Notes under the pieces: generated by a model
Told to the model about the DNA's origin: nothing
Databases searched by the model: none
The model's input: the letters and a program-made list of their open reading frames with translations, nothing else
Program-made: the position numbers and the translations under genes
In this document: piece after piece, positions 1-64,000 of the stretch
Position numbering within the stretch: position 1 is the stretch's first letter
Layout of the letters: every line of letters begins with the position of its first letter
From: Coriobacteriia bacterium
GTDB taxonomy: Bacteria > Actinomycetota > Coriobacteriia > Coriobacteriales > Atopobiaceae
Length of the DNA: 64,000 nt
Direction: 5' to 3'
NCBI GenBank assembly: GCA_030530145.1
Contig: JAUMVN010000002.1
Coordinates: 1-64,000 of the forward strand

Positions 1-1
1 C

Positions 2-190
2 GCCCGCGTGAAGCTCAACCCCCAGACCCACCAGATGCTCCTCGCCGAGATCGAGCGCCTGCGCGACGGCGGCTCCAAGGCCGACGTCGACCCCGAGACG
101 AAGAAGCTCGTCGAGCAGCTGACCGGCTACTCCTATGAGCACTGCTGGGGCAACAACCGCGTGATGAACTACTCGCACAAGCCCGAATAG
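2..190 (+). CDS. C-terminal end of a GPH-family sugar transporter (5' partial)
   Basis: This is the tail of a glycoside-pentoside-hexuronide (GPH/MFS_2) cation symporter whose body lies before the window. The readable frame gives about 62 residues that align almost residue for residue with the end of the transporter at 603-2207, including the shared string ADVDPETKKLVE and the ending with CWGNN. A GTG at 8 exists, but it corresponds to an internal residue of the paralogue, so this is a truncated gene and not a small protein. Two adjacent paralogous transporters imply import of related pectic oligosaccharides. The tail is the cytosolic extension seen in three of the four GPH carriers here. The stop at 188-190 is followed by an intrinsic terminator, so it ends its own transcription unit. 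Confidence 0.85.
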   Translation, partial: ARVKLNPQTHQMLLAEIERLRDGGSKADVDPETKKLVEQLTGYSYEHCWGNNRVMNYSHKPE

Positions 191-226
191 GGGAGAGCGC
201 CGGATCGCCGGACCCCGCACATGAAT

Positions 227-238
227 TGAAACGCTTCA
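227..238. promoter_or_regulatory. LacI-type operator-like 12-mer (motif C)
   Basis: TGAAACGCTTCA is a near-palindrome that occurs as an identical 12-mer at 14688-14699, just upstream of a lacI-family gene; its core GAAACGCTT recurs at 45597-45605 before kdgK. Here it sits between the stop of the first transporter and its terminator, 365 nt before the next gene, so its role at this place is unclear. Confidence 0.4.
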
Positions 239-240
239 TT

Positions 241-266
241 GAGCCGCCCGAGAGGGCGGCTCTTTT
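241..266 (+). terminator. Rho-independent terminator of the first transporter
   Basis: A perfect 9-bp G+C-rich stem (GAGCCGCCC, 241-249; GGGCGGCTC, 254-262) with a GAGA tetraloop is followed by TTTT. It closes the unit ending at 190. Confidence 0.92.
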
Positions 267-304
267 GTGAGCAGGGGTCCGCCAACGGCAAGCATTCGAC
301 GGTG

Positions 305-323
305 AACGGTAAGAAATACCGTT
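305..323. repeat. Small inverted repeat in the 191-602 gap
   Basis: AACGGTA (305-311) and TACCGTT (317-323) are perfect inverted arms with a 5-nt loop. No U-tract follows, so it is not a terminator; it may be a regulator site. Besides this, the 412-nt gap holds motif C, the terminator and two AAACCGGTTT operators. Confidence 0.4.
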
Positions 324-430
324 GGCATCCTGCAGAAGCCGCTCACCTGCCAAAAACAGCCAACGATAACCAGTTATTAGAGCAGCTGCTAAGAAGCACA
401 AAACAATTCGACGGCTGATGCTTACCAAGA

Positions 431-446
431 ATGGAACCGGTTTCAT
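431..446. promoter_or_regulatory. LacI-family operator, motif A (AACCGGTTT), distal copy
   Basis: ATGGAACCGGTTTCAT is a near-perfect 16-bp palindrome centred on CCGG. The same core occurs at 532-543, 20233-20244, 42784-42795, 42864-42875 and 43982-43993, always before pectin genes or a lacI-family gene. It lies 157 nt before the transporter start at 603 and, with the site at 532, could allow looping or cooperative binding. Confidence 0.65.
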
Positions 447-531
447 CCCCAGCAGCGGCGCCCATCCGCCTCTTTGGCGAAACCGTGGACGGCGCGGCCG
501 ACGCGCCCCGTAGTATCTAAGGCGTCGAAAG

Positions 532-543
532 TAAACCGGTTTG
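532..543. promoter_or_regulatory. LacI-family operator, motif A, proximal copy
   Basis: TAAACCGGTTTG lies 60 nt upstream of the start codon at 603, downstream of a possible -10 (TAGTAT, 511-516). That is a classic repressor position for the rhamnogalacturonan run. The best candidate regulator is the LacI protein at 42917-43942, whose own gene and neighbouring kduD operon carry the same motif. Confidence 0.7.
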
Positions 544-602
544 TCACCAGGGCGCGCTACTCTCGATAGGCGCGCCGAGGTGCTCACAAGGAGAGGTGAA
601 AC

Positions 603-2207
603 ATGGCTAGTACGAAAGCAAGCGCCGAAGCCAAGCTCAGCGAGAAGCTCCCGCTGCGCGCCAAGCTCGGTTACGGCACGGTCGGCCTCGGGTCGATCGC
701 CAACACGATGCTCGCCACCTGGCAGGCATTCTTCTTCACGACGTTCTGCGACATCAACATCGGCGTCGCGGGCCTGATCGTCTCCATCGGCACGATCGTG
801 GCCGCGTTCACGGCGCCCATCTGGGGCTACATCTCCGACCGCATGTACAGCACCGCCCTCGGCCGTAAGTTCGGCCGCCGCCGCGCCACGCTGCTGCTCA
901 CCGCGCCGGGCCAGTTCATCTTCATGATCCTGCAGTTCGTGCCCGGCCTGCCCGTGCCCGTCTACGCGGTCTCCAACCTGCTCTACTGGGTCTTCAACGG
1001 CGGCTACTCCACGGTCCAGTACGTCCTGCCCTCCGAGATGAGCGACAACTCCTCGCAGCGCGCCCAGCTCGTCGGCATCAACCAGATCAGCACCGCCATC
1101 GCCTCCATCGCGCTGGCCACCATCAACACCGCGCTCTTCGTGGTCTGGGGCGACAAGAACTGGACCACCTACTTCAACCTTGCCCTTATCTACGACGTCT
1201 TCATGCTCGTGATCATCATCGCCGGCATCATGACCATCCAGGAGCGCCCCTACGACCCGACCACCGACTTCAAGGAGGCCGACGAGAACACCGAGGGCGA
1301 GGGCGTGGGCCCCGTCAAGCGCGTTGCCCTGCTCCTGTGGAACTACGTCTCGACCTTCGCCGTCAAGGAGTTCCGCTCCTACCTGGGCATGTACCTCTCT
1401 GAGGTCATGTTCCGCAACGTCCGCGGCGCCATCCTGACCTACTTCCTCGTCTTCGTCCTCGGCCTCACGTCCTCGCAGGTCTCGCTCCAGAGCGGCATCT
1501 CGTTCGCCATCGGCATCGCCCTCGTCGCCTTCTTCATCTGGCTGAACTCCAAGATCGGCAGCTCCAAGTCCTACCGCGTCGGCGCCATCGAGGCCTCCGT
1601 CGTCTTCCTGCTCATGTTCGTCCTCGCCCACGTCCACGAGCAGATCGGCCAGGCGGCCACCATCACCGCGTGGGTCCTTCTCGCCGTCGCCCTGAACTTC
1701 GGCATCACCGGCGTCGTCAACGCCACCGACTTCGCGTACTCCTTCATCCCCGATGTCGACGAGATCCTGACCGGCAAGCGCCGCGAGGGCCAGTACGCCT
1801 CCGTCAACTCGACCATCGACAACATCTTCATGGCCATCGAGAAGATCATCATCACCTCGGTCCTGGCCGCCGGCGGCTTCGTCTCGGGCGCCGAGTCCCA
1901 GCCCCAGCAGGTCATCGACCTTCTCACCAACATCTTCTGCTTCGCGCCCATCGCCTTCTGCGCCCTCGGCATCTTCTTCACCTTCCGCGTGAAGCTCAAC
2001 GAGGAGAACCGCGTGGTCCTCGCCGCCGAGATCGCCCGTCTCCGCGACGGCGGCTCCAAGGCCGACGTCGACCCCGAGACCAAGAAGCTCGTCGAGGAGC
2101 TCACCGGCTTCCCCTACGAGAAGTGCTGGGGCAACAACCGCGTCGTGAACTTCTCCAAGAAGCTCGAGGGCGGCGACGCTCCCAAGGCAGAGGCTTCCGC
2201 CGCCTAA
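603..2207 (+). CDS. GPH-family (MFS_2) oligosaccharide/uronide symporter
   Basis: Predicted 534-residue membrane carrier of the glycoside-pentoside-hexuronide family, importing sugars with a cation. The family signature around the loop after TM2-TM3 is visible as GRKFGRRRATLL, with about 12 hydrophobic segments, and the protein ends in a 45-residue soluble tail shared with the transporters ending at 190 and 22002. The start is set by an AAGGAGAGG ribosome site ending a few nt before ATG 603. It heads the 603-13532 run, next to rhamnogalacturonan lyase and acetylesterases, so a rhamnogalacturonan or galacturonide oligomer is the likely cargo (inference). Two AAACCGGTTT operators lie upstream. 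The family is certain; the substrate is not. Confidence 0.9.
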   Translation: MASTKASAEAKLSEKLPLRAKLGYGTVGLGSIANTMLATWQAFFFTTFCDINIGVAGLIVSIGTIVAAFTAPIWGYISDRMYSTALGRKFGRRRATLLLTAPGQFIFMILQFVPGLPVPVYAVSNLLYWVFNGGYSTVQYVLPSEMSDNSSQRAQLVGINQISTAIASIALATINTALFVVWGDKNWTTYFNLALIYDVFMLVIIIAGIMTIQERPYDPTTDFKEADENTEGEGVGPVKRVALLLWNYVSTFAVKEFRSYLGMYLSEVMFRNVRGAILTYFLVFVLGLTSSQVSLQSGISFAIGIALVAFFIWLNSKIGSSKSYRVGAIEASVVFLLMFVLAHVHEQIGQAATITAWVLLAVALNFGITGVVNATDFAYSFIPDVDEILTGKRREGQYASVNSTIDNIFMAIEKIIITSVLAAGGFVSGAESQPQQVIDLLTNIFCFAPIAFCALGIFFTFRVKLNEENRVVLAAEIARLRDGGSKADVDPETKKLVEELTGFPYEKCWGNNRVVNFSKKLEGGDAPKAEASAA

Positions 2208-2237
2208 GCACCCCCTGAGCACCACCCCTTTCCCTTA

Positions 2238-2269
2238 GCGGGACGGCCTTTCTCCCTAGGCCGTCCCGC
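2238..2269 (+). other. Intergenic hairpin between transporter and PL4 gene
   Basis: A perfect 11-bp stem (GCGGGACGGCC / GGCCGTCCCGC) with a 10-nt loop. It has no following U-run, so it is more likely an mRNA-stabilising or processing hairpin that uncouples transporter and enzyme levels than a true terminator. Confidence 0.55.
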
Positions 2270-2316
2270 CCACATCGATTTATCCTGACGTCAAGCGCGA
2301 AACGAGGAAGCACATC

Positions 2317-4011
2317 ATGGCTTGGTTGACCACGGACGGCATGGCATGCGAGCTCGGCAACGACCGCATCTCCGTGCGCTTCGAGAAGGACGGCAAGGCG
2401 ACCTCGGTCGTCGTCGACGGCCGCGAGCTGCTCGTCAACCTCTCGGGCGCCGCGGGCGACCCCGACCGCGACCACAGCTTCTACTGCGACTACCACGTCA
2501 ATCAGAAGACCCGCAATCTCCTGCCGACCCGCCTGGAGGTCGTCTCGGCCGGCCCTGAGGTCGCGCACGTTGCCTACGTCGACGACGCGAGCGACCTCAA
2601 GCTCGCCTACCACCTGGTCGTCGCCGGCGACGATCCCGCGGTCTACGGCTACGTGGTCGCCTCCGCCGACGTTCCCGGCGTGGTGGTCAACGAGCTGAGG
2701 ACCGTCTACCGCTTCGACTCGAGCCTCTTTACCACCGGCTACACCGGAGGCCGCCAGGGCCTGCAGCCCCGCGCGGAGTACATGGCCGAGCACGGCGAGA
2801 AGCTCCAGGACGAGACCTTCCGCTTCCCCGAGGCCGTCCGCTACTCGAACTCCGACGTCTACTCCAAGTACGACTACGCCGGCTACTTCGCCGACAACGA
2901 CGTCTGGGGCCAGTGGTCCGGCGGCCGCACCGACGACGAGTGGGGCGCGTGGTTCATCCCCATGGACAAGAGCTGCTATCCCGGCGGCCCCCTGAAGCAG
3001 GAGCTCCTCGTCCATTACGACAGCATCATCCTCAACTACATGACGGGCGCGCACTTCGGCACGGGCGACTTCGAGGTCGAGCCGGGCTGGAAGAAGCTCT
3101 ACGGGCCCTGGTGCATGTACTTCAACCATGGCGGCGACGTGGTCGCCGACGCTTGCGCCCGCGCGGCTGCCGAGAAGCGCGCGATGCCCGTGGCCTGGCT
3201 CGACGAGCCCGGCCTCTACGACGGCGCCTATGCCTCGCTCTGCGGCTCGCTCGCCCTGGCGACACCGGTCGAGCACCCGCAGGGCTGGACCGTCACGGCC
3301 TCCGATGCCCCCGGCGACGTGTTCCGCCAGAAGGCCGGTCGCATCTACTATGCGCAGTCCGAGGGCGACTCGTTCAAGCTCGACGGCATGCAGCCGGGCC
3401 GCTATTGGCTGCGCGCGCGCCTGAACGCGACGGCGGACGCCGAGGACTACGACCTCGGCGAGTTCGAGCTCGCCGCCGGGCAGGCTCTGGACGCGGGCGC
3501 GTTCGAGGTGCTCAACCAGGTTCGCCCTCTCGTGTGGGGCATCGGCGCCTACACGGGCACGACCGCGCCCTTCAAGTTCAGCGACCAGCAGCGCAACTAC
3601 GTGTGGATGGGCCTCGTGCCCAAGAACCTCGTCTACGAGGTGGGCGCCGACGTGCCCGAGGACTGGTACTACCTGCAGCGCTACGAGGGCGCCTGGCACG
3701 TCAGGTTCGCGCGTCCCGAGGGGCCCGCGGAAAGCTACCTGCTCACCGTGCGCCTGGCGGGCACGACCCTGGCGCAGATGATCCCGGGCCAGGCGGATGT
3801 CCGCTTTAACGTCGCGCTCAACGGCGCTGAACTTGCGAGTGTCCTCTACGAGAACGACCGCGCCGCCTATCGCTCGAGCGTGACGGGCGGCGCCCCCCAG
3901 AAGCTCGAGGTCGTGGTGCCGGCCGAGGCGCTCGAGGACTCGAACGACCTTGTCTTCACGACCGACGGCTACGTTATGTACGACATGATCAAGCTCGAGG
4001 CGCTCGCCTGA
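2317..4011 (+). CDS. Rhamnogalacturonan lyase, polysaccharide lyase family 4
   Basis: PL4 enzymes cut the Rha-GalA backbone of rhamnogalacturonan I by beta-elimination. The 564-residue protein shows the family layout: a beta-rich catalytic domain to about residue 300, then an Ig/FnIII-like domain and a jelly-roll C-terminal domain. Lys184 (SKYDYAGY) and His246 (TGAHFG) fall where the catalytic Lys and His of fungal RGL4 lie. The segment PWCMYFNHG and the C-terminal DWYYLQRYEG are also PL4-like. There is no signal peptide, unlike most characterised PL4 enzymes, so it probably acts on imported oligomers. Its stop overlaps the next start by one base (TGATG), implying translational coupling with the acetylesterase. 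The assignment is from remembered family motifs, not a search. Confidence 0.82.
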   Translation: MAWLTTDGMACELGNDRISVRFEKDGKATSVVVDGRELLVNLSGAAGDPDRDHSFYCDYHVNQKTRNLLPTRLEVVSAGPEVAHVAYVDDASDLKLAYHLVVAGDDPAVYGYVVASADVPGVVVNELRTVYRFDSSLFTTGYTGGRQGLQPRAEYMAEHGEKLQDETFRFPEAVRYSNSDVYSKYDYAGYFADNDVWGQWSGGRTDDEWGAWFIPMDKSCYPGGPLKQELLVHYDSIILNYMTGAHFGTGDFEVEPGWKKLYGPWCMYFNHGGDVVADACARAAAEKRAMPVAWLDEPGLYDGAYASLCGSLALATPVEHPQGWTVTASDAPGDVFRQKAGRIYYAQSEGDSFKLDGMQPGRYWLRARLNATADAEDYDLGEFELAAGQALDAGAFEVLNQVRPLVWGIGAYTGTTAPFKFSDQQRNYVWMGLVPKNLVYEVGADVPEDWYYLQRYEGAWHVRFARPEGPAESYLLTVRLAGTTLAQMIPGQADVRFNVALNGAELASVLYENDRAAYRSSVTGGAPQKLEVVVPAEALEDSNDLVFTTDGYVMYDMIKLEALA

Positions 4012-5915
4012 TGAAGCTGCGGTTGGAAGACATAGAGACCCTGCGCCGCAGCTACGAGGGCGCGTGCGCCTGGGTCGACGGCCGTTTCCGCGACCGTGCC
4101 GAGAAGCTCGCCCCGCAGGCGCGCGAGGTCGGCGCCCGCGGCGGCACCGTGCTCAGGACGCGCCGCGCCGTCGAGGAATGCCCGTCCCTCGACGGCACCC
4201 GCGCGACGGTGGGCGCCTTCGAGCGGCTCGAGGGGACGCTCCTCTTCGTCCCCATGGCCTCGGTCGATTGCCGTGTCCGGATGCGGATCGCGTCGGCAAG
4301 AGGGGCCCAGCGGGTCGTCGTCTTCGCGGACGACGCGCCGGCCGCGACGGTCGAGCTGCCCGCCGAGGGCGAGCGCGCCGTCGAGCTCGACGTCGCGCCC
4401 ACGAGGCGCGGCCTGCGCCTGACGGCCGCGGCCGACCTCGACGTGCCGGCAGGGGAGGGCGCGGCCGCCGAGCCCCGTATCCTGGTCGAGGGCACGGCCG
4501 CGGTCGAGGTCCTCTCGCTCGAGGTCGAGGCGGCCGATCGGTGCCCCGGCGAGCGCAGGACCGTCTTCGTGGCGGCCGACTCGCTCGCGCAGACCTACCC
4601 CGACGAGGTCCGTCCCCAGACGGGCTGGGCCGAGTATCTCGCGCGCTACCTGGGCTGCGAGCCGTGCGGGGCCGTCCACGACGATGCCTTCTCCTTCGAC
4701 GCCGCGACCCGCTACGAGGGTGCCGCGGGCCCCGTCGTCCGCAACGCCTCGATGGCGGCCCGCAGCTTGCGGTCCTATATCGCCGAGGGAAAGCTCGCGC
4801 AGCTCCTGCGCCAGGTGCGTCCGGGCGACGTGGTCGCGCTGCAGTTCGGCGCGAACGACGCCACCTGTGCCCGTCCTCTCCGCTATTCGTCGATCGACGA
4901 CTTCCGGGCGTTCCTGGCCCGCTACGTCGACTCGATCAGGGACCGCGGGGCCGTGCCCGTGGTCGTCACCCCGCCGCCGCGCCACAACTTCGCGGACGGG
5001 AGGCTCGTCGAGGACTTCGCCGCCTACTCCGAGGCCGAGCGCGCTTACTGCGCCCGCGAGGGCGTGGCGCTCGTCGACCTCTCGCGCGAGGGCGGCCTGC
5101 TCGTGGACGGCATGGGGCCCGAGCGCTCCCGTTGTCTGTACATGAAGCTCTCCGCCGGCCAGTACGGGCGCTACCCGGGAGGCGTCGACGACTCGACGCA
5201 TCTCTCGTCGCTCGGTGCGCGGCTGTTCGGCCGCATCGTCGCCAAGGGCATCGCCGAGGCTTGTGACCTGGCCTTCTGTGACGACGACGCGCCGCTCTGC
5301 CGCGAGGCGCCGGCGGGCCTCTCCGCCGACGTTGAGGTTGAGGGTCATGCGGGCGTCCGCCTGGCTTGGGACGCGGTCCCCGGGGCCGACTACTACACGG
5401 TGCGCCGCGCCGACGCGCCGGGCGGCCCCACCGCCACGTCGCTCGAGCCGCGCTTCTTCGACGCCGCTGCCCCCGGCGACTCCGGGGCGCGCCGCTACGA
5501 GGTGCGCGCCTGGCAGGGCAACGAGGCCGGCGAGCCGGCGGCCGTCGCGGTGGACTGCCCGTTCGAGGGCCTGCCTGCGGGGCACATGATCGAGGGCGCC
5601 GACCTCTATGAGGTCGACCCCGACGGGGTGGCCGACCGCATCGCGTTCTCGGTCCGGTTCCTGCCCGCCCAGTGCGTCGCTTCTTACCGCGTGCTGGCAA
5701 GAAACGCGCGGACCGGGCAGCTCACCGTGCTCGGGGACATCGCGGCGGCCGACGCCGACGGCCTGCACAGCTACGGCGTGAGCCGCGAGCCGGGCTGGGA
5801 GATCCACGTCGAGGCGGACGGCCCCGACGGCCTGCTGAGAAGCGACGCCGTCGCCTTGCCCGACGACCTGTGCGCCGCGGGCGCCCGGCGCTCGAGCTGG
5901 GAGATCCCGTTCTGA
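4011..5915 (+). CDS. SGNH-type rhamnogalacturonan acetylesterase, large multidomain form
   Basis: Probably removes O-acetyl groups from rhamnogalacturonan oligosaccharides (CE12-like SGNH hydrolase). The 634-residue protein has an N-terminal beta-rich domain (about 1-175), an SGNH domain with nucleophile Ser191 in AADSLAQTY, block III Asn282 in FGANDAT and Asp394/His397 in DSTH, then a C-terminal fibronectin III-like region (about 440-600). Typical esterases of this group are about 230-250 residues, so the two flanking domains are extra. It lacks a signal peptide. It overlaps the PL4 gene by one base, and a paralogue of the same layout follows, which argues for joint action of lyase and two esterases with different positional specificity (inference). 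Confidence 0.75.
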   Translation: MKLRLEDIETLRRSYEGACAWVDGRFRDRAEKLAPQAREVGARGGTVLRTRRAVEECPSLDGTRATVGAFERLEGTLLFVPMASVDCRVRMRIASARGAQRVVVFADDAPAATVELPAEGERAVELDVAPTRRGLRLTAAADLDVPAGEGAAAEPRILVEGTAAVEVLSLEVEAADRCPGERRTVFVAADSLAQTYPDEVRPQTGWAEYLARYLGCEPCGAVHDDAFSFDAATRYEGAAGPVVRNASMAARSLRSYIAEGKLAQLLRQVRPGDVVALQFGANDATCARPLRYSSIDDFRAFLARYVDSIRDRGAVPVVVTPPPRHNFADGRLVEDFAAYSEAERAYCAREGVALVDLSREGGLLVDGMGPERSRCLYMKLSAGQYGRYPGGVDDSTHLSSLGARLFGRIVAKGIAEACDLAFCDDDAPLCREAPAGLSADVEVEGHAGVRLAWDAVPGADYYTVRRADAPGGPTATSLEPRFFDAAAPGDSGARRYEVRAWQGNEAGEPAAVAVDCPFEGLPAGHMIEGADLYEVDPDGVADRIAFSVRFLPAQCVASYRVLARNARTGQLTVLGDIAAADADGLHSYGVSREPGWEIHVEADGPDGLLRSDAVALPDDLCAAGARRSSWEIPF

Positions 5916-5981
5916 CGCGCCGTGTTCAGCAATCGTGACGGCGGGCCTCGCCCGCCAGAGTATCCGCAGATGGGAGAGTAA

Positions 5982-7586
5982 ATGGAGCACATCGACCTCA
6001 TACACGGGGACTTCGGGGGCGTCGTCGAGCGCAGCTATCCCCGCGAGGCCGAGGGCTGGGTCGACGGCGTCTACCGCTTCCGCGCCCTTGAGGAGAAGCC
6101 CGCCGGGCACATTGCCGCCGAGGCGGCCGGCCAGGGCCTGCTGCTCCGCGCGCGCACGCTCGTCGAGGAGTCCGAGCCTTTGGGCGGCGACGCGAACACC
6201 ATCGCCCGCGCGACCTACCGCGAGGGCACGTTCGTCCGCCTGCCGCTCGATGCCTGCGACTGGAGGCTCGAGCTCGAGCTCCTTTCCGCCGAGGACGCCG
6301 AGGTCGCCGTCGTCGCCAACGAGGACGAGCGCGCCCGCCTGTCCCTCAAGGCGGGCGAGCCGAGGAAGGTCGCGCTCGAGGTCCCGCTGACCAAGCGCGG
6401 GCTCGACCTCACCGTCGCAGCCTACGACCCCGCGGGGGAGACCACCGGCTGGTCCGAGGTCCGGCTGCGCTCCCTCGCCTACGAGAAGGCCGAGCGCGCC
6501 GCGGCCCCGAGCCCGCGCATCCTCATCGCCGCGGACTCCACGGCCCAGACCTACTTCGACCGCGAGCGCCCGCAGTCCGGCTGGGGCGAGTGGCTCTACT
6601 GGTATCTCTACGAGGGGCACGTCGCGAGCGTTTCTCACGACGACACGAGCTCGGTGCGCCAGGCCCGTCTCTTCAAGGGCGCCGGCCCCGACATCTACAA
6701 CAAGGCGCTCGGCGGCCGCGGCTTCAAGAGCTACCTGGCCGAGCACCGCTGGGAGAAGCTCCTCTCCGTGGTCCGGCCCGGCGACGCGGTCCTTATCGAC
6801 TTCGGCCTGAACGACGCCTCGAAGACGCGTCCCATGCGCTACATCCCCGTCGAGGAGTTCGCGTCCTGGATCGACCGCTACGTCGCGTGCGTGGAGGACC
6901 GCGGCGCGCGTCCCGTGCTCCTTACCTCGACGCCGCTCTTCCACGCGCCCGACGGCGAGTTCCAGCACGAGGTCACTCTCGACTACGTCGAGGTCGTGCG
7001 CGCCTACGCGGCCGAGCACGGCCTGCCGCTCATCGACGTGCGCGCCGAGTTCATGGGCTACGTGCGCGGCATGCCGCCCCAGAACCGCGAGGCGCTCTGG
7101 CTCCGCGCCCGCCCGTTCCAGTACCCGAGCCACCCCGACGGCGTCAAGGACCCGTGCCACCTGAGCACCCTCGGCGCCTTCAAGGTGGCCGGCATCGTGG
7201 CGCGCGGCCTCGCGAAGGCCCTGCCCTGGGTCGAGCTCGCGAGCGACGTCGCCGCCGATCCCGAGCCCGCCCGCGCCCCGGCCCCGGTCCGCGAGCTCGC
7301 GGCCGAGTCCGTCAAGGGCATCGTCGGCCTCGAGGGTGCGCTGCGCTGGGACCCCCCTGAGGGCGGCGCCGACTACTATGTGGTCGAGAAGCGCAACGCG
7401 GCCACGGGGCGCCTCTACGACCGGGCCGTGACCGTCCAGCCCTCCTACCTCGACCTGCCGCTGCCCGCCCAGGCGCGCACCATCGAGTACCGCGTGAGCG
7501 CCTGGATCGACGCCGAGGGCTCGCAGGCCACGGCGGTCCGGCTCACGTTCCCGCCCGACGACGACCCCGCGCAGGCGCTCGGCTGA
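5982..7586 (+). CDS. SGNH-type rhamnogalacturonan acetylesterase, paralogue
   Basis: A second large SGNH esterase, 534 residues, paralogous to the gene just upstream: the same N-terminal beta domain, then Ser186 in AADSTAQTY, Asn277 in FGLNDAS and Asp390/His393 in DPCH, then one shorter C-terminal beta domain. GGGAGAG eight bases before ATG 5982 sets the start. The pair probably arose by tandem duplication; divergence outside the active site suggests different acetyl positions or chain lengths. No signal peptide is seen, so a cytoplasmic site is likely. The reaction is inferred from family and neighbours (PL4 upstream, GH105 downstream). Confidence 0.75.
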   Translation: MEHIDLIHGDFGGVVERSYPREAEGWVDGVYRFRALEEKPAGHIAAEAAGQGLLLRARTLVEESEPLGGDANTIARATYREGTFVRLPLDACDWRLELELLSAEDAEVAVVANEDERARLSLKAGEPRKVALEVPLTKRGLDLTVAAYDPAGETTGWSEVRLRSLAYEKAERAAAPSPRILIAADSTAQTYFDRERPQSGWGEWLYWYLYEGHVASVSHDDTSSVRQARLFKGAGPDIYNKALGGRGFKSYLAEHRWEKLLSVVRPGDAVLIDFGLNDASKTRPMRYIPVEEFASWIDRYVACVEDRGARPVLLTSTPLFHAPDGEFQHEVTLDYVEVVRAYAAEHGLPLIDVRAEFMGYVRGMPPQNREALWLRARPFQYPSHPDGVKDPCHLSTLGAFKVAGIVARGLAKALPWVELASDVAADPEPARAPAPVRELAAESVKGIVGLEGALRWDPPEGGADYYVVEKRNAATGRLYDRAVTVQPSYLDLPLPAQARTIEYRVSAWIDAEGSQATAVRLTFPPDDDPAQALG

Positions 7587-7647
7587 GCCCCGCGCATCCT
7601 CCGATCCGCCCCATCCGCAAGAAGACCAGACGAGAAAGGCAAGACCA

Positions 7648-8766
7648 ATGAAGACCGAGTACGAGCCCAGCGTGGCGCTGCCCTCCAAGGAGACCATCGA
7701 GAAGTCCATCGACCTTCTCCTCAACTGCCTCACGAAGATCGACGACGCCTCGGGCGAGTTCCTTCTTGACTTCGACGGCCTCAAGGTCGACGACAAGAGC
7801 TGGTGCGTGTGGAACTGGCCGCAGGGCGTGGGCCTCTTCGGCACGTACATGAACTATCGCAACACCGGCAACGAGAAGGCCCGCCGCATCGTCGCGGACT
7901 GGTTCGAGGCTCGCATGCGCGAGGGCGCCCCGTCGAAGAACATCAACACGATGGCCCCGCTGCTGGCCATGGCCTGCCTCTATGAGGACACGGGCGATTC
8001 CCGCTACCTGCCCTATCTGGAGCGCTGGGCCGACTGGTGCATGAACGACCTCACCCGCACGCAGGAGGGCGGCTTCCAGCACGTGACCTACGGCCCGCCG
8101 AACACCGAGCAGATGTGGGACGACACCCTCATGATGGCGGTGCTGCCCCTGGCCAAGATCGGCATGCTCCTCGGCCGCCAGGATTACATCGAGGAGGCCC
8201 GCTACCAGCTCTCCATCCACATCAAGTACCTCGCCGACCGCAAGAGCGGCCTGTGGTTCCACGGCTGGAGCTTCGAGCGCCGCGACAACTACGCCGAGGC
8301 GCTCTGGGCCCGCGGCAACTGCTGGATCACCATCGCCTTCCCGACCATCATCGAGGTGCTCGAGCTCGAGCCCGACGACGCCCTCTACCGCCTGCTCGTC
8401 GAGGCGCTGCGCGCGCAGATCGCCGCGCTCGCCAAGTACCAGGACCCCGAGACGGGCCTGTGGCACACCCTCATCGACGACCCCGACTCCTACCTGGAGA
8501 CCTCCGGCTCCGCGGGCTTCGCCTTCGGCATCCTCAAGGCCGTGCACAAGCGCTACGTGGACCCGAGCTACGCCGACGTGGCCAACCGCGCCGTCAACGG
8601 GATCCTCGCGCAGATGGGCGACCACGGCCAGCTCGCCAACGTCTCGGTCGGCACGCCGCTCTTCGACGACCTCGACGGCTACCGCAACGTCGGCATCACC
8701 GACATGCCCTACGGCCAGTCGCTCTCGGTCCTCGCGCTCACCGAGGCGCTCGTGAGCTACTGCTAA
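7648..8766 (+). CDS. GH105 unsaturated rhamnogalacturonyl/galacturonyl hydrolase
   Basis: GH105 enzymes (YteR/RhiN type) hydrate and release the 4,5-unsaturated uronate left at the non-reducing end by pectic lyases. The 372 residues fit the (alpha/alpha)6 barrel length, and the catalytic Asp lies in EQMWDDTLMM (Asp158/Asp159). Further barrel motifs include WFHGWSFERR and WARGNCW. GAGAAAGG precedes ATG 7648. The gene follows PL4 and the acetylesterases and precedes a TIM-barrel isomerase by 10 nt. The same GH105 to TIM-barrel order recurs at 28107-30238, hinting that the isomerase acts near the released sugar. Confidence 0.87.
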   Translation: MKTEYEPSVALPSKETIEKSIDLLLNCLTKIDDASGEFLLDFDGLKVDDKSWCVWNWPQGVGLFGTYMNYRNTGNEKARRIVADWFEARMREGAPSKNINTMAPLLAMACLYEDTGDSRYLPYLERWADWCMNDLTRTQEGGFQHVTYGPPNTEQMWDDTLMMAVLPLAKIGMLLGRQDYIEEARYQLSIHIKYLADRKSGLWFHGWSFERRDNYAEALWARGNCWITIAFPTIIEVLELEPDDALYRLLVEALRAQIAALAKYQDPETGLWHTLIDDPDSYLETSGSAGFAFGILKAVHKRYVDPSYADVANRAVNGILAQMGDHGQLANVSVGTPLFDDLDGYRNVGITDMPYGQSLSVLALTEALVSYC

Positions 8767-8776
8767 GGGGCGCGCG

Positions 8777-9601
8777 ATGGAATTCGGCTGCAGGGCGCAC
8801 GACCTCACGCGCGCCCACACCCCCGACGAGCTGGGCCGCGCCTGCGAGGAGCAAGGCGTGCGCTATGTCCAGCTCGCGCTGGCCAAGTCCTTCCCGCAGA
8901 TGGCGAGCGGCGCGGGCGAGATAAGCCCCGGCATGGGAGCCCACGTGCGCCGCGCGCTCGCCGCGCACGGCGTCGAGGTGGCGGTCATGGGCTGCTACTT
9001 CAACTTGATCGACCCCGACCTCGCGGCGCGCGAGCAGGGCATCCGCAAGTTCGAGGCGTATCTTTCCTGCGCGCGCTCCTTCGGCTGCGGCATCGTCGCC
9101 TCCGAGACGGGCTCGGTCGACCCCGCGTTCCGCTACACCGAGGAGAACTTCACCGACGAGGCCTTTGGGGAGGCCGCCGACGTCATCGGCCGCCTTGTGG
9201 CGCATGCCGAGCGCGTGGGCGCCGTCGTGGGCATCGAGCCGGGCGTGAATCACCCCATCCACGACGTCGAGACGTGCGCGCGCCTGGTGGAGGCGGTGGG
9301 CGGCTCGCCGGCGCTGGGGTTCATCCTCGACCCGACGGCGCTTATCACCTGCGAGCTCGCGCCCGCGCAGCTCGACATAACCCGCGCGATGCTCGCGGCC
9401 TTCCCGGAGCGGATCGTGGCCACGCACCTGGTGGACTTCCGCGTCGAGGGCGGCGCGCTCGTGCGCTGCGACCTCGGCGAGGGACAGATGGACGTGGACG
9501 CCGTCCTGGGCGCCGTCGAGGCCGCGAAGCCGCACGGCTTCGTGCTCACCGAGTTCACCGAGGACGACGCCGTCGGGCGGTTCATAGCCTCGCGGCGGTA
9601 G
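8777..9601 (+). CDS. Xylose-isomerase-like TIM-barrel protein (sugar phosphate isomerase/epimerase family)
   Basis: A 274-residue AP-endonuclease-2/xylose-isomerase-like TIM barrel. Characteristic pieces are the strand-end acids in GIEPGVNH, LDPTALITC and THLVDF, which would form the divalent-metal site. The substrate is unknown. It starts 10 nt after the GH105 stop, and a paralogue follows the other GH105 gene (29357-30238), so it may process the rhamnose or deoxy-uronate products. The purple fold assignment is strong, the reaction is not; a keto-uronate or rhamnulose epimerase is only a guess. Confidence 0.72.
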   Translation: MEFGCRAHDLTRAHTPDELGRACEEQGVRYVQLALAKSFPQMASGAGEISPGMGAHVRRALAAHGVEVAVMGCYFNLIDPDLAAREQGIRKFEAYLSCARSFGCGIVASETGSVDPAFRYTEENFTDEAFGEAADVIGRLVAHAERVGAVVGIEPGVNHPIHDVETCARLVEAVGGSPALGFILDPTALITCELAPAQLDITRAMLAAFPERIVATHLVDFRVEGGALVRCDLGEGQMDVDAVLGAVEAAKPHGFVLTEFTEDDAVGRFIASRR

Positions 9602-9650
9602 GGCTTCTTTGCAAGGACGGATTTCGACGAAGAGAAAGGCCCTGGTGGAT

Positions 9651-10850
9651 ATGGGCATCGGCAATGTTGTGCACAACGAGTTCGCGACCTGCGTGGACGA
9701 CGAGACGGGCGCGGTGGTCGAGCGCCTGACCTCGCCCGACGTGACGAGCCACCACATGTATTTCTATGCCCACATGACCACGGCCGACGGGCGCTGGCTG
9801 CTCTACTCGCCCGAGGTCGACGGCGAGCGGCAGATCTACCTCATGGACCTCTTTACGGGCGACGCGACGCAGATCACGGAAGGTCCGGGCGTGGACGACT
9901 GGGGCGCGGAGTTCACGAGCGACGAGCGCCACGTCATGTACCACCAGGGCGACTCCATCTGGAAGGTCTCGCTCGACGGCGGCGAGCGCGAGGAGATCTA
10001 CCGCACGCCCGAGGGATGGCACGGCCGCGACATCGGCGTCTCGCGCGACGTGAACGCCCTCACGCTCGTGGAGATCAAGAAGGACACCATGGCCGCCGCC
10101 ATCGGGGGCAAGAACTGGGACTTCTTCAAGCAGAACTGCCTGGCCAAGCCCCTGTGCCGCATCGTCTACGTCAACCTGGACGACGGCTCGAGCGAGGTCG
10201 TCCACGAGGAGCGCTGCTGGCTCGGGCACACGCAGATCCGCCCGCACGACCCGGACACGATCATGTACTGCCACGAGGGCCCCTTCGACGTCATCGACGC
10301 CCGCATGTGGCTCGTCCGCCGCGACGGCTCGAGCGTGCGCCGCTGCCGCGAGCAGCCGAGCGACCTGATCTTGACCCACGAGTTCTGGGAGCCGAGCGGG
10401 AAGAGGCTCGCCTTCGTGTACCGCGAGATGTCCGGCACCGGCGTCGAGGAGATCCACGAGATCGACCCCGACACGCTCGGGGAGCGCAGCGTCATGCCGT
10501 GCCAGACCTACGCGCACTGCATCTGCGACAAGGCCGGGCGCTTCTTCGTGGGCGACTCGCAGGGCGACCCCACGCCCATCCACCTGCAGCGCGAGGAGGA
10601 CATCGAGGCGCGCCGCGCCGCCGGCGAGAAGCTCAACGACTACGTCTACCTGATCGAGCCGGCCCTGGGCAAAGAGACGCGCCTCGCGTACCACGGCACG
10701 AGCTGGAGCGCGCGCTGGGGCACGCCGCAGGACGCGCACCCGCACCCCTGCTTCACCGAGGACGGGCGCTACGTGCTCTTCGTCACCGACCGCTTCGGCC
10801 ACCCCGCCATTCATCGGATCGACCTGGAGCGATTCTTAAAGGAGCGGTAG
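9651..10850 (+). CDS. ogl: Oligogalacturonate lyase, PL22 (first copy)
   Basis: PL22 enzymes are cytoplasmic lyases that split short oligogalacturonates, mainly digalacturonate, to the unsaturated monomer (5-keto-4-deoxyuronate). The protein (399 residues from ATG 9651) has the seven-bladed propeller pattern: repeats of LLYSPEVDGERQIYLMDL type, and conserved His-rich stretches such as DAHPHPCF near the end. ATG 9651 was chosen because its paralogue begins at the equivalent MAIGDLTHN; a GTG at 9645 with the AGAAAGG site is nearly as good. A second PL22-like gene follows 54 nt downstream, so this is a tandem duplication. Confidence 0.83.
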   Translation: MGIGNVVHNEFATCVDDETGAVVERLTSPDVTSHHMYFYAHMTTADGRWLLYSPEVDGERQIYLMDLFTGDATQITEGPGVDDWGAEFTSDERHVMYHQGDSIWKVSLDGGEREEIYRTPEGWHGRDIGVSRDVNALTLVEIKKDTMAAAIGGKNWDFFKQNCLAKPLCRIVYVNLDDGSSEVVHEERCWLGHTQIRPHDPDTIMYCHEGPFDVIDARMWLVRRDGSSVRRCREQPSDLILTHEFWEPSGKRLAFVYREMSGTGVEEIHEIDPDTLGERSVMPCQTYAHCICDKAGRFFVGDSQGDPTPIHLQREEDIEARRAAGEKLNDYVYLIEPALGKETRLAYHGTSWSARWGTPQDAHPHPCFTEDGRYVLFVTDRFGHPAIHRIDLERFLKER

Positions 10851-10904
10851 CGCGGGCAAGGGTATCGTTACAGGGCTTTTCCGAGCGCGAAGGGAGATCG
10901 GCGC

Positions 10905-12257
10905 ATGGCGATCGGCGATTTGACCCACAACTCGTTCGTCCGGACCTTCGACCCCGACACGGGGGCGATGGTGGAGCGGCTGACCTCGCCGTCGGCCACT
11001 TGTCACCTGCCGAGGCCGGGCATCCGCGCGACCTCGAGGGACGGCAAGGTCCTGCTGTACGTGGGCACGAGCGGGGAGGCCCGGCAGCTCTTCGCGCTGA
11101 ACCTGGACACCGGCGTCTCGGTGCAGCTCACGAGCGGCAAGGGGCTCCTCGAGTATGAGGGGGTCTGCCTCGACCCCGACGACCGCCACGCGTTCTATGT
11201 GCAGCGCGACACGCTCTGGCGCATCGACCTGACCACGCTTCTGCTCGAGCGCCTCTACACCTGCGACGACGGTTGGGCACTGCGTTGGCTCACGGTCTCG
11301 GCGGACGGCCGCTACGCGGTGACGACGGAGATCGAGCGGACCTCGGTGCCCGCGAACATCGAGCAGCCCGACTGGAGCCTCTTCGAGCTCTCCACCATCG
11401 CGGCCCCGCGCTCCCGGATCGTCCTGCACTCCCTTGGGGACGGGGCCTCGGAGATCGTGCTCGAGGACCGCTGCTGGCTCGGGCGCGCGACGCTGCAGCC
11501 CGGCGGCCAGGGCTCGATCCTTTATTGCCACGAGGGCGCCTATGACTACATCGACGCCCGCATGTGGCTCGTGAGCGCGGATGGCTCGCGCCTTCGCTGC
11601 GCCCGCGAGAAGAGCTCCGGCGAGATCGCCATCGGCGAGACCTGGCTCGACGAGGGCCGCTCCATCGGCTACCTGCACCGGGTCGGCTCCGCCGACCCGC
11701 AGAAGCTCGGGAGCGTGGACTGGTCCGCGACCGACCTCGAGTCGATCGCCCTCGCGGAGGCCGCGGGCGCCGCGACCGTGCGCAGGATCGACGCCCGCAC
11801 CTTCGAGGAGGAGGTCCTTCTCGCCTGCCACCCGTACGCGCACCTGGCCTTCTCGCCGAACGGCCGCTACTGCACGGGCGACGGGGCCAACGGGCCCGTG
11901 CCGCTGCACCTGGTGGCCGACGCGCCCGCCGCGGGCGTCGGGTCCGATGAGTTCATCTACCTGTGCGACCTCGAGACGCGCCGCGAGGTGAGGCTCTGCA
12001 GGCACGCGACGAGCTGGAGCCACCGCTTCGGCACGACGCAGGACACCCACCCGCACCCGAGCTTCTCGACGGACGGCAACTGGGTCTATTTCGTGTCCGA
12101 CCGCGAGGGGCACCCGGCCATCTACCGCGTGGACGTCGCGCGCTTCCTGCGCGAGCGCGACGGCGGCAACGGGCCCGTCGGCCGCGGGGAGGAGGGCGCC
12201 CCCGATGCCTCCTGGGGCTTCTCGGCGACCTATGCCACAGGGGAGTCGCCATGCTGA
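10905..12257 (+). CDS. Oligogalacturonate lyase-like protein, PL22 (second copy)
   Basis: A 450-residue paralogue of the preceding PL22 enzyme. It keeps the start MAIGDLTHNSF, propeller repeats, the DTHPHPSF segment and the ending with HPAIYRVDVARFL, then adds about 25 residues absent from copy one. Differences between copies could reflect galacturonate-only versus rhamnose-containing or esterified dimers (inference). The GAAGGGAG site precedes ATG 10905 by about 11 nt. Its last codons overlap the next gene by seven bases (ATGCTGA), so the deacetylase is translationally coupled to it. Confidence 0.8.
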   Translation: MAIGDLTHNSFVRTFDPDTGAMVERLTSPSATCHLPRPGIRATSRDGKVLLYVGTSGEARQLFALNLDTGVSVQLTSGKGLLEYEGVCLDPDDRHAFYVQRDTLWRIDLTTLLLERLYTCDDGWALRWLTVSADGRYAVTTEIERTSVPANIEQPDWSLFELSTIAAPRSRIVLHSLGDGASEIVLEDRCWLGRATLQPGGQGSILYCHEGAYDYIDARMWLVSADGSRLRCAREKSSGEIAIGETWLDEGRSIGYLHRVGSADPQKLGSVDWSATDLESIALAEAAGAATVRRIDARTFEEEVLLACHPYAHLAFSPNGRYCTGDGANGPVPLHLVADAPAAGVGSDEFIYLCDLETRREVRLCRHATSWSHRFGTTQDTHPHPSFSTDGNWVYFVSDREGHPAIYRVDVARFLRERDGGNGPVGRGEEGAPDASWGFSATYATGESPC

Positions 12258-13129
12258 GGCTCCGCGAGGACATCCTGCTGTGGCCCGGAGGCCGCGAGAA
12301 GTGCTGCACGCTCTCGTTCGACGACGGCACCGTCGAGGACGAGCGCATCTGCCGTATGCTGCGCGAGCGCGGCCTCCGGGCGACGTTCAACCTGAACCCC
12401 GGGCTGTTCGGGCGCTCCGACCACCTCGAGCAGGGCGGTCTTTCGGTCGAGCACCGCAAGCTCCCGCGCGAGCGCATCGCGGAGGTCTATGACGGCTTCG
12501 AGCTCGCGGTCCACGGCTACACCCATGCTCACCTGGGGCGCGTTCCCTCGTCGATGGCCAGCTACGAGATCGCGCGCTGCAAAGAGGAGCTGGAGCGCAT
12601 CGCCTGCGCGCCCGTTCGCGGCATGGCCTGGCCCATCAACTACCGGGCCGACGACGTCTTCGGCGCGCGCGAGGCCGCCCGCGCCTGCGGCATTGCCTAC
12701 GCGAGGACCACGCGGCGCACCTTCGGCTGCGCGGGCCTGCCGGCCGATTTCCTTGCCTGGGACGCGGCCTGCAGCTACGTGCAGCCGGAGCTCGAGGGGG
12801 TGCTCGAGAAGTTCCTCTCGCCGATTGAGCGCTACACGGAGCCGTACCTGCTCTATGTCTGGGGGCACGGCTACGAGGCGACCATGCGGGACGCGTGGGG
12901 GACGCTCGAGTCGTTTTTCGACCGCGTGGCCGGCCGCGACGACGTGTGGTACGCGACCAACATCGAGGTCTTTGACTACGTGGACGCCGCCCGATCGCTC
13001 GTGTACTCGGCGAGCGGGGATTACCTGCAGAATCTCCGCGCCGTCGACGTGTGGCTGCAGGTCGACGGGAAGCCGCTGCGCGTCCCCGCCGGCGGGGTCG
13101 TCCGCGTGCCCGCGCTCGACGGCGAGTGA
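12251..13129 (+). CDS. NodB-homology polysaccharide deacetylase (CE4-like)
   Basis: A 292-residue carbohydrate esterase-4 fold protein. Motif 1 is LSFDDG (Asp24/Asp25) and motif 2 is HGYTH (His88, His92), giving the Asp-His-His metal triad of the family. Later positions carry WPINYR and YVWGHGYE, matching the Arg and His motifs. There is no signal peptide or membrane anchor, which is unusual for peptidoglycan or chitin deacetylases. Its overlap with the PL22 gene suggests that it removes acetyl groups from pectic oligosaccharides in the cytoplasm, although CE4 enzymes usually act on N-acetyl groups or xylan. The fold is clear; the substrate is inferred. Confidence 0.75.
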   Translation: MLRLREDILLWPGGREKCCTLSFDDGTVEDERICRMLRERGLRATFNLNPGLFGRSDHLEQGGLSVEHRKLPRERIAEVYDGFELAVHGYTHAHLGRVPSSMASYEIARCKEELERIACAPVRGMAWPINYRADDVFGAREAARACGIAYARTTRRTFGCAGLPADFLAWDAACSYVQPELEGVLEKFLSPIERYTEPYLLYVWGHGYEATMRDAWGTLESFFDRVAGRDDVWYATNIEVFDYVDAARSLVYSASGDYLQNLRAVDVWLQVDGKPLRVPAGGVVRVPALDGE

Positions 13130-13184
13130 GCGGGCCCCTTCGCGCCCGCGCATCTGGAATACAAACGATTGAGAGGGACCGAGC

Positions 13185-13532
13185 ATGAACGCGACGATTC
13201 GTAAGACCGCCGACGGACGCGCGATTAGCGGATTCAAGATGAAGCTCTACCCCGGCTTCGCCGAGGAGTACGAGAGGCGCCACAACGAGCTCTGGCCCGA
13301 GATGGCCGACATGCTCCACGAGTACGGCGGCCACAACTACAGCATCTTCATCGACGAGGAGACGAACATCCTCTTTGGTTATATCGAGCTGGACGACCCT
13401 GAGCGCTACGCGCAGAGCGCCCAGACCGAGGTGTGCCGCCGCTGGTGGGACTTCATGGCCAGCGTCATGGAGACGAACCCCGACAACTCGCCCGTGAGCG
13501 TGGATCTGCCCTGCGCGTTCCACCTGGATTGA
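13185..13532 (+). CDS. rhaM: L-rhamnose mutarotase
   Basis: RhaM interconverts alpha and beta anomers of L-rhamnose. The 115 residues match the about 104-residue family with a short N-terminal extension: KLYPGFAEEYERRHNELWPEM carries the family Tyr and His, and YSIFIDEETNILFGYIE and WWDFMA follow (each a known RhaM block). GAGAGGGA lies upstream of ATG 13185. It is the only rhamnose-pathway gene in the window; no rhaA, rhaB or rhaD is here, so rhamnose breakdown must be encoded elsewhere. Being last in the rhamnogalacturonan run, it handles rhamnose freed by PL4/GH105 action. Confidence 0.87.
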   Translation: MNATIRKTADGRAISGFKMKLYPGFAEEYERRHNELWPEMADMLHEYGGHNYSIFIDEETNILFGYIELDDPERYAQSAQTEVCRRWWDFMASVMETNPDNSPVSVDLPCAFHLD

Positions 13533-13553
13533 CCGGGCGCCGCCTAGGGCGGG

Positions 13554-14633
13554 TCAGGCGCGCTCCGGGCCCGGTCCCTCGCGGCACAGGGTGCTCGCCC
13601 GAGGCCGGAGCCGAGCGCGGACGATCTCCTCGCGGGGCCTCGCGCCCGGGTTCTCGATGCGCCTGAGCAGCAGGCGCGCGGCCTTCTCGCCCATCTTCCT
13701 GGGCTGGTACTCGAGCGTCGTGATGCCCCCTGCGAACTCCTCGGCCCAGTCCCAGCCCATGTGGCGCGCCCAGCCCCACTCGTCGGGGCCGCAGAGCCTG
13801 ACCGCTCGGCCCGCCTGCGGGCCGAGCTCCCTGAGGGCGCGGTGCGCGGCCACGAGCACCGCCGTGTTCGTGGCGAACACGGCGGCGGGGGCGTCGCCCT
13901 TCTCGGCATCGGCGCAGACGCGGGCGAAGGCCCGGCGCACGGAGCGCGTGTCGGCGGGGTCGATGACGCAGACGTCCGCCTCGGGCCGCCGCGCCCCGAA
14001 GAGCCGTCGGTCGGCGTCCAGGAAGGCGTCCATGCGAATGTAGCGGGGCGAGTTGTTCTCGAAAGGCTCGGTGACGAAGACGGCGCGGCTAAAGCCCTGC
14101 TCGCGCAGGTGGCCCATGAGCTCGAGCGTCGAGTCGCAGTACTCGTTGACGACGATGTCGGCCGAGCAGTCGTTGACGTAGCGGTCGCATAGCACGACAG
14201 GCACGGCCGAGCGCGCGATGCGGACGAGCTCGGGGTTGTCCGCGCTCACCGTGTTCACGATCAGGCCGCTGACCTGGTCTTGGAGCAGGGCGTCTATGGC
14301 CGCATGCTCGGCCTCCAGGGAGTTCGCCGCGTCGCAGACGACGACGGCGTAGCCGGCCCGGCGCAGTTCTGCGCCCGCGCCGATGACGAGCGAGGTGGAG
14401 AAGGGCGTCGCGATGTCCGCGAGGACGATGCCGACCTGGAGCAGCTTGCGCTCCTTGAGGTTGCGGGCGGCGGCACTCGGCACGTAGCCCGCCTGCTCTA
14501 TGGCCTTCTTTATGCGCGTGCGGGCGCTGTCGGAAAGAAGGTCTTCTCGTCCGTTGATGTAGCGCGACACCGTCGTCTTCGAGACGCCGGCCGCCGTGGC
14601 GATGTCGGAGATCGTGACTTTGCGCTGCGGCAT
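13554..14633 (-). CDS. LacI-family transcriptional regulator
   Basis: A 359-residue repressor with an N-terminal LacI helix-turn-helix (SDIATAAGVSKTTVSRYING, residues 9-28) and a periplasmic-binding-protein-like effector domain (TPFSTSLVIGAG onward). It is convergent with the rhaM end and divergent from uxaC. The motif TGAAACGCTTCA lies 55 nt before its start and is a plausible autoregulatory site. The uxaC side of the same gap carries GTGAACGTTCAC sites, which this protein or another LacI may bind. The likely effector is a uronate or KDG pathway intermediate (inference). Confidence 0.88.
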   Translation of the reverse strand: MPQRKVTISDIATAAGVSKTTVSRYINGREDLLSDSARTRIKKAIEQAGYVPSAAARNLKERKLLQVGIVLADIATPFSTSLVIGAGAELRRAGYAVVVCDAANSLEAEHAAIDALLQDQVSGLIVNTVSADNPELVRIARSAVPVVLCDRYVNDCSADIVVNEYCDSTLELMGHLREQGFSRAVFVTEPFENNSPRYIRMDAFLDADRRLFGARRPEADVCVIDPADTRSVRRAFARVCADAEKGDAPAAVFATNTAVLVAAHRALRELGPQAGRAVRLCGPDEWGWARHMGWDWAEEFAGGITTLEYQPRKMGEKAARLLLRRIENPGARPREEIVRARLRPRASTLCREGPGPERA

Positions 14634-14687
14634 GGATGCCCCCGGCCAATCCTGGAATCGTGTGACATACCTATGGTAACGGTTTCA

Positions 14688-14699
14688 TGAAACGCTTCA
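14688..14699. promoter_or_regulatory. Motif C operator upstream of lacI gene
   Basis: TGAAACGCTTCA is identical to 227-238 and located in the promoter region of the minus-strand regulator, next to a second half-like element GGTAACGGTTTC at 14675-14686. This suggests autoregulation. Confidence 0.5.
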
Positions 14700-14740
14700 A
14701 ATCACGCCGAGGCGCCGGCTCGGCGCCCGGCCCGTGACGG

Positions 14741-14865
14741 GCGCCCGCCGATACTGCGACTTCTTGAATTAAGACGCAGAGCAATCAATGGGTTTGCCCC
14801 TGATTGGCCGTAAATCGCAAACATCTCTGCGTCTTGTTTCGAAGTCGGCAAGTATCGGTGGGCGC
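14741..14865. repeat. Long inverted repeat element E1
   Basis: Arms 14741-14781 and 14825-14865 pair over about 40 bp with few mismatches. The outer part (GCGCCCGCCGATACT / AGTATCGGTGGGCGC) is followed by an inner part ending in AAGACGCAGAG / CTCTGCGTCTT, with a small CAATCA/TGATTG stem in the loop. Size and build match elements E2-E7 in other gaps of this window. It lies between the divergent lacI and uxaC genes. Confidence 0.75.
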
Positions 14866-14988
14866 TGGCCGACCGATGGGGGGTTTCCCTGGCGCTCGGG
14901 GCCGCGGCGCCGGTCTCTTGCCGCCGGGTCGCTGCGCTCGACAATTCCTTCACGCGCGATTTCCGCCAGCGGTATGATTCGGCCGTTG

Positions 14989-15042
14989 AGTGAACGTTTA
15001 TCCAAAAAGAAGGTGAACGTTCACCTATAACCCTGCTACAAT
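14989..15042 (+). promoter_or_regulatory. uxaC promoter with two GTGAACGTTCAC (motif B) operators
   Basis: A perfect 16-bp palindrome AGGTGAACGTTCACCT occupies 15011-15026, with a partial copy (AGTGAACGTTTA) at 14989-15000. A -10 like TACAAT follows at 15037-15042, so the operator covers the expected -35 position. A LacI-family protein bound here would block uxaC transcription. Confidence 0.75.
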
Positions 15043-15100
15043 CGCAATGGATTCGAAATACTCGAAACGATGCGCCTGCGGGCGCGGGGAGGAACGAGCG

Positions 15101-16522
15101 ATGAAGAACTTCATGGACGACAAGGACTTCCTGCTGAGCACGCCGACCGGCGAGAAGCTCTTCCACGATTACGCGGAGGACATGCCCATCGTCGACTACC
15201 ACTGCCACATCTCTCCGCAGGAGATCTTCGAGAACAAGTCCTTCAAGTCCATCACCGAGGTCTGGCTCGGCGGCGACCACTACAAGTGGCGCCTCATGCG
15301 CGCCAACGGCGTTGACGAGCGCTACATCACCGGCGACGCGGACGACCGCGAGAAGTTCCAGAAGTGGGCCGAGACCCTCGGTCGCTGCGTGGGCAACCCC
15401 GTCTTCGAGTGGAGCCACCTCGAGCTCAAGCGCTTCTTCGGCTACGAGGGCGTCCTCAACGGCGCCACCGCCCAGGAGGTCTGGGACCTGGCCAACGCCA
15501 AGCTCGCCACCCCTGAGTTCAGCTGCCGCGAGCTCATCAAGCGCTCGAACGTCCGCATGATCTGCACCACCGACGATCCCGCCGACTCCTTCGAGTGGCA
15601 CCAGAAGATCGCCGCCGACGAGTCCTTCGACGTCAAGGTCGTCCCGGCCATGCGCCCCGACGCCGCCCTTCGCATCGAGCGCGGCCAGGAGTTCGCCGAC
15701 TACATGAAGAAGCTCTCCGACGTCGCCGAGCTCCCCGTGACCAACTACGCCGAGCTCAAGGCCGCCATCGCCAAGCGCTACGACTACGTGGCCACCCTCG
15801 GTTGCGTCGCCTCCGACCACGCCCTCGACTACGTCATGTACGTCCCGGCCACCGAGGAGGAGATCGAGGCCATCTTCCAGAAGGGCCTTGCCGCCGAGCC
15901 GCTGACCGAGCACGAGGTCCTGCAGTACAAGACCGCCTTCATGCAGTTCGTCGCCGGCGAGTACGTCCGCCTCGGCTGGGCCATGCAGCTCCACTTCGGC
16001 TGCAAGCGCGACAACAACAAGCCCATGTTCGCCAAGCTCGGTCCCGACACCGGCTACGACTGCATCTCCAACTACACCCCGGCCGACCAGCTCGCCGACT
16101 TCCTGGGCTCCATCCAGCAGACGACCGGCCTGCCCAAGACCATCCTCTACAGCCTGAACCCCTCCGACAACTGGATGATCGACACCGTCATGGCCTGCTT
16201 CCAGGAGGCCCCCGTCGCCGGCAAGATCCAGAACGGCTCCGCCTGGTGGTTCAACGACAACGAGACCGGCATGCGCGACCAGATGACCGCCCTTGCCAAC
16301 GAGGGCGTCCTCGGCAACTTCGTGGGCATGCTCACCGACTCCCGCTCCTTCCTCTCGTACCCGCGCCACGAGTACTTCCGCCGCGTGCTCTGCGGCCTCG
16401 TGGGCGAGTGGGTCGAGCAGGGCAAGTACCCCGCCGACTTCGAGCTGCTCGGCGGCATCGTCAAGGACATCAGCTACAACAACGCGGTCCGCTACTTCAA
16501 CATGCCGCTCGAGCTGGCCTAA
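15101..16522 (+). CDS. uxaC: Glucuronate/galacturonate isomerase
   Basis: UxaC converts D-galacturonate to D-tagaturonate, and glucuronate to fructuronate. The 473 residues match the family: N-terminal MPIVDYHCHISPQEI with the metal-binding HCH, and HFGCKRDNN and GSAWWFNDN farther on. ATG 15101 is chosen over an upstream in-frame ATG at 15047 because GGAGGAACGAGCG precedes it and the family begins at MKNFMDDKDFLL. The latter ATG falls at the probable transcription start. It is the first gene of uxaC-uxaB-uxaA and is controlled by motif B. Confidence 0.95.
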   Translation: MKNFMDDKDFLLSTPTGEKLFHDYAEDMPIVDYHCHISPQEIFENKSFKSITEVWLGGDHYKWRLMRANGVDERYITGDADDREKFQKWAETLGRCVGNPVFEWSHLELKRFFGYEGVLNGATAQEVWDLANAKLATPEFSCRELIKRSNVRMICTTDDPADSFEWHQKIAADESFDVKVVPAMRPDAALRIERGQEFADYMKKLSDVAELPVTNYAELKAAIAKRYDYVATLGCVASDHALDYVMYVPATEEEIEAIFQKGLAAEPLTEHEVLQYKTAFMQFVAGEYVRLGWAMQLHFGCKRDNNKPMFAKLGPDTGYDCISNYTPADQLADFLGSIQQTTGLPKTILYSLNPSDNWMIDTVMACFQEAPVAGKIQNGSAWWFNDNETGMRDQMTALANEGVLGNFVGMLTDSRSFLSYPRHEYFRRVLCGLVGEWVEQGKYPADFELLGGIVKDISYNNAVRYFNMPLELA

Positions 16523-16545
16523 ACCGCCGCATTACCAAGAAACGC

Positions 16546-16589
16546 CGCGGGGCCGCGCGGTCTTCTCGCCGCCGGCCCCGCGCCCTTTT
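16546..16589 (+). terminator. Intrinsic terminator or attenuator between uxaC and uxaB
   Basis: A perfect 10-bp stem CGCGGGGCCG (16546-16555) / CGGCCCCGCG (16573-16582) is followed by CCCTTTTCC. It may end most uxaC transcripts or only reduce read-through into uxaB, 45 nt downstream; no separate uxaB promoter is obvious. Confidence 0.7.
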
Positions 16590-16627
16590 CCAACCCGCCC
16601 GCTTCCCACAAAGAGGAGAACACACCC

Positions 16628-18145
16628 ATGGATACCCTGAGCTACGCCACGCTCGAGAAGATCGGCTACGAGGGCTACGTCCTTCCTAAGGACGCCCCCG
16701 AGAAGGTCCTGCAGTTCGGTGAGGGCAACTTCCTGCGCGCCTTCGTCGACCGCTTCTTCGACCTCGGCAACGAGGCCACCGGCTGGAACGGCAAGATCTG
16801 CATGGTTCAGCCCATCAGCGGCAACTACGGCTTCGCCGACGGCATCAACGCCCAGGACGACCTCTACACCGTGCTCGTCCGCGGCAAGCAGGACGGCGAG
16901 ACGGTCGACGAGTCCCGTCTCATCAGCTCCTGCTCCCGCTGTGTGAACCCCTACCGCGCCGAGGACTACGCCGAGATCATGAAGCTCGCCGCCTCCGACG
17001 ACCTGGAGATCATCGTCTCCAACACCACCGAGGCCGGCATCGCCTACGACGACTCCTGCAAGGCCGACGACCAGCCGCCCGCGAGCTTCCCCGCCAAGCT
17101 CGCCCAGGTGCTCCACACCCGTTGGGCCGCCGGCAAGCCGGGCGTGATCGTCCTTTCCTGCGAGCTCATCGACCACAACGGCGCTGAGCTTCTCCGCATC
17201 GTCAAGCAGCACGTCGCCGACTGGGGCTGGGAGGACGAGTTCGCGGCTTGGCTCGAGGACGACTGCACCTTCTGCACCACCCTCGTCGACACCATCGTCC
17301 CTGGCCGCATCCGCGACGCCGAGGAGGCCGCGCGCGTGGCCGAGCGCCTCGGCTACGACGACCCGTTCCTGGCCGTCCGCGAGCCCTTCCAGATGTGGGG
17401 CATCCAGGGCGACGAGAGCCTTAAGGAGAAGCTGCCCTTCACCAAGGCCGAGATCCCCGGCGTCTTCGTGACCCCCGACGTGACCCCGTACAAGAAGCGC
17501 AAGGTCCGCATCCTCAACGGCTCCCACACCTGCTTCGTGCCGGGCGCCTGGCTCGCCGGCTTCGACATCGTGCGCGACTGCATGCACGACGACGTGGTCC
17601 GCGGCTTCATGAACCAGATGCTCTACGGCGAGTGCATCCCGACCCTGGCCGCCGACCTCGACGTCGAGGACTGCAAGGCCTTTGCGGCGGCTGTCCAGAA
17701 CCGCTTCGACAACCCCTTCATCGACCACCAGCTGCTCTCCATCTGCCTGAACTCCACGGCCAAGTGGCGCGCCCGCGACCTGCCGACCCTCAAGGACTAC
17801 GTGGCCTCCGAGGGCAAGCTCCCGCGCTGCCTCTCGACCTCCCTCGCCACGCTCATCGCCTTCTACACCACCGGCCTCACCGGCCGCGAGGCCGACGGCC
17901 TGCACCTGCGCCGCGCCGACGGCGCCGCCTACGTGGCTCAGGACGACGCCTTCGTGCTCGACTTCTACGCCGACCACGCCTCCGACTCCGACGCCGACCT
18001 CGTGCACGCCGTCCTCACCAACGAGCAGATGTGGGGCGAGGACCTGACCCAGCTCGCCGGCCTCGAGGAGTTCGTCGCGAGCATGCTCTCCGTCGTCCGC
18101 ACCCAGGGCGCCAAGGCCGCATACGCGGCTGCTCTGGCCGAGTAG
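16628..18145 (+). CDS. uxaB: Tagaturonate reductase (altronate oxidoreductase)
   Basis: Mannitol-dehydrogenase-family NADH enzyme reducing D-tagaturonate to D-altronate. The 505 residues show the Rossmann start (LQFGEGNFLRAFVDRF), the GNYGFADG region, IVSNTTEAGI, and the catalytic Lys block KKRKVRILNGSHT at mid-protein. AAAGAGGAG precedes ATG 16628. It sits between uxaC and uxaA as in many uxa operons. A fructuronate reductase (UxuB) reading is less likely, given the C-terminal form and the neighbours. Confidence 0.92.
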   Translation: MDTLSYATLEKIGYEGYVLPKDAPEKVLQFGEGNFLRAFVDRFFDLGNEATGWNGKICMVQPISGNYGFADGINAQDDLYTVLVRGKQDGETVDESRLISSCSRCVNPYRAEDYAEIMKLAASDDLEIIVSNTTEAGIAYDDSCKADDQPPASFPAKLAQVLHTRWAAGKPGVIVLSCELIDHNGAELLRIVKQHVADWGWEDEFAAWLEDDCTFCTTLVDTIVPGRIRDAEEAARVAERLGYDDPFLAVREPFQMWGIQGDESLKEKLPFTKAEIPGVFVTPDVTPYKKRKVRILNGSHTCFVPGAWLAGFDIVRDCMHDDVVRGFMNQMLYGECIPTLAADLDVEDCKAFAAAVQNRFDNPFIDHQLLSICLNSTAKWRARDLPTLKDYVASEGKLPRCLSTSLATLIAFYTTGLTGREADGLHLRRADGAAYVAQDDAFVLDFYADHASDSDADLVHAVLTNEQMWGEDLTQLAGLEEFVASMLSVVRTQGAKAAYAAALAE

Positions 18146-18338
18146 CAAATAGCAATCGTATGCTGCGCGGGGCCCAGATACCGCATCTCGCCGCTCAAGC
18201 CGTCGCTCGCGTGCCCAAGCACGCGTCGCTCCTCTTTCGCGGCGACCTGCGGCACCTGGACCCCGCTCGCCGACCTGGGACTTTGTCGGCTGTGAGATTC
18301 TGTTGGGCACCTGCTCGATCAGAGGGGATTTTTAAGCA

Positions 18339-19823
18339 ATGAACACCATCCAGATCAACCCGGCGGACAACGTCATCGTCGCGCTTTCTCCGCTGGCCGC
18401 GGGCACGGTCGTGGACGTCCCCGGCGTGGGCCCCGTGGCCGCCGCCGAGGACATCCCCCAGGGCCACAAGATGGCCGTCCGCGCCATCGCGGAAGGGGAG
18501 GACGTCATCAAGTACGGCCTGCCCATCGGGCACGTGATCGCTGACGTCGCGGCCGGCTCCTGGCTGCACACGCACAACGTGAAGACCAACCTCTCGGGCG
18601 AGGTCGAGTACAGCTACCACCCCACGCACCCGGTCGTGGAGCCGGTCGAGCCGGAGACCTTCCAGGGCTTCCGCCGCGCCGAGGGCCGCGCCGCCACGCG
18701 CAACGAGCTGTGGATCATCCCCACGGTCGGCTGCGTGAACGAGGTCGCGCGCTCCATGTGCGAGGCCGCTCAGGACCTGGTGGGCGGAAGCCTCGAGGGC
18801 GTTTATTACTTCCCGCACCCGTTCGGCTGCTCGCAGACGGGCGCCGACCACGCCCAGACGCGCCGCCTGCTCGTGGCCCTTTCTCGCCACCCGAACGCCG
18901 CGGGCGTGCTGTTCCTGAGCCTCGGCTGCGAGAACTGCACGCACCAGCAGGTGCTCGACGAGCTGGGGGAGTACGACCACGAGCGCGTTCGCTTCCTTAC
19001 CTGCCAGGACGTGGCCGACGAGCAGGTCGAGGGCCACAAGATCCTGGCCGAGCTGGCTGAGCTCGCCAAGCAGGCCCAGCGCGAGCCCATCCCCGCGAGC
19101 GAGCTCGTCGTCGGCCTCAAGTGCGGCGGCTCCGACGGCCTCTCCGGCATCACGGCCAACCCGACCATCGGACGCGTGAGCGACATGGTCGTGGCCCGCG
19201 GCGGCACCTCCGTGCTCACCGAGGTGCCCGAGATGTTCGGCGCCGAGTCCATCCTTCTCGACCGCTGCGTCGACGAGGACGTGTTCAACGCCGCCTCCGA
19301 CATGCTCAACGGCTTCAAGGACTACTTCATCAGCCACGGCGAGGTCGTCTACGAGAACCCGAGCCCCGGCAACAAGGACGGCGGCATCACCACGCTCGAG
19401 GACAAGAGCTGCGGCTGCGTCCAGAAGGGCGGCTCCGCCCCCATCGTGGACGTGCTGCCCTACGCCGGCCGCGCTACCAAGCACGGTCTCAACATGCTCT
19501 GCGGCCCCGGCAACGACATGGTTTCCACGACGGCCTTGACCGCCGCCGGTTGCCACGTGATTCTCTTCTCCACCGGCCGCGGCACGCCGTTCGGCGCCCC
19601 CGCCCCCACGCTGAAGGTCTTCACCAACCAGCGCCTCTGCGATCACAAGGCCAACTGGATGGACTTCAACGCCGGCGTCGCCGCCACGGGCGAGGCCACG
19701 ATCGACGAGGCCGCCCAGGGCCTGTGGCAGCTCGTGCTCGAGACCGCCAGCGGCAAGCTCACCTCGGCTGAGCGCCGCGGCTGCCACGAGATCAGCATCT
19801 GGAAGGACGGCGTCTGCCTGTAG
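18339..19823 (+). CDS. uxaA: Altronate dehydratase
   Basis: UxaA dehydrates D-altronate to 2-keto-3-deoxy-D-gluconate using an iron-type metal site. The 494 residues contain both normal parts: the small SAF-like N-terminal domain (1-95, ending GSWLHTHNVKTNL) and the large catalytic domain with FGCSQTGADH, LGCENCTHQQ and LKCGGSDG. GAGGGG precedes ATG 18339 by about 12 nt. The 193-nt gap after uxaB shows nothing recognisable. A very large hairpin at 19843-19955 follows the stop and probably ends the operon. Confidence 0.94.
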   Translation: MNTIQINPADNVIVALSPLAAGTVVDVPGVGPVAAAEDIPQGHKMAVRAIAEGEDVIKYGLPIGHVIADVAAGSWLHTHNVKTNLSGEVEYSYHPTHPVVEPVEPETFQGFRRAEGRAATRNELWIIPTVGCVNEVARSMCEAAQDLVGGSLEGVYYFPHPFGCSQTGADHAQTRRLLVALSRHPNAAGVLFLSLGCENCTHQQVLDELGEYDHERVRFLTCQDVADEQVEGHKILAELAELAKQAQREPIPASELVVGLKCGGSDGLSGITANPTIGRVSDMVVARGGTSVLTEVPEMFGAESILLDRCVDEDVFNAASDMLNGFKDYFISHGEVVYENPSPGNKDGGITTLEDKSCGCVQKGGSAPIVDVLPYAGRATKHGLNMLCGPGNDMVSTTALTAAGCHVILFSTGRGTPFGAPAPTLKVFTNQRLCDHKANWMDFNAGVAATGEATIDEAAQGLWQLVLETASGKLTSAERRGCHEISIWKDGVCL

Positions 19824-19842
19824 GCGCTGGTTCTTGCGACCT

Positions 19843-19955
19843 GCCCGACCGCCAAGGGGAAGGCCCCGGCGCTTGCTGCAAAGTGACCTCGCGTGAAGAG
19901 CGCGCTCAGAAGCACTTTGCCGCAAGCGCCGGGGCCTTCCCCTTGGCGGTCGGGC
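19843..19955 (+). terminator. 43-bp inverted repeat after uxaA (candidate terminator)
   Basis: Arms 19843-19885 and 19913-19955 are complementary over 43 bp with a single mismatch, with a 27-nt loop that itself contains CGCG pairs. TCTTT follows. It is far longer than needed for termination; it does not share the GAGTAGC inner stem of the E1-E7 family. Confidence 0.75.
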
Positions 19956-20026
19956 TCTTTCGGCGGGCTTTCGGGCAATACGAACCTTCTAAACGCATTC
20001 TTGAGATGTCGCTGCGCGCAAAGTGT

Positions 20027-20152
20027 CGCGTATTGCGTAGCTAAAATCGAAAACCCTGAGTAGCCGGACCATTTCGCGCTCGAATATGCAGATTTGCGAC
20101 CTCGAAATGGGTGAACTACTCGGTGGTTTCGAATTAAGTTACGCAATACGCG
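20027..20152. repeat. Long inverted repeat element E2
   Basis: Outer arms CGCGTATTGCGTA (20027-20039) and TACGCAATACGCG (20140-20152) are perfectly paired, and pairing continues with a few mismatches to an inner GAGTAG/CTACTC stem (20058-20063, 20116-20121) and a perfect CCATTTCG/CGAAATGG stem (20069-20076, 20103-20110). About 126 nt in all, in the uxaA to transporter gap. Confidence 0.8.
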
Positions 20153-20232
20153 GCGCTTTCTGTTTAGGCGGCGCCGCCGAAGTGTCCCAGCGCTCAGTCC
20201 TGTGCGGCCAAACCGATTTTTACCCCCAGTAC

Positions 20233-20244
20233 AAAACCGGTTTA
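20233..20244. promoter_or_regulatory. Motif A operator upstream of transporter 20443
   Basis: AAAACCGGTTTA matches the motif found before 603, kduD and the lacI gene at 42917. It lies near a possible -10 (TACAGT, 20265-20270), so the transporter is probably under two regulators, since motif B sites follow. Confidence 0.7.
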
Positions 20245-20272
20245 CGCCTGTTACCCGCTTTTGGTACAGTAG

Positions 20273-20372
20273 AGTTAACGTTCACCGTCCAACTGCTACC
20301 GTTCGCAGAGAATACACAAGTGAACGTTCACCTGACGTAACGTTTCGATGATACTAAGGTTAACGTTCACCT
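20273..20372. promoter_or_regulatory. Three GTGAACGTTCAC (motif B) operators
   Basis: AGTTAACGTTCACC (20273-20286), AAGTGAACGTTCACCT (20318-20333) and AGGTTAACGTTCACCT (20357-20372) are clustered 70-170 nt upstream of the transporter start. Two sites carry the same GTTAACG half, as at 28051. Spacings of 45 and 39 bp (about four helical turns) would suit cooperative LacI binding. Confidence 0.78.
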
Positions 20373-20442
20373 GCTGGAAGCGAAACGACGCTCACGAGGG
20401 TGCACATCGCATATTGGTGCCGACTAGGGAGAGGAAGCTCCG

Positions 20443-22002
20443 ATGTTCAACAAACTCGGCAAGAAGAGAAAGATCACGTTCTGGACCCGCTTGGGCTTCG
20501 GTATGGGCGGCATGCTCAACTCCGGCGCGCTGACCTTCACCCACAGCTACATGGTCATGTTCCTGTCCACGGAGTGCGGCCTTTCGGGCGCTGAGGCTGC
20601 CGCCGTCGCCGCGGCCGCCGTGTACCTGAACGCGTTCCTGGCCCCGGTCCTCGGCTTCATCGCCGACAACTTCTACTCCACCGCGGTGGGTCGTAAGTTC
20701 GGTCGTCGTCGTTTCTGGCTGCTCATCGCTATCCCGATGATGATCGCCGAGCCGCTGATCTTCACGGTCACCCCGTTCGGCTTCCCGTACTACCTGTTCC
20801 TCTACATCGTGTACAACATCGCGTACACCTTCGCGTCCTCCAACCTCGCGCCGCTCACCATCGAGATGACCGACGACTACGAGGAGCGCACCTACCTTAC
20901 CGGCTTCAAGCACATCTTCGGTAACGTCTCCGGCTTCGCCATGGCAGCGCTCGTCGGCTTCGGCTTCGGCCTCTTCGGCGAGACCGGCCCCCAGCCCTAC
21001 TTCATCATCGCGTCCATCAACGCCGCGATCATGGCCGTCTCCCTCATCATCGTCTACTGCTCCACTTGGGAGCGTGGCCCCGAGGAGGTCGCCCAGGAGA
21101 AGATCGAGGGCGTCGGCCAGGCCGTCAAGAAGCTCGTCATCGACGTTCTTTCCACCTTCCGCAACCGTTCCTTCCGCAAGGTTCTTGCTCCGTACGCCTT
21201 CATGAAGCTCGCCGCCGCCTGCTGGTCCGCCTGCCTCTCGTTCTTCATCGTCTACTCCCTCGGCATCCCCAAGTCCTATGAGGCCGTCATGGAGATGCCC
21301 GGCAAGATCGTCGCCATCGTCTGCACCGTCGTCTGGGTCGCCTGGATGGCCAAGAAGGGCTTCCACCAGCCCTGGTACGTCTCCACGCTGGGCGCTGCCG
21401 CCTGCATCGTCGCCTACAACGTCTTCGCTGCCGGCAACATCATGGGTCTCTCTGACATGGCCCTCTCCATGATCGCTTACCCGATCATCTTCGCCATCTG
21501 GAAGTTCTTCTACGTCGGTTTCCAGTACCTGCTCGACGTCCCCCTGAACTACATGCCCGACATCGACGAGCTCGTCACGCTCCGTCGCCGCGAGGGCATC
21601 TACTCCGCCGCCCAGAAGTTCGTCGACCAGATCGTCTCCGCGTTCGCTACCTCTGCCTGGGCTTTCACCCTCGGCGCCTGCGGCTTCATCCAGTCCTCCG
21701 GTAACTCCGCCGAGATCGTGCAGCCCACCTCCGTGCCCGTCTCCATCTGCGCCTTCATGCTGATTGGCTGCGCCGGCTGCTTCATCGTCGCCTGCATCCT
21801 CGGCAAGACCATCCACATCGACAAGGCCCAGTGCGACATGCTCTGCGCCGAGGTCAAGCGCGTCAAGGAGGGCGGCCTCATGGCCGACGTCGACCCCGAG
21901 GTCAAGCAGCTCTGCGAGGACCTCTCCGGCTTCAAGTACGAGGAGTGCTTCGGCCACAACAACGTGGGCTACCAGGAGGATTCCGTCCACGCCGCCGCGT
22001 AA
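20443..22002 (+). CDS. GPH-family (MFS_2) uronide/oligogalacturonide symporter
   Basis: A 519-residue paralogue of the transporter at 603, with about 12 membrane segments, GRKFGRRRFWLL after the first helices, IDELVTLRRREG in the late loop, and the shared soluble tail (GGLMADVDPEVKQL... ECFGHNN). GAGAGGAAG precedes ATG 20443. It carries one motif A and three motif B sites, the densest operator cluster in the window. The polygalacturonase follows after a terminator, so galacturonate oligomers are the likely cargo (inference). Confidence 0.9.
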   Translation: MFNKLGKKRKITFWTRLGFGMGGMLNSGALTFTHSYMVMFLSTECGLSGAEAAAVAAAAVYLNAFLAPVLGFIADNFYSTAVGRKFGRRRFWLLIAIPMMIAEPLIFTVTPFGFPYYLFLYIVYNIAYTFASSNLAPLTIEMTDDYEERTYLTGFKHIFGNVSGFAMAALVGFGFGLFGETGPQPYFIIASINAAIMAVSLIIVYCSTWERGPEEVAQEKIEGVGQAVKKLVIDVLSTFRNRSFRKVLAPYAFMKLAAACWSACLSFFIVYSLGIPKSYEAVMEMPGKIVAIVCTVVWVAWMAKKGFHQPWYVSTLGAAACIVAYNVFAAGNIMGLSDMALSMIAYPIIFAIWKFFYVGFQYLLDVPLNYMPDIDELVTLRRREGIYSAAQKFVDQIVSAFATSAWAFTLGACGFIQSSGNSAEIVQPTSVPVSICAFMLIGCAGCFIVACILGKTIHIDKAQCDMLCAEVKRVKEGGLMADVDPEVKQLCEDLSGFKYEECFGHNNVGYQEDSVHAAA

Positions 22003-22045
22003 GCGCCACCGTACTTCTTCGCATAGCACCTGCTTTCCCTTGGAG

Positions 22046-22084
22046 GGGCCGAGCTGCCGAAAGCCGGCGGCTCGGCCCTTCTCT
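22046..22084 (+). terminator. Rho-independent terminator after transporter
   Basis: GGGCCGAGC (22046-22054) pairs with GCTCGGCCC (22070-22078), enclosing a second GCCG/CGGC stem, followed by TTCTCT. It separates the transporter from the GH28 gene. Confidence 0.85.
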
Positions 22085-22152
22085 ATAACCGGGGCCCGCG
22101 AGCCCTCTGAGCCCCTAAGCTAAAAGGCACTTCTTCGTCTAAGGAGAGACAC

Positions 22153-23748
22153 ATGGAAACCAGCGTTATCTGGCGTTGTCCCCGCGCGGCCGTGATCGAG
22201 CTCGACGACGGCGGCTACTTCACCACCGCCGACACTTGGGAGGTCTTCGTCAACGACCAGCCCGCCGGCACCACCGACCGCATCGAGACCTACGTCGACG
22301 GCCTCGAGCCGGGCCGCCGCAACATCGTCCGCTTCGTCTGCGGCGACCGTGTGCTCACCGTCGGCGTGACGACCCCGGACGAGACCTTTACCATCGACGT
22401 GCGCGACTGCGGCGCCAAGGGCGACGCCGAGCACGACGACACCACCAACATCCAGGCCGCCATTATGGCCTGCCCGAAGGGCGGCCGCGTCCTTATCCCC
22501 GCCGGCAGCTACCTGATCAAGTCCCTCTTCCTCAAGAGCGAGATCAACATCGAGCTCGCCGAGGGCGCCCAGCTCCTCGCCCGTCACGACCGCGCGGCAC
22601 TCGCGTACCTCCCGCAGACCCTGCACGGAAAGAAGGGCGACGGCTACGCCGGCTCCGGCCTCGCGCCGATGGGCCGTTGGGAGGGCGAGAGCTTCTCGAC
22701 CTACTGCTCCACCTTCACCGGCCTCGGCGTCCACGACGTCTGCATCTACGGCCGCGGCGCCATCGACGGCCAGACCGACTTCGCCGAGGACAACTGGTGG
22801 AACAAGGACTTCAAGAACATCTACCGCCCGGAGGAGGGCCGCGAGGTCGCCCGCCCGCGCATGATCTTCCTGTCTGAGTGCGAGAACGTGGCCATGGCCG
22901 GCTTCACCGTGCGCAACAGCCCGGCGTGGAACATCCACCCGATCCTCTGCGAGCACGTCGACGCCCTGTGCCTCTCCATCGAGGGCCCGAAGAACTCCCA
23001 CAACACCGACGGCTTCGACCCCGAGAGCTGCGGCTTCGTGCGCGTGCTCGGCTGCCACTTCTCCGTGGGCGACGACTGCATCGCCATCAAGAGCGGCAAG
23101 CTCGGCATCGAGCCCGAGCTGCGTCCCGCCATGCACGACATGGTCATCGCGCACTGCTACATGCACGACGGACACGGCGCCGTGGTCCTCGGCTCCGAGG
23201 CCGCCGGCGGCATCAAGGACCTCACCGTCTCCAAGTGCCTCTTTGAGCGCACCGATCGCGGCCTGCGCGTGAAGACCCGCCGCGGCCGCGGCAAGGACGC
23301 CGTGAACGAGGGCATCACCTTCGAGCACATCCGCATGGACCAGGTGCTCACCCCGTTCGTGGTCAACTCCTTCTACTTCTGCGACAAGGACGGCAAGACC
23401 GATTACGTCCAGAAGCGCGAGGCGCTGCCCGTCGACGAGCGCACCCCGGGCTTCGGCGTGACGACCTTCCGCGACATCGAGGCCACCAACTGCCACGCGG
23501 CGGCCGCCTACATCACCGGCCTGCCCGAGAGCAAGGTCACGCGCCTCACCTTCGAGGACGTTCACGTGACCTTCGCCGAGGACGCCGAGCCGGCCGTCCC
23601 CGCCATGGCCTGCGGCGTGGAGCCGATGGTCCGTCAGGGCATCATCGCCCAGAACGTGAAGGTGCTCGACCTGCGCAACGTCGTGGTCGAGGGCCAGGAC
23701 GGCGACGAGATGCAGCTTGAGAACGTCGACGAGGTCGTCCGCGCGTAG
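22153..23748 (+). CDS. GH28 polygalacturonase, probably exo-acting and cytoplasmic
   Basis: GH28 right-handed beta-helix hydrolase of the galacturonan backbone. All four signature blocks are present: NTDG (284-287), GDD (306-308), GHG (340-342) and RVKT (372-375). The 531-residue protein has an extra N-terminal beta domain (about 1-80) typical of exo-enzymes that clip terminal residues. There is no signal peptide, so it would act on imported oligomers, yielding galacturonate for UxaC. AAGGAGAG precedes ATG 22153. Next downstream are esterases that would clear acetyl and methyl groups. An exo-mode is inferred from size and location. Confidence 0.9.
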   Translation: METSVIWRCPRAAVIELDDGGYFTTADTWEVFVNDQPAGTTDRIETYVDGLEPGRRNIVRFVCGDRVLTVGVTTPDETFTIDVRDCGAKGDAEHDDTTNIQAAIMACPKGGRVLIPAGSYLIKSLFLKSEINIELAEGAQLLARHDRAALAYLPQTLHGKKGDGYAGSGLAPMGRWEGESFSTYCSTFTGLGVHDVCIYGRGAIDGQTDFAEDNWWNKDFKNIYRPEEGREVARPRMIFLSECENVAMAGFTVRNSPAWNIHPILCEHVDALCLSIEGPKNSHNTDGFDPESCGFVRVLGCHFSVGDDCIAIKSGKLGIEPELRPAMHDMVIAHCYMHDGHGAVVLGSEAAGGIKDLTVSKCLFERTDRGLRVKTRRGRGKDAVNEGITFEHIRMDQVLTPFVVNSFYFCDKDGKTDYVQKREALPVDERTPGFGVTTFRDIEATNCHAAAAYITGLPESKVTRLTFEDVHVTFAEDAEPAVPAMACGVEPMVRQGIIAQNVKVLDLRNVVVEGQDGDEMQLENVDEVVRA

Positions 23749-23837
23749 CCGCGGGCCGAATCGACGGCTGCGGGGCGGCATGGCGGATGCGACTCATCGC
23801 CATGCCGCCCTTTTTGCAAGGCGTTGCGGGATATCAT

Positions 23838-23967
23838 GCGACTTTTCCCGCTTTAAAATCAAACCATCGGAGTAGCAGGCCTGCCTTCGGTTGCGTTTTC
23901 CCAGTTGAGGGATGGTCTCGACAGAGCAGCTACTCGGAGGATTCAATTTTAAAGCGGGAAAAGTCGC
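23838..23967. repeat. Long inverted repeat element E3
   Basis: Perfect 22-bp outer arms (23838-23859 and 23946-23967; core CCCGCTTTAAAAT). Inside lie GAGTAGC/GCTACTC (23870-23876, 23929-23935) and the 16-nt core GCGTTTTCCCAGTTGA (23893-23908), nearly identical to cores in E4 and E5. It occupies most of the 283-nt gap before the next gene, so an upstream in-frame start at 23912 would lie inside it and is not used. Confidence 0.85.
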
Positions 23968-24031
23968 TCGGACTGAACCAGAGGGAGTGCCTAAGGTCCT
24001 CGAGGGCCCCAAGGTGAGGGGAGAGCAAAGG

Positions 24032-24838
24032 ATGATCAGCAAGAAGGTCAGCGTCGGCGTGGGCGGCTCGGCGGCCACGCTTAGCGTTTATGCGTTTGCT
24101 CCCGAGGAGGATGCCTATACGCGGGCACTGAAGCCCGCGGTTGTCATCGTTCCAGGCGGGGGCTATAACCACGTCTCGCCCCGAGAGGGCGAGCCGATCG
24201 CGCTGCGCCTGCTCGCCGGCGGCTACCAGGCGTTCGTTCTCGATTACTCCGTTGCGCCGGCGGTGTACCCACAGGCGCTGCGCGAGCTCGCTGCTGCCGT
24301 GGCATGGGTGCGCGGCCACGCCGAGGAACTGCAGGTCGACCCGGCGCGCGTGAGCGTGGCGGGCTTCTCGGCGGGTGGGCACCTGGCGTGCCTGCTCGGG
24401 GCCAAGTGGGGCGAGCCGGGCCTCGCCGAGTCGGTGGGCGCTACGGCGGCCGACATCAGGCCGGACGCACTGTGCCTGGGGTATCCCGTCGTGACGGCGG
24501 GCGCGTTCGCGCACCGCGGCTCGTTCGAGACACTCTCCGGCGGCGACGATGAGCTGGCGCAGGGCCTCTCCATCGAGGAGCTCGTGAACGACGATTTCCC
24601 GCGGACGTTCGTGTGGCATACCGCCGAGGATGGCTCGGTGCCGGTGCAGAACTCCCTGCTCCTGGCCGAGGCGCTCGCCGGCGCCGGCGTGCCCTTCTCG
24701 CTGCACGTGTTCCCGCACGGACCGCACGGGATCGCGCTCGCCAATCAGACGACGGCCTTCAAGGGTCGTGCCGAGCAGGTCCAGCCGCAGGCGCAGGCTT
24801 GGCCCGAGATGTTCGCCGCCTGGGAGCGTGATGCCTAA
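24032..24838 (+). CDS. Alpha/beta-hydrolase esterase (acetylesterase-like)
   Basis: A 268-residue alpha/beta hydrolase of the BD-FAE/Axe-like type. The oxyanion segment PGGGYNHVS, nucleophile Ser113 in AGFSAGGH, an Asp in HTAEDGSVP and the His in PHGPHGIAL complete the triad. It lacks a signal peptide. ATG 24032 is chosen for the GGGGAGAGCAAAGG site; sequence farther upstream belongs to element E3. Its stop overlaps the start of the next gene by one base (TAATG), coupling it to the pectin methylesterase fusion. The role is likely removal of acetyl groups from pectic oligomers; the exact substrate is unknown. Confidence 0.8.
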   Translation: MISKKVSVGVGGSAATLSVYAFAPEEDAYTRALKPAVVIVPGGGYNHVSPREGEPIALRLLAGGYQAFVLDYSVAPAVYPQALRELAAAVAWVRGHAEELQVDPARVSVAGFSAGGHLACLLGAKWGEPGLAESVGATAADIRPDALCLGYPVVTAGAFAHRGSFETLSGGDDELAQGLSIEELVNDDFPRTFVWHTAEDGSVPVQNSLLLAEALAGAGVPFSLHVFPHGPHGIALANQTTAFKGRAEQVQPQAQAWPEMFAAWERDA

Positions 24839-27012
24839 TGGATAAGAAGGTCTTCAAGGTCGTGGCCGGCGCCGGCGCGTTGGCCGGGGATGGTGCGTAC
24901 CCCACGGTGAGCGCGGCGCTCGCGGCTGCGTGCGAACAGGTGCCGGACGAATCGGTGTCGGTCGAGGTCCGCGTCGCGCCCGGCGAGTACCGCGAGCGCG
25001 TTGAGATCCGCCGGCCGAACGTGACCTTGGTGGGCGAGACGGCCGAGAGCGTGCGCATCGTCTATGGCCTGGGCGCCTTCATGGAGTCCGGCGACGGCAG
25101 CGGGGTCGACGGCAAGCTCGGCACCTTCCGCACGTACACGGTGCTCGTGGACGCGGCGGACGTCGCGCTGCGCAACCTGACCATCGAGAACGACGCGGGC
25201 GACGGCCGCGAGGTCGGCCAGGGGCTTGCGCTCTACGCCGACGGCGACCGCCTCGTGGTCGACTCGTGCCGCCTGCTCGGCCACCAGGACACGCTCTTCT
25301 GCGGGCCGCTCCCGCCGCGTGAGGTCAAGCCGGGCGGCTTCATCGGCCCCAAGCAGTTCGCGCCGCGCGTCGTGGGGCGCCAGTACTTCCGCCGCTGCCT
25401 CATCGCAGGCGACGTCGACTTCATCTTCGGCGGCGGGCGCGCGTACTTCGAGGGCTGTGAGGTCCGCTCGCTCAACCGGAACATGGACGTCAACGGCTAT
25501 GTGACCGCGGCGTCCACGCCTGAGGGCGAGCCGTTCGGGCTCGTCTTCCACGGCTGCTCGTTCACGGCTGAGGTGGGCGTCGCCGACGGCACTGTCTACC
25601 TGGGGCGCCCGTGGCGCGAGTTCGCGCAAACGGTGCTTCTCGACTGCTGGCTCGGGGCGCACATAAAGGCAGAGGGCTGGTGGGACTGGAATAAACCCGC
25701 AGCTCACGGGGGCAGCTTCTACGCGGCGGGCGCACTTCACGGGCCCGCAGGGGACGTGGCCGGCTGGCCGGAGTGGGCGCACGCGATCGCTCCGGCAGAC
25801 GCCGCGCGCCTCTCTCGCCGCGCGGTGCTTGCCGGCGACGACGGCTGGGACCCCGAGGGCGGCGAGGGCGACGCGGTCGAGACCGCGCATCTTTCCGACA
25901 ACGGTCGCACCCTGCATATCCAGGCCTACTTCGAGGACGAGCCCGCGCTGCGCCGACGCTTCGCGCGCGACGGCCGCTCTGCGGCGTTTGCCGGCGGCTC
26001 GGCTGAGGACTGGCTCGCATGGCGCGGCCGCTCGCGCGAGCGCCTCGCCGACCTGCTGGGCATCTCGCTCCTTGAACGCTGCGAGCCCGAGCCGCGGGTG
26101 CTCGAGCGGGCGCTTCTTCCCGGCGGAATTACGCGCACGAAGATGGCCATTCTCACCGAGCCCGGCGTCTGGATGCCGTTCTACCTGTTGAAACCCGCCG
26201 AGCACAAGCGCGGCGCGGACGGGCGCGCCCTTTGCTGGGTCTGCCCGCACGGCCACCAGGGCGCCGGCAAGGACTCCATCGCCGGCGTCTCAGGCGTGCC
26301 CGCGACCGACGACGCGATCCGCCGCTTCAACTACGACTACGGCCTGCGCCTCGCGCGCATGGGCTACGTGGTCGCGTGCCCCGACGCGCGCGGCTGGGGC
26401 GAGCGCCGCGACTGGAAGGGCCAGGGCGACCAAGAGCAGCTCTACCTGCGCGGCACCTGCGCCAACCAGGCGAAGATGGCCGAGCCGCTGGGGCTCTCGG
26501 TCGCGGGGCTGAACACCTGGGACCTCATGCGGCTCGTGGACTATCTGGACGCGCGCGGCGATGTCTGCATGGACGAGCTCGGCTGCCTCGGCTTTTCCGG
26601 CGGGGGAGAGCAGACGCTCTATCTCGCGGCGCTCGACCCGCGCGTGAAGAAGGCCTTCATCTCGGGTTACCTGTACGGCTACGCGGACGCGCTGCTGCAC
26701 CTCAACGGCAACTGCGCCTGCAACTACGCGCCCGGCCTGTGGCGGCTCTTCGACATGGGCGACATCGCCTCGCTCATCGCGCCGCGCCCGCTCGTGGTGC
26801 AGAGCTGCGAAGGCGACCACCTCAACGGCCCGCGCGGCCTCGCGAACGTGGACGAGCAACTCGAGGTCGTGCGCGCGGCCTACGACCTCGCCGGCCACGA
26901 CGAGAACCTCGCGCACGAGGTCTGCCCCGGCGGTCACCACCTCGGCGTGTTCAACCTGGAAGAAGAAATCGCCTGGCTCGACGACCAGGCGAGGAAGGAC
27001 TGCGAACGATGA
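24838..27012 (+). CDS. Two-domain pectin esterase: CE8 methylesterase fused to an alpha/beta hydrolase
   Basis: A 724-residue fusion. Residues about 1-300 are a CE8 pectin methylesterase beta-helix: Asp151 in GHQDTLF (acid), Asp194 in GDVDFIFG (nucleophile) and GRPW at 256-259. Residues about 385-720 are an alpha/beta hydrolase with HGHQGAG, Ser587 in GFSGGG and a late GGHH segment, resembling carbohydrate acetyl-esterases. One protein may thus strip both methyl and acetyl esters from homogalacturonan oligomers. There is no signal peptide. It is coupled to its neighbours by 1-base and 4-base overlaps (24838; ATGA at 27009). Domain identities are strong; the second activity is inferred. Confidence 0.85.
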   Translation: MDKKVFKVVAGAGALAGDGAYPTVSAALAAACEQVPDESVSVEVRVAPGEYRERVEIRRPNVTLVGETAESVRIVYGLGAFMESGDGSGVDGKLGTFRTYTVLVDAADVALRNLTIENDAGDGREVGQGLALYADGDRLVVDSCRLLGHQDTLFCGPLPPREVKPGGFIGPKQFAPRVVGRQYFRRCLIAGDVDFIFGGGRAYFEGCEVRSLNRNMDVNGYVTAASTPEGEPFGLVFHGCSFTAEVGVADGTVYLGRPWREFAQTVLLDCWLGAHIKAEGWWDWNKPAAHGGSFYAAGALHGPAGDVAGWPEWAHAIAPADAARLSRRAVLAGDDGWDPEGGEGDAVETAHLSDNGRTLHIQAYFEDEPALRRRFARDGRSAAFAGGSAEDWLAWRGRSRERLADLLGISLLERCEPEPRVLERALLPGGITRTKMAILTEPGVWMPFYLLKPAEHKRGADGRALCWVCPHGHQGAGKDSIAGVSGVPATDDAIRRFNYDYGLRLARMGYVVACPDARGWGERRDWKGQGDQEQLYLRGTCANQAKMAEPLGLSVAGLNTWDLMRLVDYLDARGDVCMDELGCLGFSGGGEQTLYLAALDPRVKKAFISGYLYGYADALLHLNGNCACNYAPGLWRLFDMGDIASLIAPRPLVVQSCEGDHLNGPRGLANVDEQLEVVRAAYDLAGHDENLAHEVCPGGHHLGVFNLEEEIAWLDDQARKDCER

Positions 27013-27671
27013 AGAAAAACCTGAGCGAACTGACCATCTGCTGTTTCGGTGACTCTACCACCTGGGGCGACAACGGCACCGGCGAGGGCGGGCCGAGCAT
27101 CAGCTGGACGTCGCACCTGGGCGCGCTGCTTGACGGCGCCACGGTCGAGAACTTCGGCGTCAAGGGCTCGCGCCTGGCCATCAAGGCCGACCGCGACGAC
27201 TCCTTCGTCGAGCGCCTGGACGGCATCGACGCCGATGCCGACGTCTATGTGCTCTTCGGCGGCGTGAACGACTTTTCCCGCAACGTCCCCCTGGGCCAGA
27301 TGGGCTCCACCGACACGCACGAGTTCTACGGCGCGCTCGACTACCTGGTGCGCGGCATCACGGAGCGCTCGCCCGAGGCGCGTCTCGTGGTCATGACCCC
27401 GTGCAAGACCTCCGGCAAGCACGAGAAGGACATCCCCGGCAGCTTCGAGGAGAACCACCTGGGCCTTACGCAGGAGCCCTACGTCGCCGCGGTGCACGAG
27501 GTGGCCGACCGTTACTCGGTGCCCGTGATCGACCTCTACGCCGGCAGCGGTATCTCGCCCTTCTTGCCCGAGCACCGCGAGCGCTACATGCCCGACGGCC
27601 TGCACTACTCGCCGGCAGGCTACGAGCGCCTGGCGCATCGCATCGCCGCCGGCCTCCGCGCGATCCTCTAG
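27009..27671 (+). CDS. Small SGNH/GDSL-family esterase
   Basis: A 220-residue single-domain SGNH hydrolase: GDST (Ser16) block I, FGGVNDF block III and PDGLHYS block V with the Asp-His pair. It is the expected size for a simple carbohydrate or acetyl-esterase. ATG 27009 overlaps the upstream stop (ATGA), so it is the last gene of a three-gene esterase operon at 24032-27671, following GH28. No signal peptide is seen. It is the third SGNH esterase type in the locus and not a close relative of the two large ones. Confidence 0.82.
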   Translation: MKKNLSELTICCFGDSTTWGDNGTGEGGPSISWTSHLGALLDGATVENFGVKGSRLAIKADRDDSFVERLDGIDADADVYVLFGGVNDFSRNVPLGQMGSTDTHEFYGALDYLVRGITERSPEARLVVMTPCKTSGKHEKDIPGSFEENHLGLTQEPYVAAVHEVADRYSVPVIDLYAGSGISPFLPEHRERYMPDGLHYSPAGYERLAHRIAAGLRAIL

Positions 27672-27710
27672 CCGCTGCGCTGCCTCGGCTCCCGCGTGCG
27701 TCGTGTTGGT

Positions 27711-27931
27711 GCCCCTCAAGTAACGGTCGTAGCAACCAGCGCGCCCGAGCCGCCCCCTAAATGACGGTTGCAGCAATGGACGAGCCTGCTTCGCCCCTCA
27801 GATGACGGTTGCAGCAACGCGGCATTGCTGCAACCGTCATCTGAGGGGCGCTTTTGTCTCCAACAATGCTGCAACCGTCATTTAGGGGGCGCCGCGCTTC
27901 TCGCCGTTGCTACAACCGTCGTTTGAGGGGC
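27711..27931. repeat. Three-layer nested palindrome (R1-R2-R3-R3'-R2'-R1')
   Basis: Six about 25-bp units are related in sequence (core GACGGTTGCAGCA). R3 (27793-27817) pairs perfectly with R3' (27825-27849) across a 7-nt loop, R2 (27752-27775) pairs perfectly with R2' (27867-27890), and R1 (27711-27736) pairs at about 22 of 26 positions with R1' (27906-27931). Unit-specific variants match only their nested partner, for example CTAAATG with CATTTAG and CTCAGATG with CATCTGAG. Confidence 0.88.
27793..27856 (+). terminator. Intrinsic terminator formed by the innermost hairpin R3/R3'
   Basis: The perfect 25-bp R3/R3' stem with its 7-nt loop is followed by GCTTTTG (27850-27856), so it can serve as the terminator of the esterase operon ending at 27671. 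Confidence 0.7.
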
Positions 27932-28050
27932 GCACCGTCCACGCTCACCACCCGCGATGGCCTACGCCCGCCGCTCACCGCCCAGAAACGCCGCCCGTCC
28001 TGTTGTTTCTCTGTTGACGCGAGAATCACGGGCGGGCGGCTTTACAGTTA

Positions 28051-28066
28051 GGGTTAACGTTCACCT
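28051..28066. promoter_or_regulatory. Motif B operator upstream of second GH105 gene
   Basis: GGGTTAACGTTCACCT lies 41 nt before ATG 28107, just after a possible -10 (TTACAG/TACAGT, 28042-28048). It matches the sites before uxaC and transporter 20443, so the 28107-30946 operon probably belongs to the same regulon. Confidence 0.72.
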
Positions 28067-28106
28067 AGCAAGGCGCAGGGGCGCCGAAGAGAGAGGGAAG
28101 CCAACC

Positions 28107-29339
28107 ATGGGATGCAACCAGATTCTGGACCGCTACATTGCCCAGCTCGTGGAGAACTCCACGCCGCAGGCGCCCGCGTGGAACATCGAGAAGATCCGCG
28201 CCGGCAAGGAGAACACCTGGAACTACATCGACGGCTGCATGATCAAGGCGCTCATCGAGCTCAACGAGATCACCGGCGAGGACCGCTACCTGGAGTTCGC
28301 CGACAGCTACATCGACTTCTTCGTCCAGGACGACGGCACCATCAAGCACTACGACCCCACCGAGTACAACCTCGATAACGTCAACGCCGGCAAGACCCTC
28401 TATCGCCTCTACGAGATCACCGGCAAGGAGAAGTACCGCCTTGCCATGGACACGATCTACAGCCAGCTCGAGTGCCAGCCGCGCACCAAGGAGGGCGTCT
28501 TCTGGCACAAGGCGGTCTACCCCAACCAGATCTGGCTCGACGGCATGTACATGGCCCAGCCGTTCTACATGCAGTATGAGCTCTCGTTCCACAACCGCCG
28601 CGCCTGCTCCGACTCGTTCCACATGTTCCAGGTGGTCCGCGACCTCATGCGCAACGAGAAGAACGGACTGTACTACCACGCCTACGACTCGTCCAAGAAG
28701 CAGTTCTGGTGCGACCCCGTGACCGGCCTCTCCCAGAACTTCTGGCTGCGCGCCGAGGGTTGGTTCGCCATGGCGCTCATCGATACCTGGGAGCTCATGC
28801 CGCCCTCGATGTCCGCCGAGAAGGACGGCCTGCGCGAGATGTTCGTCGACCTCATCGACTCCATGCTGCCCTACCAGGACGAGAAGACCGGTATGTGGCA
28901 CCAGGTTATCAACCTGCCGAACATCGCCCCCAACTACCTCGAGGAGTCCGGCAGCGCCATCTTCGCAAACGCCATCATGAAGGGCTGCCGCCTGGGCGTC
29001 CTCCCCGAGCGTTACTACGCCTACGGCCGCCGCGCGTTCGACGGCGTCTGCGAGACCTGCCTCTCCGAGAAGGACGGCCAGCTCGCCCTCGACAACATCT
29101 GCCTGGTCGCGGGTCTCGGCAACAACACGCACCGCGAGGGCACCTTCGACTACTACATGCGCGAGCCCATCGTCAAGAACGACGCCAAGGGCGTGGCCCC
29201 GCTCGTGCTCGCCTACATCGAGACCATGAAGCACGACAAGCTCGACGGCAAGTGCGACCCGATGAGCCCGGCCGGCTGCTGCTCGGTCGAGGATCCCTGG
29301 GGCGGCTACACCCCCGGCATCAACGGGAAGAAGGCGTAG
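28107..29339 (+). CDS. GH105 unsaturated galacturonyl/rhamnogalacturonyl hydrolase (second copy)
   Basis: A 410-residue (alpha/alpha)6-barrel GH105 enzyme with the catalytic Asp145 in PNQIWLDGMYMAQPF, plus ENTWNYIDGCM and QNFWLRAEGWFAMAL. It removes the unsaturated uronate from oligosaccharides made by lyases. ATG 28107 has GAGAGAGGGAAG in front; an upstream in-frame start at 27957 would overlap the operator and is rejected. It is not a close paralogue of the GH105 at 7648, so substrate ranges probably differ (rhamnogalacturonan versus galacturonan). It begins a three-gene operon under motif B. Confidence 0.88.
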   Translation: MGCNQILDRYIAQLVENSTPQAPAWNIEKIRAGKENTWNYIDGCMIKALIELNEITGEDRYLEFADSYIDFFVQDDGTIKHYDPTEYNLDNVNAGKTLYRLYEITGKEKYRLAMDTIYSQLECQPRTKEGVFWHKAVYPNQIWLDGMYMAQPFYMQYELSFHNRRACSDSFHMFQVVRDLMRNEKNGLYYHAYDSSKKQFWCDPVTGLSQNFWLRAEGWFAMALIDTWELMPPSMSAEKDGLREMFVDLIDSMLPYQDEKTGMWHQVINLPNIAPNYLEESGSAIFANAIMKGCRLGVLPERYYAYGRRAFDGVCETCLSEKDGQLALDNICLVAGLGNNTHREGTFDYYMREPIVKNDAKGVAPLVLAYIETMKHDKLDGKCDPMSPAGCCSVEDPWGGYTPGINGKKA

Positions 29340-29356
29340 CCGTGGGGGAGAAGAAC

Positions 29357-30238
29357 GTGAACGGCGCGGCGGCCTTCAACGTCGGCGTGCGCCTGCACGA
29401 CCTGCCCGAGGGCTCGGTCGAGAAGCGCATCATCATGGCCGGCGAGCTGGGTTTTACCTGCATCCAACTGCCGAGCAAGGTCGTCTACACGAGCTACGGC
29501 ATCGACCGGAACGGCCTTGACGAGGACCTCGCGGCGCGACTCCGCGCGGTCTTCGACGAGGCGGGCGTCCACGTGGCGGTCTTCGGCTGCTACAAGAACC
29601 TCGCCACGCCCGACGCGGCCCAGCTCGCCGAGAACCTCGAGGATTACCGCGCCTGCACGCGGTTCGCGGCGCTTCTCGGCGGCTGCCCCGTCGGCACCGA
29701 GACCGGGCGCCCCAACGCAGGCAACAAGGTCGCCGACGACCGCTTCGAGCCGGCGGCGATGGACGCCTTCTGCGGAGGCCTCGCCAACGCGTGCGAGCTC
29801 GCCGAGGCGGCCGGCGTGCCGCTGCTCATCGAGCCCGGTTGGAACGAGGTGGTGAACACCCCCGAGCGCTGCCGCGAGGTCCTCGACCGCGTCGACTCGG
29901 CCGCGCTCGGCGTCATCTACGACCCGGTCTCGCTGCTTCACCCCACCGTGGCGGCGCAGTCGGCCGACGTCGTGGCCCGCATGCTCGAGCTCAACGGCGG
30001 CGCTATCCGCGTGCTCCACGCCAAGGATTACGAGGTCGTGGACAACGAGGACTCGGCCGGCTGGTGCGACGGCTCCGGCAGCCGCCTCGTCTGCCGCGGC
30101 GCGGGCGAGACCGGTGCCTTCGACTTCGCGCCTCTTGCCGATTGGGCGCGCACGGTGCGGCCCGGCATCGACTGCGTCATCGAGAACTCGACGCCCGCCA
30201 CGAACGTGGCGTGCCGCGATTATCTGCTTGGACTATAG
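29357..30238 (+). CDS. Xylose-isomerase-like TIM-barrel protein (second copy)
   Basis: A 293-residue sugar isomerase/epimerase-family TIM barrel, related to 8777-9601: FNVGVRLHDL start, VFGCYKNL, GTETGRPN, LIEPGWNEVV, IYDPVSLL and LHAKDYEV provide the metal-binding acids at strand ends. GTG 29357 is chosen because GGGGGAG lies six bases before it; a GTG at 29342 is directly on the stop of GH105 without a site. Its placement straight after a GH105, as in the first cluster, indicates a linked function. The reaction is unknown. Confidence 0.75.
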   Translation: MNGAAAFNVGVRLHDLPEGSVEKRIIMAGELGFTCIQLPSKVVYTSYGIDRNGLDEDLAARLRAVFDEAGVHVAVFGCYKNLATPDAAQLAENLEDYRACTRFAALLGGCPVGTETGRPNAGNKVADDRFEPAAMDAFCGGLANACELAEAAGVPLLIEPGWNEVVNTPERCREVLDRVDSAALGVIYDPVSLLHPTVAAQSADVVARMLELNGGAIRVLHAKDYEVVDNEDSAGWCDGSGSRLVCRGAGETGAFDFAPLADWARTVRPGIDCVIENSTPATNVACRDYLLGL

Positions 30239-30262
30239 GCAACCAGAAAGGACGCCAACGTT

Positions 30263-30946
30263 TTGAAACCCCTGCTCGTTACCAAGTACGAAGAGGAATC
30301 CATCGACTGGGGCCACACGGCGCTTCGCTACGCGATCTACGTTGTGGGACTCTTCTGCATCTCGACGGGCACGGTGCTCCAGACCGCGTCGGGGCTGGGC
30401 GTCGCGTCGCTCACCTGCTTCGCGACGTTCGCCTCGCGCGCCACGGGCACCACGCTGGGGTTCATGATCGCGCTGACGTACGCCATCTACATCGGTTGCC
30501 AGGCGCTCATCCTGCGCCGCCGCTTCCAGGCCAGGATCCTGCTCGAGATGGTGTTCGCGTTCTCGATGGGCTACCTCGTCGACCTGATCGCGTCGTTTAT
30601 CACCGTGAGCCCGCACGGCATCGTGGCGCAGGTCGTGTGTATGTGCTGCGCGCTCGTGATCACGGCGTTCGGCGCTTCGCTCATGGTCGACATGGAGATC
30701 GTCCCGAACGCGCCGGACGGCCTCGTGCAGGTGGCGAGCGAGGCGCTCGGCACGACCTTCGGCAACGTGAAGGTCGTCTTCGACGTGAGCCACGTGGTCG
30801 CGTCTATCCTGGGGTCGCTGCTGCTCTTCGGGGATATCTCGGGCTTCGGCCTGACCACGATCGTGTCCGCGCTGTTCCTGGGTCGGATCATCAACGTGAT
30901 TATGGGCACCGTGGGGGAGCGTGCGCAGGCGGCGGTCTGGGCATAG
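30263..30946 (+). CDS. YitT/YczE-like membrane protein
   Basis: A 227-residue protein with about five to six membrane helices, of the YczE/YyaS/YitT integral membrane family of unknown function. It starts at TTG 30263 with AAAGGA ten bases before it; no closer ATG keeps the family N-terminus. Lying 24 nt after the isomerase gene in the motif-B-controlled operon, it might take part in sugar or sugar-acid movement, but this is only suggested by location. Confidence 0.72.
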   Translation: MKPLLVTKYEEESIDWGHTALRYAIYVVGLFCISTGTVLQTASGLGVASLTCFATFASRATGTTLGFMIALTYAIYIGCQALILRRRFQARILLEMVFAFSMGYLVDLIASFITVSPHGIVAQVVCMCCALVITAFGASLMVDMEIVPNAPDGLVQVASEALGTTFGNVKVVFDVSHVVASILGSLLLFGDISGFGLTTIVSALFLGRIINVIMGTVGERAQAAVWA

Positions 30947-31030
30947 CGGTGCCGGGCGGCCCGCCCTGCACGTTAAGTCGGCCTTAGGGCGTCCGGATAC
31001 GCCGATTCGGCTCCCCGCGTCACACTTTTT

Positions 31031-31171
31031 CGAGATTCTGCGTGGCTTGAACGTGGTTTTGGCGCCTCGGAGATGGCTTCTTGCCGTTTCCGAGGCGCTG
31101 TCTTTTGCGTTTGCCCAGTTGAGCATCGTTGTTTATTTCATCAATCTATTAATCAAGCACGCAGAACCTCG
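31031..31171. repeat. Long inverted repeat element E4
   Basis: Outer arms 31031-31048 and 31155-31171 pair with two irregularities (CGAGATTCTGCGTGGCTT / AAGCACGCAGAACCTCG). Inside are a perfect 9-bp stem GCGCCTCGG/CCGAGGCGC (31062-31070, 31090-31098) and the core GCGTTTGCCCAGTTGA (31107-31122), shared with E3 and E5. It fills the gap before brnQ. Confidence 0.7.
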
Positions 31172-31241
31172 TATTTTTGTGCAGCGAGCTCCCTGAGCTA
31201 AGATTCTGCGCTGTATCGAGCCCCCAGACAGAGGTCATTGC

Positions 31242-32600
31242 ATGAACAATCCATCCCAGACTTCGGCGCGCCTTTCCCCTAAACAGTCGCTTATGGTCGG
31301 CGTGGCGCTCTTCTCGATGTTCTTCGGCGCGGGCAACCTGATCCTGCCGCCGTTGCTGGGCCTGCAGGCCGGCGACCAGAGCGTGCCGGCCATGGTCGGC
31401 TTCCTGGTCACGGCGATCGGCCTTCCGGTGGCCGGCATCGTGACGGTGGCCCTTGCCGGCACGGCCCGCGAGCTCGCCGGGCGCGTCCACCCGAGGTTCG
31501 CGAGCGTCTTCATCGGCGCCGTTTATCTTTCCATCGGCCCGTGCCTCGCCATTCCTCGCACGAGCACCACGGCGTTCGAGATGATCGCCCCCCTGCTTCC
31601 CGAGGGCATCTCGGCCTCGGCCGCGCTGCTCGTGTTCTCGGTCGCGTTCTTCGCGGTGGCCTACCTCATGGCCATGCACCCGAGCAGCATCACCCGCCTT
31701 CTCGGCCGCGTGACGGGCCCGGCGCTCATCGCGCTCATCGTCGTGGTCGTGGTCTCCGCCGTGGTCGCGCCTTCCGGCGATGTCGCCGCCGCGCAGGCGC
31801 CTTACGACAGGGGCGCCGCCATCCAGGGCGCCTTGACGGGCTACCAGTCGATGGACCTCTTGGCGTCGTTGACCTTCGGAATCGTGATCGCCGAGAACAT
31901 CCGCGGCCTCGGCGTGCACGAGCCGGCCGGCGTGGCGCGGGAGGTTTCGCGCGCGGGCGTGGTCGCGGGCCTGCTCATGGGCGTGATCTATTGCGGCCTC
32001 GCGTGGGTGGGCGCCAGCCTCGGCAATGTCGTTCCCGATGCGGCGAACGGCGCGGCGGTCCTGGCCAAGTCGGCGGAGCTCCACTTCGGGGTCGCCGGCA
32101 CGGCGGTCGTCGCGGCGATCTTCCTGCTCGCGTGCCTCAACGTGTGCATCGGCCTCATCACCTGCTGCGGGTCGTACTTCGCCGAGACGTACGGCGCCGA
32201 TGCGCCCGCCGCGGCCGGCCCGCTGCGTCATGTGCCGTACCGCGCATGGGCCCTCGCGTTCGCTGCGTTCTCGTGCGTGCTGTCCAACTTCGGCCTCAAC
32301 GCGATCCTCGCGTTCTCGGTGCCGCTGCTCGGCGCGCTGTACCCGATCGCCATTGTGCTGGTCGCCTTGGGGCTCTTCCACCGCGCATGCGACGCGAACC
32401 CGCAGGTATGGCCCTGGGCCGTCGGCGTCACCGGCGCGGTGAGCGTTTCCGTTGCCCTGCGCGACGCCCTTGCACCGGCGCTGTGGCTCCCGACCGATGC
32501 GCTGCCCCTTGCGGGTGACGGCCTCGGCTGGGTCGTGCCGGCGGTGGCGGGCGTGCTCATCGGCTTCGCACACGCGCGGCTGGCGCGCCGCGGGGCGTAG
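31242..32600 (+). CDS. brnQ: Branched-chain amino acid permease, LIVCS family
   Basis: BrnQ-type sodium-coupled uptake of leucine, isoleucine and valine. The 452 residues have about 12 hydrophobic helices and the family opening MFFGAGNLILPPLLG, then SIGPCLAIPRTSTTAFE in helix 3 and QSMDLLASLTFG mid-protein. It stands alone, after element E4 and before the ABC remnant. Nothing links it to pectin use; it marks the start of the accessory stretch. Confidence 0.92.
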   Translation: MNNPSQTSARLSPKQSLMVGVALFSMFFGAGNLILPPLLGLQAGDQSVPAMVGFLVTAIGLPVAGIVTVALAGTARELAGRVHPRFASVFIGAVYLSIGPCLAIPRTSTTAFEMIAPLLPEGISASAALLVFSVAFFAVAYLMAMHPSSITRLLGRVTGPALIALIVVVVVSAVVAPSGDVAAAQAPYDRGAAIQGALTGYQSMDLLASLTFGIVIAENIRGLGVHEPAGVAREVSRAGVVAGLLMGVIYCGLAWVGASLGNVVPDAANGAAVLAKSAELHFGVAGTAVVAAIFLLACLNVCIGLITCCGSYFAETYGADAPAAAGPLRHVPYRAWALAFAAFSCVLSNFGLNAILAFSVPLLGALYPIAIVLVALGLFHRACDANPQVWPWAVGVTGAVSVSVALRDALAPALWLPTDALPLAGDGLGWVVPAVAGVLIGFAHARLARRGA

Positions 32601-32643
32601 CTGAGCGGGCTGAGGCCCACGGTTCTGATCCGCCCTCTACGCG

Positions 32644-32781
32644 TGGGTTTCTCGCCAGGTCGTCGTCCTCAAGGACGGCGTAGTGGCCGAGCAGGGCAGC
32701 CCCGCCGAGCTTAAGGCCGCCGGCGGCGAGTTCGCCCACATGGTCGAGCTGCAGAAGGAGTCGGCCGGCTGGCGGCTGTAG
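32644..32781 (+). pseudogene. ABC-transporter ATPase C-terminal remnant
   Basis: The frame reads to a TAG at 32779-32781 and gives the typical end of a fused ABC exporter: VVVLKDGVVAEQG, then HMVELQKE. Everything upstream (Walker A, signature, Walker B, membrane part) is missing, and homology begins at about 32653, only about 50 nt after the brnQ stop. It is the scar of a deletion or of an insertion of brnQ. The terminator at 32825 probably belonged to it. Confidence 0.75.
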
Positions 32782-32824
32782 GGGGGCGGCAACAGGTCGC
32801 CGCACTTCACGCATCTAAGCACTT

Positions 32825-32863
32825 GCGGGCGCTCCGGGCCACACGCCCGGGGCGCCCGCTTTT
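32825..32863 (+). terminator. Rho-independent terminator after the ABC remnant
   Basis: GCGGGCGC and CCGGGC (32825-32839) pair with GCCCGG and GCGCCCGC (32845-32859) around a 5-nt loop, followed by TTTTG. Confidence 0.88.
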
Positions 32864-32883
32864 GTGGCGCAGATGGGTGGCGT

Positions 32884-32970
32884 ATTCGTATTTTGGTACT
32901 CGTATTATTCGGATTTTGGTACCCATTGGATTCGTATTTTGGTACGGCAGCATTCGGATTTTGGTATACT
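32884..32970 (+). repeat. Direct repeats and promoter before ATPase gene 33005
   Basis: Four copies of the 16-mer ATTCGTATTTTGGTAC (or with GG for GT) start at 32884, 32907, 32930 and 32952, spaced 23, 23 and 22 bp. The last copy runs into TATACT (32965-32970), a good -10, so the array is embedded in the promoter. Such phasing (about two helical turns) suits a DNA-binding protein; autoregulation is possible. Confidence 0.85.
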
Positions 32971-33004
32971 CCCAGCTAAACAAGCTTATAAATAGGGAGT
33001 TTCG

Positions 33005-34312
33005 GTGAACATGTCGGCAGGAACCAATTCGATGAGGCCCGAAGCCTACCAGTCCCGCATCGTGGATGCTCAGATTGCCAAGTACCTCACCCTTTTCGGC
33101 GCGGTCGAGGTCTCGGGAACCAAGTGGTGCGGCAAGACCTGGTCTTCTCTTGCCCACGCAGATTCGGTGACCTATGTAGATCGCGGCGCCAACCTTCAGA
33201 TTGTCGAGGCCGACCCGAGCTACGCGCTCGTGGGCGATCGCCCTCATGTTATTGATGAGTGGCAGCGCGTCCCGGCGGTGTGGGATACCGTGCGCCATGC
33301 AGTCGACGAGCTCGGCGCGCAAAGAGGCGCTTGGATCCTTACCGGCTCTTCGACGCCTCATAAGGATGAGGTCGCCCACAGCGGGGCCGGCCGAATCAGT
33401 CGCGTGCGCATGCATCCTATGACGCTCGCGGAGACGGGGGAATCCACTGCAAAGGTGAGCCTCTCCGGCCTGTTCGACGGCGACTTCTCTCCAAGCCAGT
33501 GCTCCAACGGCATAGAATACATCGTGAACTACGCCGTTCGTGGGGGCTGGCCGCAAGAGCGGCTGCAAGCGGCGGCGGATGCGCAGATCGTCGTGCGCGG
33601 ATATCTGGAGGCGATCTTTACCCAAAGCGTGACGCAGATGGGCGGCGACGAGTCCATTGCGCACAGGCTTGCCGTCTCGCTTGCCAGAAACCTTGGGCAG
33701 GCGACAAAGGCGGACACCATCGCATGCGATGTCTATGCCCATGATGGTGCCGCTACCGAAGCGGAGCGAAAGTCAATCGCCGCTCATCTCGATATTCTTA
33801 AGCGCATGTACCTTATCGACGAGGTTCCGGGCTGGGTGCCGGCTTCCCGCTCGCCGAAGCGCATGCGCATCAAGCCCAAGCGCTACTTTGCTGATCCGTC
33901 CTTGGCCGTGGCGCTCCTGGGCCTTTCTCCTCATGCCCTGCTGCAGGATTGGCAGACGTTCGGCCTTGTTTTCGAGAACCTGGTGATGCGCGACCTTGAT
34001 GTTTATGCGCGCGCACTTGACCTCACGACCGCGAATCCCGTGCGCTACTACCGCGACGACTCGGGCCTTGAGGCCGACGCCATCATCGAGCGCGCCGACG
34101 GCCGTTGGGCTGCGATTGAAATCAAAGTGGGCCTCGATAAGGTCGACGAGGCTGCGTGCAACCTCCTAAGGCTGAGCAAGAAGGTCTGCGGCAAGGACGC
34201 CGCGCGCACGCCGGAGCCGTCGTTTCTTGCCGTCGTGACCGCGATGGGGGAGGCCGCCTTCCGTCGCAGCGACGGGGTTTACGTCGTCCCTATCAGGTCG
34301 CTGGGGGCGTAG
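33005..34312 (+). CDS. AAA_14/DUF4143-type ATP-binding protein
   Basis: A 435-residue protein of the common but unexplained AAA_14 plus DUF4143 family. Walker A is degenerate but has the key Lys-Thr (SGTKWCGKTW, residues 36-45), Walker B is HVIDEWQ, and the C-terminal DUF4143 half carries a PD-(D/E)XK-like pattern (LEADAIIE, then IEIKVG). Start is GTG 33005 (GGGAG four bases before) or ATG 33011. It lies behind four promoter repeats and ends before a 20-bp palindrome. It may be a defence or mobile-element-linked ATPase; the function is unknown. Confidence 0.82.
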   Translation: MNMSAGTNSMRPEAYQSRIVDAQIAKYLTLFGAVEVSGTKWCGKTWSSLAHADSVTYVDRGANLQIVEADPSYALVGDRPHVIDEWQRVPAVWDTVRHAVDELGAQRGAWILTGSSTPHKDEVAHSGAGRISRVRMHPMTLAETGESTAKVSLSGLFDGDFSPSQCSNGIEYIVNYAVRGGWPQERLQAAADAQIVVRGYLEAIFTQSVTQMGGDESIAHRLAVSLARNLGQATKADTIACDVYAHDGAATEAERKSIAAHLDILKRMYLIDEVPGWVPASRSPKRMRIKPKRYFADPSLAVALLGLSPHALLQDWQTFGLVFENLVMRDLDVYARALDLTTANPVRYYRDDSGLEADAIIERADGRWAAIEIKVGLDKVDEAACNLLRLSKKVCGKDAARTPEPSFLAVVTAMGEAAFRRSDGVYVVPIRSLGA

Positions 34313-34344
34313 GGCGCTCTGCCCAGTGCGTTGATTCACGCCAA

Positions 34345-34392
34345 CGGCCGTGTCAAATCTATAGTGAATACGCTATAGATTTGACACGGCCG
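34345..34392. repeat. Perfect 20-bp inverted repeat between convergent genes
   Basis: CGGCCGTGTCAAATCTATAG (34345-34364) and its exact complement (34373-34392) flank an 8-nt loop. No clear U-run follows on either side. It stands between the ATPase and kptA genes, which converge; it could be a bidirectional terminator or the footprint of a mobile element. Confidence 0.8.
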
Positions 34393-34472
34393 AGCGGTGC
34401 TTGACTTTTACGTTCCCCCGACTGGCAGTGTTACAGCCACGCTTTTTTGCTGCACCTACATCCTGCCGCGGC

Positions 34473-35021
34473 TTACCCGACCCGCCCCACGAACTCCGCG
34501 GGCACGCGGTCGGCGAGCCAGACCTTGTCGTTGCCCACATAGAAAGAGACGCCCGCCGCGTGCGCCGCCGCGGCGTCGACCTTGAGCAACGCGGGCCTGC
34601 TGTCGTGCCGCGCGCCGACGGCCATCGCGGTCTCGACATCGGCCGAGAGGTGCACGTACTGGCGCCCCATCGGCTCGATCCCCTCAGCGAGGATCTGCTC
34701 GGCCGCAGCCCGCGAAGTCCCGTGGTAGAGCACTGCCGGCGGCACGGCCGGCTCTGCCTCGATGCGCTTCTCAGTGGAGTGCCCGTACACGGCGCGAATT
34801 CGGTCGCCAACGATCTGGTGGCGCTTCTTGCTCGACTCGGCGATGATGCGCTCGAGGTCCGCGCGGGTTACGCCGCGGCTGGAATCCTTGGCGTTCAGCG
34901 CGCTGAGAAGGTCGTCGATCTCCACAAAGCCGTGCTCGTCGAGCTCAAGACCGTACTCGTCCGGTCGATGCCGCAGCGCGTACGAGACCTCCTTGCTGAT
35001 GGCGGTGAGCCTAGCGTTCAT
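34473..35021 (-). CDS. kptA: RNA 2'-phosphotransferase, Tpt1/KptA family
   Basis: Transfers an internal RNA 2'-phosphate to NAD+, a step known from tRNA splicing in eukaryotes and of unclear purpose in bacteria. The 182 residues carry the family hallmarks: ALRHRPDEYGLELDEHGF (Arg17-His18), RIRAVYGHS, LYHGTS and YVHLSADVETA...GARH. ATG 35021 is chosen because homologues begin with this MNARLTAISKEVSY; upstream in-frame sequence belongs to the previous gene. It overlaps that gene by 11 nt, so it is co-translated with an immunity-like gene behind a toxin remnant. Confidence 0.9.
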   Translation of the reverse strand: MNARLTAISKEVSYALRHRPDEYGLELDEHGFVEIDDLLSALNAKDSSRGVTRADLERIIAESSKKRHQIVGDRIRAVYGHSTEKRIEAEPAVPPAVLYHGTSRAAAEQILAEGIEPMGRQYVHLSADVETAMAVGARHDSRPALLKVDAAAAHAAGVSFYVGNDKVWLADRVPAEFVGRVG

Positions 35022-35388
35022 TGATTGCCTCCAGGTCCTCGGCGTAGTAGCGCTTCTTGAGCTTCTTTCCGTCTTCGCCGATGACGTGATAGAAGTAGCG
35101 CTCATCTTTGTAGTGCCAGCAGATGGACTTGATGGTTGCGCGAACGCCTTTCGAGGGCACGAACACCGGCTGATCCCATGTATAGTCCGGGGCTGGGCGT
35201 TGCCAGTATCCCTCAGGGCTAGCGAGGAAGGTTTCGTCGCGGTAGCGTAGGACGAGGTACCCGTCCTCGATGCCGACGCAACGCATCGTGGCGCCGGTCA
35301 TACGTTCTCGCTCGAAAGCTTCTTGGCTGGTGGGGGTGATAAATCGGCTTCTGTGAACGCAACCCCAGGAGTTGACTAGCTTATTCAT
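35011..35388 (-). CDS. Small protein next to a toxin tail, immunity-like
   Basis: A 125-residue soluble protein I cannot name. Its C-terminus (ICWHYKDERYFYHVIGEDGKKLKKRYYAEDL) resembles short immunity-type proteins found after polymorphic toxins. Start ATG 35388 overlaps the stop of the toxin fragment by four bases (ATGA), and the gene overlaps kptA by 11 nt. Gene order toxin tail, small protein, kptA is what suggests immunity; it is not proven by any motif. Confidence 0.6.
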   Translation of the reverse strand: MNKLVNSWGCVHRSRFITPTSQEAFERERMTGATMRCVGIEDGYLVLRYRDETFLASPEGYWQRPAPDYTWDQPVFVPSKGVRATIKSICWHYKDERYFYHVIGEDGKKLKKRYYAEDLEAINER

Positions 35389-35582
35389 TGAGTCCTCCCG
35401 TACTTTTTGTGAAAGATTGTCTTGGGCAGTTTCTCGAAGATAGCCTTCGCAGTTTTCAATGATTTTGCGTTAGGCTTGTAGTGCCCGCTCAGGTTGTCGA
35501 ACGAGTAAATCTTACCGCCGCGTACATCGAGGATGCCTGCAACGATCACTTTAGGGTCTCTGCCGCCGATGAGCGTCGGGTG
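35385..35582 (-). pseudogene. C-terminal fragment of a polymorphic toxin
   Basis: Sixty-five codons from about 35582 to the TGA at 35385-35387 read HPTLIGG, then VAGILDVRGGKIYSFDN and LSGHYKPNAKSL. The pattern of HPxL-GG, AG-xIx-GKI and DNxSGHYxP is that of toxin domains at the ends of RHS or other polymorphic secretion proteins. No start codon or N-terminal delivery region exists; the frame meets a stop near 35656. It is a decayed or recombined toxin tail, and lies directly ahead of the immunity-like gene. Confidence 0.65.
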
Positions 35583-35732
35583 AGGAGTTGAACAGGGGCT
35601 TTGATGTTGCCGATGGCACAGAGTCGGCAGACGCGTCTGCCGAATTGGCCGCAGTTGTCATGATGGAAATTCGGCAATTGCAACCGCCGAATTGCTCAAA
35701 TCTGGATAAGGAGACCCTTCTCCTTCGGCTTT

Positions 35733-36383
35733 ATGCACCACTGCCTCGTCCTGATCGGCACTAAGACCCTCGATGAGCGCGTGCTCGAGAAGGGCATTGT
35801 CCAGAGCATCGAGCAGTTCATTATGGCCTTCGGACAGGGCTTCTCGTTCGTGAGCAACCAGTTCCTCCTTAAGGCTTTCGGCGAGGACCAGTTCGTTGAC
35901 CTGCTCTTCTTTAACCGCCACCTGCTCAAGGCCGAGAAGATCCCGGTCGAGGCCGTGGACGACAAGGTGGAGATGCGCTACTACAAGCTCAAGCAGGAGT
36001 TCGAGGGCAGCATCTTGCTCGAGCCGGGCGGCGGCGTGCTCGACCCCGGCGGCGCGGGCAAGGCGATGGCGCCCGACAAGAAGCGCGATCCGCTGCAGGT
36101 ACTCGTGGACAAGTTCAACGAGCAGTGGGCGGTCAACTTCACCGAGGGCGACCGCGTGGTCATCGACACGCTGTGGAAGCGGATTGCGGAGAACCCCCGC
36201 GTGGTCGAGACCATCCGCCGCGACGGGCGCCAGGTCTTCGAGTCCAGCGTGCTGCCTAAGGTCTTCGGCGAGGAGGCCCGCCGCGCCTACGTGGAGAACA
36301 CCGAGTCCTTCACCAGCCTCTTCGAGGACGGTGAGAAGTACCGCGCCATGATGAACGCCATCGGTCAGCTGTTGGTGGAGTAG
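35733..36383 (+). pseudogene. Chimeric remnant: DUF1016 (YhcG-like) nuclease piece joined to HsdR C-terminus
   Basis: The open frame encodes 216 residues. Residues about 17-63 look like the DUF1016/YhcG PD-(D/E)XK core (GFSFVSNQF, then DQFVDLLFFNRHL). From about residue 66 the text changes to the C-terminal part of a type I restriction R subunit (VDDKVEMRYYKLKQEFEGSI, then FNEQW and a helical end). Such a join is not a natural domain order, so two defence-gene fragments were probably fused by deletion. Helicase and nuclease parts of HsdR are absent. It may still be translated; function is doubtful. Confidence 0.6.
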
Positions 36384-36419
36384 TTCAAGTAGGGAAGCGC
36401 TCGGCGCTTCTTGCCCAGC

Positions 36420-36460
36420 CCGGGGGCCGCGTCTCGCATCGCCGTCGGCCCCGGACTTGT
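36420..36460 (+). terminator. Intrinsic terminator after the HsdR remnant
   Basis: CCGGGGGCCG (36420-36429) pairs with CGGCCCCGG (36446-36454), with one bulged G, followed by ACTTGTTT. The promoter repeats for the next gene begin at once. Confidence 0.65.
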
Positions 36461-36512
36461 TTATCTTGTTAAACCATGTTTATCTTGTTAAACTATGTTC
36501 ATCTTGTTAAAC
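36458..36512 (+). repeat. Three direct repeats with embedded promoter before ATPase gene 36532
   Basis: The 17-mer TGTTTATCTTGTTAAAC occurs at 36458, 36477 and (one change) 36496, every 19 bp. Copies one and two supply a -35 TTGTTA (36466-36471) and a -10 TAAACT (36489-36494) with exactly 17 bp between, so the repeats are the promoter. The third copy would lie around the transcription start. Confidence 0.87.
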
Positions 36513-36531
36513 TCGGCCTGTAGCTGGGGCG

Positions 36532-37617
36532 ATGCAAATGAGAAAGCTGAATCCGTTTAAGCCAACGGCAGGCATGAACCCACCTGAGCTCATCGGTCGC
36601 GACCCGATCCTCGCCGACTTCGAGGAAGCGCTCGAAAACGGTCCCGGCGCCCCCGATCGCCTTATGCGTATATCCGGTGTTCGCGGCGTCGGAAAGACGG
36701 TGCTGCTCAACGCGCTTGGAGACGTTGCGCGTGAGCATGGATACCAGGTCGTTGACGTTGCCTCGCATGCGGGCTTCTGCGATCGCTTGCTCGGCGCGCT
36801 TCAGCGTGCGGCTGAGGTCTCTTCGGTAAAGGTCGCGCCGAGCATTCTGGGCGTGAGCTTGGGCTCAGTCGAGATCTCCAAGTCCGCGACGCAGCTTGGT
36901 GAGGCGATGTTCGAGGCTTCGAGGCGAGGCGGCCTGCTTATCACCCTCGACGAGATTCAGGATGCGCCTCTGGACGAGATGCGCGAGCTTGGAAACGAGA
37001 TTCAGCTCCTGATTCGCCAAGGTGCGAACGTTGCCTTCGCTTTTGCGGGGCTGCCCGCCTCGGTCGATGGGGTGGTGGGGACTGATTCTCTGACGTTCCT
37101 GCAGCGTGCCAAGCACGTGGAGCTTTCTCGCTTGTCCGATTTCGAGGTGGGCGAGTCCTTTGAGGAGACGATGTCTCGTGCCGGCATGGCCGTCGAGCCG
37201 GACGTCGCCCGGCGGCTTACCGAGGCTTCGGCGGGTTATCCCTTCATGATTCAGCTGGTCGGTTACTACGTTTGGCAGACTGCTGCCCGACGCGGCTCGG
37301 AGGCCGTGACCGATGCGGATGCGACCAAGGGAATCGCAGCCGCGCGTGGCAGCTTCGACAGCATGGTCATCGAGCCGGCGCTCCGCAGGGTGTCCGACAA
37401 GCAACTTGAGTACCTGCGTGCCATGGCGCAATGCGGCGAGGGCGACGTTGCCTCGGGCGAAGTCGCGGAAAGGATGGGCATGGCGGCGACGGCCGTCGGC
37501 TCCTATCGCAAGCGCCTCATCGATGCGGGTTACATCGAGTCTGCGAGCTACGGCAAGCTCGCGTTTGCCATTCCCTACATGCGCGAGTACTTGCTGGCGC
37601 ATGCGGAGTGGGCTTAG
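36532..37617 (+). CDS. P-loop ATPase with C-terminal winged helix (AAA_16/archaeal-type)
   Basis: A 361-residue ATPase: Walker A GVRGVGKT (49-56), Walker B LLITLDEIQD (135-144), a sensor-like AFAGLP, and a C-terminal winged-helix domain (AERMGMAATAVGSYRKRLIDAGYIE). The layout resembles archaeal-type ATPases and STAND-like regulators, found in many copies in gut Actinobacteria. It is a paralogue of 39942-41045. Start ATG 36532 has only a weak site (GGGGC). The wing-helix makes binding to the upstream repeats possible. Function unknown. Confidence 0.82.
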   Translation: MQMRKLNPFKPTAGMNPPELIGRDPILADFEEALENGPGAPDRLMRISGVRGVGKTVLLNALGDVAREHGYQVVDVASHAGFCDRLLGALQRAAEVSSVKVAPSILGVSLGSVEISKSATQLGEAMFEASRRGGLLITLDEIQDAPLDEMRELGNEIQLLIRQGANVAFAFAGLPASVDGVVGTDSLTFLQRAKHVELSRLSDFEVGESFEETMSRAGMAVEPDVARRLTEASAGYPFMIQLVGYYVWQTAARRGSEAVTDADATKGIAAARGSFDSMVIEPALRRVSDKQLEYLRAMAQCGEGDVASGEVAERMGMAATAVGSYRKRLIDAGYIESASYGKLAFAIPYMREYLLAHAEWA

Positions 37618-37648
37618 CCGGACTTAGGGGCTTCCGATCGCTGCTAGG

Positions 37649-37803
37649 CGCACCAAAGTCCCGAGAATGTACGATTGAAATCCGAACGGTCGAGTAGCCC
37701 CACCCTTTTAGCGAACAGCCAACTGGGCAAATGCGGTTGATTTGGGAACGGCTACTCGCTCAGTGCCCAGCCAATCGTACATTCTCGAGAGTTTGGTTCG
37801 CGC
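37649..37803. repeat. Long inverted repeat element E5
   Basis: A perfect 16-bp arm pair (37662-37677, 37772-37787; CGAGAATGTACGATTG) is extended outward by imperfect GCGC-ACCAAA pairing. Inside lie a perfect CGAGTAGCC/GGCTACTCG stem (37691-37699, 37750-37758) and, on the opposite strand from E3 and E4, the core (37719-37734, CCAACTGGGCAAATGC). It sits between two convergent genes. Confidence 0.85.
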
Positions 37804-37828
37804 GGGCCGTCGGAGACCGCACGCGAAC

Positions 37829-39706
37829 CTACTTTTGCTTGGTTTTGACAGCAACAACGCCAGCGGCGATGGCCGCCACGCCGATGCCGGCGGCCACGGC
37901 GAACTGAGTGGAGACGCCGTTGTCCGCTTTGTCCGTCTGGGCGCCCTCCTCGCTGTCCACATGATCAACGATGGTGATGCGGCCCATGCCGCCCGCGTCG
38001 CCGTATTCCTCCCCGATCATGCCGCCAAGCGTCCCCTGCACATAGTTGAGCAGGCACTCATTGTCGGTTCCGATCAGTACGGCGTCATCGGCGTTATCCG
38101 GCACGGGCATGCTCCAGCCGCCGGTCACCAGCATGCCTTTTTGCATCGCGATGGCGTAGCGCCCCTCGGGGTCGATTACCTGCCCGTTCAAGCTCGCGCT
38201 CATGACGCGCCTCTCGCCGTCGATCCGCTCGAAGCCGTTGGTCGCGGGCGATACGACCACCGGCGTCGGAATATCTGTGCGCACGGTATAGGCGAAGCCG
38301 TCGGAGACCTGCAACAGGTGCGCATCGGGCTCTGGCAAGAAGGCACATGCGACCTCGAGCACGTCGAGCAGGTGTTGGCCCGAGACCTCGAGGGCATATA
38401 CCTTTCGATTGCAGGCGAGCGCGTCGAGGGCGCTCCGGCGCGTCACGGCCCCACGCGGTATGTCCGCGCAGATGCCGAAGCCGTCGTAGAGCGCGACGTC
38501 GCAGTGGATGCCCGCCTTATCCGCCGAGTCCAAGATGGCATCGGCGATGAAGTCGCCGAGGTTCGTCTCGCCGAGCCATGTTGCTTGCGAGCCGTCCGCG
38601 GCGAGGGCGACGAGGTCGACCTCCGAGGACCCTATCTCCTCGCCGACCATCTGATCGATCTGCGCATCGAGCCCGGCGGTCAGCGCGGCGACCTCGGCGT
38701 CGGACCCGTCCCACGAGTCGACGATGCTGGGCATCACGCCCGTGGCGACCACGGACGCGGTGGCCGTCCGGGCGGCGAGGTCGATCTCGAGCTTCGAGAA
38801 GCCGATGAACTTTGATCCCGCCTGCACGACGGGTACTGTGTCCCCGTCCTTGTTCAGGATGCCCTGCAGGTACATCTGGTGCGTGTGCGCGTCGATGACG
38901 GCGTCGATGCCGTTTGTGTTCGCGACCAGCGTGTTGCTCTGCCAGATCTGCGGGCTCCAGCTTTGCCCCAAGTGGGCAAGAAGCACGACGTAATCGGCGC
39001 GCCCGGCGTCGCGCGCGTCGTCCACGGCCGCCTGCACGGTTGCGTAGAGCTTCTCGCCGGTGTCGTCGATGGCGAAGTCGTAGATGAAGTCGCCGGCCTC
39101 GTTCTTGAAAGTGGCCGAGGAACCGCGTGTGGTGGGCGTGGTCACGCCCACGTAGGCGATGCGGACGGTTTCCGTGCCCGTTGGGTATTCTACGACGTGA
39201 TAGGGCTCAAAGACGCAGTTGCCCTTGGCATCGGTGAAGTTGCAGCAGGTATATGCCGCGCCCTCTGTCGCCGCGATTTCGCGGAGGCGGTCGATGCCGT
39301 AATCGAACTCATGGTTGCCGGGCGCGATGACGTCGTAGCCGCATGCGCCGACGGCCTGCGCGGGGAACTCTCCCTCGGTGAGGCTCGCCGCGGGGTTGCC
39401 CTGCACGATGTCGCCCGAGTCCACAAGCGTTACATTCCCGGCGCCGTAGGCCTGGCGCTGAGCGGCTGCGAAGTCGGCGAGCGCGGCGTAGCCGAGCTTG
39501 GTGACCGGGTTCTTGAAGGACCCGTGGACGTCGTTCGTGCCGATGATGACTATTTTGCCGGCTTCCGGCGCCGCTGCCGCCGCAGTTGCGGAGGCCTCCT
39601 CGCCGAGCGTGACCGCGGCAGGACCCGCTAGCGGCACCGTGAGGCTCGCGAGCACCGTGCCCGCCCCGGCAAGAAACGCCCTGCGTGTAACGTCGACTGC
39701 TCCCAT
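37829..39706 (-). CDS. Tat-exported 5'-nucleotidase/UDP-sugar hydrolase family protein
   Basis: Extracellular metallophosphoesterase splitting nucleotides or UDP-sugars. The 625-residue protein has a Tat signal (VTRRAFLAGAGTVLASL), the metal sites GTNDVHGSF, DSGD, GNHEF, LAHLG and DAHTH in the first half, and the 5'-nucleotidase C-terminal domain (LGDFIADAILD; LYDGFGICADIPRG). It ends in a membrane helix and KTKQK, without an LPXTG motif. ATG 39706 has GGGGGAG before it, preferred to an upstream in-frame start at 39727. It would free phosphate or nucleosides outside the cell; no neighbour explains it. Confidence 0.9.
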   Translation of the reverse strand: MGAVDVTRRAFLAGAGTVLASLTVPLAGPAAVTLGEEASATAAAAAPEAGKIVIIGTNDVHGSFKNPVTKLGYAALADFAAAQRQAYGAGNVTLVDSGDIVQGNPAASLTEGEFPAQAVGACGYDVIAPGNHEFDYGIDRLREIAATEGAAYTCCNFTDAKGNCVFEPYHVVEYPTGTETVRIAYVGVTTPTTRGSSATFKNEAGDFIYDFAIDDTGEKLYATVQAAVDDARDAGRADYVVLLAHLGQSWSPQIWQSNTLVANTNGIDAVIDAHTHQMYLQGILNKDGDTVPVVQAGSKFIGFSKLEIDLAARTATASVVATGVMPSIVDSWDGSDAEVAALTAGLDAQIDQMVGEEIGSSEVDLVALAADGSQATWLGETNLGDFIADAILDSADKAGIHCDVALYDGFGICADIPRGAVTRRSALDALACNRKVYALEVSGQHLLDVLEVACAFLPEPDAHLLQVSDGFAYTVRTDIPTPVVVSPATNGFERIDGERRVMSASLNGQVIDPEGRYAIAMQKGMLVTGGWSMPVPDNADDAVLIGTDNECLLNYVQGTLGGMIGEEYGDAGGMGRITIVDHVDSEEGAQTDKADNGVSTQFAVAAGIGVAAIAAGVVAVKTKQK

Positions 39707-39800
39707 GCGGCTCCCCCTCGTTCGCATTACCTCTAACAGCAGTCTACCAGCGGCTTTAATCTCGTTCTTCCCTTACTCCGAATGTCGCCGCCAGCTCTTC

Positions 39801-39880
39801 TTTAGGACTTCTTAGCATTACTTAGCTCTGTTTAGCACTCCTTAGTTCTTTTTAGTTCTTCTTAGCGCTGTTTAGTTCTG
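39801..39880. repeat. Eight tandem 10-bp repeats before ATPase gene 39942
   Basis: Eight consecutive 10-bp units of the form YTTAGNNCTN (for example CTTAGTTCTT) fill 39801-39880 without gaps, one per helical turn. A -10 like TAAACT (39888-39893) follows, the same hexamer as before the paralogue at 36532. The array sits between divergent genes (5'-nucleotidase and ATPase) and could serve either promoter. Confidence 0.88.
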
Positions 39881-39941
39881 GCCTGGGTAAACTTAGGTCG
39901 AACGACGAATGCGTAATGGAAGGTTGCGGCTGGCGACTATG

Positions 39942-41045
39942 GAATTCGAGAACCCCTTTACCCCGAGCTTCGGCGAGATTCCTGCGCATATGGCGGGGCG
40001 CCAACAAATCGTGACCAGCATGGTCAGGGCGTTTTCGAGCGAGCGTAGGCGTCCCGACCTGACGACGCTCTTCTCGGGTGCGCGAGGCACGGGCAAGACC
40101 ACGCTTCTCCGCCTTCTTTCGCACAAGGCCGAGGAGCACGGGTGGATTGCGGTGGATACGACCGCGCTCCCGGGCATGCTCGACGATATTGAGATCGGCC
40201 TAAGAAAGAACGCGGCGCACCTGCTTGAGGCGCAGGCGTCCAGCCACGTCGCGAGCATTGAGATCGCCCCCTTGGGCGCAATCGGCTTCGAGCGAAATGA
40301 CGCGCCTCGTACGAATTGGCGCTACAGGATGACCGAGCTCGTCGAGCAGCTCGACAAAGCCGGCGCCGGCCTTCTGATCACGGTCGACGAGGTGGACCCG
40401 GCTTTGGACGAGATGGTCGAGCTCGCGGCGGTTTACCAGCACCTCGTTGGGGAAGGGCATCGAGTCGCGCTTCTCATGGCCGGGCTGCCGCACAACATTT
40501 CGGCCCTTTTGAGCGACAAGACCGTCTCTTTCCTGCGCAGGGCCCAGAGCCACTCGCTGGGCAGGATCGCTGACTGCGATGTTTACGACGCCCTGCTAAA
40601 GACGATTTCCGAGAACGGTCGCGACGCGGATGCAAAGGGGCTCGAGGAAGCTGTGGCGGCTATCGAGGGCTTTCCTTTCCTTATGCAGCTCGTCGGCTAT
40701 AGGGCATGGGATGCGAACCCGACCGAGAAAACGGTGGGCCCAAAGGATTTTGCTCAGGGTATAGACCTGGCCCGCCGCGAGCTTGAGGACCGAATCCTCG
40801 GCGCGACGTTTCGGGAGCTCTCCGATGGCGACATCAAGTTCCTCACGGCGATGCTCGAGGATGAGGGGGACTCCAAGGTCGCGGACCTTGGCGAGAGGCT
40901 TGAACGGTCGTCTGCCGTGGTGAGCCAATATCGCAGGCGCCTCATAGACGCCGGCGTGATCGGGGAGAGGCGCCGCGGCGTCGTGGGGTTCGACCTGCCG
41001 TACTTTAGGGATTACCTTGTCGAGCAGGTCGGCTTCGAGCGCTAA
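39942..41045 (+). CDS. P-loop ATPase with C-terminal winged helix, paralogue
   Basis: A 367-residue relative of the gene at 36532: Walker A GARGTGKT (47-54), Walker B LLITVDEVDP, MAGLPHN sensor-like part, FPFLMQLVGYRAWD, and winged helix LERSSAVVSQYRRRLIDAGVIG at the end. ATG 39942 gives the N-terminus MEFENPF that aligns with the paralogue; an in-frame ATG at 39909 would be nearly leaderless from the TAAACT -10, so the start is uncertain. No ribosome site is close to either. It is preceded by eight 10-bp repeats. Function unknown. Confidence 0.8.
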   Translation, partial: EFENPFTPSFGEIPAHMAGRQQIVTSMVRAFSSERRRPDLTTLFSGARGTGKTTLLRLLSHKAEEHGWIAVDTTALPGMLDDIEIGLRKNAAHLLEAQASSHVASIEIAPLGAIGFERNDAPRTNWRYRMTELVEQLDKAGAGLLITVDEVDPALDEMVELAAVYQHLVGEGHRVALLMAGLPHNISALLSDKTVSFLRRAQSHSLGRIADCDVYDALLKTISENGRDADAKGLEEAVAAIEGFPFLMQLVGYRAWDANPTEKTVGPKDFAQGIDLARRELEDRILGATFRELSDGDIKFLTAMLEDEGDSKVADLGERLERSSAVVSQYRRRLIDAGVIGERRRGVVGFDLPYFRDYLVEQVGFER

Positions 41046-41092
41046 TCCCCGAAACGGTCTGCGCGAAAGAAGCTCGAGCCGCCCCGCCTACA

Positions 41093-41134
41093 CAAAAAGC
41101 CGCCCCTCGCTTCTCGGCAAGAGAAACGAGGGGC
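41093..41134 (-). terminator. Intrinsic terminator of the dhuI-kduD operon
   Basis: On the minus strand GCCCCTCG pairs with CGAGGGGC (41127-41134, 41102-41109), with an inner TCTC/GAGA stem, followed by GGCTTTTTG. It ends the unit at 41183; it may also stop plus-strand ATPase transcripts less well. Confidence 0.88.
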
Positions 41135-41182
41135 TGTTCTGTTTACGCGCGCGGCGTGCCGACGTGGTCTAGCGACCGGGCC

Positions 41183-41824
41183 TTAGAGGCCGAGGAGCTC
41201 CTTGACCTTGGCGATGATGGCCTCGTCGGTGGCGTTGGCGAAGAAGTACTCCTGGAAGTGCTCGCCGGCCAGGGCGCCCTTGACGAGGTCCTGGCCGATC
41301 TCGCCGAGGACGTCGACGAGCGGGCGCATGGTCACGGCGCGGACACCGTCGAGGATCTTCTTGTTGCGCTGCTCGGGCTCGACGCGCTCGGCCGGGTAGC
41401 CGTTGCCGGAGCCGAAGCCGAAGAGCTTCTCGAAGGTGTACTCGAGGTTGAGCTCCTGGCCCCAGCCGTTCTTGAGGGCGAAGGGCATGGCCACGGCGTT
41501 GCCGTCGTTGACCTGCGCGAAGGTGTAGGCGTCAAGAGGATCGGCGACGTGGCCGCAGAGCACGCCGGGGAAGGAGTTGCAGGCGAGCATGGCGCCCTCG
41601 CCGGTGCCGCAGCCGGTCACGACGTAGTCGGCGGCACCGGAGTTGAGCAGCACGGCGGCAAGGATGCCGTTCTGGACGTAGGTGAGCGGCTTGGAGTCGG
41701 CGTCGGCGTACATGCCGTAGTTGAAGACGGTGTGGCCCATGGGCTCGACGACCTTCTTGAGCGCGGCCTCGATCATGGGGTTCTTGGCGTTCTGGGAGTT
41801 CTCGTTGATAAGGGCGATTTTCAT
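41183..41824 (-). CDS. dhuI: RpiB/LacAB-fold isomerase, probably the 5-keto-4-deoxyuronate isomerase (DhuI type)
   Basis: Sugar-phosphate-isomerase fold protein of 213 residues with the RpiB/LacAB Cys motif in TGCGTGEGAMLACN. In this place, next to a KduD-type dehydrogenase, it most likely does the job of KduI: isomerising 4-deoxy-5-hexosulose uronate to 2,5-diketo-3-deoxygluconate. Precedent is the streptococcal/lactobacillar pair DhuI (RpiB-like) and DhuD. No classical cupin KduI is in the window. AGGAGAAAACC precedes ATG 41824. A pentose-phosphate or galactose-6-phosphate isomerase is the alternative. Confidence 0.75.
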   Translation of the reverse strand: MKIALINENSQNAKNPMIEAALKKVVEPMGHTVFNYGMYADADSKPLTYVQNGILAAVLLNSGAADYVVTGCGTGEGAMLACNSFPGVLCGHVADPLDAYTFAQVNDGNAVAMPFALKNGWGQELNLEYTFEKLFGFGSGNGYPAERVEPEQRNKKILDGVRAVTMRPLVDVLGEIGQDLVKGALAGEHFQEYFFANATDEAIIAKVKELLGL

Positions 41825-41890
41825 GGTTTTCTCCTTAGCTGAGCTGGGGCTCATTAACAAAGAGGGGATTGGGAAAACAGCTCTGTGGTC

Positions 41891-42724
41891 TTAGGCCGGC
41901 TGCTTGCCGATGTAAGCGAGGATGCCGCCGTCGACGTAGACGACCTGGCCGTTGACGAAGTTGGAGGCGTCGGAGGCCAGGAAGACCGCGGTGCCCATGA
42001 GGTCGATCGGGGTGCCCCAACGGGCAGCGGGGGTCTTGGCGACGATAAAGCTGTCGAACGGGTGACGGCTGCCGTCGGCCTGGCGCTCACGCAGCGGCGC
42101 GGTCTGCGGGGTGGCGATGTAGCCAGGCCCGATGCCGTTGCACTGGATGTTGTGCTCGCCGAACTCGGAGCAGATGTTGCGGGTGAGCATCTTCAGGCCA
42201 CCCTTGGCGGCGGCGTAGGCCGAGACGGTCTCGCGGCCGAGCTCGCTCATCATGGAGCAGATGTTGATGATCTTGCCGTGACCCTTGGCGATCATGCCGG
42301 GCAGCACCGCCTTGGAGACGATGAAGGGGCCGTTGAGGTCGATGTCGACGACCTGACGGAAGTCGGCGGCGTCCATCTCGAGCATGGGGGTGCGCTTGAT
42401 GATGCCGGCGTTGTTGACCAGGATGTCGGGGGTGGTACCGAAGTCGGCCTCGACGTCCTTGACGAGCTGCTGCATCTGCTCCTCGGAGGTGACGTCGGCG
42501 ACGTAGCCGCGGGCCTCGATGCCGTCCTTGGCGTAGTTCTCGACGGCGGCGTCGATCTTCGCCTGGTCGCGGTCGTTGAAGGCGATCTTCGCGCCGGCCT
42601 TGGCGAGGCCGGTGGCGATCGCGAAGCCGATGCCGTAAGAAGCGCCGGTCACGAGGGCGACCTTGCCGTCGAGGCGGAAGCTGTCCATGCTGAAGGTGCT
42701 GGGATCTGCGTACTGCTCTGCCAT
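41891..42724 (-). CDS. kduD: 2-keto-3-deoxy-D-gluconate dehydrogenase (KduD/DhuD, SDR family)
   Basis: Short-chain dehydrogenase reducing 2,5-diketo-3-deoxygluconate to KDG. The 277 residues show TGASYGIG (NAD binding), NNAG, and the catalytic Tyr-Lys in SAYAAAKGG. Its ending with DGGILAYIGKQ is typical of KduD (DGGWLAR class). ATG 42724 is chosen for GGAAG six bases before it over TTG 42736. It starts 66 nt upstream of dhuI in the same operon. Two AAACCGGTTT-type operators stand in front. Confidence 0.88.
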   Translation of the reverse strand: MAEQYADPSTFSMDSFRLDGKVALVTGASYGIGFAIATGLAKAGAKIAFNDRDQAKIDAAVENYAKDGIEARGYVADVTSEEQMQQLVKDVEADFGTTPDILVNNAGIIKRTPMLEMDAADFRQVVDIDLNGPFIVSKAVLPGMIAKGHGKIINICSMMSELGRETVSAYAAAKGGLKMLTRNICSEFGEHNIQCNGIGPGYIATPQTAPLRERQADGSRHPFDSFIVAKTPAARWGTPIDLMGTAVFLASDASNFVNGQVVYVDGGILAYIGKQPA

Positions 42725-42783
42725 TGCTACTTCCAATCTGGTTTGAAAGCCTGTATTTGCAACACGACGCTAGTGTCGGCTGG

Positions 42784-42875
42784 TAAACCGGTTTTGTCAA
42801 GAAACAACTGGGCGAATGGAGAAGCACTTCAGCGTGTCGACAAAATCAACGCATTTTCGGCGGTAAATCGGTTTA
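42784..42875 (-). promoter_or_regulatory. Two motif A operators before kduD
   Basis: TAAACCGGTTTT (42784-42795) and TAAATCGGTTTA (42864-42875) lie 60 and 140 nt ahead of the kduD start; centres are 80 bp apart, near eight helical turns, favourable for DNA looping by a tetrameric or dimeric LacI protein. The second also adjoins the end of the lacI gene at 42917. Confidence 0.78.
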
Positions 42876-42916
42876 TAAGGCGGCTGGCGGACGCCGCCGC
42901 GCGGCTACCGACCGCC

Positions 42917-43942
42917 CTACAGCGTGGTGTCCCCCCACTGGACCTGGCAGTCGAGGACCTGGTGGGGGTCCGTCTCGCCCTTCTCGGCGACGGCGTCCAA
43001 AAGGATGCGCGCGGCCGTGGCGCCCTCCTCGCGGGCGGGCTGGACGACGACGGAGACGGCGGGGGAGGCCACGCTTACCCATTCGGTGTTGTCGAAGCCG
43101 AGCAGGCCCACGCGGCCGGGCATGAGGCCGTAGTAGTCCTTGCAGCACTTGTAGACCTCGGGCAACGCCCAGCAGTTGGGGGCAAAGACGAGCGTCGGGG
43201 TCTCGCCGTCGATGTTCGCCTTCAGGAAGGCCCCGAGCTTCTCCTCGTCCACGCGGTCGTTCTCGATGACGAACTGCGTGAAGCCGATGTCGTGGCTCTC
43301 GAGCGCGTCGACGAAGCCGCTCATGCGCTCGATTCGGCTGGAGATGAGGCCGGGCTCGGCCGTGACCACGAGGAAGCGGCGGTAGCCCTTCTGGACGCAG
43401 GCCTCGATGGCCTGGTAGGAGGCTTCGTAGTTGTCCGTCTTCACCCAGCTGGAAGCGAAGTCGTAGAGCTTGGAGTCGATGAAGACGAGCGGCTTCTTCG
43501 CGTCGCTGATCTGGCGCGTGATCTCCTTGAACTGGGCGGTCGGCTGCACGATGAAGCCGTCGACGCCGAGCGCGAGCAGGCGGTCGATGTAGGCGAGCTC
43601 GTTCTGCTTGCTGAAGTCGGAGTTGCACACGAGCATGCGGTAGCCCTCGGCCGAGATGACCTCGTCGATGCCCTTGACGATCTGGTTGGCGAACGCGTTC
43701 GTGATGTCGCCGATGATCACGCCGACGAGCTTGCTCTCCTTGGCGTTCATCCCGCGGGCCAGGGGGGAGGGCTCGTAGCCGGTCTCCTCGATGACCTTGC
43801 GGATGCGCTTCTGGGTGTCGTCCGACATGCGGTCCGTCTTGCCGTTGAGGTAGAAGGAGACGGTCGTCTTCGAGGTGCCCGCCATAGCGGCGATCTCGGT
43901 AATGGTGATGCGCTTCTTTGCGGGCGACGACTGGCGGGGCAT
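42917..43942 (-). CDS. LacI-family regulator, KdgR-like
   Basis: A 341-residue LacI protein, the probable owner of motif A: it is followed by kduD with two such sites and has another before its own gene. The HTH is ITEIAAMAGTSKTTVSFYLNGK; the usual Arg after TVS is Phe here, a change in the recognition helix that may go with the CCGG centre. The effector domain starts near SKLVGVIIGDITN. ATG 43942 has AGGAGAGCTC before it; sequence upstream to 44140 is open but untranslated leader. The inducer is probably KDG or a neighbouring intermediate (inference). Confidence 0.87.
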   Translation of the reverse strand: MPRQSSPAKKRITITEIAAMAGTSKTTVSFYLNGKTDRMSDDTQKRIRKVIEETGYEPSPLARGMNAKESKLVGVIIGDITNAFANQIVKGIDEVISAEGYRMLVCNSDFSKQNELAYIDRLLALGVDGFIVQPTAQFKEITRQISDAKKPLVFIDSKLYDFASSWVKTDNYEASYQAIEACVQKGYRRFLVVTAEPGLISSRIERMSGFVDALESHDIGFTQFVIENDRVDEEKLGAFLKANIDGETPTLVFAPNCWALPEVYKCCKDYYGLMPGRVGLLGFDNTEWVSVASPAVSVVVQPAREEGATAARILLDAVAEKGETDPHQVLDCQVQWGDTTL

Positions 43943-43981
43943 GAGCTCTCCTGGGAGTTTTGAGTGGAAGTAGTGGTATTG

Positions 43982-43993
43982 TAAACCAGTTTT
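43982..43993 (-). promoter_or_regulatory. Motif A operator before its probable own regulator gene
   Basis: TAAACCAGTTTT lies 40 nt upstream of the lacI start, within the leader from the promoter at 44173. It has one change from the palindrome and suggests weak autoregulation. Confidence 0.6.
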
Positions 43994-44172
43994 GCTTGTG
44001 CCCGAGCACGTCGCAGGCATAAAAAAGCCGCTGGCCGCCCCTCGGAGGGAGTCGGAGGTACCGCACACGGGTTGCATGGCATGGAGCGCCCGGGCGCGGC
44101 CCCGAGGGGCGGGTCGCGGTTCTGCTTGTCCCTGGGTCAAGGCGTCGCATCCTGTGGCTCAAGGTGGTTATT

Positions 44173-44200
44173 AGTATAGGGTGAACGTTCACCCTAGCAA
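44173..44200 (-). promoter_or_regulatory. Promoter of lacI 42917 with motif B operator in the spacer
   Basis: On the minus strand TTGCTA (44195-44200) and TATACT (44173-44178) form a sigma-70-type promoter with a 16-bp spacer. The spacer is almost wholly a perfect palindrome, AGGGTGAACGTTCACCCT (44178-44195). The motif-B regulator would thus directly shut off the motif-A regulator. Confidence 0.8.
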
Positions 44201-44273
44201 CCCTCAGGCTTGCTGCGCCTCATTTTCTCCACATATCGGCCTCCAAGAGAGACCCGGAAGGCAGGCTGCGGAA

Positions 44274-44403
44274 CAAACCCTGACTTTTGCACGACTTAAC
44301 TCGACTTGCCGAGTATCAAGCATCTGAATCCAGGTAATTTGCGCTCGTAATCGAGGTTGATACTCAGTGGTTCTGTATTAAGTCGTGCAAAAGTCAGAGT
44401 TTG
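44274..44403. repeat. Long inverted repeat element E6
   Basis: A perfect 20-bp arm pair (44280-44299, 44378-44397; CTGACTTTTGCACGACTTAA) extends outward with one mismatch. The inner stem GAGTATCAA/TTGATACTC (44311-44319, 44357-44365) is the counterpart of GAGTAGC/GCTACTC in E2, E3 and E5 with a compensating G-C to T-A change. It lies after the lacI stop at 44450. Confidence 0.87.
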
Positions 44404-44449
44404 CGCTGGGGCTGGTCTAAAGGGTGGCGTTGAGGGTGGCAAACGGGCC

Positions 44450-45466
44450 CTATCGGGCGGTGGAGGCGCGGCGGATGACGCGGCCGGGGATCTCGATGCG
44501 GCGGGGAACGCGCCGCTCGCCGCTCGCCGCGTCGATGCGCTCGAGCGCGAGGTCGACGACGGCGCCCGCGATGCCCTCGACGTCCTGCGCCGCTGTGGTC
44601 ACGCCGCCCATGAGCACGCGGTTCCAGGCGAACTCGTCGAAGGTCGCCACGCGCGGCGTGTGGCGATCGCCCAGGCCCCCGGAGGCCTCCGCCGCCTGCA
44701 GGATCTCGACCAGGCGCAGGAACACGAGGCCGTTGATGGCGATAAGCCCCGCGGGGCCCTCGCCTTGCAGCTTCTTTATAAGGTCCGGCTCGCCGCTCTC
44801 CGCGGCGGACTCGCCGAGCTCCACCACATCGGACGCGATTCCGCGCCGCCCGCACTCCTCGGTAAAGCGCGCCGCGCGCTCGCGCCTGATGGAGCTCGTA
44901 ACGTCCTGCTCGGTGAGAAGCGCGATTCTTCCGCACCCGCATGCCGCGACCTCGGCCACGAGGCCGTCCACCAGCTCCTCGTTGTTCGACGTCACGAGGT
45001 CGAGCCCGCCGCCCGTCACGTCGCGGTCCAGCAGCACGATGGGTAGCTGCAGGTTCGCCTCGCGCAGTGCCCGGTCGTTGCCGCCGCAGGTGTTGACCAC
45101 GAGCGCGTCGGCCCCGCCCGCGACCAGCCGGTCGATGGCCGCCGCCTCGGCCGCAGCGTCGTTGCCCGAAACGGCCGTCATGAGCGAGTAACCCGCCGCC
45201 GCGGCCTTGCGCGAGAGCGCGTCGAGCATGGCAGAGGAGTAGGGGTTGGAGATGTCCGCCAGCACGACGCCGAGCAGCTGCGAGCGGTCGGTGCGCAGGC
45301 TCCGCGCGGCGGCGAGCGGCCGGTAGCCGGTGCGCTCGACGACCTCGGCGATGCGCGCGCGGGTCTCCTCGGTCATGGCGCCCGGCGTGTTGTTCAGATA
45401 GCGCGAGACCGTGGCGGCGCTCACGCCCGCCTGCTCGGCTATGTCCTTGATCCTTACCCGGGCCAT
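44450..45466 (-). CDS. LacI-family transcriptional regulator (next to kdgK)
   Basis: A 338-residue LacI protein with HTH RIKDIAEQAGVSAATVSRYL and an effector domain from LLGVVLADISNPYSSAM onward. It is divergent from kdgK with a 150-nt shared control region that has a tandem AATCGATT pair and a GAAACGCTT core. It may regulate kdgK-eda and itself. Recognition-helix residues (SAATVSR) differ from the other two LacI proteins, so it probably reads a different site. Confidence 0.88.
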   Translation of the reverse strand: MARVRIKDIAEQAGVSAATVSRYLNNTPGAMTEETRARIAEVVERTGYRPLAAARSLRTDRSQLLGVVLADISNPYSSAMLDALSRKAAAAGYSLMTAVSGNDAAAEAAAIDRLVAGGADALVVNTCGGNDRALREANLQLPIVLLDRDVTGGGLDLVTSNNEELVDGLVAEVAACGCGRIALLTEQDVTSSIRRERAARFTEECGRRGIASDVVELGESAAESGEPDLIKKLQGEGPAGLIAINGLVFLRLVEILQAAEASGGLGDRHTPRVATFDEFAWNRVLMGGVTTAAQDVEGIAGAVVDLALERIDAASGERRVPRRIEIPGRVIRRASTAR

Positions 45467-45514
45467 CGGCGAGTCCCCTTATCGACTATTTTTCGTCCGC
45501 TTACAAGAATCCCA

Positions 45515-45605
45515 TTGCGTTTTCTTCTGGGGCGAGTATACAATAAGCGCCAACGTAATGTAATCGATTTCGTAAATCGATTCCGTAAAGGTAAACGAAA
45601 CGCTT
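45515..45605 (+). promoter_or_regulatory. kdgK promoter and operator region
   Basis: TTGCGT (45515-45520) and TATACA (45537-45542) are spaced by 16 bp. Downstream lie two AATCGATT palindromes (45562-45569, 45575-45582) within a 13-bp direct repeat, then GAAACGCTT (45597-45605), the core of motif C, ending 11 nt before the start. All lie past the promoter, fitting repression. Confidence 0.72.
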
Positions 45606-45616
45606 TGGAGGATGGA

Positions 45617-46654
45617 ATGGACAAGAACTCCCTCGTGCTCACCTTCGGCGAGATCATGATGCGCCTCTCGCCCAAAGACCACCTGCGCATCGAGCAGGCC
45701 ACCGAGTTCGACGTGCGCTACGGCGGCGCCGAGGCGAACACGGCCTTCTCTCTCGCGTACCAGGGTGACCGCGCGGCGTTCGTCTCCGTCGTCCCCGCCA
45801 ACCGCATCGGCGACTGCGCGCTGCGCTCGCTCGTGGCCTACGGCGTCGACACCTCCCGCGTGGTCCGCAAGGGCGATCGCCTGGGCTCCTACTTCTTCGA
45901 GCTCGGCGCCTCCCAGCGCGGCAACGGCTGCGTCTACGACCGCAAGTACTCCGCGATGAGCCTGGCCTCCAACGCCGACCTCGACTGGGACGCCATCCTC
46001 GAGGGCGTCGACGTCTTCTACTTCAGCGGCGTGACCCCGGCCGTCTCCGACGAGATGGCGCTCGCCTGCAAGGCCGCCCTCACCGCCGCCCGCGCCAAGG
46101 GCATCGAGACCGTCTGCGACCTCAACTACCGCGGCAAGCTCTGGACTCCCGAGAAGGCCCAGTCCGTGCTCAAGGAGCTCATGCCGCTCGTCGACGTCTG
46201 CATCGCCAACGACGAGGACGCCCCCTCCGCTCTCGGCATGACCTGCGTCTCGGGCTCGCTCGCCCACGGCATCGAGGAGCGCGACTCCTACGTGGAGATG
46301 GCGCGCCAGATCTGCGACGAGTACGGCTGCAAGGTCGTCGCCTCCGTCGTGCGCAACGTCGCCTCCACCGAGCGTTCTCAGTGGATGGGCATGCTTTACC
46401 AGGCCGAGGGCCAGAAGCACTGGTTCAGCCCCGTTCACGACGTCCACGTCCTCGAGGGCGTGGCCGCCGGCGACGCCTTCAACGCCGGCCTGCTCCACGC
46501 TATGCTCAACGGCTTCGAGCCGCAGGAGACCATCGACTACGCCATCGCGGCGAGCGTCCTTAAGCTCTCCGTCCGCGGCGACTCGAACCTCGTGACCGAG
46601 GCCGAGATCCGCTCCGTGGCCTCCTCCGGCGGCGCCACCCGCGTCGCACGCTAG
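45617..46654 (+). CDS. kdgK: 2-keto-3-deoxygluconate kinase
   Basis: PfkB-family kinase phosphorylating KDG to KDPG, the joint step of both uronate branches. The 345 residues show the N-terminal GGAEANTAFSLAYQG substrate motif and the C-terminal catalytic block VAAGDAFNAGLLHAM. ATG 45617 has TTTGGAGG before it; an upstream in-frame ATG at 45515 lies inside the promoter. Aldolase eda follows after 104 nt with a hairpin between. Confidence 0.93.
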   Translation: MDKNSLVLTFGEIMMRLSPKDHLRIEQATEFDVRYGGAEANTAFSLAYQGDRAAFVSVVPANRIGDCALRSLVAYGVDTSRVVRKGDRLGSYFFELGASQRGNGCVYDRKYSAMSLASNADLDWDAILEGVDVFYFSGVTPAVSDEMALACKAALTAARAKGIETVCDLNYRGKLWTPEKAQSVLKELMPLVDVCIANDEDAPSALGMTCVSGSLAHGIEERDSYVEMARQICDEYGCKVVASVVRNVASTERSQWMGMLYQAEGQKHWFSPVHDVHVLEGVAAGDAFNAGLLHAMLNGFEPQETIDYAIAASVLKLSVRGDSNLVTEAEIRSVASSGGATRVAR

Positions 46655-46665
46655 GCTCCGCGGCC

Positions 46666-46710
46666 AAGAAGGGCGCGGGCAGGCCGCCCGCGGCCGCCGA
46701 CGCCCTTCTT
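46666..46710 (+). terminator. Hairpin between kdgK and eda
   Basis: AAGAAGGGCG (46666-46675) and CGCCCTTCTT (46701-46710) are perfect complements, with an inner CGGGC/GCCCG stem. The 3' arm ends in CTTCTT but no long U-run follows; partial terminator or processing site. Confidence 0.6.
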
Positions 46711-46758
46711 ACAGGCACTTCTTTGCAGATAAACGCGAAAGCGAGAAAGGATTCACCC

Positions 46759-47400
46759 ATGTACGAGGATTTCTACGAGAAGCTCCACGAGCTGGCCATC
46801 GTCCCGGTCGTCGTTCTCGATAAGGTCGAGGACGCCGTCCCCATGGCCCGCGCGCTCGTGGCCGGCGGCATGCCGTCCGCCGAGGTCACCTTCCGCACCG
46901 CCTGCGCGGCCGACTGCATCAAGGCCATGCACGACGAGGTCCCCGAGATCTGCGTCGGCGCGGGCACCGTTCTCTCCGTCGAGCAGGTCGACCAGGCCGT
47001 GGCCGCCGGCGCCGCCTTCATCGTGAGCCCGGGCTTCGACGCCGACGTGGTCAAGCACTGCATCGAGCTCGGCGTCCCCGTGCTCCCCGGCACCGTGACC
47101 CCCTCCGAGGTCACCGCCGCCCGCAAGCTCGGCCTCGAGGTCACCAAGTTCTTCCCGGCCGCCCAGTACGGCGGGCTCAACACCATCAACGCCCTCTGCG
47201 CCCCGTTCGTCGGCCACCGCTTCATGCCGACCGGCGGCGTGAGCACCGGCAACGTCGAGGAGTACCTCTCCTCCAAGTCCATCATCGCCTGCGGCGGCAC
47301 CTGGATGGTCAAGCCGGCCCTCTTCGCCGACGGCGACTTCTCCAAGGTCACCGAGGCCTGCAAGGGCGCCATGGACGTCGTGGCCAAGGTGCGCGCGTAA
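46759..47400 (+). CDS. eda: KDPG (2-keto-3-deoxy-6-phosphogluconate) aldolase
   Basis: Splits KDPG to pyruvate and glyceraldehyde-3-phosphate, ending the uronate pathway. The 213 residues contain the Glu in AEVTFRT, the proton-shuttle area GAGTVLS, and the Schiff-base Lys in EVTKFFPAAQYGG, then MPTGGVS for phosphate binding. GAAAGGA precedes ATG 46759. It is co-directional with kdgK and probably shares its transcript. Confidence 0.94.
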   Translation: MYEDFYEKLHELAIVPVVVLDKVEDAVPMARALVAGGMPSAEVTFRTACAADCIKAMHDEVPEICVGAGTVLSVEQVDQAVAAGAAFIVSPGFDADVVKHCIELGVPVLPGTVTPSEVTAARKLGLEVTKFFPAAQYGGLNTINALCAPFVGHRFMPTGGVSTGNVEEYLSSKSIIACGGTWMVKPALFADGDFSKVTEACKGAMDVVAKVRA

Positions 47401-47479
47401 CGCACGGTGCCGAGGCCGGCGACCGGTCGCAACGGTCGGCGGCCCGAGCGGCAAGAGGCGCTGAGCTTCTTGCCTCCGC

Positions 47480-47554
47480 GGGAAGAAGCGCGCTTCTTCC
47501 CAACACATAGAGCCCGCGCGGCGAGTCTTGGGTAGGGGTCCCGGCTCGCCGCGC
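47480..47554 (+). repeat. Perfect 22-bp palindrome and following hairpin after eda
   Basis: GGGAAGAAGCG (47480-47490) is directly followed by its exact complement to 47501, a loop-free palindrome. A separate stem GCGCGGCGAG/CTCGCCGCGC (47516-47525, 47545-47554) followed by TTCTT is a likely terminator of kdgK-eda. Confidence 0.6.
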
Positions 47555-47612
47555 TTCTTATCGGCCGGGCGCGAGGAGGACGCGCGCGGCCCAGCAGGAG
47601 AGGAAAACCACC

Positions 47613-48836
47613 ATGGCGGTCCACATCGTCGAAGAGGCAAACCGCTGCCTCGGCTGCAAGAAGGCCATGTGCCAGCTTCGCGGCTGCCCCGTCCACACGC
47701 CGATCCCGCAGGTCATCGACCTGTTCAAGCAGAAGAAGATCGACGAGGCGGGCGCGCTTCTCTTTGAGAACAACCCCATGAGCGCGGTGTGCTCCATCGT
47801 CTGCAACCACTCGAACCAGTGCGAGGGCGCCTGCGTCCAGGGCCGCCGCGGCACGTCGATCCACTTCTCGAGCATCGAGAGCTTCGTGAGCGGCGCCTAT
47901 CTCGACCGCGCGGAGTTCAAGGCGCCCGCTCCCTGCGGCAAGTCGGTCGCGGTCATCGGCAGCGGCCCGGCTGGCATCACGGCGGCCATCAAGCTCGCGC
48001 AGAAGGGCTGCGAGGTCACGGTGTTCGAGCAGCGCTCCGAGATCGGCGGCGTGCTCGAGTACGGCATCCCGGAGTTCCGCCTGCCCAAGAAGCTCGTGCA
48101 GAAGTACCGTCGCGTCATGTGCTCGCTCGGCGTCCAGATCCGCCCCTCGACGACCATCGGCGGCGCGCTGCACATCGACGACCTGCTGCGCGACGGCTAC
48201 GACGCCGTCTTCGTGGGCACCGGCACTTGGCGCGCCCGCAAGCTCGGCATCCCCGGCGAGACCCGCGGCAACGTCGCCTTCGGCATCGACTACCTGGTCA
48301 ACCCCGCGTCCACGCATGTGGGCGAGGACGTGGCCGTCATCGGCGTGGGCAACGTGGCCATGGACGTGGCGCGCCAGGCGCTGCGCCACGGCGCGCGCAC
48401 GGTCACGCTCTATGCGCGCAGCAAGCACGTCTCGGCGAGCTCCGAGGAGGTCGAGTACGCCGAGCTCGAGGGCGCCGAGATCGTCTACGGCAAGGCCATC
48501 TGCGCCATCGACGACGAGGGCCCCGTGTTCAAGACGGCCATCTTCGACGAGGACGACAAGGTCGTGGGCTACGAGGACGAGCTCGACCACGTGGCGTGCG
48601 ACACGGTGATCATCGCCGCCTCGCAGCTGCCCAAGAACAAGCTCGTGCTCACCACAGACGGGCTTTCCGCGAACGACCGCGGCCTGCTCGAGGTCGGGGA
48701 GGACGGCCAGACGACGGTGCCGGGCGTCTTTGCCGCGGGCGACGTGGTCAACGGGCCCCTGACCGTGGTGCACGCCGTGGCCGGCGCCAAGGTCGCCGTC
48801 GACGGCATGCTCGCCTACCTGGGCCTCGAGGCCTAG
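47613..48836 (+). CDS. GltD-like NAD(P)-dependent flavin oxidoreductase
   Basis: A 407-residue protein of the glutamate synthase small-subunit/NfnL type. The N-terminal iron-sulfur Cys pattern (RCLGCKKAMCQLRGCP) and CSIVCNHSNQCEGAC are followed by a FAD site (VIGSGPAGITAA, residues about 111-122) and a second NAD(P) site (VIGVGNVAMDVA), ending with GVFAAGDVVNGP. No large subunit gene is adjacent, so it may transfer electrons between NADPH and ferredoxin or another partner. AGGAGAGG precedes ATG 47613. Confidence 0.85.
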   Translation: MAVHIVEEANRCLGCKKAMCQLRGCPVHTPIPQVIDLFKQKKIDEAGALLFENNPMSAVCSIVCNHSNQCEGACVQGRRGTSIHFSSIESFVSGAYLDRAEFKAPAPCGKSVAVIGSGPAGITAAIKLAQKGCEVTVFEQRSEIGGVLEYGIPEFRLPKKLVQKYRRVMCSLGVQIRPSTTIGGALHIDDLLRDGYDAVFVGTGTWRARKLGIPGETRGNVAFGIDYLVNPASTHVGEDVAVIGVGNVAMDVARQALRHGARTVTLYARSKHVSASSEEVEYAELEGAEIVYGKAICAIDDEGPVFKTAIFDEDDKVVGYEDELDHVACDTVIIAASQLPKNKLVLTTDGLSANDRGLLEVGEDGQTTVPGVFAAGDVVNGPLTVVHAVAGAKVAVDGMLAYLGLEA

Positions 48837-48857
48837 CGCGCCGCCTTTGACCAGCTT

Positions 48858-48998
48858 GACCAGTTTGGGGACGTTGGTTCCAGCTCTCAAATGAGAGCTT
48901 TGGGGACGTTGGTTCTAGCTCTCAAATGACTGGTTTGGGGACACTGGTTGCAGCTCTCAAATGACCGGTTCGGGGACGCTGACTGCAGCTACCATGGG
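48858..48998. repeat. 35-bp tandem repeat, four units
   Basis: TTTGGGGAC recurs at 48864, 48899 and 48934, and as TTCGGGGAC at 48969, exactly every 35 bp; units also share GGTTCCAGCTCTCAAATGA-like text. The fourth unit is degraded at its end. It occupies most of the gap between the GltD-like and MBL genes. Confidence 0.88.
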
Positions 48999-49100
48999 GC
49001 TGCGGCCGGCGTCCCGCGTCCTTTTGGCGGCCGGCGTTCCTTCGGCGCCCCGCGCCCCTTTGGCGGGCGCGCCCCCTGCGTTTCTTCGTGAGGAGGAGAG

Positions 49101-50132
49101 ATGAGCGATTCGTTCCGACTGGACTCCGACGGTTTCGCGTGCACGCGCGTGTGCGACGAGCCGGAGATCTGGCGCGTGGAACTCGCCATGGGCAGGACCT
49201 TCTTGCCGAGCGTGAACGTGCATGTGGTCCTCGACGGGCCGCACGCGCTCATCGTCGACGCCGGCACCTGGGACGACTACAACGACACCCGCCTCATGCG
49301 GGCGCTCGTGCGCCTGGGCGTCGACCCCTCCCGCGCGACCGTCTTCTGCACGCACTCCCACGAGGACCACACCGGGCTCGTCCGCGAGCTCGCCGTCGCC
49401 GGGGCCAAAATCGTCATGTCGTCGCGGACCCTGGCGGACATGCAGGCGTACTCGAGCCCCGCTTACCGCGACTTCCTTGTTCGCCGCCTGGTCGCCGAGG
49501 GCTCCGAGCCCGCGGCCGCGGAGGAGCTCGCGGCGGTGCTCTGGACCCGCAGGGCCGACTTCACGCTCGACGGGGTTATTGCCAGGACGGTCGAGCCGGG
49601 CGAGCGCCTTGCCTGCGGCCGCTGGCGGTTCGAGGTCGTCGCCACGCCCGGCCACACGCCCGGCCATTGCGTGCTCTGGCTCCCCGAGCGCCGCCTGGCG
49701 CTCACGGGAGACGCGCTCCTCTTTGCCTGCTCGACCTTCATCTGCTTCTGGCAAGACGTGCCCGACTCCCTAGGAGACCACCTGCGTTCGTTGGCTAAGC
49801 TGGCGGACATGGGCATCGATCAGGCGCTTCTTGGCCACGGCGAGCAGAAAGGCGACATTGCCGAGCGGGCCCGGGCGAACATCGCCCACCACGAGCGGAG
49901 AAGCGCACGCGCCCTCGCGGCCATCCGCGAGACGCCGGGGGCGTCCGGCCGGGAGCTCGTGGCGAGGATGGGCTGGCGCGCGGTCGGCGCCGACGGGCTC
50001 GACGCCGTGCCATTGGCCACCAGGTGGTTCTTGTGCGCCGAGTCCATCGCCAACCTGGACCACCTTGTTGAGCGGGGATTGGTTTATCGTCAGAAGGGCG
50101 CCGCGGGCGTCTTTGGATACTATCCGGCATAG
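49101..50132 (+). CDS. MBL-fold metallo-hydrolase
   Basis: A 343-residue metallo-beta-lactamase-fold hydrolase. The metal motif is HSHEDH (His85, His87, Asp89, His90), later ligands are in GHTPGHC, TGDALLF and LLGHGEQKG. The last about 90 residues form a helical, winged-helix-like cap (SGRELVARMGWRA) as in RNase/lactamase-type LACTB2 relatives. GAGGAGAG precedes ATG 49101. The substrate is unknown; glyoxalase-II-like thioester or RNA cleavage are both possible. Confidence 0.82.
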   Translation: MSDSFRLDSDGFACTRVCDEPEIWRVELAMGRTFLPSVNVHVVLDGPHALIVDAGTWDDYNDTRLMRALVRLGVDPSRATVFCTHSHEDHTGLVRELAVAGAKIVMSSRTLADMQAYSSPAYRDFLVRRLVAEGSEPAAAEELAAVLWTRRADFTLDGVIARTVEPGERLACGRWRFEVVATPGHTPGHCVLWLPERRLALTGDALLFACSTFICFWQDVPDSLGDHLRSLAKLADMGIDQALLGHGEQKGDIAERARANIAHHERRSARALAAIRETPGASGRELVARMGWRAVGADGLDAVPLATRWFLCAESIANLDHLVERGLVYRQKGAAGVFGYYPA

Positions 50133-50196
50133 GTGCGCGGCCACGTGGCCGCGCAACGGCGCGCCGCGCGGGCGCGCAACGCGTTAGGAGGCAACA

Positions 50197-50658
50197 ATGC
50201 TCTTCTCTTCTCTTTCCGACTACGGCCAGAACGTGATCTCGTCCGAGGACATGGCCAAGGTCCTCGCGTTCCTCTCCCGCGACGACCTCGAGCAGATCGA
50301 GTGCGGCCGCCATGAGATCGACGGCGAGAGGATCTTCGCCAACGTCATGGAGCTCGAGACCGCCCCGGCCGACAAGAAGCCCTACGAGGCGCACCGCCGT
50401 TACGCCGACGTGCACTTCGTCATCAGCGGCGAGGAGCATGTGGGCCTCGCCCCGGTCGCGGAGCTCGAGCCTGCGGGCGAGTTCAGCGAGAAGGACGACT
50501 TCGGCCTCTACGGCGAGCCCGAGCGCGAGTCCTGGGTCACGCTCCGCGCCGGCGACCTCGTGGTCACGCCGCCGTGCGACGCCCACAAGCCCGGTTGCTG
50601 CGGCGAGGCCGGCCCCGCGAGGCTCAAGAAGGTCTGCGTCAAGATCCTCGTGGCGTAG
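50197..50658 (+). CDS. YhcH/YjgK/YiaL-family cupin protein
   Basis: A 153-residue double-stranded beta-helix protein of the YhcH/TabA/YiaL group, often near sugar-acid or sialic-acid genes and called beta-galactosidase subunit beta by older annotation. Signature parts are YEAHRRYADVHFVISGEE and PPCDAHKPGCC with the metal-binding His/Glu. TTAGGAGG precedes ATG 50197. It may be an anomerase for sugar or sugar acid; the reaction is unproven. Confidence 0.88.
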   Translation: MLFSSLSDYGQNVISSEDMAKVLAFLSRDDLEQIECGRHEIDGERIFANVMELETAPADKKPYEAHRRYADVHFVISGEEHVGLAPVAELEPAGEFSEKDDFGLYGEPERESWVTLRAGDLVVTPPCDAHKPGCCGEAGPARLKKVCVKILVA

Positions 50659-50722
50659 CGCCCGTCTCGCGGCGTAGCGCCGCCGACGGCCCCCGGCGCG
50701 CGGCACGCCCCGCACCCCTCCG

Positions 50723-50782
50723 GAGTTCGGAAGCCTTCCGAACTTTAGGAAGACTTCTCAACTTTGGAAGCCTTCCGAACTC
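50723..50782. repeat. Paired self-palindromic arms between yhcH-like gene and mrp
   Basis: GAGTTCGGAAGCCTTCC (50723-50739) and GGAAGCCTTCCGAACTC (50766-50782) are inverted copies with one mismatch, and each arm contains its own TTCGGAAGCCTTCCGAA-type palindrome. No U-run follows. It lies in a 246-nt gap with nothing else recognised. Confidence 0.65.
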
Positions 50783-50904
50783 GGGGGGAAGACGCTGGGG
50801 CGGGCGCGCGGCCTTGCGGGTAGAATCGAAGACTCGAAACCAACAACAACGCGTCGGGCGCCGCCGGTCGGGGCCCGACGCTCGCGGCATGAAGGGTCGT
50901 GACC

Positions 50905-51816
50905 ATGGACGACGCAGAGAAGCAGCGCATCCGCGAGGAGTTCGAGGCCTCGCGCAAGCAGGGCGCCGAGGCCAAGCAGCAGGAAGCGACGGCCGCGGCG
51001 GCCAACGCCCCCGCCCCGTCGCAGGAGCCGCTCGCCGATGGCGTGACCATTAAGCACGTGGTCGGCGTCGTTTCCGGCAAGGGCGGCGTTGGAAAGTCCC
51101 TGGTCACGGGCATTCTCGCCACCGAGCTCACGCGCCGCGGCGCCAAGGTCGGCATCCTCGACGCGGACGTGACCGGCCCCTCGATCCCGAAGATGTTCGG
51201 TCTCTCGGGCGCGCACGCCTACGCCCAGGACAACCTGCTCGTTCCCCTCGAGTCCGCGGGCGGCGTCAAGATCATGAGCGCGAACCTCGTGCTCGAGAAC
51301 GAGACCGACCCCGTGCTCTGGCGCGGGCCCGTGGTCGCGGGCGCCATCAAGCAGTTCTGGGGCCAGACTGCCTGGGGAGAGCTCGACTTCCTGCTCGTAG
51401 ATATGCCCCCGGGAACCTCTGACGTCGCGCTCACCGTCTTCCAGAGCCTGCCCGTGGAGGGCGTCGTCATCGTCAGCTCGCCGCAGGACCTCGTCCAGAT
51501 GGTCGTGGGCAAGGCCGTGAGCATGGCGAACATGATGGACGTGCCCGTCCTCGGCCTCGTGGAGAACATGGCCTACGTCGAGTGCCCCGACTGCGGCAAG
51601 AAGATCTACCCTTACGGCCCTTCTCGCCTGGAGGAGACGGCGGCTGCCTTCGACCTCATCGAGCTCGGGCAGCTGGGCATCGACCCCGCGCTGGCGGCCG
51701 CCTGCGACGCAGGTAACCTCGAGGCCGCGCTGCCCGAGGGTACCCTGCCGCAGATGGTCGAGACGGTCGTGCAGGTTGCCGAGTTCACCGAGTTCCTGGC
51801 CAACGAGGGCGAATAG
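50905..51816 (+). CDS. mrp: Mrp/NBP35-family P-loop ATPase, iron-sulfur carrier
   Basis: ATPase (ApbC/Mrp) thought to carry and hand over Fe-S clusters. The 303 residues show the deviant Walker A SGKGGVGKS (residues about 56-64), DADVTGPSIPKMFG, DMPPGTSD, and the C-terminal Cys pair VECPDCGKKIYPYG. A 50-residue charged N-terminal leader precedes. ATG 50905 with GAAGGG eight bases ahead is chosen over GTG 50899. The next gene begins five bases after its stop, forming an operon with two flavoproteins and an MFS carrier. Confidence 0.92.
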   Translation: MDDAEKQRIREEFEASRKQGAEAKQQEATAAAANAPAPSQEPLADGVTIKHVVGVVSGKGGVGKSLVTGILATELTRRGAKVGILDADVTGPSIPKMFGLSGAHAYAQDNLLVPLESAGGVKIMSANLVLENETDPVLWRGPVVAGAIKQFWGQTAWGELDFLLVDMPPGTSDVALTVFQSLPVEGVVIVSSPQDLVQMVVGKAVSMANMMDVPVLGLVENMAYVECPDCGKKIYPYGPSRLEETAAAFDLIELGQLGIDPALAAACDAGNLEAALPEGTLPQMVETVVQVAEFTEFLANEGE

Positions 51817-51821
51817 CACGC

Positions 51822-52982
51822 ATGGCGAAGAAGGTCTCCAGAGCCAAACAGAGAGAAGCCCTTCTCGCCGCGGCCGCGGCCGTCGAGGTGCCTGCTGTCT
51901 GTGACGTCGCCGTGATCGGCGGCGGCGCGGCGGGGCTCGCGGCCGCGGTCACGGCCGCCGAGGCGGGCGCGAGCGTGGTCGTCCTCGAGCGCGAGCTCGA
52001 GTGCGGGCGCAAGATTCTGGCTACGGGCAACGGCCGCTGCAACTTCGCGAACGAGAACCTTGATGCGACGCGTTACAACGATCCGCAGTTCGTGACCGGT
52101 GTTTGCGGCGCTGGCGACGCGTGGCTCGCCGACGTGCTCGCGTTCTGGCGCGGGTGCGGCCTGGCGTGGGTCTCCGAGGGCGGGCGCCTCTACCCAATGT
52201 CGCTGCAGGCGGCGAGCGTGCGCAACGTGCTGCTCGACCGTTGCCGCCGCGTAGGCGTCGTGCTCGCTCCCGGCCGCGCGGTCGAGTCCCTGGACAACCT
52301 GCCGACGCGCGCCTCCGCGGTGGTGCTCGCTTGCGGCGGGGGAGAGGCGCTCGCCGGCCGCGCGGGCCTCGCGTCGCGCCCGTTCGAGCCGGTGCTCTGC
52401 CCCGTGGCGGCGCGTCCCGCGTACGCCGGCCTCGACCTCGCCGCACTCGATGGGCGACGCGCCCGCGCCCATGCGACGCTGCTGCGCGGCGGCTGCGAGG
52501 TCTTCGCCGAGGACGGCGAGGTGCTCTCCCGCGCCTGGGGTCTCTCCGGCATCGTGATGTTCGACTTCTCGCGCCGCGTGGTCGCGGGCGACGTCGTGCG
52601 GCTCGACCTCACGTGCGGTATGCCGGCCGACGTCCTAGCGGCGGCGGCGCCCGAGGGCGTGCTCGACCCGCAGGTGGTGGCGGCCCTCGGCGGGGGCCGT
52701 GCGTCGCTGGAGCGGGCCCGGGCGCTCGACTTTCGCGTGGACGGCCTAGCCGAGACCAATAAAGCCCAGGTCCTGCGCGGTGGGCTTCTTACCAACCAGT
52801 TCGACTCGTCGACGCTTGAGGCGACGCCGCGGCCGGGCCTCTTCGCGTGCGGAGAGGCGCTCGACGTGGACGCCGACTGCGGCGGTTTCAACCTCGCGTG
52901 GGCATGGAAGAGCGGCATGGTCGCCGGCGCGGCCGCGGCCGCCCATGCGCTCGGATCAGAAGGGAACACCCGATCATGTTAG
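51822..52982 (+). CDS. HI0933/YhiN-like FAD-dependent oxidoreductase
   Basis: A 386-residue flavoprotein of the HI0933 family: FAD motif VIGGGAAGLAAAVTAAEAG (residues about 28-46), GRKILATGNGRCNFAN, and the C-terminal PGLFACGEALDVDADCGGFNL. Such proteins are common but of unknown function, possibly acting on modified sulfur or tRNA compounds. It ends in a 7-base overlap with the next flavoprotein gene (ATGTTAG), so both are translated together. Confidence 0.85.
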   Translation: MAKKVSRAKQREALLAAAAAVEVPAVCDVAVIGGGAAGLAAAVTAAEAGASVVVLERELECGRKILATGNGRCNFANENLDATRYNDPQFVTGVCGAGDAWLADVLAFWRGCGLAWVSEGGRLYPMSLQAASVRNVLLDRCRRVGVVLAPGRAVESLDNLPTRASAVVLACGGGEALAGRAGLASRPFEPVLCPVAARPAYAGLDLAALDGRRARAHATLLRGGCEVFAEDGEVLSRAWGLSGIVMFDFSRRVVAGDVVRLDLTCGMPADVLAAAAPEGVLDPQVVAALGGGRASLERARALDFRVDGLAETNKAQVLRGGLLTNQFDSSTLEATPRPGLFACGEALDVDADCGGFNLAWAWKSGMVAGAAAAAHALGSEGNTRSC

Positions 52983-54643
52983 AGGTCTCCGGCATCCGGA
53001 TCCGGCTGTCCCAGCTCGACGGCGGCGATAAGCGCGAGCTCGCGGCCCTGCGCAAGGCATGCGCGAAGAAGCTCCGCGTCGACCCCGGCCAGCTCGCCTC
53101 CATAGAGCGCCGCCGCCGCTCCATCGACGCCCGCAAGAAGAACGACATCTCGCTCACGTACACGGTGCGCGTCGAGCTCAAAGGCGGCGAGGCGGCCGAG
53201 ACGGCGCTTCTCGCTAAGCTCACCCGCGCACGCGCCGACAAAGGCGTTAAGCCGGCCGTGGCCGACTCATTCACGTTCCCGGGGCTCGTCCTCAACGGGC
53301 CTGAGCTGCGGCCCGTTGTCGTGGGAGCCGGCTGCGCGGGGCTCTTCTGTGCGCTCTCGCTCGCTCGCGCGGGCCTGCGGCCGCTGCTCGTGGAGCGCGG
53401 CGACGACGCGACCCGTCGCGGCCAGATCGTGGCGACGCACAACCGGACGGGCGTCCTCGACCCGCAGAGCAACATCCAGTTCGGTGTCGGCGGCGCGGGC
53501 ACGTTCTCGGACGGCAAGCTCCAGACCGGCACAAAAAGTCCTGCTCACCGGCTCATTCTGCAGACCTTCGTGGAGGCCGGCACCCAGCCGCAGATCCTCT
53601 GGGACGCGAAGCCTCACGTGGGCAGCGACGTGCTGCCCGGCGTGGTCACGAATATCCTGCGCCAAATCGAGGAGACCGGCGGCGAGGTCCGCACGCGCTG
53701 CCGGATGACCGCCGTCGACGTGGCGGACGGGCGCGTGACGGGCGTCACCCTGGTGTCGCAGGACGCCGAGGGCGCCGAACATGAGGAGCGCGTGGCGGCC
53801 TCCGACGTCATTCTGGCCACCGGCCACTCGGCGCGCGACGTCTTCGAGATGCTGCGCGACCGCAAGGTGGCCATGGAGCGAAAGACCTTCGCCATGGGCG
53901 TGCGCATCGAGCACCTTCAGGCCGACATCGACCGCGCCCTCTACGGTCCTGCCGCTGGCAACCCTGCGCTCGGCGCCGCGCCGTACAAGCTCTCCGAGCA
54001 CCTGCCGAGCGGCCGCTCGGCGTTCAGCTTCTGCATGTGCCCCGGCGGCTTCGTGGTCTCGGCCGCGAGCGAGCCGGGCGGCGTGGTCACGAACGGCATG
54101 AGCCTCTCGGACCGCGCGGGGACCAACTCGAACTCGGGGCTTCTCGCCAACGTGTTCCCTGACGATCTACCGGGTGACGACGTGCTCGCCGGCATCGCGC
54201 TTCAGCGTGAGTGCGAGCGCGCGGCCTTCGCGGCTGGCGGCGGGGATTTTGTGGCTCCGGCGCAGCTCGTGGGCGATTTCCTGCGCGGCCAGGCGTCGAC
54301 GGCCGGCGGCGAGGTCGCTCCCACCTACCCGCGCGGCGTCGCGTGGGGCAGCATCGACGGGTGCCTGCCTCCCTACATCGTGGAAACCTTACGCGCCGCC
54401 ATCCCGAACATGGCCCGCAAGCTGCGCGGATTCGACACGGCCGACGCCGTGCTCACCGGCGTGGAGACGCGCTCGAGCTCGCCGGTGCGCGTGACGCGCG
54501 GCGAGGACGGACAGAGCGTGAACGTCCGCGGCCTGTGGCCGGTCGGCGAGGGCGCGGGCTACGCGGGCGGCATCATGTCCGCCGCGACCGACGGGCTTCT
54601 TGCCGCGCAGAACGTCATCGCGTCGATCAAGGAGAGAGCGTGA
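52976..54643 (+). CDS. NAD(FAD)-utilising dehydrogenase (COG2509-like)
   Basis: A 555-residue flavoprotein: a small N-terminal alpha/beta domain (about 1-85, with RRRRSIDARKKND), FAD motif VVGAGCAGLFCALSLARAG, GTFSDGKLQTG and a late WPVGEGAGYAGGI. The family is widespread and poorly characterised. ATG 52976 overlaps the upstream stop; an apparent open frame farther upstream belongs to a shadow. The 3' end overlaps the MFS gene by four bases (GTGA). Confidence 0.85.
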   Translation: MLEVSGIRIRLSQLDGGDKRELAALRKACAKKLRVDPGQLASIERRRRSIDARKKNDISLTYTVRVELKGGEAAETALLAKLTRARADKGVKPAVADSFTFPGLVLNGPELRPVVVGAGCAGLFCALSLARAGLRPLLVERGDDATRRGQIVATHNRTGVLDPQSNIQFGVGGAGTFSDGKLQTGTKSPAHRLILQTFVEAGTQPQILWDAKPHVGSDVLPGVVTNILRQIEETGGEVRTRCRMTAVDVADGRVTGVTLVSQDAEGAEHEERVAASDVILATGHSARDVFEMLRDRKVAMERKTFAMGVRIEHLQADIDRALYGPAAGNPALGAAPYKLSEHLPSGRSAFSFCMCPGGFVVSAASEPGGVVTNGMSLSDRAGTNSNSGLLANVFPDDLPGDDVLAGIALQRECERAAFAAGGGDFVAPAQLVGDFLRGQASTAGGEVAPTYPRGVAWGSIDGCLPPYIVETLRAAIPNMARKLRGFDTADAVLTGVETRSSSPVRVTRGEDGQSVNVRGLWPVGEGAGYAGGIMSAATDGLLAAQNVIASIKERA

Positions 54644-55875
54644 CTCAGCGCAGCGCCCTGACGTCCGAGCGCCCCGCGGTCGGTTCCGTCGACGGCAGCT
54701 ACCAGCACACCCTGTACGCCTGCTTTATCGGCTATATTGTCCAGGCGGTCGTGAACTGCTTCGTGCCGCTGCTCTTCGTCACGTTCCAGAGCCAGTACGG
54801 CATCCCGCTCGACCAGATCACGCTGCTCATCACGGTTAACTTCTTGATCCAGCTCGTCATCGACCTGCTCTCCGCGGGCTTCATCGACCGGATCGGCTAC
54901 CGCGCCTCGGCGCTCATCGCGCATGCGTTCGCGGCCGCGGGCCTCGTCGCGCTCACCGTCCTGCCGGAGGTCGTGCCCGGCCACTTCGGCGGCATCCTCG
55001 CCGCCGTCTGCCTCTACGCTGTGGGCGGCGGCCTGCTCGAGGTGCTCATCAGCCCCATCGTCGAGGCCTGCCCTACGAGCAACAAAGAAGGGGCCATGAG
55101 CCTGCTCCACTCCTTCTATTGCTGGGGCGCGACCGGCGTGGTGCTTCTTTCCACGGCGTTCTTCGCGGTGTTCGGGACCGCGAGCTGGAAGGCGCTCGCG
55201 CTGCTGTGGGCGCTTATCCCCATCGCGAACGGCGTCTTCTTCACGCGCGTGCCCATCTACAGCCTGCACGAGGAGGGCGAGCGCGGCATGGGCATGGGCG
55301 AGCTCGCGCGGACCCGCGTGTTCTGGCTGCTCATGCTCATGATGGTGTGCTCTGGCGCAGCCGAGCAGTCCGTGAGCCAGTGGGCGTCGACCTTCGCTGA
55401 GCAGGGCCTCGGCATCACGAAGACGCTCGGCGACCTCGTGGGGCCGATGTCGTTCTCCGTCCTCATGGGCCTCTCACGCGTGCTCTTCGGCAAGTACGGG
55501 GAGGGCCGCGACTCGGGACGCGTTATGCGCCTGAGCTGCTGCTTGTGCATCGCCGCCTACCTTGTCATCACGCTCGCGCCGAGCCCGGCGCTGCAGCTTG
55601 TGGGCTGCGCGGCGTGCGGCTTCTCGGTCGGCGTGCTGTGGCCGGGGGCGTTCAGCCGCAGCTCGGCGGCGCTGCCCCGCGGCGGCACCGTGCTCTTCGC
55701 GCTGCTCGCGCTGGCAGGCGACCTCGGTTGCTCCGGCGGCCCCACCCTCGTCGGCTTCGTCTCGAGCGCCGCCGGCGACAACCTCGCGGACGGTATCCTG
55801 GCCGCGATCGTCTTCCCGGTGCTGCTGCTCGTCGCCCTTCTCGCCACCCGTGGGGCTGAAGGAAACAAGGCTTAG
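54640..55875 (+). CDS. Major facilitator superfamily transporter
   Basis: A 411-residue MFS carrier with about 12 membrane segments. It begins with GTG 54640, overlapping the preceding TGA, with GGAGAGA before it. The first helix reads YACFIGYIVQAVVNCFVPLLF, and a loop after TM4 contains CPTSNKEGAMSLLHSFYCWG, as in FucP/fucose-permease-like carriers. No substrate is known; its place at the end of the mrp-flavoprotein operon gives no clear hint. Confidence 0.85.
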   Translation: MTQRSALTSERPAVGSVDGSYQHTLYACFIGYIVQAVVNCFVPLLFVTFQSQYGIPLDQITLLITVNFLIQLVIDLLSAGFIDRIGYRASALIAHAFAAAGLVALTVLPEVVPGHFGGILAAVCLYAVGGGLLEVLISPIVEACPTSNKEGAMSLLHSFYCWGATGVVLLSTAFFAVFGTASWKALALLWALIPIANGVFFTRVPIYSLHEEGERGMGMGELARTRVFWLLMLMMVCSGAAEQSVSQWASTFAEQGLGITKTLGDLVGPMSFSVLMGLSRVLFGKYGEGRDSGRVMRLSCCLCIAAYLVITLAPSPALQLVGCAACGFSVGVLWPGAFSRSSAALPRGGTVLFALLALAGDLGCSGGPTLVGFVSSAAGDNLADGILAAIVFPVLLLVALLATRGAEGNKA

Positions 55876-55966
55876 AGCCACGACACTGCGCAGAACGAAC
55901 CCGATTTGGGCCCGCGCTACCCGCCAGCGGTACGGCCAGAGGCTTTACGTCGAGAGCCCGTGCAAC

Positions 55967-56096
55967 AAAACGACGACTTTGCGGCAAGTTTCGGCCATTT
56001 TGGACCCCTCATGCCCACGAAATAGCCGCCAAACGGCTCTAAATGAGCCCTCCAGGGGGTGTCCAGCCGCATATTCTGCCGCAAAGTCGTCGTTTT
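55967..56096. repeat. Long inverted repeat element E7
   Basis: Perfect 20-bp arms AAAACGACGACTTTGCGGCA (55967-55986) and its complement (56077-56096) enclose a GGCTC/GAGCC hairpin (56035-56039, 56045-56049) and looser GGACCCC pairing. Same size as E1-E6, but the GAGTAGC stem is not seen. It stands between convergent genes. Confidence 0.8.
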
Positions 56097-56174
56097 ATTG
56101 CTAGCCCACCGAGCGCAAAGAAGCCCGTCCCGAAACGAGGGCGGGCTTCTTTGCGGATGGCTGGTCCTTATCCG

Positions 56175-57713
56175 CTACACGTGGCCGTTTGCGGCGAGCT
56201 CGACGCAGCGGTAGGCGCCGTCGTAGACGCCGATGCGGTTCGCGTCCTCGATGCGGTCGCACATGGCGGCGATGAGCTCGCGGTCTGCCTGGAAGGAGTC
56301 GAGCATGCCCAGGACCTCGGCCGTGTCGTCGATCTCGTAGGTGCCGTCGCCGACCTCGGCCGCGCGGATGGCGCCCCAGGCCTCGTGGCCCCCCACGCGA
56401 TGGATCATCAGCTTGGGCACGGGATAGAAGCTGAACTCGGAGGGCTTGGTCACGAGCACGTCCGAGCAGCGCATGAGCAGGTTCGAGCTGTACACGGCGG
56501 CAAAGATGTCGTCGTCGCAGAAGGCGTGGATGCCCGTGACCTCGCCGGTGAGCGCCGTCTCCGCGAAGGCGCGGACCTCCTCGAAGTCGCCGAAGTGGAG
56601 CTGCGCCTCGTCGCGCAGGCCCGCCACCTTCTTTGCGAGCTCCTTCCAGACCTTGCGGTGGTCGCCGACGTTCACGAAGAGGACCGCCTCGCCGCGTCGC
56701 ACGTAGGGCAGGAGCTTCTCGCAGATGGCGCAGAAGAGCTCGGACTGCGCGCCCGCCCCGCCGACGGAGAGGAGGTAGCGCACGGGGCCCCCGCCGAGCA
56801 CACGCTCGCGCCGCGCCGCGCAGTCGGCCTCGATGTTCGCCACGAGCTCATGGTCCACGTAGTGGCCGGTGTAGGCGATGGCGTCGTCAGGCATCGGCTT
56901 AAGGACGTGCCCGGGCCACATGCCGCGCAGCTCTTTGTAGCCCAGGTACGCGCCGGGCGTCTGGACGGCGTGGATGGAGCCCTCCGCCAGGTGAAGGGCC
57001 ATCGGCCAGTTGTCGGGGACGGCGTTGACCACGTGCGTGAGGCCGGCGTGGACGGCCGCCTGGCTCGGCCACGCGTGCGTGCCGATGTAAGGGACGTCGC
57101 GCGGCAGGTCGCGGAAGAGCGGCACGCAGAGCTCGGCGTTCTTCTGGTCGCCGGCGTTGTACGAGAGCTTGCGGAAGCCCTCGGAGTTGAGCGGCTCCCA
57201 CACCGCGGCGTTGAAGGGCGGCACCGCCTGCGAGAGGCGCGAGCCCATGGAATAGAGCTTGTTCTGGTAGGCGATGACCTTGGAACCCGTGGACTCGGGA
57301 AAGCCGGCGAGGTCGAGCCAATACGGCGTGTAGCCCATGGCGCGGGCTGCGCTCGCCATGGCCATGCTGATGCGGTAGTGGCCGAAGCCCATGCGGATGT
57401 TGCCCACGACGAGCGGCTTCCCGGCGGCGTCGCCGACCGTGCGCGGGGTGGCCGGCGCCGGGGGCTGCGCCGCCGCGTCCGCCGCGAGGTCGAGCGCCGG
57501 GGCCGCCGCGCCGCCCTTGGCCAGCCTGAGGTTGCGCACGCCCAGCGGCTCGCCGATCGCGGGCGTCGAGGTCGCGCGCAGGTGGTAGACCGTCCCGGAG
57601 TCGTCGCCGAACCTCTTGACGAAGCCTTCCTTGCCTCGGCACGCCTTCTCGTAGACCTTGGGGTCCTGCGCGTTGCCGAAGACGCTCGCCGCCCGGTCCT
57701 CGCCGTTCGCCAT
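56175..57713 (-). CDS. Uncharacterised glycosyltransferase-like (GT-B fold?) protein
   Basis: A 512-residue protein I cannot place with certainty. After about 100 residues with a Pro/Ala-rich linker it reads VVGNIRMGFGHYRISMAMASAARAMGY, like the opening of MurG/MGDG-synthase GT-B enzymes, and it has a second Rossmann-like half (RYLLSVGGAGAQ; VLFVNVGDH; VLVTKPSEFSFYPVPKLMIHRVGGHE). GGAGG precedes ATG 57713. It is divergent from a TetR gene over a 41-bp palindrome, so that regulator probably controls it. A lipid or cell-surface glycosyltransferase is possible. Confidence 0.6.
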   Translation of the reverse strand: MANGEDRAASVFGNAQDPKVYEKACRGKEGFVKRFGDDSGTVYHLRATSTPAIGEPLGVRNLRLAKGGAAAPALDLAADAAAQPPAPATPRTVGDAAGKPLVVGNIRMGFGHYRISMAMASAARAMGYTPYWLDLAGFPESTGSKVIAYQNKLYSMGSRLSQAVPPFNAAVWEPLNSEGFRKLSYNAGDQKNAELCVPLFRDLPRDVPYIGTHAWPSQAAVHAGLTHVVNAVPDNWPMALHLAEGSIHAVQTPGAYLGYKELRGMWPGHVLKPMPDDAIAYTGHYVDHELVANIEADCAARRERVLGGGPVRYLLSVGGAGAQSELFCAICEKLLPYVRRGEAVLFVNVGDHRKVWKELAKKVAGLRDEAQLHFGDFEEVRAFAETALTGEVTGIHAFCDDDIFAAVYSSNLLMRCSDVLVTKPSEFSFYPVPKLMIHRVGGHEAWGAIRAAEVGDGTYEIDDTAEVLGMLDSFQADRELIAAMCDRIEDANRIGVYDGAYRCVELAANGHV

Positions 57714-57741
57714 CGTGGCCTCCTTGACCGTCGTGTGGACA

Positions 57742-57782
57742 GGTGATAGCCTAACTATCAATCTGATAGACAGGCTATCACC
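57742..57782. promoter_or_regulatory. 41-bp palindromic TetR operator
   Basis: GGTGATAGCCT (57742-57752) and AGGCTATCACC (57772-57782) are perfect inverted arms, and between them CTATCA/TGATAG (57755-57760, 57764-57769) is a second dyad with the same axis. Two TetR dimers could bind. It controls the divergent genes starting at 57713 and 57801. Confidence 0.87.
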
Positions 57783-57800
57783 GAGCAGGAGGCCGTTCAA

Positions 57801-58496
57801 GTGCCGTCTTCGCAGCCGCAGTCCCCGTCGCCGTCCCCGGCAGGGGAGAAGCCCATCGACCTCGACGCGCTCACCCTGCGCGACGAGGCGGTCGTCGCCT
57901 GCGCGGCCGAGGTCTTCCTGGCCCGCGGCATCGCCGACGTGAAGATGACCGACGTGGCCGAGGCGGCCGGCGTGGGCGTGGCCACCCTGTACCGGCGCTT
58001 CTCGACGAAGACGGACCTCGCGGTGCTCGCGGCGACGCTGCTGTGGCGCCGCTTCAACCGGCGGATCCACGAGCTGGTGGAGTCCGACGCGTTCCTGGCG
58101 CTCGGGGGGCTCGAGCGGCTTGAGGCGCTTCTTTCCAGCTACCGGGACGCGTACCTGGGCCACGCGGAGTTCATGAGCTTCCTCGACGAGCTCGACCACC
58201 TGCTGCTCTCCGAGCGCGTGGGGGCCGGGCGGCTCGCGGTGTACGGCGCCGAGGTCGACTCCTTCTACTTGATCTTCGACGACGCTTATCTGCTCGGGCG
58301 CATGGACGGCTCCATCACGCGCGAGGTCGACTTCCCGTCCTTCTACCGGGCGCTGGCCCACGCGCTCACGAGCGTGGCGCAGAAGCTCGCCCGCGGCGAG
58401 GTCATCCCTTCCGACGACTTCGCGGGCGAGTCCGGCGCCTCCGAGCTCGATAGCTTGATCTTCATGGCCAAGTGCACGTTGTCGGACCGCTTCTGA
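57801..58496 (+). CDS. TetR/AcrR-family regulator
   Basis: A 231-residue TetR repressor. The HTH is at residues about 28-70: AAEVFLARGIADVKMTDVAEAAGVGVATLYRRF, followed by a helical ligand domain. GTG 57801 is preceded by AGGAGG. A short Pro/Ser-rich leader comes before the HTH. It lies beside its palindromic operator, ahead of a GPH transporter by 76 nt. The main target is probably the divergent glycosyltransferase-like gene. Confidence 0.9.
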   Translation: MPSSQPQSPSPSPAGEKPIDLDALTLRDEAVVACAAEVFLARGIADVKMTDVAEAAGVGVATLYRRFSTKTDLAVLAATLLWRRFNRRIHELVESDAFLALGGLERLEALLSSYRDAYLGHAEFMSFLDELDHLLLSERVGAGRLAVYGAEVDSFYLIFDDAYLLGRMDGSITREVDFPSFYRALAHALTSVAQKLARGEVIPSDDFAGESGASELDSLIFMAKCTLSDRF

Positions 58497-58572
58497 GCTG
58501 CGGCCCGTTCGCATTCGACGGAAATGGCGGCGGCGCCTGCGCGGCGGCGCCGAAAACAGAAAGGGGTACGCG

Positions 58573-59958
58573 ATGGGCAAGAAGGGCGCCGCCCCGGCGC
58601 GTTCCGGCAATGAGCGCGACCTGCGCCTCTTTGCCGTGGGACAGCTCGGGTGGGCGATTCTCTCGGGCGTCATCAGCAATTGGCTCGTCTACTTCTACAT
58701 GCCGAGCGAGTCGATGCTCTCTCAGGGCATGAAGGTCTTCATCACGCAGGGCGTCGTGTTCGCGGGGCTCACCGTCATCGGCGTGATCACCGCGTGCGGA
58801 CGCCTGCTCGACGGGTTCATCGACCCCTTCATCGCGTCGAAGTCCGACTCCTGTAAGCATCGTCTCGGGCGCCGCATCCCGTTCATGCGCTACGCGGCGG
58901 TGCCGTTCGGCGTCATGACGGTCCTGGTCTTCGTCTCGCCCGTGGACGGCGAGTCGGCCGTGAACAACGTCGCGCTCTTCGTGAGCCTCATGCTCTTCTA
59001 CATCACGCTCTCGCTCTACTGCACGCCGTTCAACGCGCTCATCCCCGAGCTCGGCCGCAGCCAAGAAGACCGCATCAACCTCTCCACCTACATCTCGGTC
59101 ACGTACTTCGTCGGCACGGCCGCGGCGTACCTGGTCACGGCCATCGACGGCCTCCTCGAGCCAGCGCTCGGCGCCGTCTGGTCCTTCCGGGCGACGGTGG
59201 GAATCCTGGCCGCCGTCGCCGTGGCGTGCATGCTCGTGCCGGCCTTCGGCATCGACGAGCGCGAGGCCTGCGGCGAGGCGGTCCCGTCCTCGACTCCGAT
59301 GGGCCAATCCGTCGTGCGCACCTTCAAGAACCGCGACTTCCAGGTCTTCGAGGCCTCCGACGTGCTCTATTGGGTCTCTATCACCATGTTCCAGACGGGC
59401 CTGCCGTACTATATCACCGAGCTCATGGGCTTCGACGACTCCATGACCTTCGTGTTCTTCGCGCTCATGACGGTCGTCTCGCTCGTGTTCTACGGCCCGG
59501 TCAACGTCCTCGCCAAGCGCCTGGGCAAGAAGAGGCTCGTCGTCTTCGCGTTTTTCTTCTTCTGCGTCGCGTTCGCGGTCACGAGCGTCTGCGGGCAGTT
59601 CGGCATCCCGGCCATGGCCTGGGGCGTCGCGGTCGCGGTGCTCGCGGCCGTCCCCATGGCGGTGCTCGGGATCCTTCCGCAGGCCGTGCTCGCAGACATC
59701 GCCGAGGCAGACGCCGTCGAGTCCGGCGAGCGCCGCGAGGGCATGTTCTACGCCGCGCGCACCTTCAGCATGACGCTTGGGCAGACCCTCGCGATGATCC
59801 TCTTCACGTCCATCTCGACCGCGGGGCAGGCCGGCTACCGCGCCACGGCGCTTGTGGCGACGGCGTTCTGCCTGGTCGCGGCCATCGTGTTCACTCGATA
59901 TAGAGAAGACCGCGTGCTCGGCGCGATATCCGCGCCCGGCCGGGAAGGCGGCGAGTAG
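58573..59958 (+). CDS. GPH-family (MFS_2) galactoside symporter
   Basis: A 461-residue GPH transporter with family loop KHRLGRRIPFMRYAAVPFG and about 12 membrane segments. Unlike the pectin-locus transporters, it lacks the 45-residue tail with VDPE. GAAAGGGG precedes ATG 58573. GH36 alpha-galactosidase starts three bases after its stop, so alpha-galactosides such as melibiose or raffinose-type sugars are the likely cargo. Confidence 0.9.
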   Translation: MGKKGAAPARSGNERDLRLFAVGQLGWAILSGVISNWLVYFYMPSESMLSQGMKVFITQGVVFAGLTVIGVITACGRLLDGFIDPFIASKSDSCKHRLGRRIPFMRYAAVPFGVMTVLVFVSPVDGESAVNNVALFVSLMLFYITLSLYCTPFNALIPELGRSQEDRINLSTYISVTYFVGTAAAYLVTAIDGLLEPALGAVWSFRATVGILAAVAVACMLVPAFGIDEREACGEAVPSSTPMGQSVVRTFKNRDFQVFEASDVLYWVSITMFQTGLPYYITELMGFDDSMTFVFFALMTVVSLVFYGPVNVLAKRLGKKRLVVFAFFFFCVAFAVTSVCGQFGIPAMAWGVAVAVLAAVPMAVLGILPQAVLADIAEADAVESGERREGMFYAARTFSMTLGQTLAMILFTSISTAGQAGYRATALVATAFCLVAAIVFTRYREDRVLGAISAPGREGGE

Positions 59959-59961
59959 CGC

Positions 59962-61548
59962 ATGAAGGCACGGATCAGCTTGGTCGTCGAATACGTGCGC
60001 GACGGGAAGAGGCGCTGCGTCGGGGTCGACGCCGCCGGCGACGCGCGGCCCGCGGATGCCGCTCGTGAGCTGGGACTCGTTACCCGCCGGCGCGGAGATT
60101 GCTGGAGGGTGGAGGCGACGCCCGCGGCCCCTGTCCTGGTCACGCGCATTGCCGCCGCGCTCGCGTGCGACGTGCGCGGGGCCGACGCGATTTACCTGAA
60201 CGGCTACCAATCCTGGACCGACAGCTACGAGCGCCCGGTCTGGGCATCGATGCCGGGCCTCACGAGGGTCCCGGCCCCGCTGGTGAAGAAGCACCGCCTG
60301 GACTGGAGCGGCGACTACCGCTTCACGCGTGAGGACCCTCTTCCCGGCAGGCAGCACGGCTTCGGCTACGCGTATCTGCGCTACGGCGCCCGCGTGCTGC
60401 TGGCGGCCTCGCTCGACGAGGCGAGCGGGTTCACCACGATCCGCGAGGACGCGCCCCGCAACCTGCTCGAGCTCGAGAAGGAGCCGCCCGCGCTGGCCCT
60501 TCTTCCCGGCAAGAAGCGCGAGCTCATGGCGCTGTTCGTGTCCGATGGCGAGCTCGGCGCCGTGCTCGACGCGTGGCTCGCGGCCGCCGGCGTCCAAGCG
60601 CTGCCCGCGCGCAAGGTCATCGGGTACACGAGCTGGTATAGGCACTACGGCGACATCGACTGGGGCGTGCTCACAGACGACCTCGAGGGCTTGGCGCGGG
60701 TCGCCGGGCAGGTTTCGCACGAGGGGGCCGACGTGCTTTTCCAGGTGGACGACGGCTACGCGAAGGTCGGCGACTGGACGCGGCCCGACCCGACCAGGTT
60801 CCCGCAGGGAATGGCCCCTCTTGCCGAGGCCGCGCACCGCGAGGGGATGCTCGCCGGCATCTGGCAGGCGCCGTTTATCTGCGAGCGCGAGTCCGCGCTC
60901 GCGGCCGCGCATCCCGACTGGGTGCTCGGCGTGCCCGGCTCCGAGGGCGCCGCCTTCAACTGGTCCGGGGCGCTCGTGCTCGACACCCTGAACCCGGAGG
61001 TGCGCGATTACGTGGCGGAGTGCCTCCGCGCGGCCACGGAGGATTGGGGCTTCGACCTGCTCAAGCTCGATTTCCTCTTTGCCGCGTGCATGGTCGCGCA
61101 CGGCGGCAAGAACCGCGGCGAGCTCATGGCGGACGCCGTCGGGCTTATCCGCGCGTCGGTCGCGCCGGGGACGCGCCTTCTGTTCTGTGGCGTGCCGCTG
61201 ATGAGCGCCTTCGGCGCCTGCGAGTACTGTCGCGTGGGGTGCGATGTCGGCCTCGACTGGGACGATAAGCCGCACATGCGCCTGCTCCATCGCGAGCGCG
61301 TGAGCACGAAGACGAGCCTCGCCGACGCCCGCGGTCGCGCGCACCTGGACGGGCGGGCTTTCGGTTGCGACCCGGACGTGTTCTTCCTGCGCGAGGACGT
61401 GCGCCTCACGCCCACGCAGCGCGCCCAGATGCTCGGGACGGACGCCCGCAGTGGCAGCGTGCTTCTGACCTCGGACGATATGGGCGCCTGGACCCAGGAG
61501 CAGCTCGCCCAGTACCGCCATCTCGTAACCGAGTTCCTCCGTGCGTAA
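59962..61548 (+). CDS. GH36-type alpha-galactosidase
   Basis: Clan GH-D glycosidase releasing alpha-galactose. The 528 residues have a beta-sandwich N-terminal domain with NGYQSWTDS, then a TIM barrel with the nucleophile Asp in LLKLDFLFAA and the acid/base Asp in CRVGCDVGLDWDD. It is shorter than the classical about 700-residue GH36 enzymes and more like compact forms. It lacks a signal peptide and pairs with the GPH transporter three bases upstream. Confidence 0.87.
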   Translation: MKARISLVVEYVRDGKRRCVGVDAAGDARPADAARELGLVTRRRGDCWRVEATPAAPVLVTRIAAALACDVRGADAIYLNGYQSWTDSYERPVWASMPGLTRVPAPLVKKHRLDWSGDYRFTREDPLPGRQHGFGYAYLRYGARVLLAASLDEASGFTTIREDAPRNLLELEKEPPALALLPGKKRELMALFVSDGELGAVLDAWLAAAGVQALPARKVIGYTSWYRHYGDIDWGVLTDDLEGLARVAGQVSHEGADVLFQVDDGYAKVGDWTRPDPTRFPQGMAPLAEAAHREGMLAGIWQAPFICERESALAAAHPDWVLGVPGSEGAAFNWSGALVLDTLNPEVRDYVAECLRAATEDWGFDLLKLDFLFAACMVAHGGKNRGELMADAVGLIRASVAPGTRLLFCGVPLMSAFGACEYCRVGCDVGLDWDDKPHMRLLHRERVSTKTSLADARGRAHLDGRAFGCDPDVFFLREDVRLTPTQRAQMLGTDARSGSVLLTSDDMGAWTQEQLAQYRHLVTEFLRA

Positions 61549-61570
61549 AGGGTAAATACCGGCCGAAACT

Positions 61571-61586
61571 ACGAACAGATGTGCTA
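61571..61586. promoter_or_regulatory. LexA (SOS) box before uvrA
   Basis: ACGAACAGATGTGCTA fits the actinobacterial/Gram-positive SOS pattern CGAACA-N2-TGTTCG with two changes in the second half. It overlaps a -10 like TAAACT (61585-61590), 38 nt before the uvrA start, the expected place for LexA. Confidence 0.6.
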
Positions 61587-61623
61587 AACTCTCCTCACTA
61601 AATCAAGGTGGGGAGAGAAGCAC

Positions 61624-64000
61624 ATGGCCCAGGAATCCATCGTCATCCGCGGCGCCCGCGAGCACAACCTGCAGGACATCGACGTCGACATCCCGCGCGA
61701 CAAGCTCGTCGTCATCACCGGTCTCTCCGGCTCCGGCAAGTCGTCGCTCGCGTTCGACACCATCTACGCCGAGGGCCAGCGCCGCTACGTGGAGTCTCTT
61801 TCCAGCTATGCCCGCCAGTTCCTCGGGCAGATGGACAAGCCAGACCTCGACTCCATCGACGGTCTCTCGCCGGCCGTCTCCATCGACCAGAAGACCACGT
61901 CGAGAAACCCGCGCTCCACGGTTGGCACCGTCACGGAAATCTACGATTACCTGCGCCTTCTGTACGCGCGCATCGGCACGCCGCACTGCCCCGAGTGCGG
62001 CCGCGTGATTGAGCGCCAGACCACCGACCAGGTGGCCGACAAGGTCCTCGCGCATGCCCAGGGCCGCCGCGCCTTCGTGCTCGCGCCCGTGGTGCTGGGC
62101 CGCAAGGGCGAGTACACCAAGCTCTTCGAGGACCTCAAGCGCGAGGGCTTCTCGCGCGTGCGCATCGACGGCGAGGTCCGCGAGCTCGATGGAGAGGAGA
62201 TCCGCCTCGAGAAGAAGCTCAAGCACACCATCGAGGTCGTCGTCGACCGCATCGTCGTGCGCGAGAACTCGCTCGGGCGCATCGCCGAGGCGGTCGAGCA
62301 GGCGACCAAGCTCGCCCAGGGCAAGGTCGCGTTCTGGCTGCTGCCGGACCGTGACGACCCCGAGCGCATGCCCGGCGAGCTGTTGCAGTACTCGCTCGCC
62401 CTCGCCTGCCCTGAGCACGGCCACTCCATGGACGACCTGCAGCCGCGCGACTTCTCGTTCAACGCTCCCTACGGCGCCTGCCCCGACTGCGACGGCCTCG
62501 GTTTCCGAAAGATCGTGGATGCCGAGGCCCTGATCGAGGACCCGGCGCTCTCCGTGTCGGAGGGCGTCTTCGGCAGCCTCTTCGGCAACTCCAACTACTG
62601 GCCGCAGATCCTTTCCGCCGTGTGTGAGCACCTCGGCGTGAGCGATCAGACCCCCTGGAAGGACCTGCCCAAGAAAGCGCAGGAGACCTTGCTCGCCGGC
62701 CTCGGCGAGAAGAAGATCCGCGTCCAGTACCACACCCGCGACGGGCGCGACACCAGCTGGTTCACCACGTTCCCCGGCGTGCGCAAAGTGCTCTTCGACA
62801 AGTACCAGGAGACCACGAGCGAGACCATGCGCACGCACCTGGAGAAGTACATCCGCGAGGTGCCCTGCACCACGTGCAACGGCGCGCGCCTCAAGCCCGA
62901 GATTCTCGCCGTCACGGTGGGGGAGCGGTCCATCCAGCAGGTCTGCGACCTTTCCTGCAAGGACGCGCTCGTCTTCTTCCAGGAGCTCGAGCTCACTGAT
63001 CGTCAGCGCTTCATCGCCGGTCCCGTGGTCAAGGAGATCCTTGCGCGCCTGCAGTTCCTCGTGAACGTGGGCCTCGACTACCTTACGCTCTCGCGCGCGG
63101 CCGCGACGCTCTCGGGCGGCGAGGCCCAGCGCATTCGCCTGGCCACGCAGATCGGCGCCGGCCTCATGGGGGTGCTCTATATCCTCGACGAGCCCTCCAT
63201 CGGCCTGCACCAGCGCGACAACGACCGCCTGATCCAGACCCTGAAGCGCCTGCGCGACCAGGGCAACACTGTGATCGTGGTCGAGCACGACGAGGACACC
63301 ATCCGTGCCGCCGATTACGTTATCGATATGGGTCCCGGCGCCGGCGAGCTCGGCGGCTACGTGGTCGCGGCCGGCACGCCGGAGGAGATCGCAGCCTCGC
63401 CGGAGTCCGTCACGGGGGCCTACCTCACGGGTCGCAAGCAGATCGAGCTGCCGGCCAAGCGCCGCAACCCGCGCCGCGGCGCCATCAAGGTCACGGGCGC
63501 CTCGGCGAACAACCTCAAGAACGTCTCGGCCAAGGTCGAGCTCGGTACGCTCACGGTGGTCACGGGCGTCTCGGGCTCCGGCAAGTCCTCGCTCGTCACG
63601 GACACGATCGCGCCCGCGCTCACCAATGCGGTGCACCGCTCTAAGCGTGCCGTGGGACCGTACAAGAAGATCGAGGGCATCGAGCTCATCGACAAGGTCA
63701 TCGACATCGACCAGAGCCCCATCGGCCGTACGCCGCGCTCCAACCCGGCGACCTACATCGGCCTGTGGGACGACCTGCGCGCCCTCTACGCCTCCACGCC
63801 CGAGAGCCGCATGCGCGGCTACGGCCCGGGGCGCTTCTCGTTCAATGTGAGCGGCGGGCGCTGCGAGGCCTGCAAGGGCGACGGCCAGATCAAGATCGAG
63901 ATGAACTTCTTGCCGGACGTGTACGTGCCCTGCGAGGTCTGCCACGGCAAGCGCTACAATCGCGAGACGCTTGAGGTCACTTACCACGGAAAGACGATCT
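61624..64000 (+). CDS. uvrA: Excinuclease ABC subunit A (3' partial)
   Basis: UvrA finds DNA damage in nucleotide excision repair. The visible 792 residues cover Walker [10 protein letters not shown] (first ABC module), the first zinc site (CPECG; CPDCDG region), signature TLSGGEAQR, Walker B LYILDEP, the second Walker [10 protein letters not shown] and the second zinc site (CEACKGDGQ ... CEVCHG). The gene runs off the window before the second signature motif. ATG 61624 follows GGTGGGGAGAG. A SOS box sits in its promoter. Confidence 0.97.

Follow-up and report, generated by a model that had tools for sequence, protein, structure and literature searches.

A 221-nt palindrome separates two genes in the window analysed here, the first 64,000 nucleotides of a contig from a Coriobacteriia bacterium of the Atopobiaceae. 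Its six repeated units raise the question of what is being maintained at this locus: one long hairpin, an RNA signal, a mobile repeat or a set of sites for a protein.

Layout of the window array

The original prediction had described six units of about 25 bp as a layered palindrome, R1-R2-R3-R3'-R2'-R1'. This arrangement is real and beyond chance: five matches at three or fewer mismatches were found, compared to 0.00 in shuffled sequences. The array at 27711-27931 contains three 25-bp units on the minus strand followed by three on the plus strand, with a period of exactly 41 bp and a centre of 7 bp, and its RNA fold is highly stable (z = -14). The array begins 40 bp beyond the stop codon of the upstream gene and ends about 175 bp before the start of the downstream gene, and both genes lie on the same strand. 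We take the downstream gene to be a GH105-like unsaturated glycuronyl hydrolase, a predicted function.

27010..27671 (start approximate), plus strand: upstream gene in the ORF list, SGNH/GDSL-type hydrolase, named for its GDS motif
27711..27735, minus strand: outer left unit R1, 25 bp, 4 mismatches to the family consensus
27752..27776, minus strand: middle left unit R2, 25 bp, 2 mismatches to the consensus, 41 bp from R1
27793..27817, minus strand: inner left unit R3, 25 bp, 1 mismatch to the consensus, 41 bp from R2
27818..27824, no strand: 7-bp centre CGCGGCA, dyad at 27821; in the family the length is kept and the letters are not
27825..27849, plus strand: inner right unit R3', 25 bp, 25/25 identical to the reverse complement of R3
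27850..27857, plus strand: T-rich tail GCTTTTGT 3' of the inner hairpin, a possible intrinsic terminator of the upstream gene, from sequence
27866..27890, plus strand: middle right unit R2', 25 bp, 24/25 with R2
27907..27931, plus strand: outer right unit R1', 25 bp, 21/25 with R1
28107..29339, plus strand: downstream gene in the ORF list, GH105-like by resemblance, with relatives in Collinsella and Kribbibacterium

Two layers had been predicted to pair perfectly and the outer one at 22 of 26 positions. The inner layer does so; the middle layer carries one mismatch, and the outer value corresponds to 21 of 25 in the 25-bp frame used here. The inner hairpin was also thought to double as a terminator, and a hairpin with the U-tract GCTTTTGT is present at 27825-27857. 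T tracts are enriched in the family, yet lacking in several other arrays. Judged from its sequence, the inner hairpin of the window array may also terminate transcripts.

A family of arrays in one genome

The assembly that contains the window (G000) is a draft of one strain, 2.47 Mb in 57 contigs and 97.5% complete. It holds 17 intergenic arrays, 16 of which span a centre (87 units counted); the remaining one, C8, ends at a contig end. The family consensus of the oriented 25-bp unit is TTGCTGCAACCGTCRTTTNNGGGGC. In all 16 spanning arrays the innermost units start 32 bp apart around a centre of 7 bp with no conserved sequence. Spacing between units on the same side is 41 bp throughout, with a single exception of 40 bp, and the unit sequence is kept while the spacers are not. 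Constant whole-turn spacing across unconserved spacers, as in a phased array, is therefore found here, and in relatives the centres are quantised as well (below).

Each side carries one to four units, in the combinations 3+3, 2+3, 3+2, 2+4, 4+2 and 1+3; counts of 3+1 or 2+0 belong to arrays that meet a contig end. Contigs C8, C13 and C50 start or stop within or beside arrays. Apart from a T-rich stretch that often follows inner units, spacers are similar in a few copies, C27a/C27b and C54c/C54d, that look like local duplicates. A genome-wide search for single R units, suggested with the original prediction, returned no stray copy in this genome: all 62 matches to the 18-base core sit in arrays. 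In one array on C13, the outermost unit (L035:1543-1567) contains the stop codon and last residues of the upstream gene.

A 25-bp repeat with a constant spacer length of 16 bp resembles a CRISPR array. Unlike CRISPR arrays, these have mirror-inverted halves, only 4-6 degenerate units and 17 loci. The units invert at every spanning centre, and no cas gene was recognised by eye in the flanking ORFs.

Partner matching across the family

The palindrome had been read as one 221-nt hairpin, maintained by selection or by gene conversion between nested partners, or built up as palindromes inserted into one another, with variants that match only their nested partner. In the window array, partner matching holds. 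Among its six possible pairings the nested register is the best, with 70 of 75 positions identical versus 62-66. Across the family it does not: nested identity over 16 arrays averaged 20.4 where permutation gave 20.3 (p = 0.22), and when the window array was left out the same test gave p = 0.66. Variants are common to several arrays; CTCAGATG, for example, recurs in C54c and C54d, where the nested partner lacks it.

Arrays with one, two and three complete layers coexist in this genome, a point in favour of this reading, but insertion at the centre does not alone account for the constant period and the often unequal left and right counts. What is kept across the family is unit sequence and spacing. 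The original prediction had named simple tandem duplication without partner-specific matching as the finding that would speak against it. The other arrays of this genome indeed lack such matching; their units are not simple tandem duplicates, as the spacers differ. Because partner-specific matching fails across the family, the hairpin is not supported as the selected unit, and we regard this whole explanation as very improbable.

Counts of unit pairs exceeded those in column shuffles, a control that leaves in place the kinship among units of one array. Such kinship can explain the covariation, and we therefore rejected the latter as a demonstration of an RNA helix.

Arrays in other genomes

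A covariance model of the unit found it in no other species among 140 genomes of the family; the single match, in G150, was rejected as an unrelated terminator-like hairpin. The unit was also absent from phages, plasmids and viral contigs, and its exact tandem pattern from contigs of named genomes, searches from which records of the same species were possibly excluded.

A motif-blind detector revealed that inverted arrays recur, with different units, in a congener (G001) and in further members of the family. The congener has 85 matches of TCRCACGAAGGNNNNTTCTGYRCAA. Its 16 inspected arrays are mostly 2+2 with a period of 40 bp, and their centre distances are 120 (7 arrays), 150-152 (6) or 161 (3). 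G083, from another genus, has a related unit, a 41-bp period and a centre distance of 149-150. In a further genus, g4, the unit ATCRCACGARCGNNNNTTTTGC has a period of 40 bp and a centre distance of about 114-115, 124-126 or 135; G137 has 19 such arrays, G036 at least 14 and G133 at least 10. The number of arrays per genome is similar (17, about 21 and 19). Arrays in the relatives are 2+2 with a centre of 93-136 bp and a core of their own, whereas those in the window's genome have a 7-bp centre without a core. No convincing array position is shared between the window's genome and the relatives. G001 or G083 and g4 have a few candidate shared positions, next to trmL-like, ligA-like and CorC-like genes.

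Arrays of the window's genome and of the relatives agree in the length and period of their units, are mirror-symmetric and intergenic, and occur in similar numbers per genome; we therefore infer that they form a single class.

Other array types were seen in G021, G004 and G006. In G021 an inverted array (L184:16780-17075) has a 21-bp unit, CGAACGGCCTCNRRTGCGCGA, in alternating steps of 32 and 29 bp (61 bp in total), and further matches of this unit are scattered through the genome. Units of about GTGCAGGTTGCGGACGGT alternate in orientation with a 61-bp period in G004 (L272:7700-7950). In G006, about seven near-identical 51-bp tandem repeats contain the palindromes CGCTTAGCCACGCCTAAGCG and CCCGCCGCGGG (L275:9139-9500). 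Bifidobacterium vespertilionis has two adjacent arrays of palindromic units, with periods of 52 bp (TTTGCATATACATGTATACGCAA) and 51 bp (TTCTGTAAATNNGTTACAGAA) (L095:320-1070).

Orthologous loci and helical phasing

Most G036 arrays share loci with G137 arrays, and several are also found in G133. In 14 orthologous g4 pairs, identity was 91% in units, 53% in the degenerate N4, 53% in spacers and 42% in flanks; finding the units by their pattern raises the 91% somewhat, although neither orthology nor spacing was required in doing so. Between DAHP-synthase-like and dipeptidase-like genes, an alignment of three species gives a clear phylogenetic footprint. Upstream of this dipeptidase-like gene (L282, L288, L285), the TTTTGC of the outermost right unit lies 16 bp before TAAGAT, and the unit looks as if it overlaps a -35 box.

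Centre distances of 115/124-126/135 and of 120/151/161 cluster at a repeat of 10.3 bp (R 0.92-0.98), and orthologous centres can differ by 10 bp. These distances are as expected for proteins along a single face of B-DNA, not for an RNA helix. It was only in the relatives, whose units differ from that of the window's genome, that unit selection and phased centres were shown.

Many centres in g4, G001 and G083 contain an asymmetric core, approximately AACTGGG or ATCTGGG, with an adjoining AT-rich part. By eye, the core showed no replication-strand bias in G137 (4 versus 5 on the right replichore, 6 versus 4 on the left). The centre of L383 (G036) aligned better with that of L376 (G137) when reversed (0.66 versus 0.35), as if inverted between the arms; L393 and L399 versus L381 gave a second, weaker case.

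Alternative explanations

Could the arrays act as RNA? A bidirectional terminator or an mRNA 3'-end stabiliser, its stem lengthened by the outer units, would account for the very stable fold and for the T residues, which are commoner after inner than after outer units in the window's genome (mean 2.5 versus 1.3 T in 8 nt, p = 0.004). Rough ORF calling identified both neighbours of 12 arrays in that genome; these genes are tandem or convergent in every case and never divergent, as would fit terminators. Divergent genes flank about a third of the G137 arrays, again by rough ORF calling, and centre length there follows the B-DNA repeat. A location at 3' ends fits the window's genome and not G137, and was rejected as a general rule. 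This difference makes a pure terminator less likely and lends weight to an architectural or mixed role. The two sides often differ in their count of outer layers, which do not match their partners, and an RNA stem needs no exact 41-bp period with unrelated spacers. Rfam returned sub-threshold matches only, mostly to miRNA hairpin models. An RNA-level element is in our judgement improbable as the general explanation.

The main rival is spread by a Y1 (HUH) transposase, such as RAYT or TIRYT, that recognises the inverted units, making the arrays mobile or formerly mobile miniature elements like REPINs or TIRtrons. REP, BIME and REPIN elements are short palindromic intergenic repeats of species-variable sequence with several proposed roles, including termination, and TIRtrons are likewise intergenic inverted repeats that vary between species (PMC3116915, PMC3733652). 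The arrays resemble the former in being intergenic and palindromic, with inverted pairs able to form hairpins; the inner units, 25/25 around 7 nt in the window array, form such a pair in all spanning arrays. Unit and loci are specific to each of the two congeners, and the apparent local duplicates also fit mobility. However, REP, BIME and REPIN elements are doublets, whereas the arrays repeat direct units every 41 bp in two mirrored halves, and the window's genome has only about 17 loci, no single units and unrelated spacers of constant length. REP stem-loop units have a GTAG or CGTC tag at one end, a feature on which the comparison is mixed: the consensus has CGTC, but internally (positions 11-14), and no GTAG, and by eye a unit is not a self-complementary stem-loop of the REP kind. 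TIRtrons carry terminal inverted repeats, often GGGGWSAS, around a TIRYT gene (PMC3733652). Short inverted repeats around a centre are shared with the arrays, but no gene lies inside the latter, and the unit end, GGGGC followed mostly by G, misfits that motif.

In favour of this rival, the transposase gene itself provides a parallel in layout. The one Y1_Tnp gene of the window's genome, on C52, is RAYT/TIRYT-like and flanked by its own 35-bp inverted tandem repeats, two on the left and three on the right (L089:955-1021, 2102-2206). These differ from the array unit in sequence and period, and the array unit is absent from this single locus, although a 97.5% complete draft could lack a second gene. 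Array units are likewise missing from the repeats at the Y1 loci of G001 and G083, and G004 lacks a Y1_Tnp gene yet carries its own type of array. With no RAYT flanked by an array unit, the association that defines these elements is wanting, and we rejected the link. Spread of whole copies should give shared spacers, but spacers are unrelated in most copies. Copy number is alike across species, and the g4 arrays combine orthologous positions and unit selection with helical phasing. Inspection of the window array by eye revealed no target-site duplication. Two arrays in G001 (L311, L312) lie directly 3' of apparent copies of an IS3-type transposase gene. Mobile repeats are, on balance, an unlikely explanation, more credible than an RNA element.

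A proposed platform for a DNA-binding protein

We consider it probable that the 17 arrays are helically phased, oriented sites for a putative chromosomally encoded DNA-binding protein with an architectural or regulatory role. With a 41-bp period close to four helical turns, the oriented 25-bp sites would all face the same side of the DNA, in two halves that mirror each other. Such a protein, chromosomal and sequence-specific, would occupy them cooperatively and build a symmetric nucleoprotein platform, which may serve chromosome architecture, control of adjacent genes or both. The long palindrome would be a by-product of the mirror arrangement, and the innermost hairpin might additionally end transcripts. 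The analysis shows the family, its geometry and the missing partner specificity, and in the relatives the selection on units and the quantised centre length; that a protein binds the units, and what the arrays do, is proposed.

Sites of parS, matS, Noc and SlmA number from about 20 to some tens per chromosome, serve one protein each and are inherited vertically; each is a short palindrome with a conserved motif, occurring alone or in loose groups. The arrays are similar in number per chromosome. Unlike those sites, each platform combines 4-6 phased sites of 25 bp, and the motif differs from one species to another.

More tentatively, and with rather less confidence than in protein binding itself, the arrays may represent a system, not described before, that organises or silences the chromosome in this Coriobacteriales family. 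Each chromosome would carry about 15-20 mirror-image phased platforms, inherited vertically within a genus, with the motif replaced between species together with a fast-evolving DNA-binding protein. In the relatives, platforms would also have an asymmetric, occasionally inverted core. A search of the open-access literature found nothing on such arrays in Coriobacteria or Olsenella, nor on nested inverted repeats like these.

Dispersed intergenic palindromes are usually classed as REP elements or terminators. Here, the geometry, together with unit selection at orthologous loci and quantised spacing in the relatives, points instead to chromosome-wide protein platforms. The arrays could be used as bait for the binding protein. 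If the proposed system is real, the differing motifs of the congeners would offer a natural example of a DNA-binding protein co-evolving with all of its sites.
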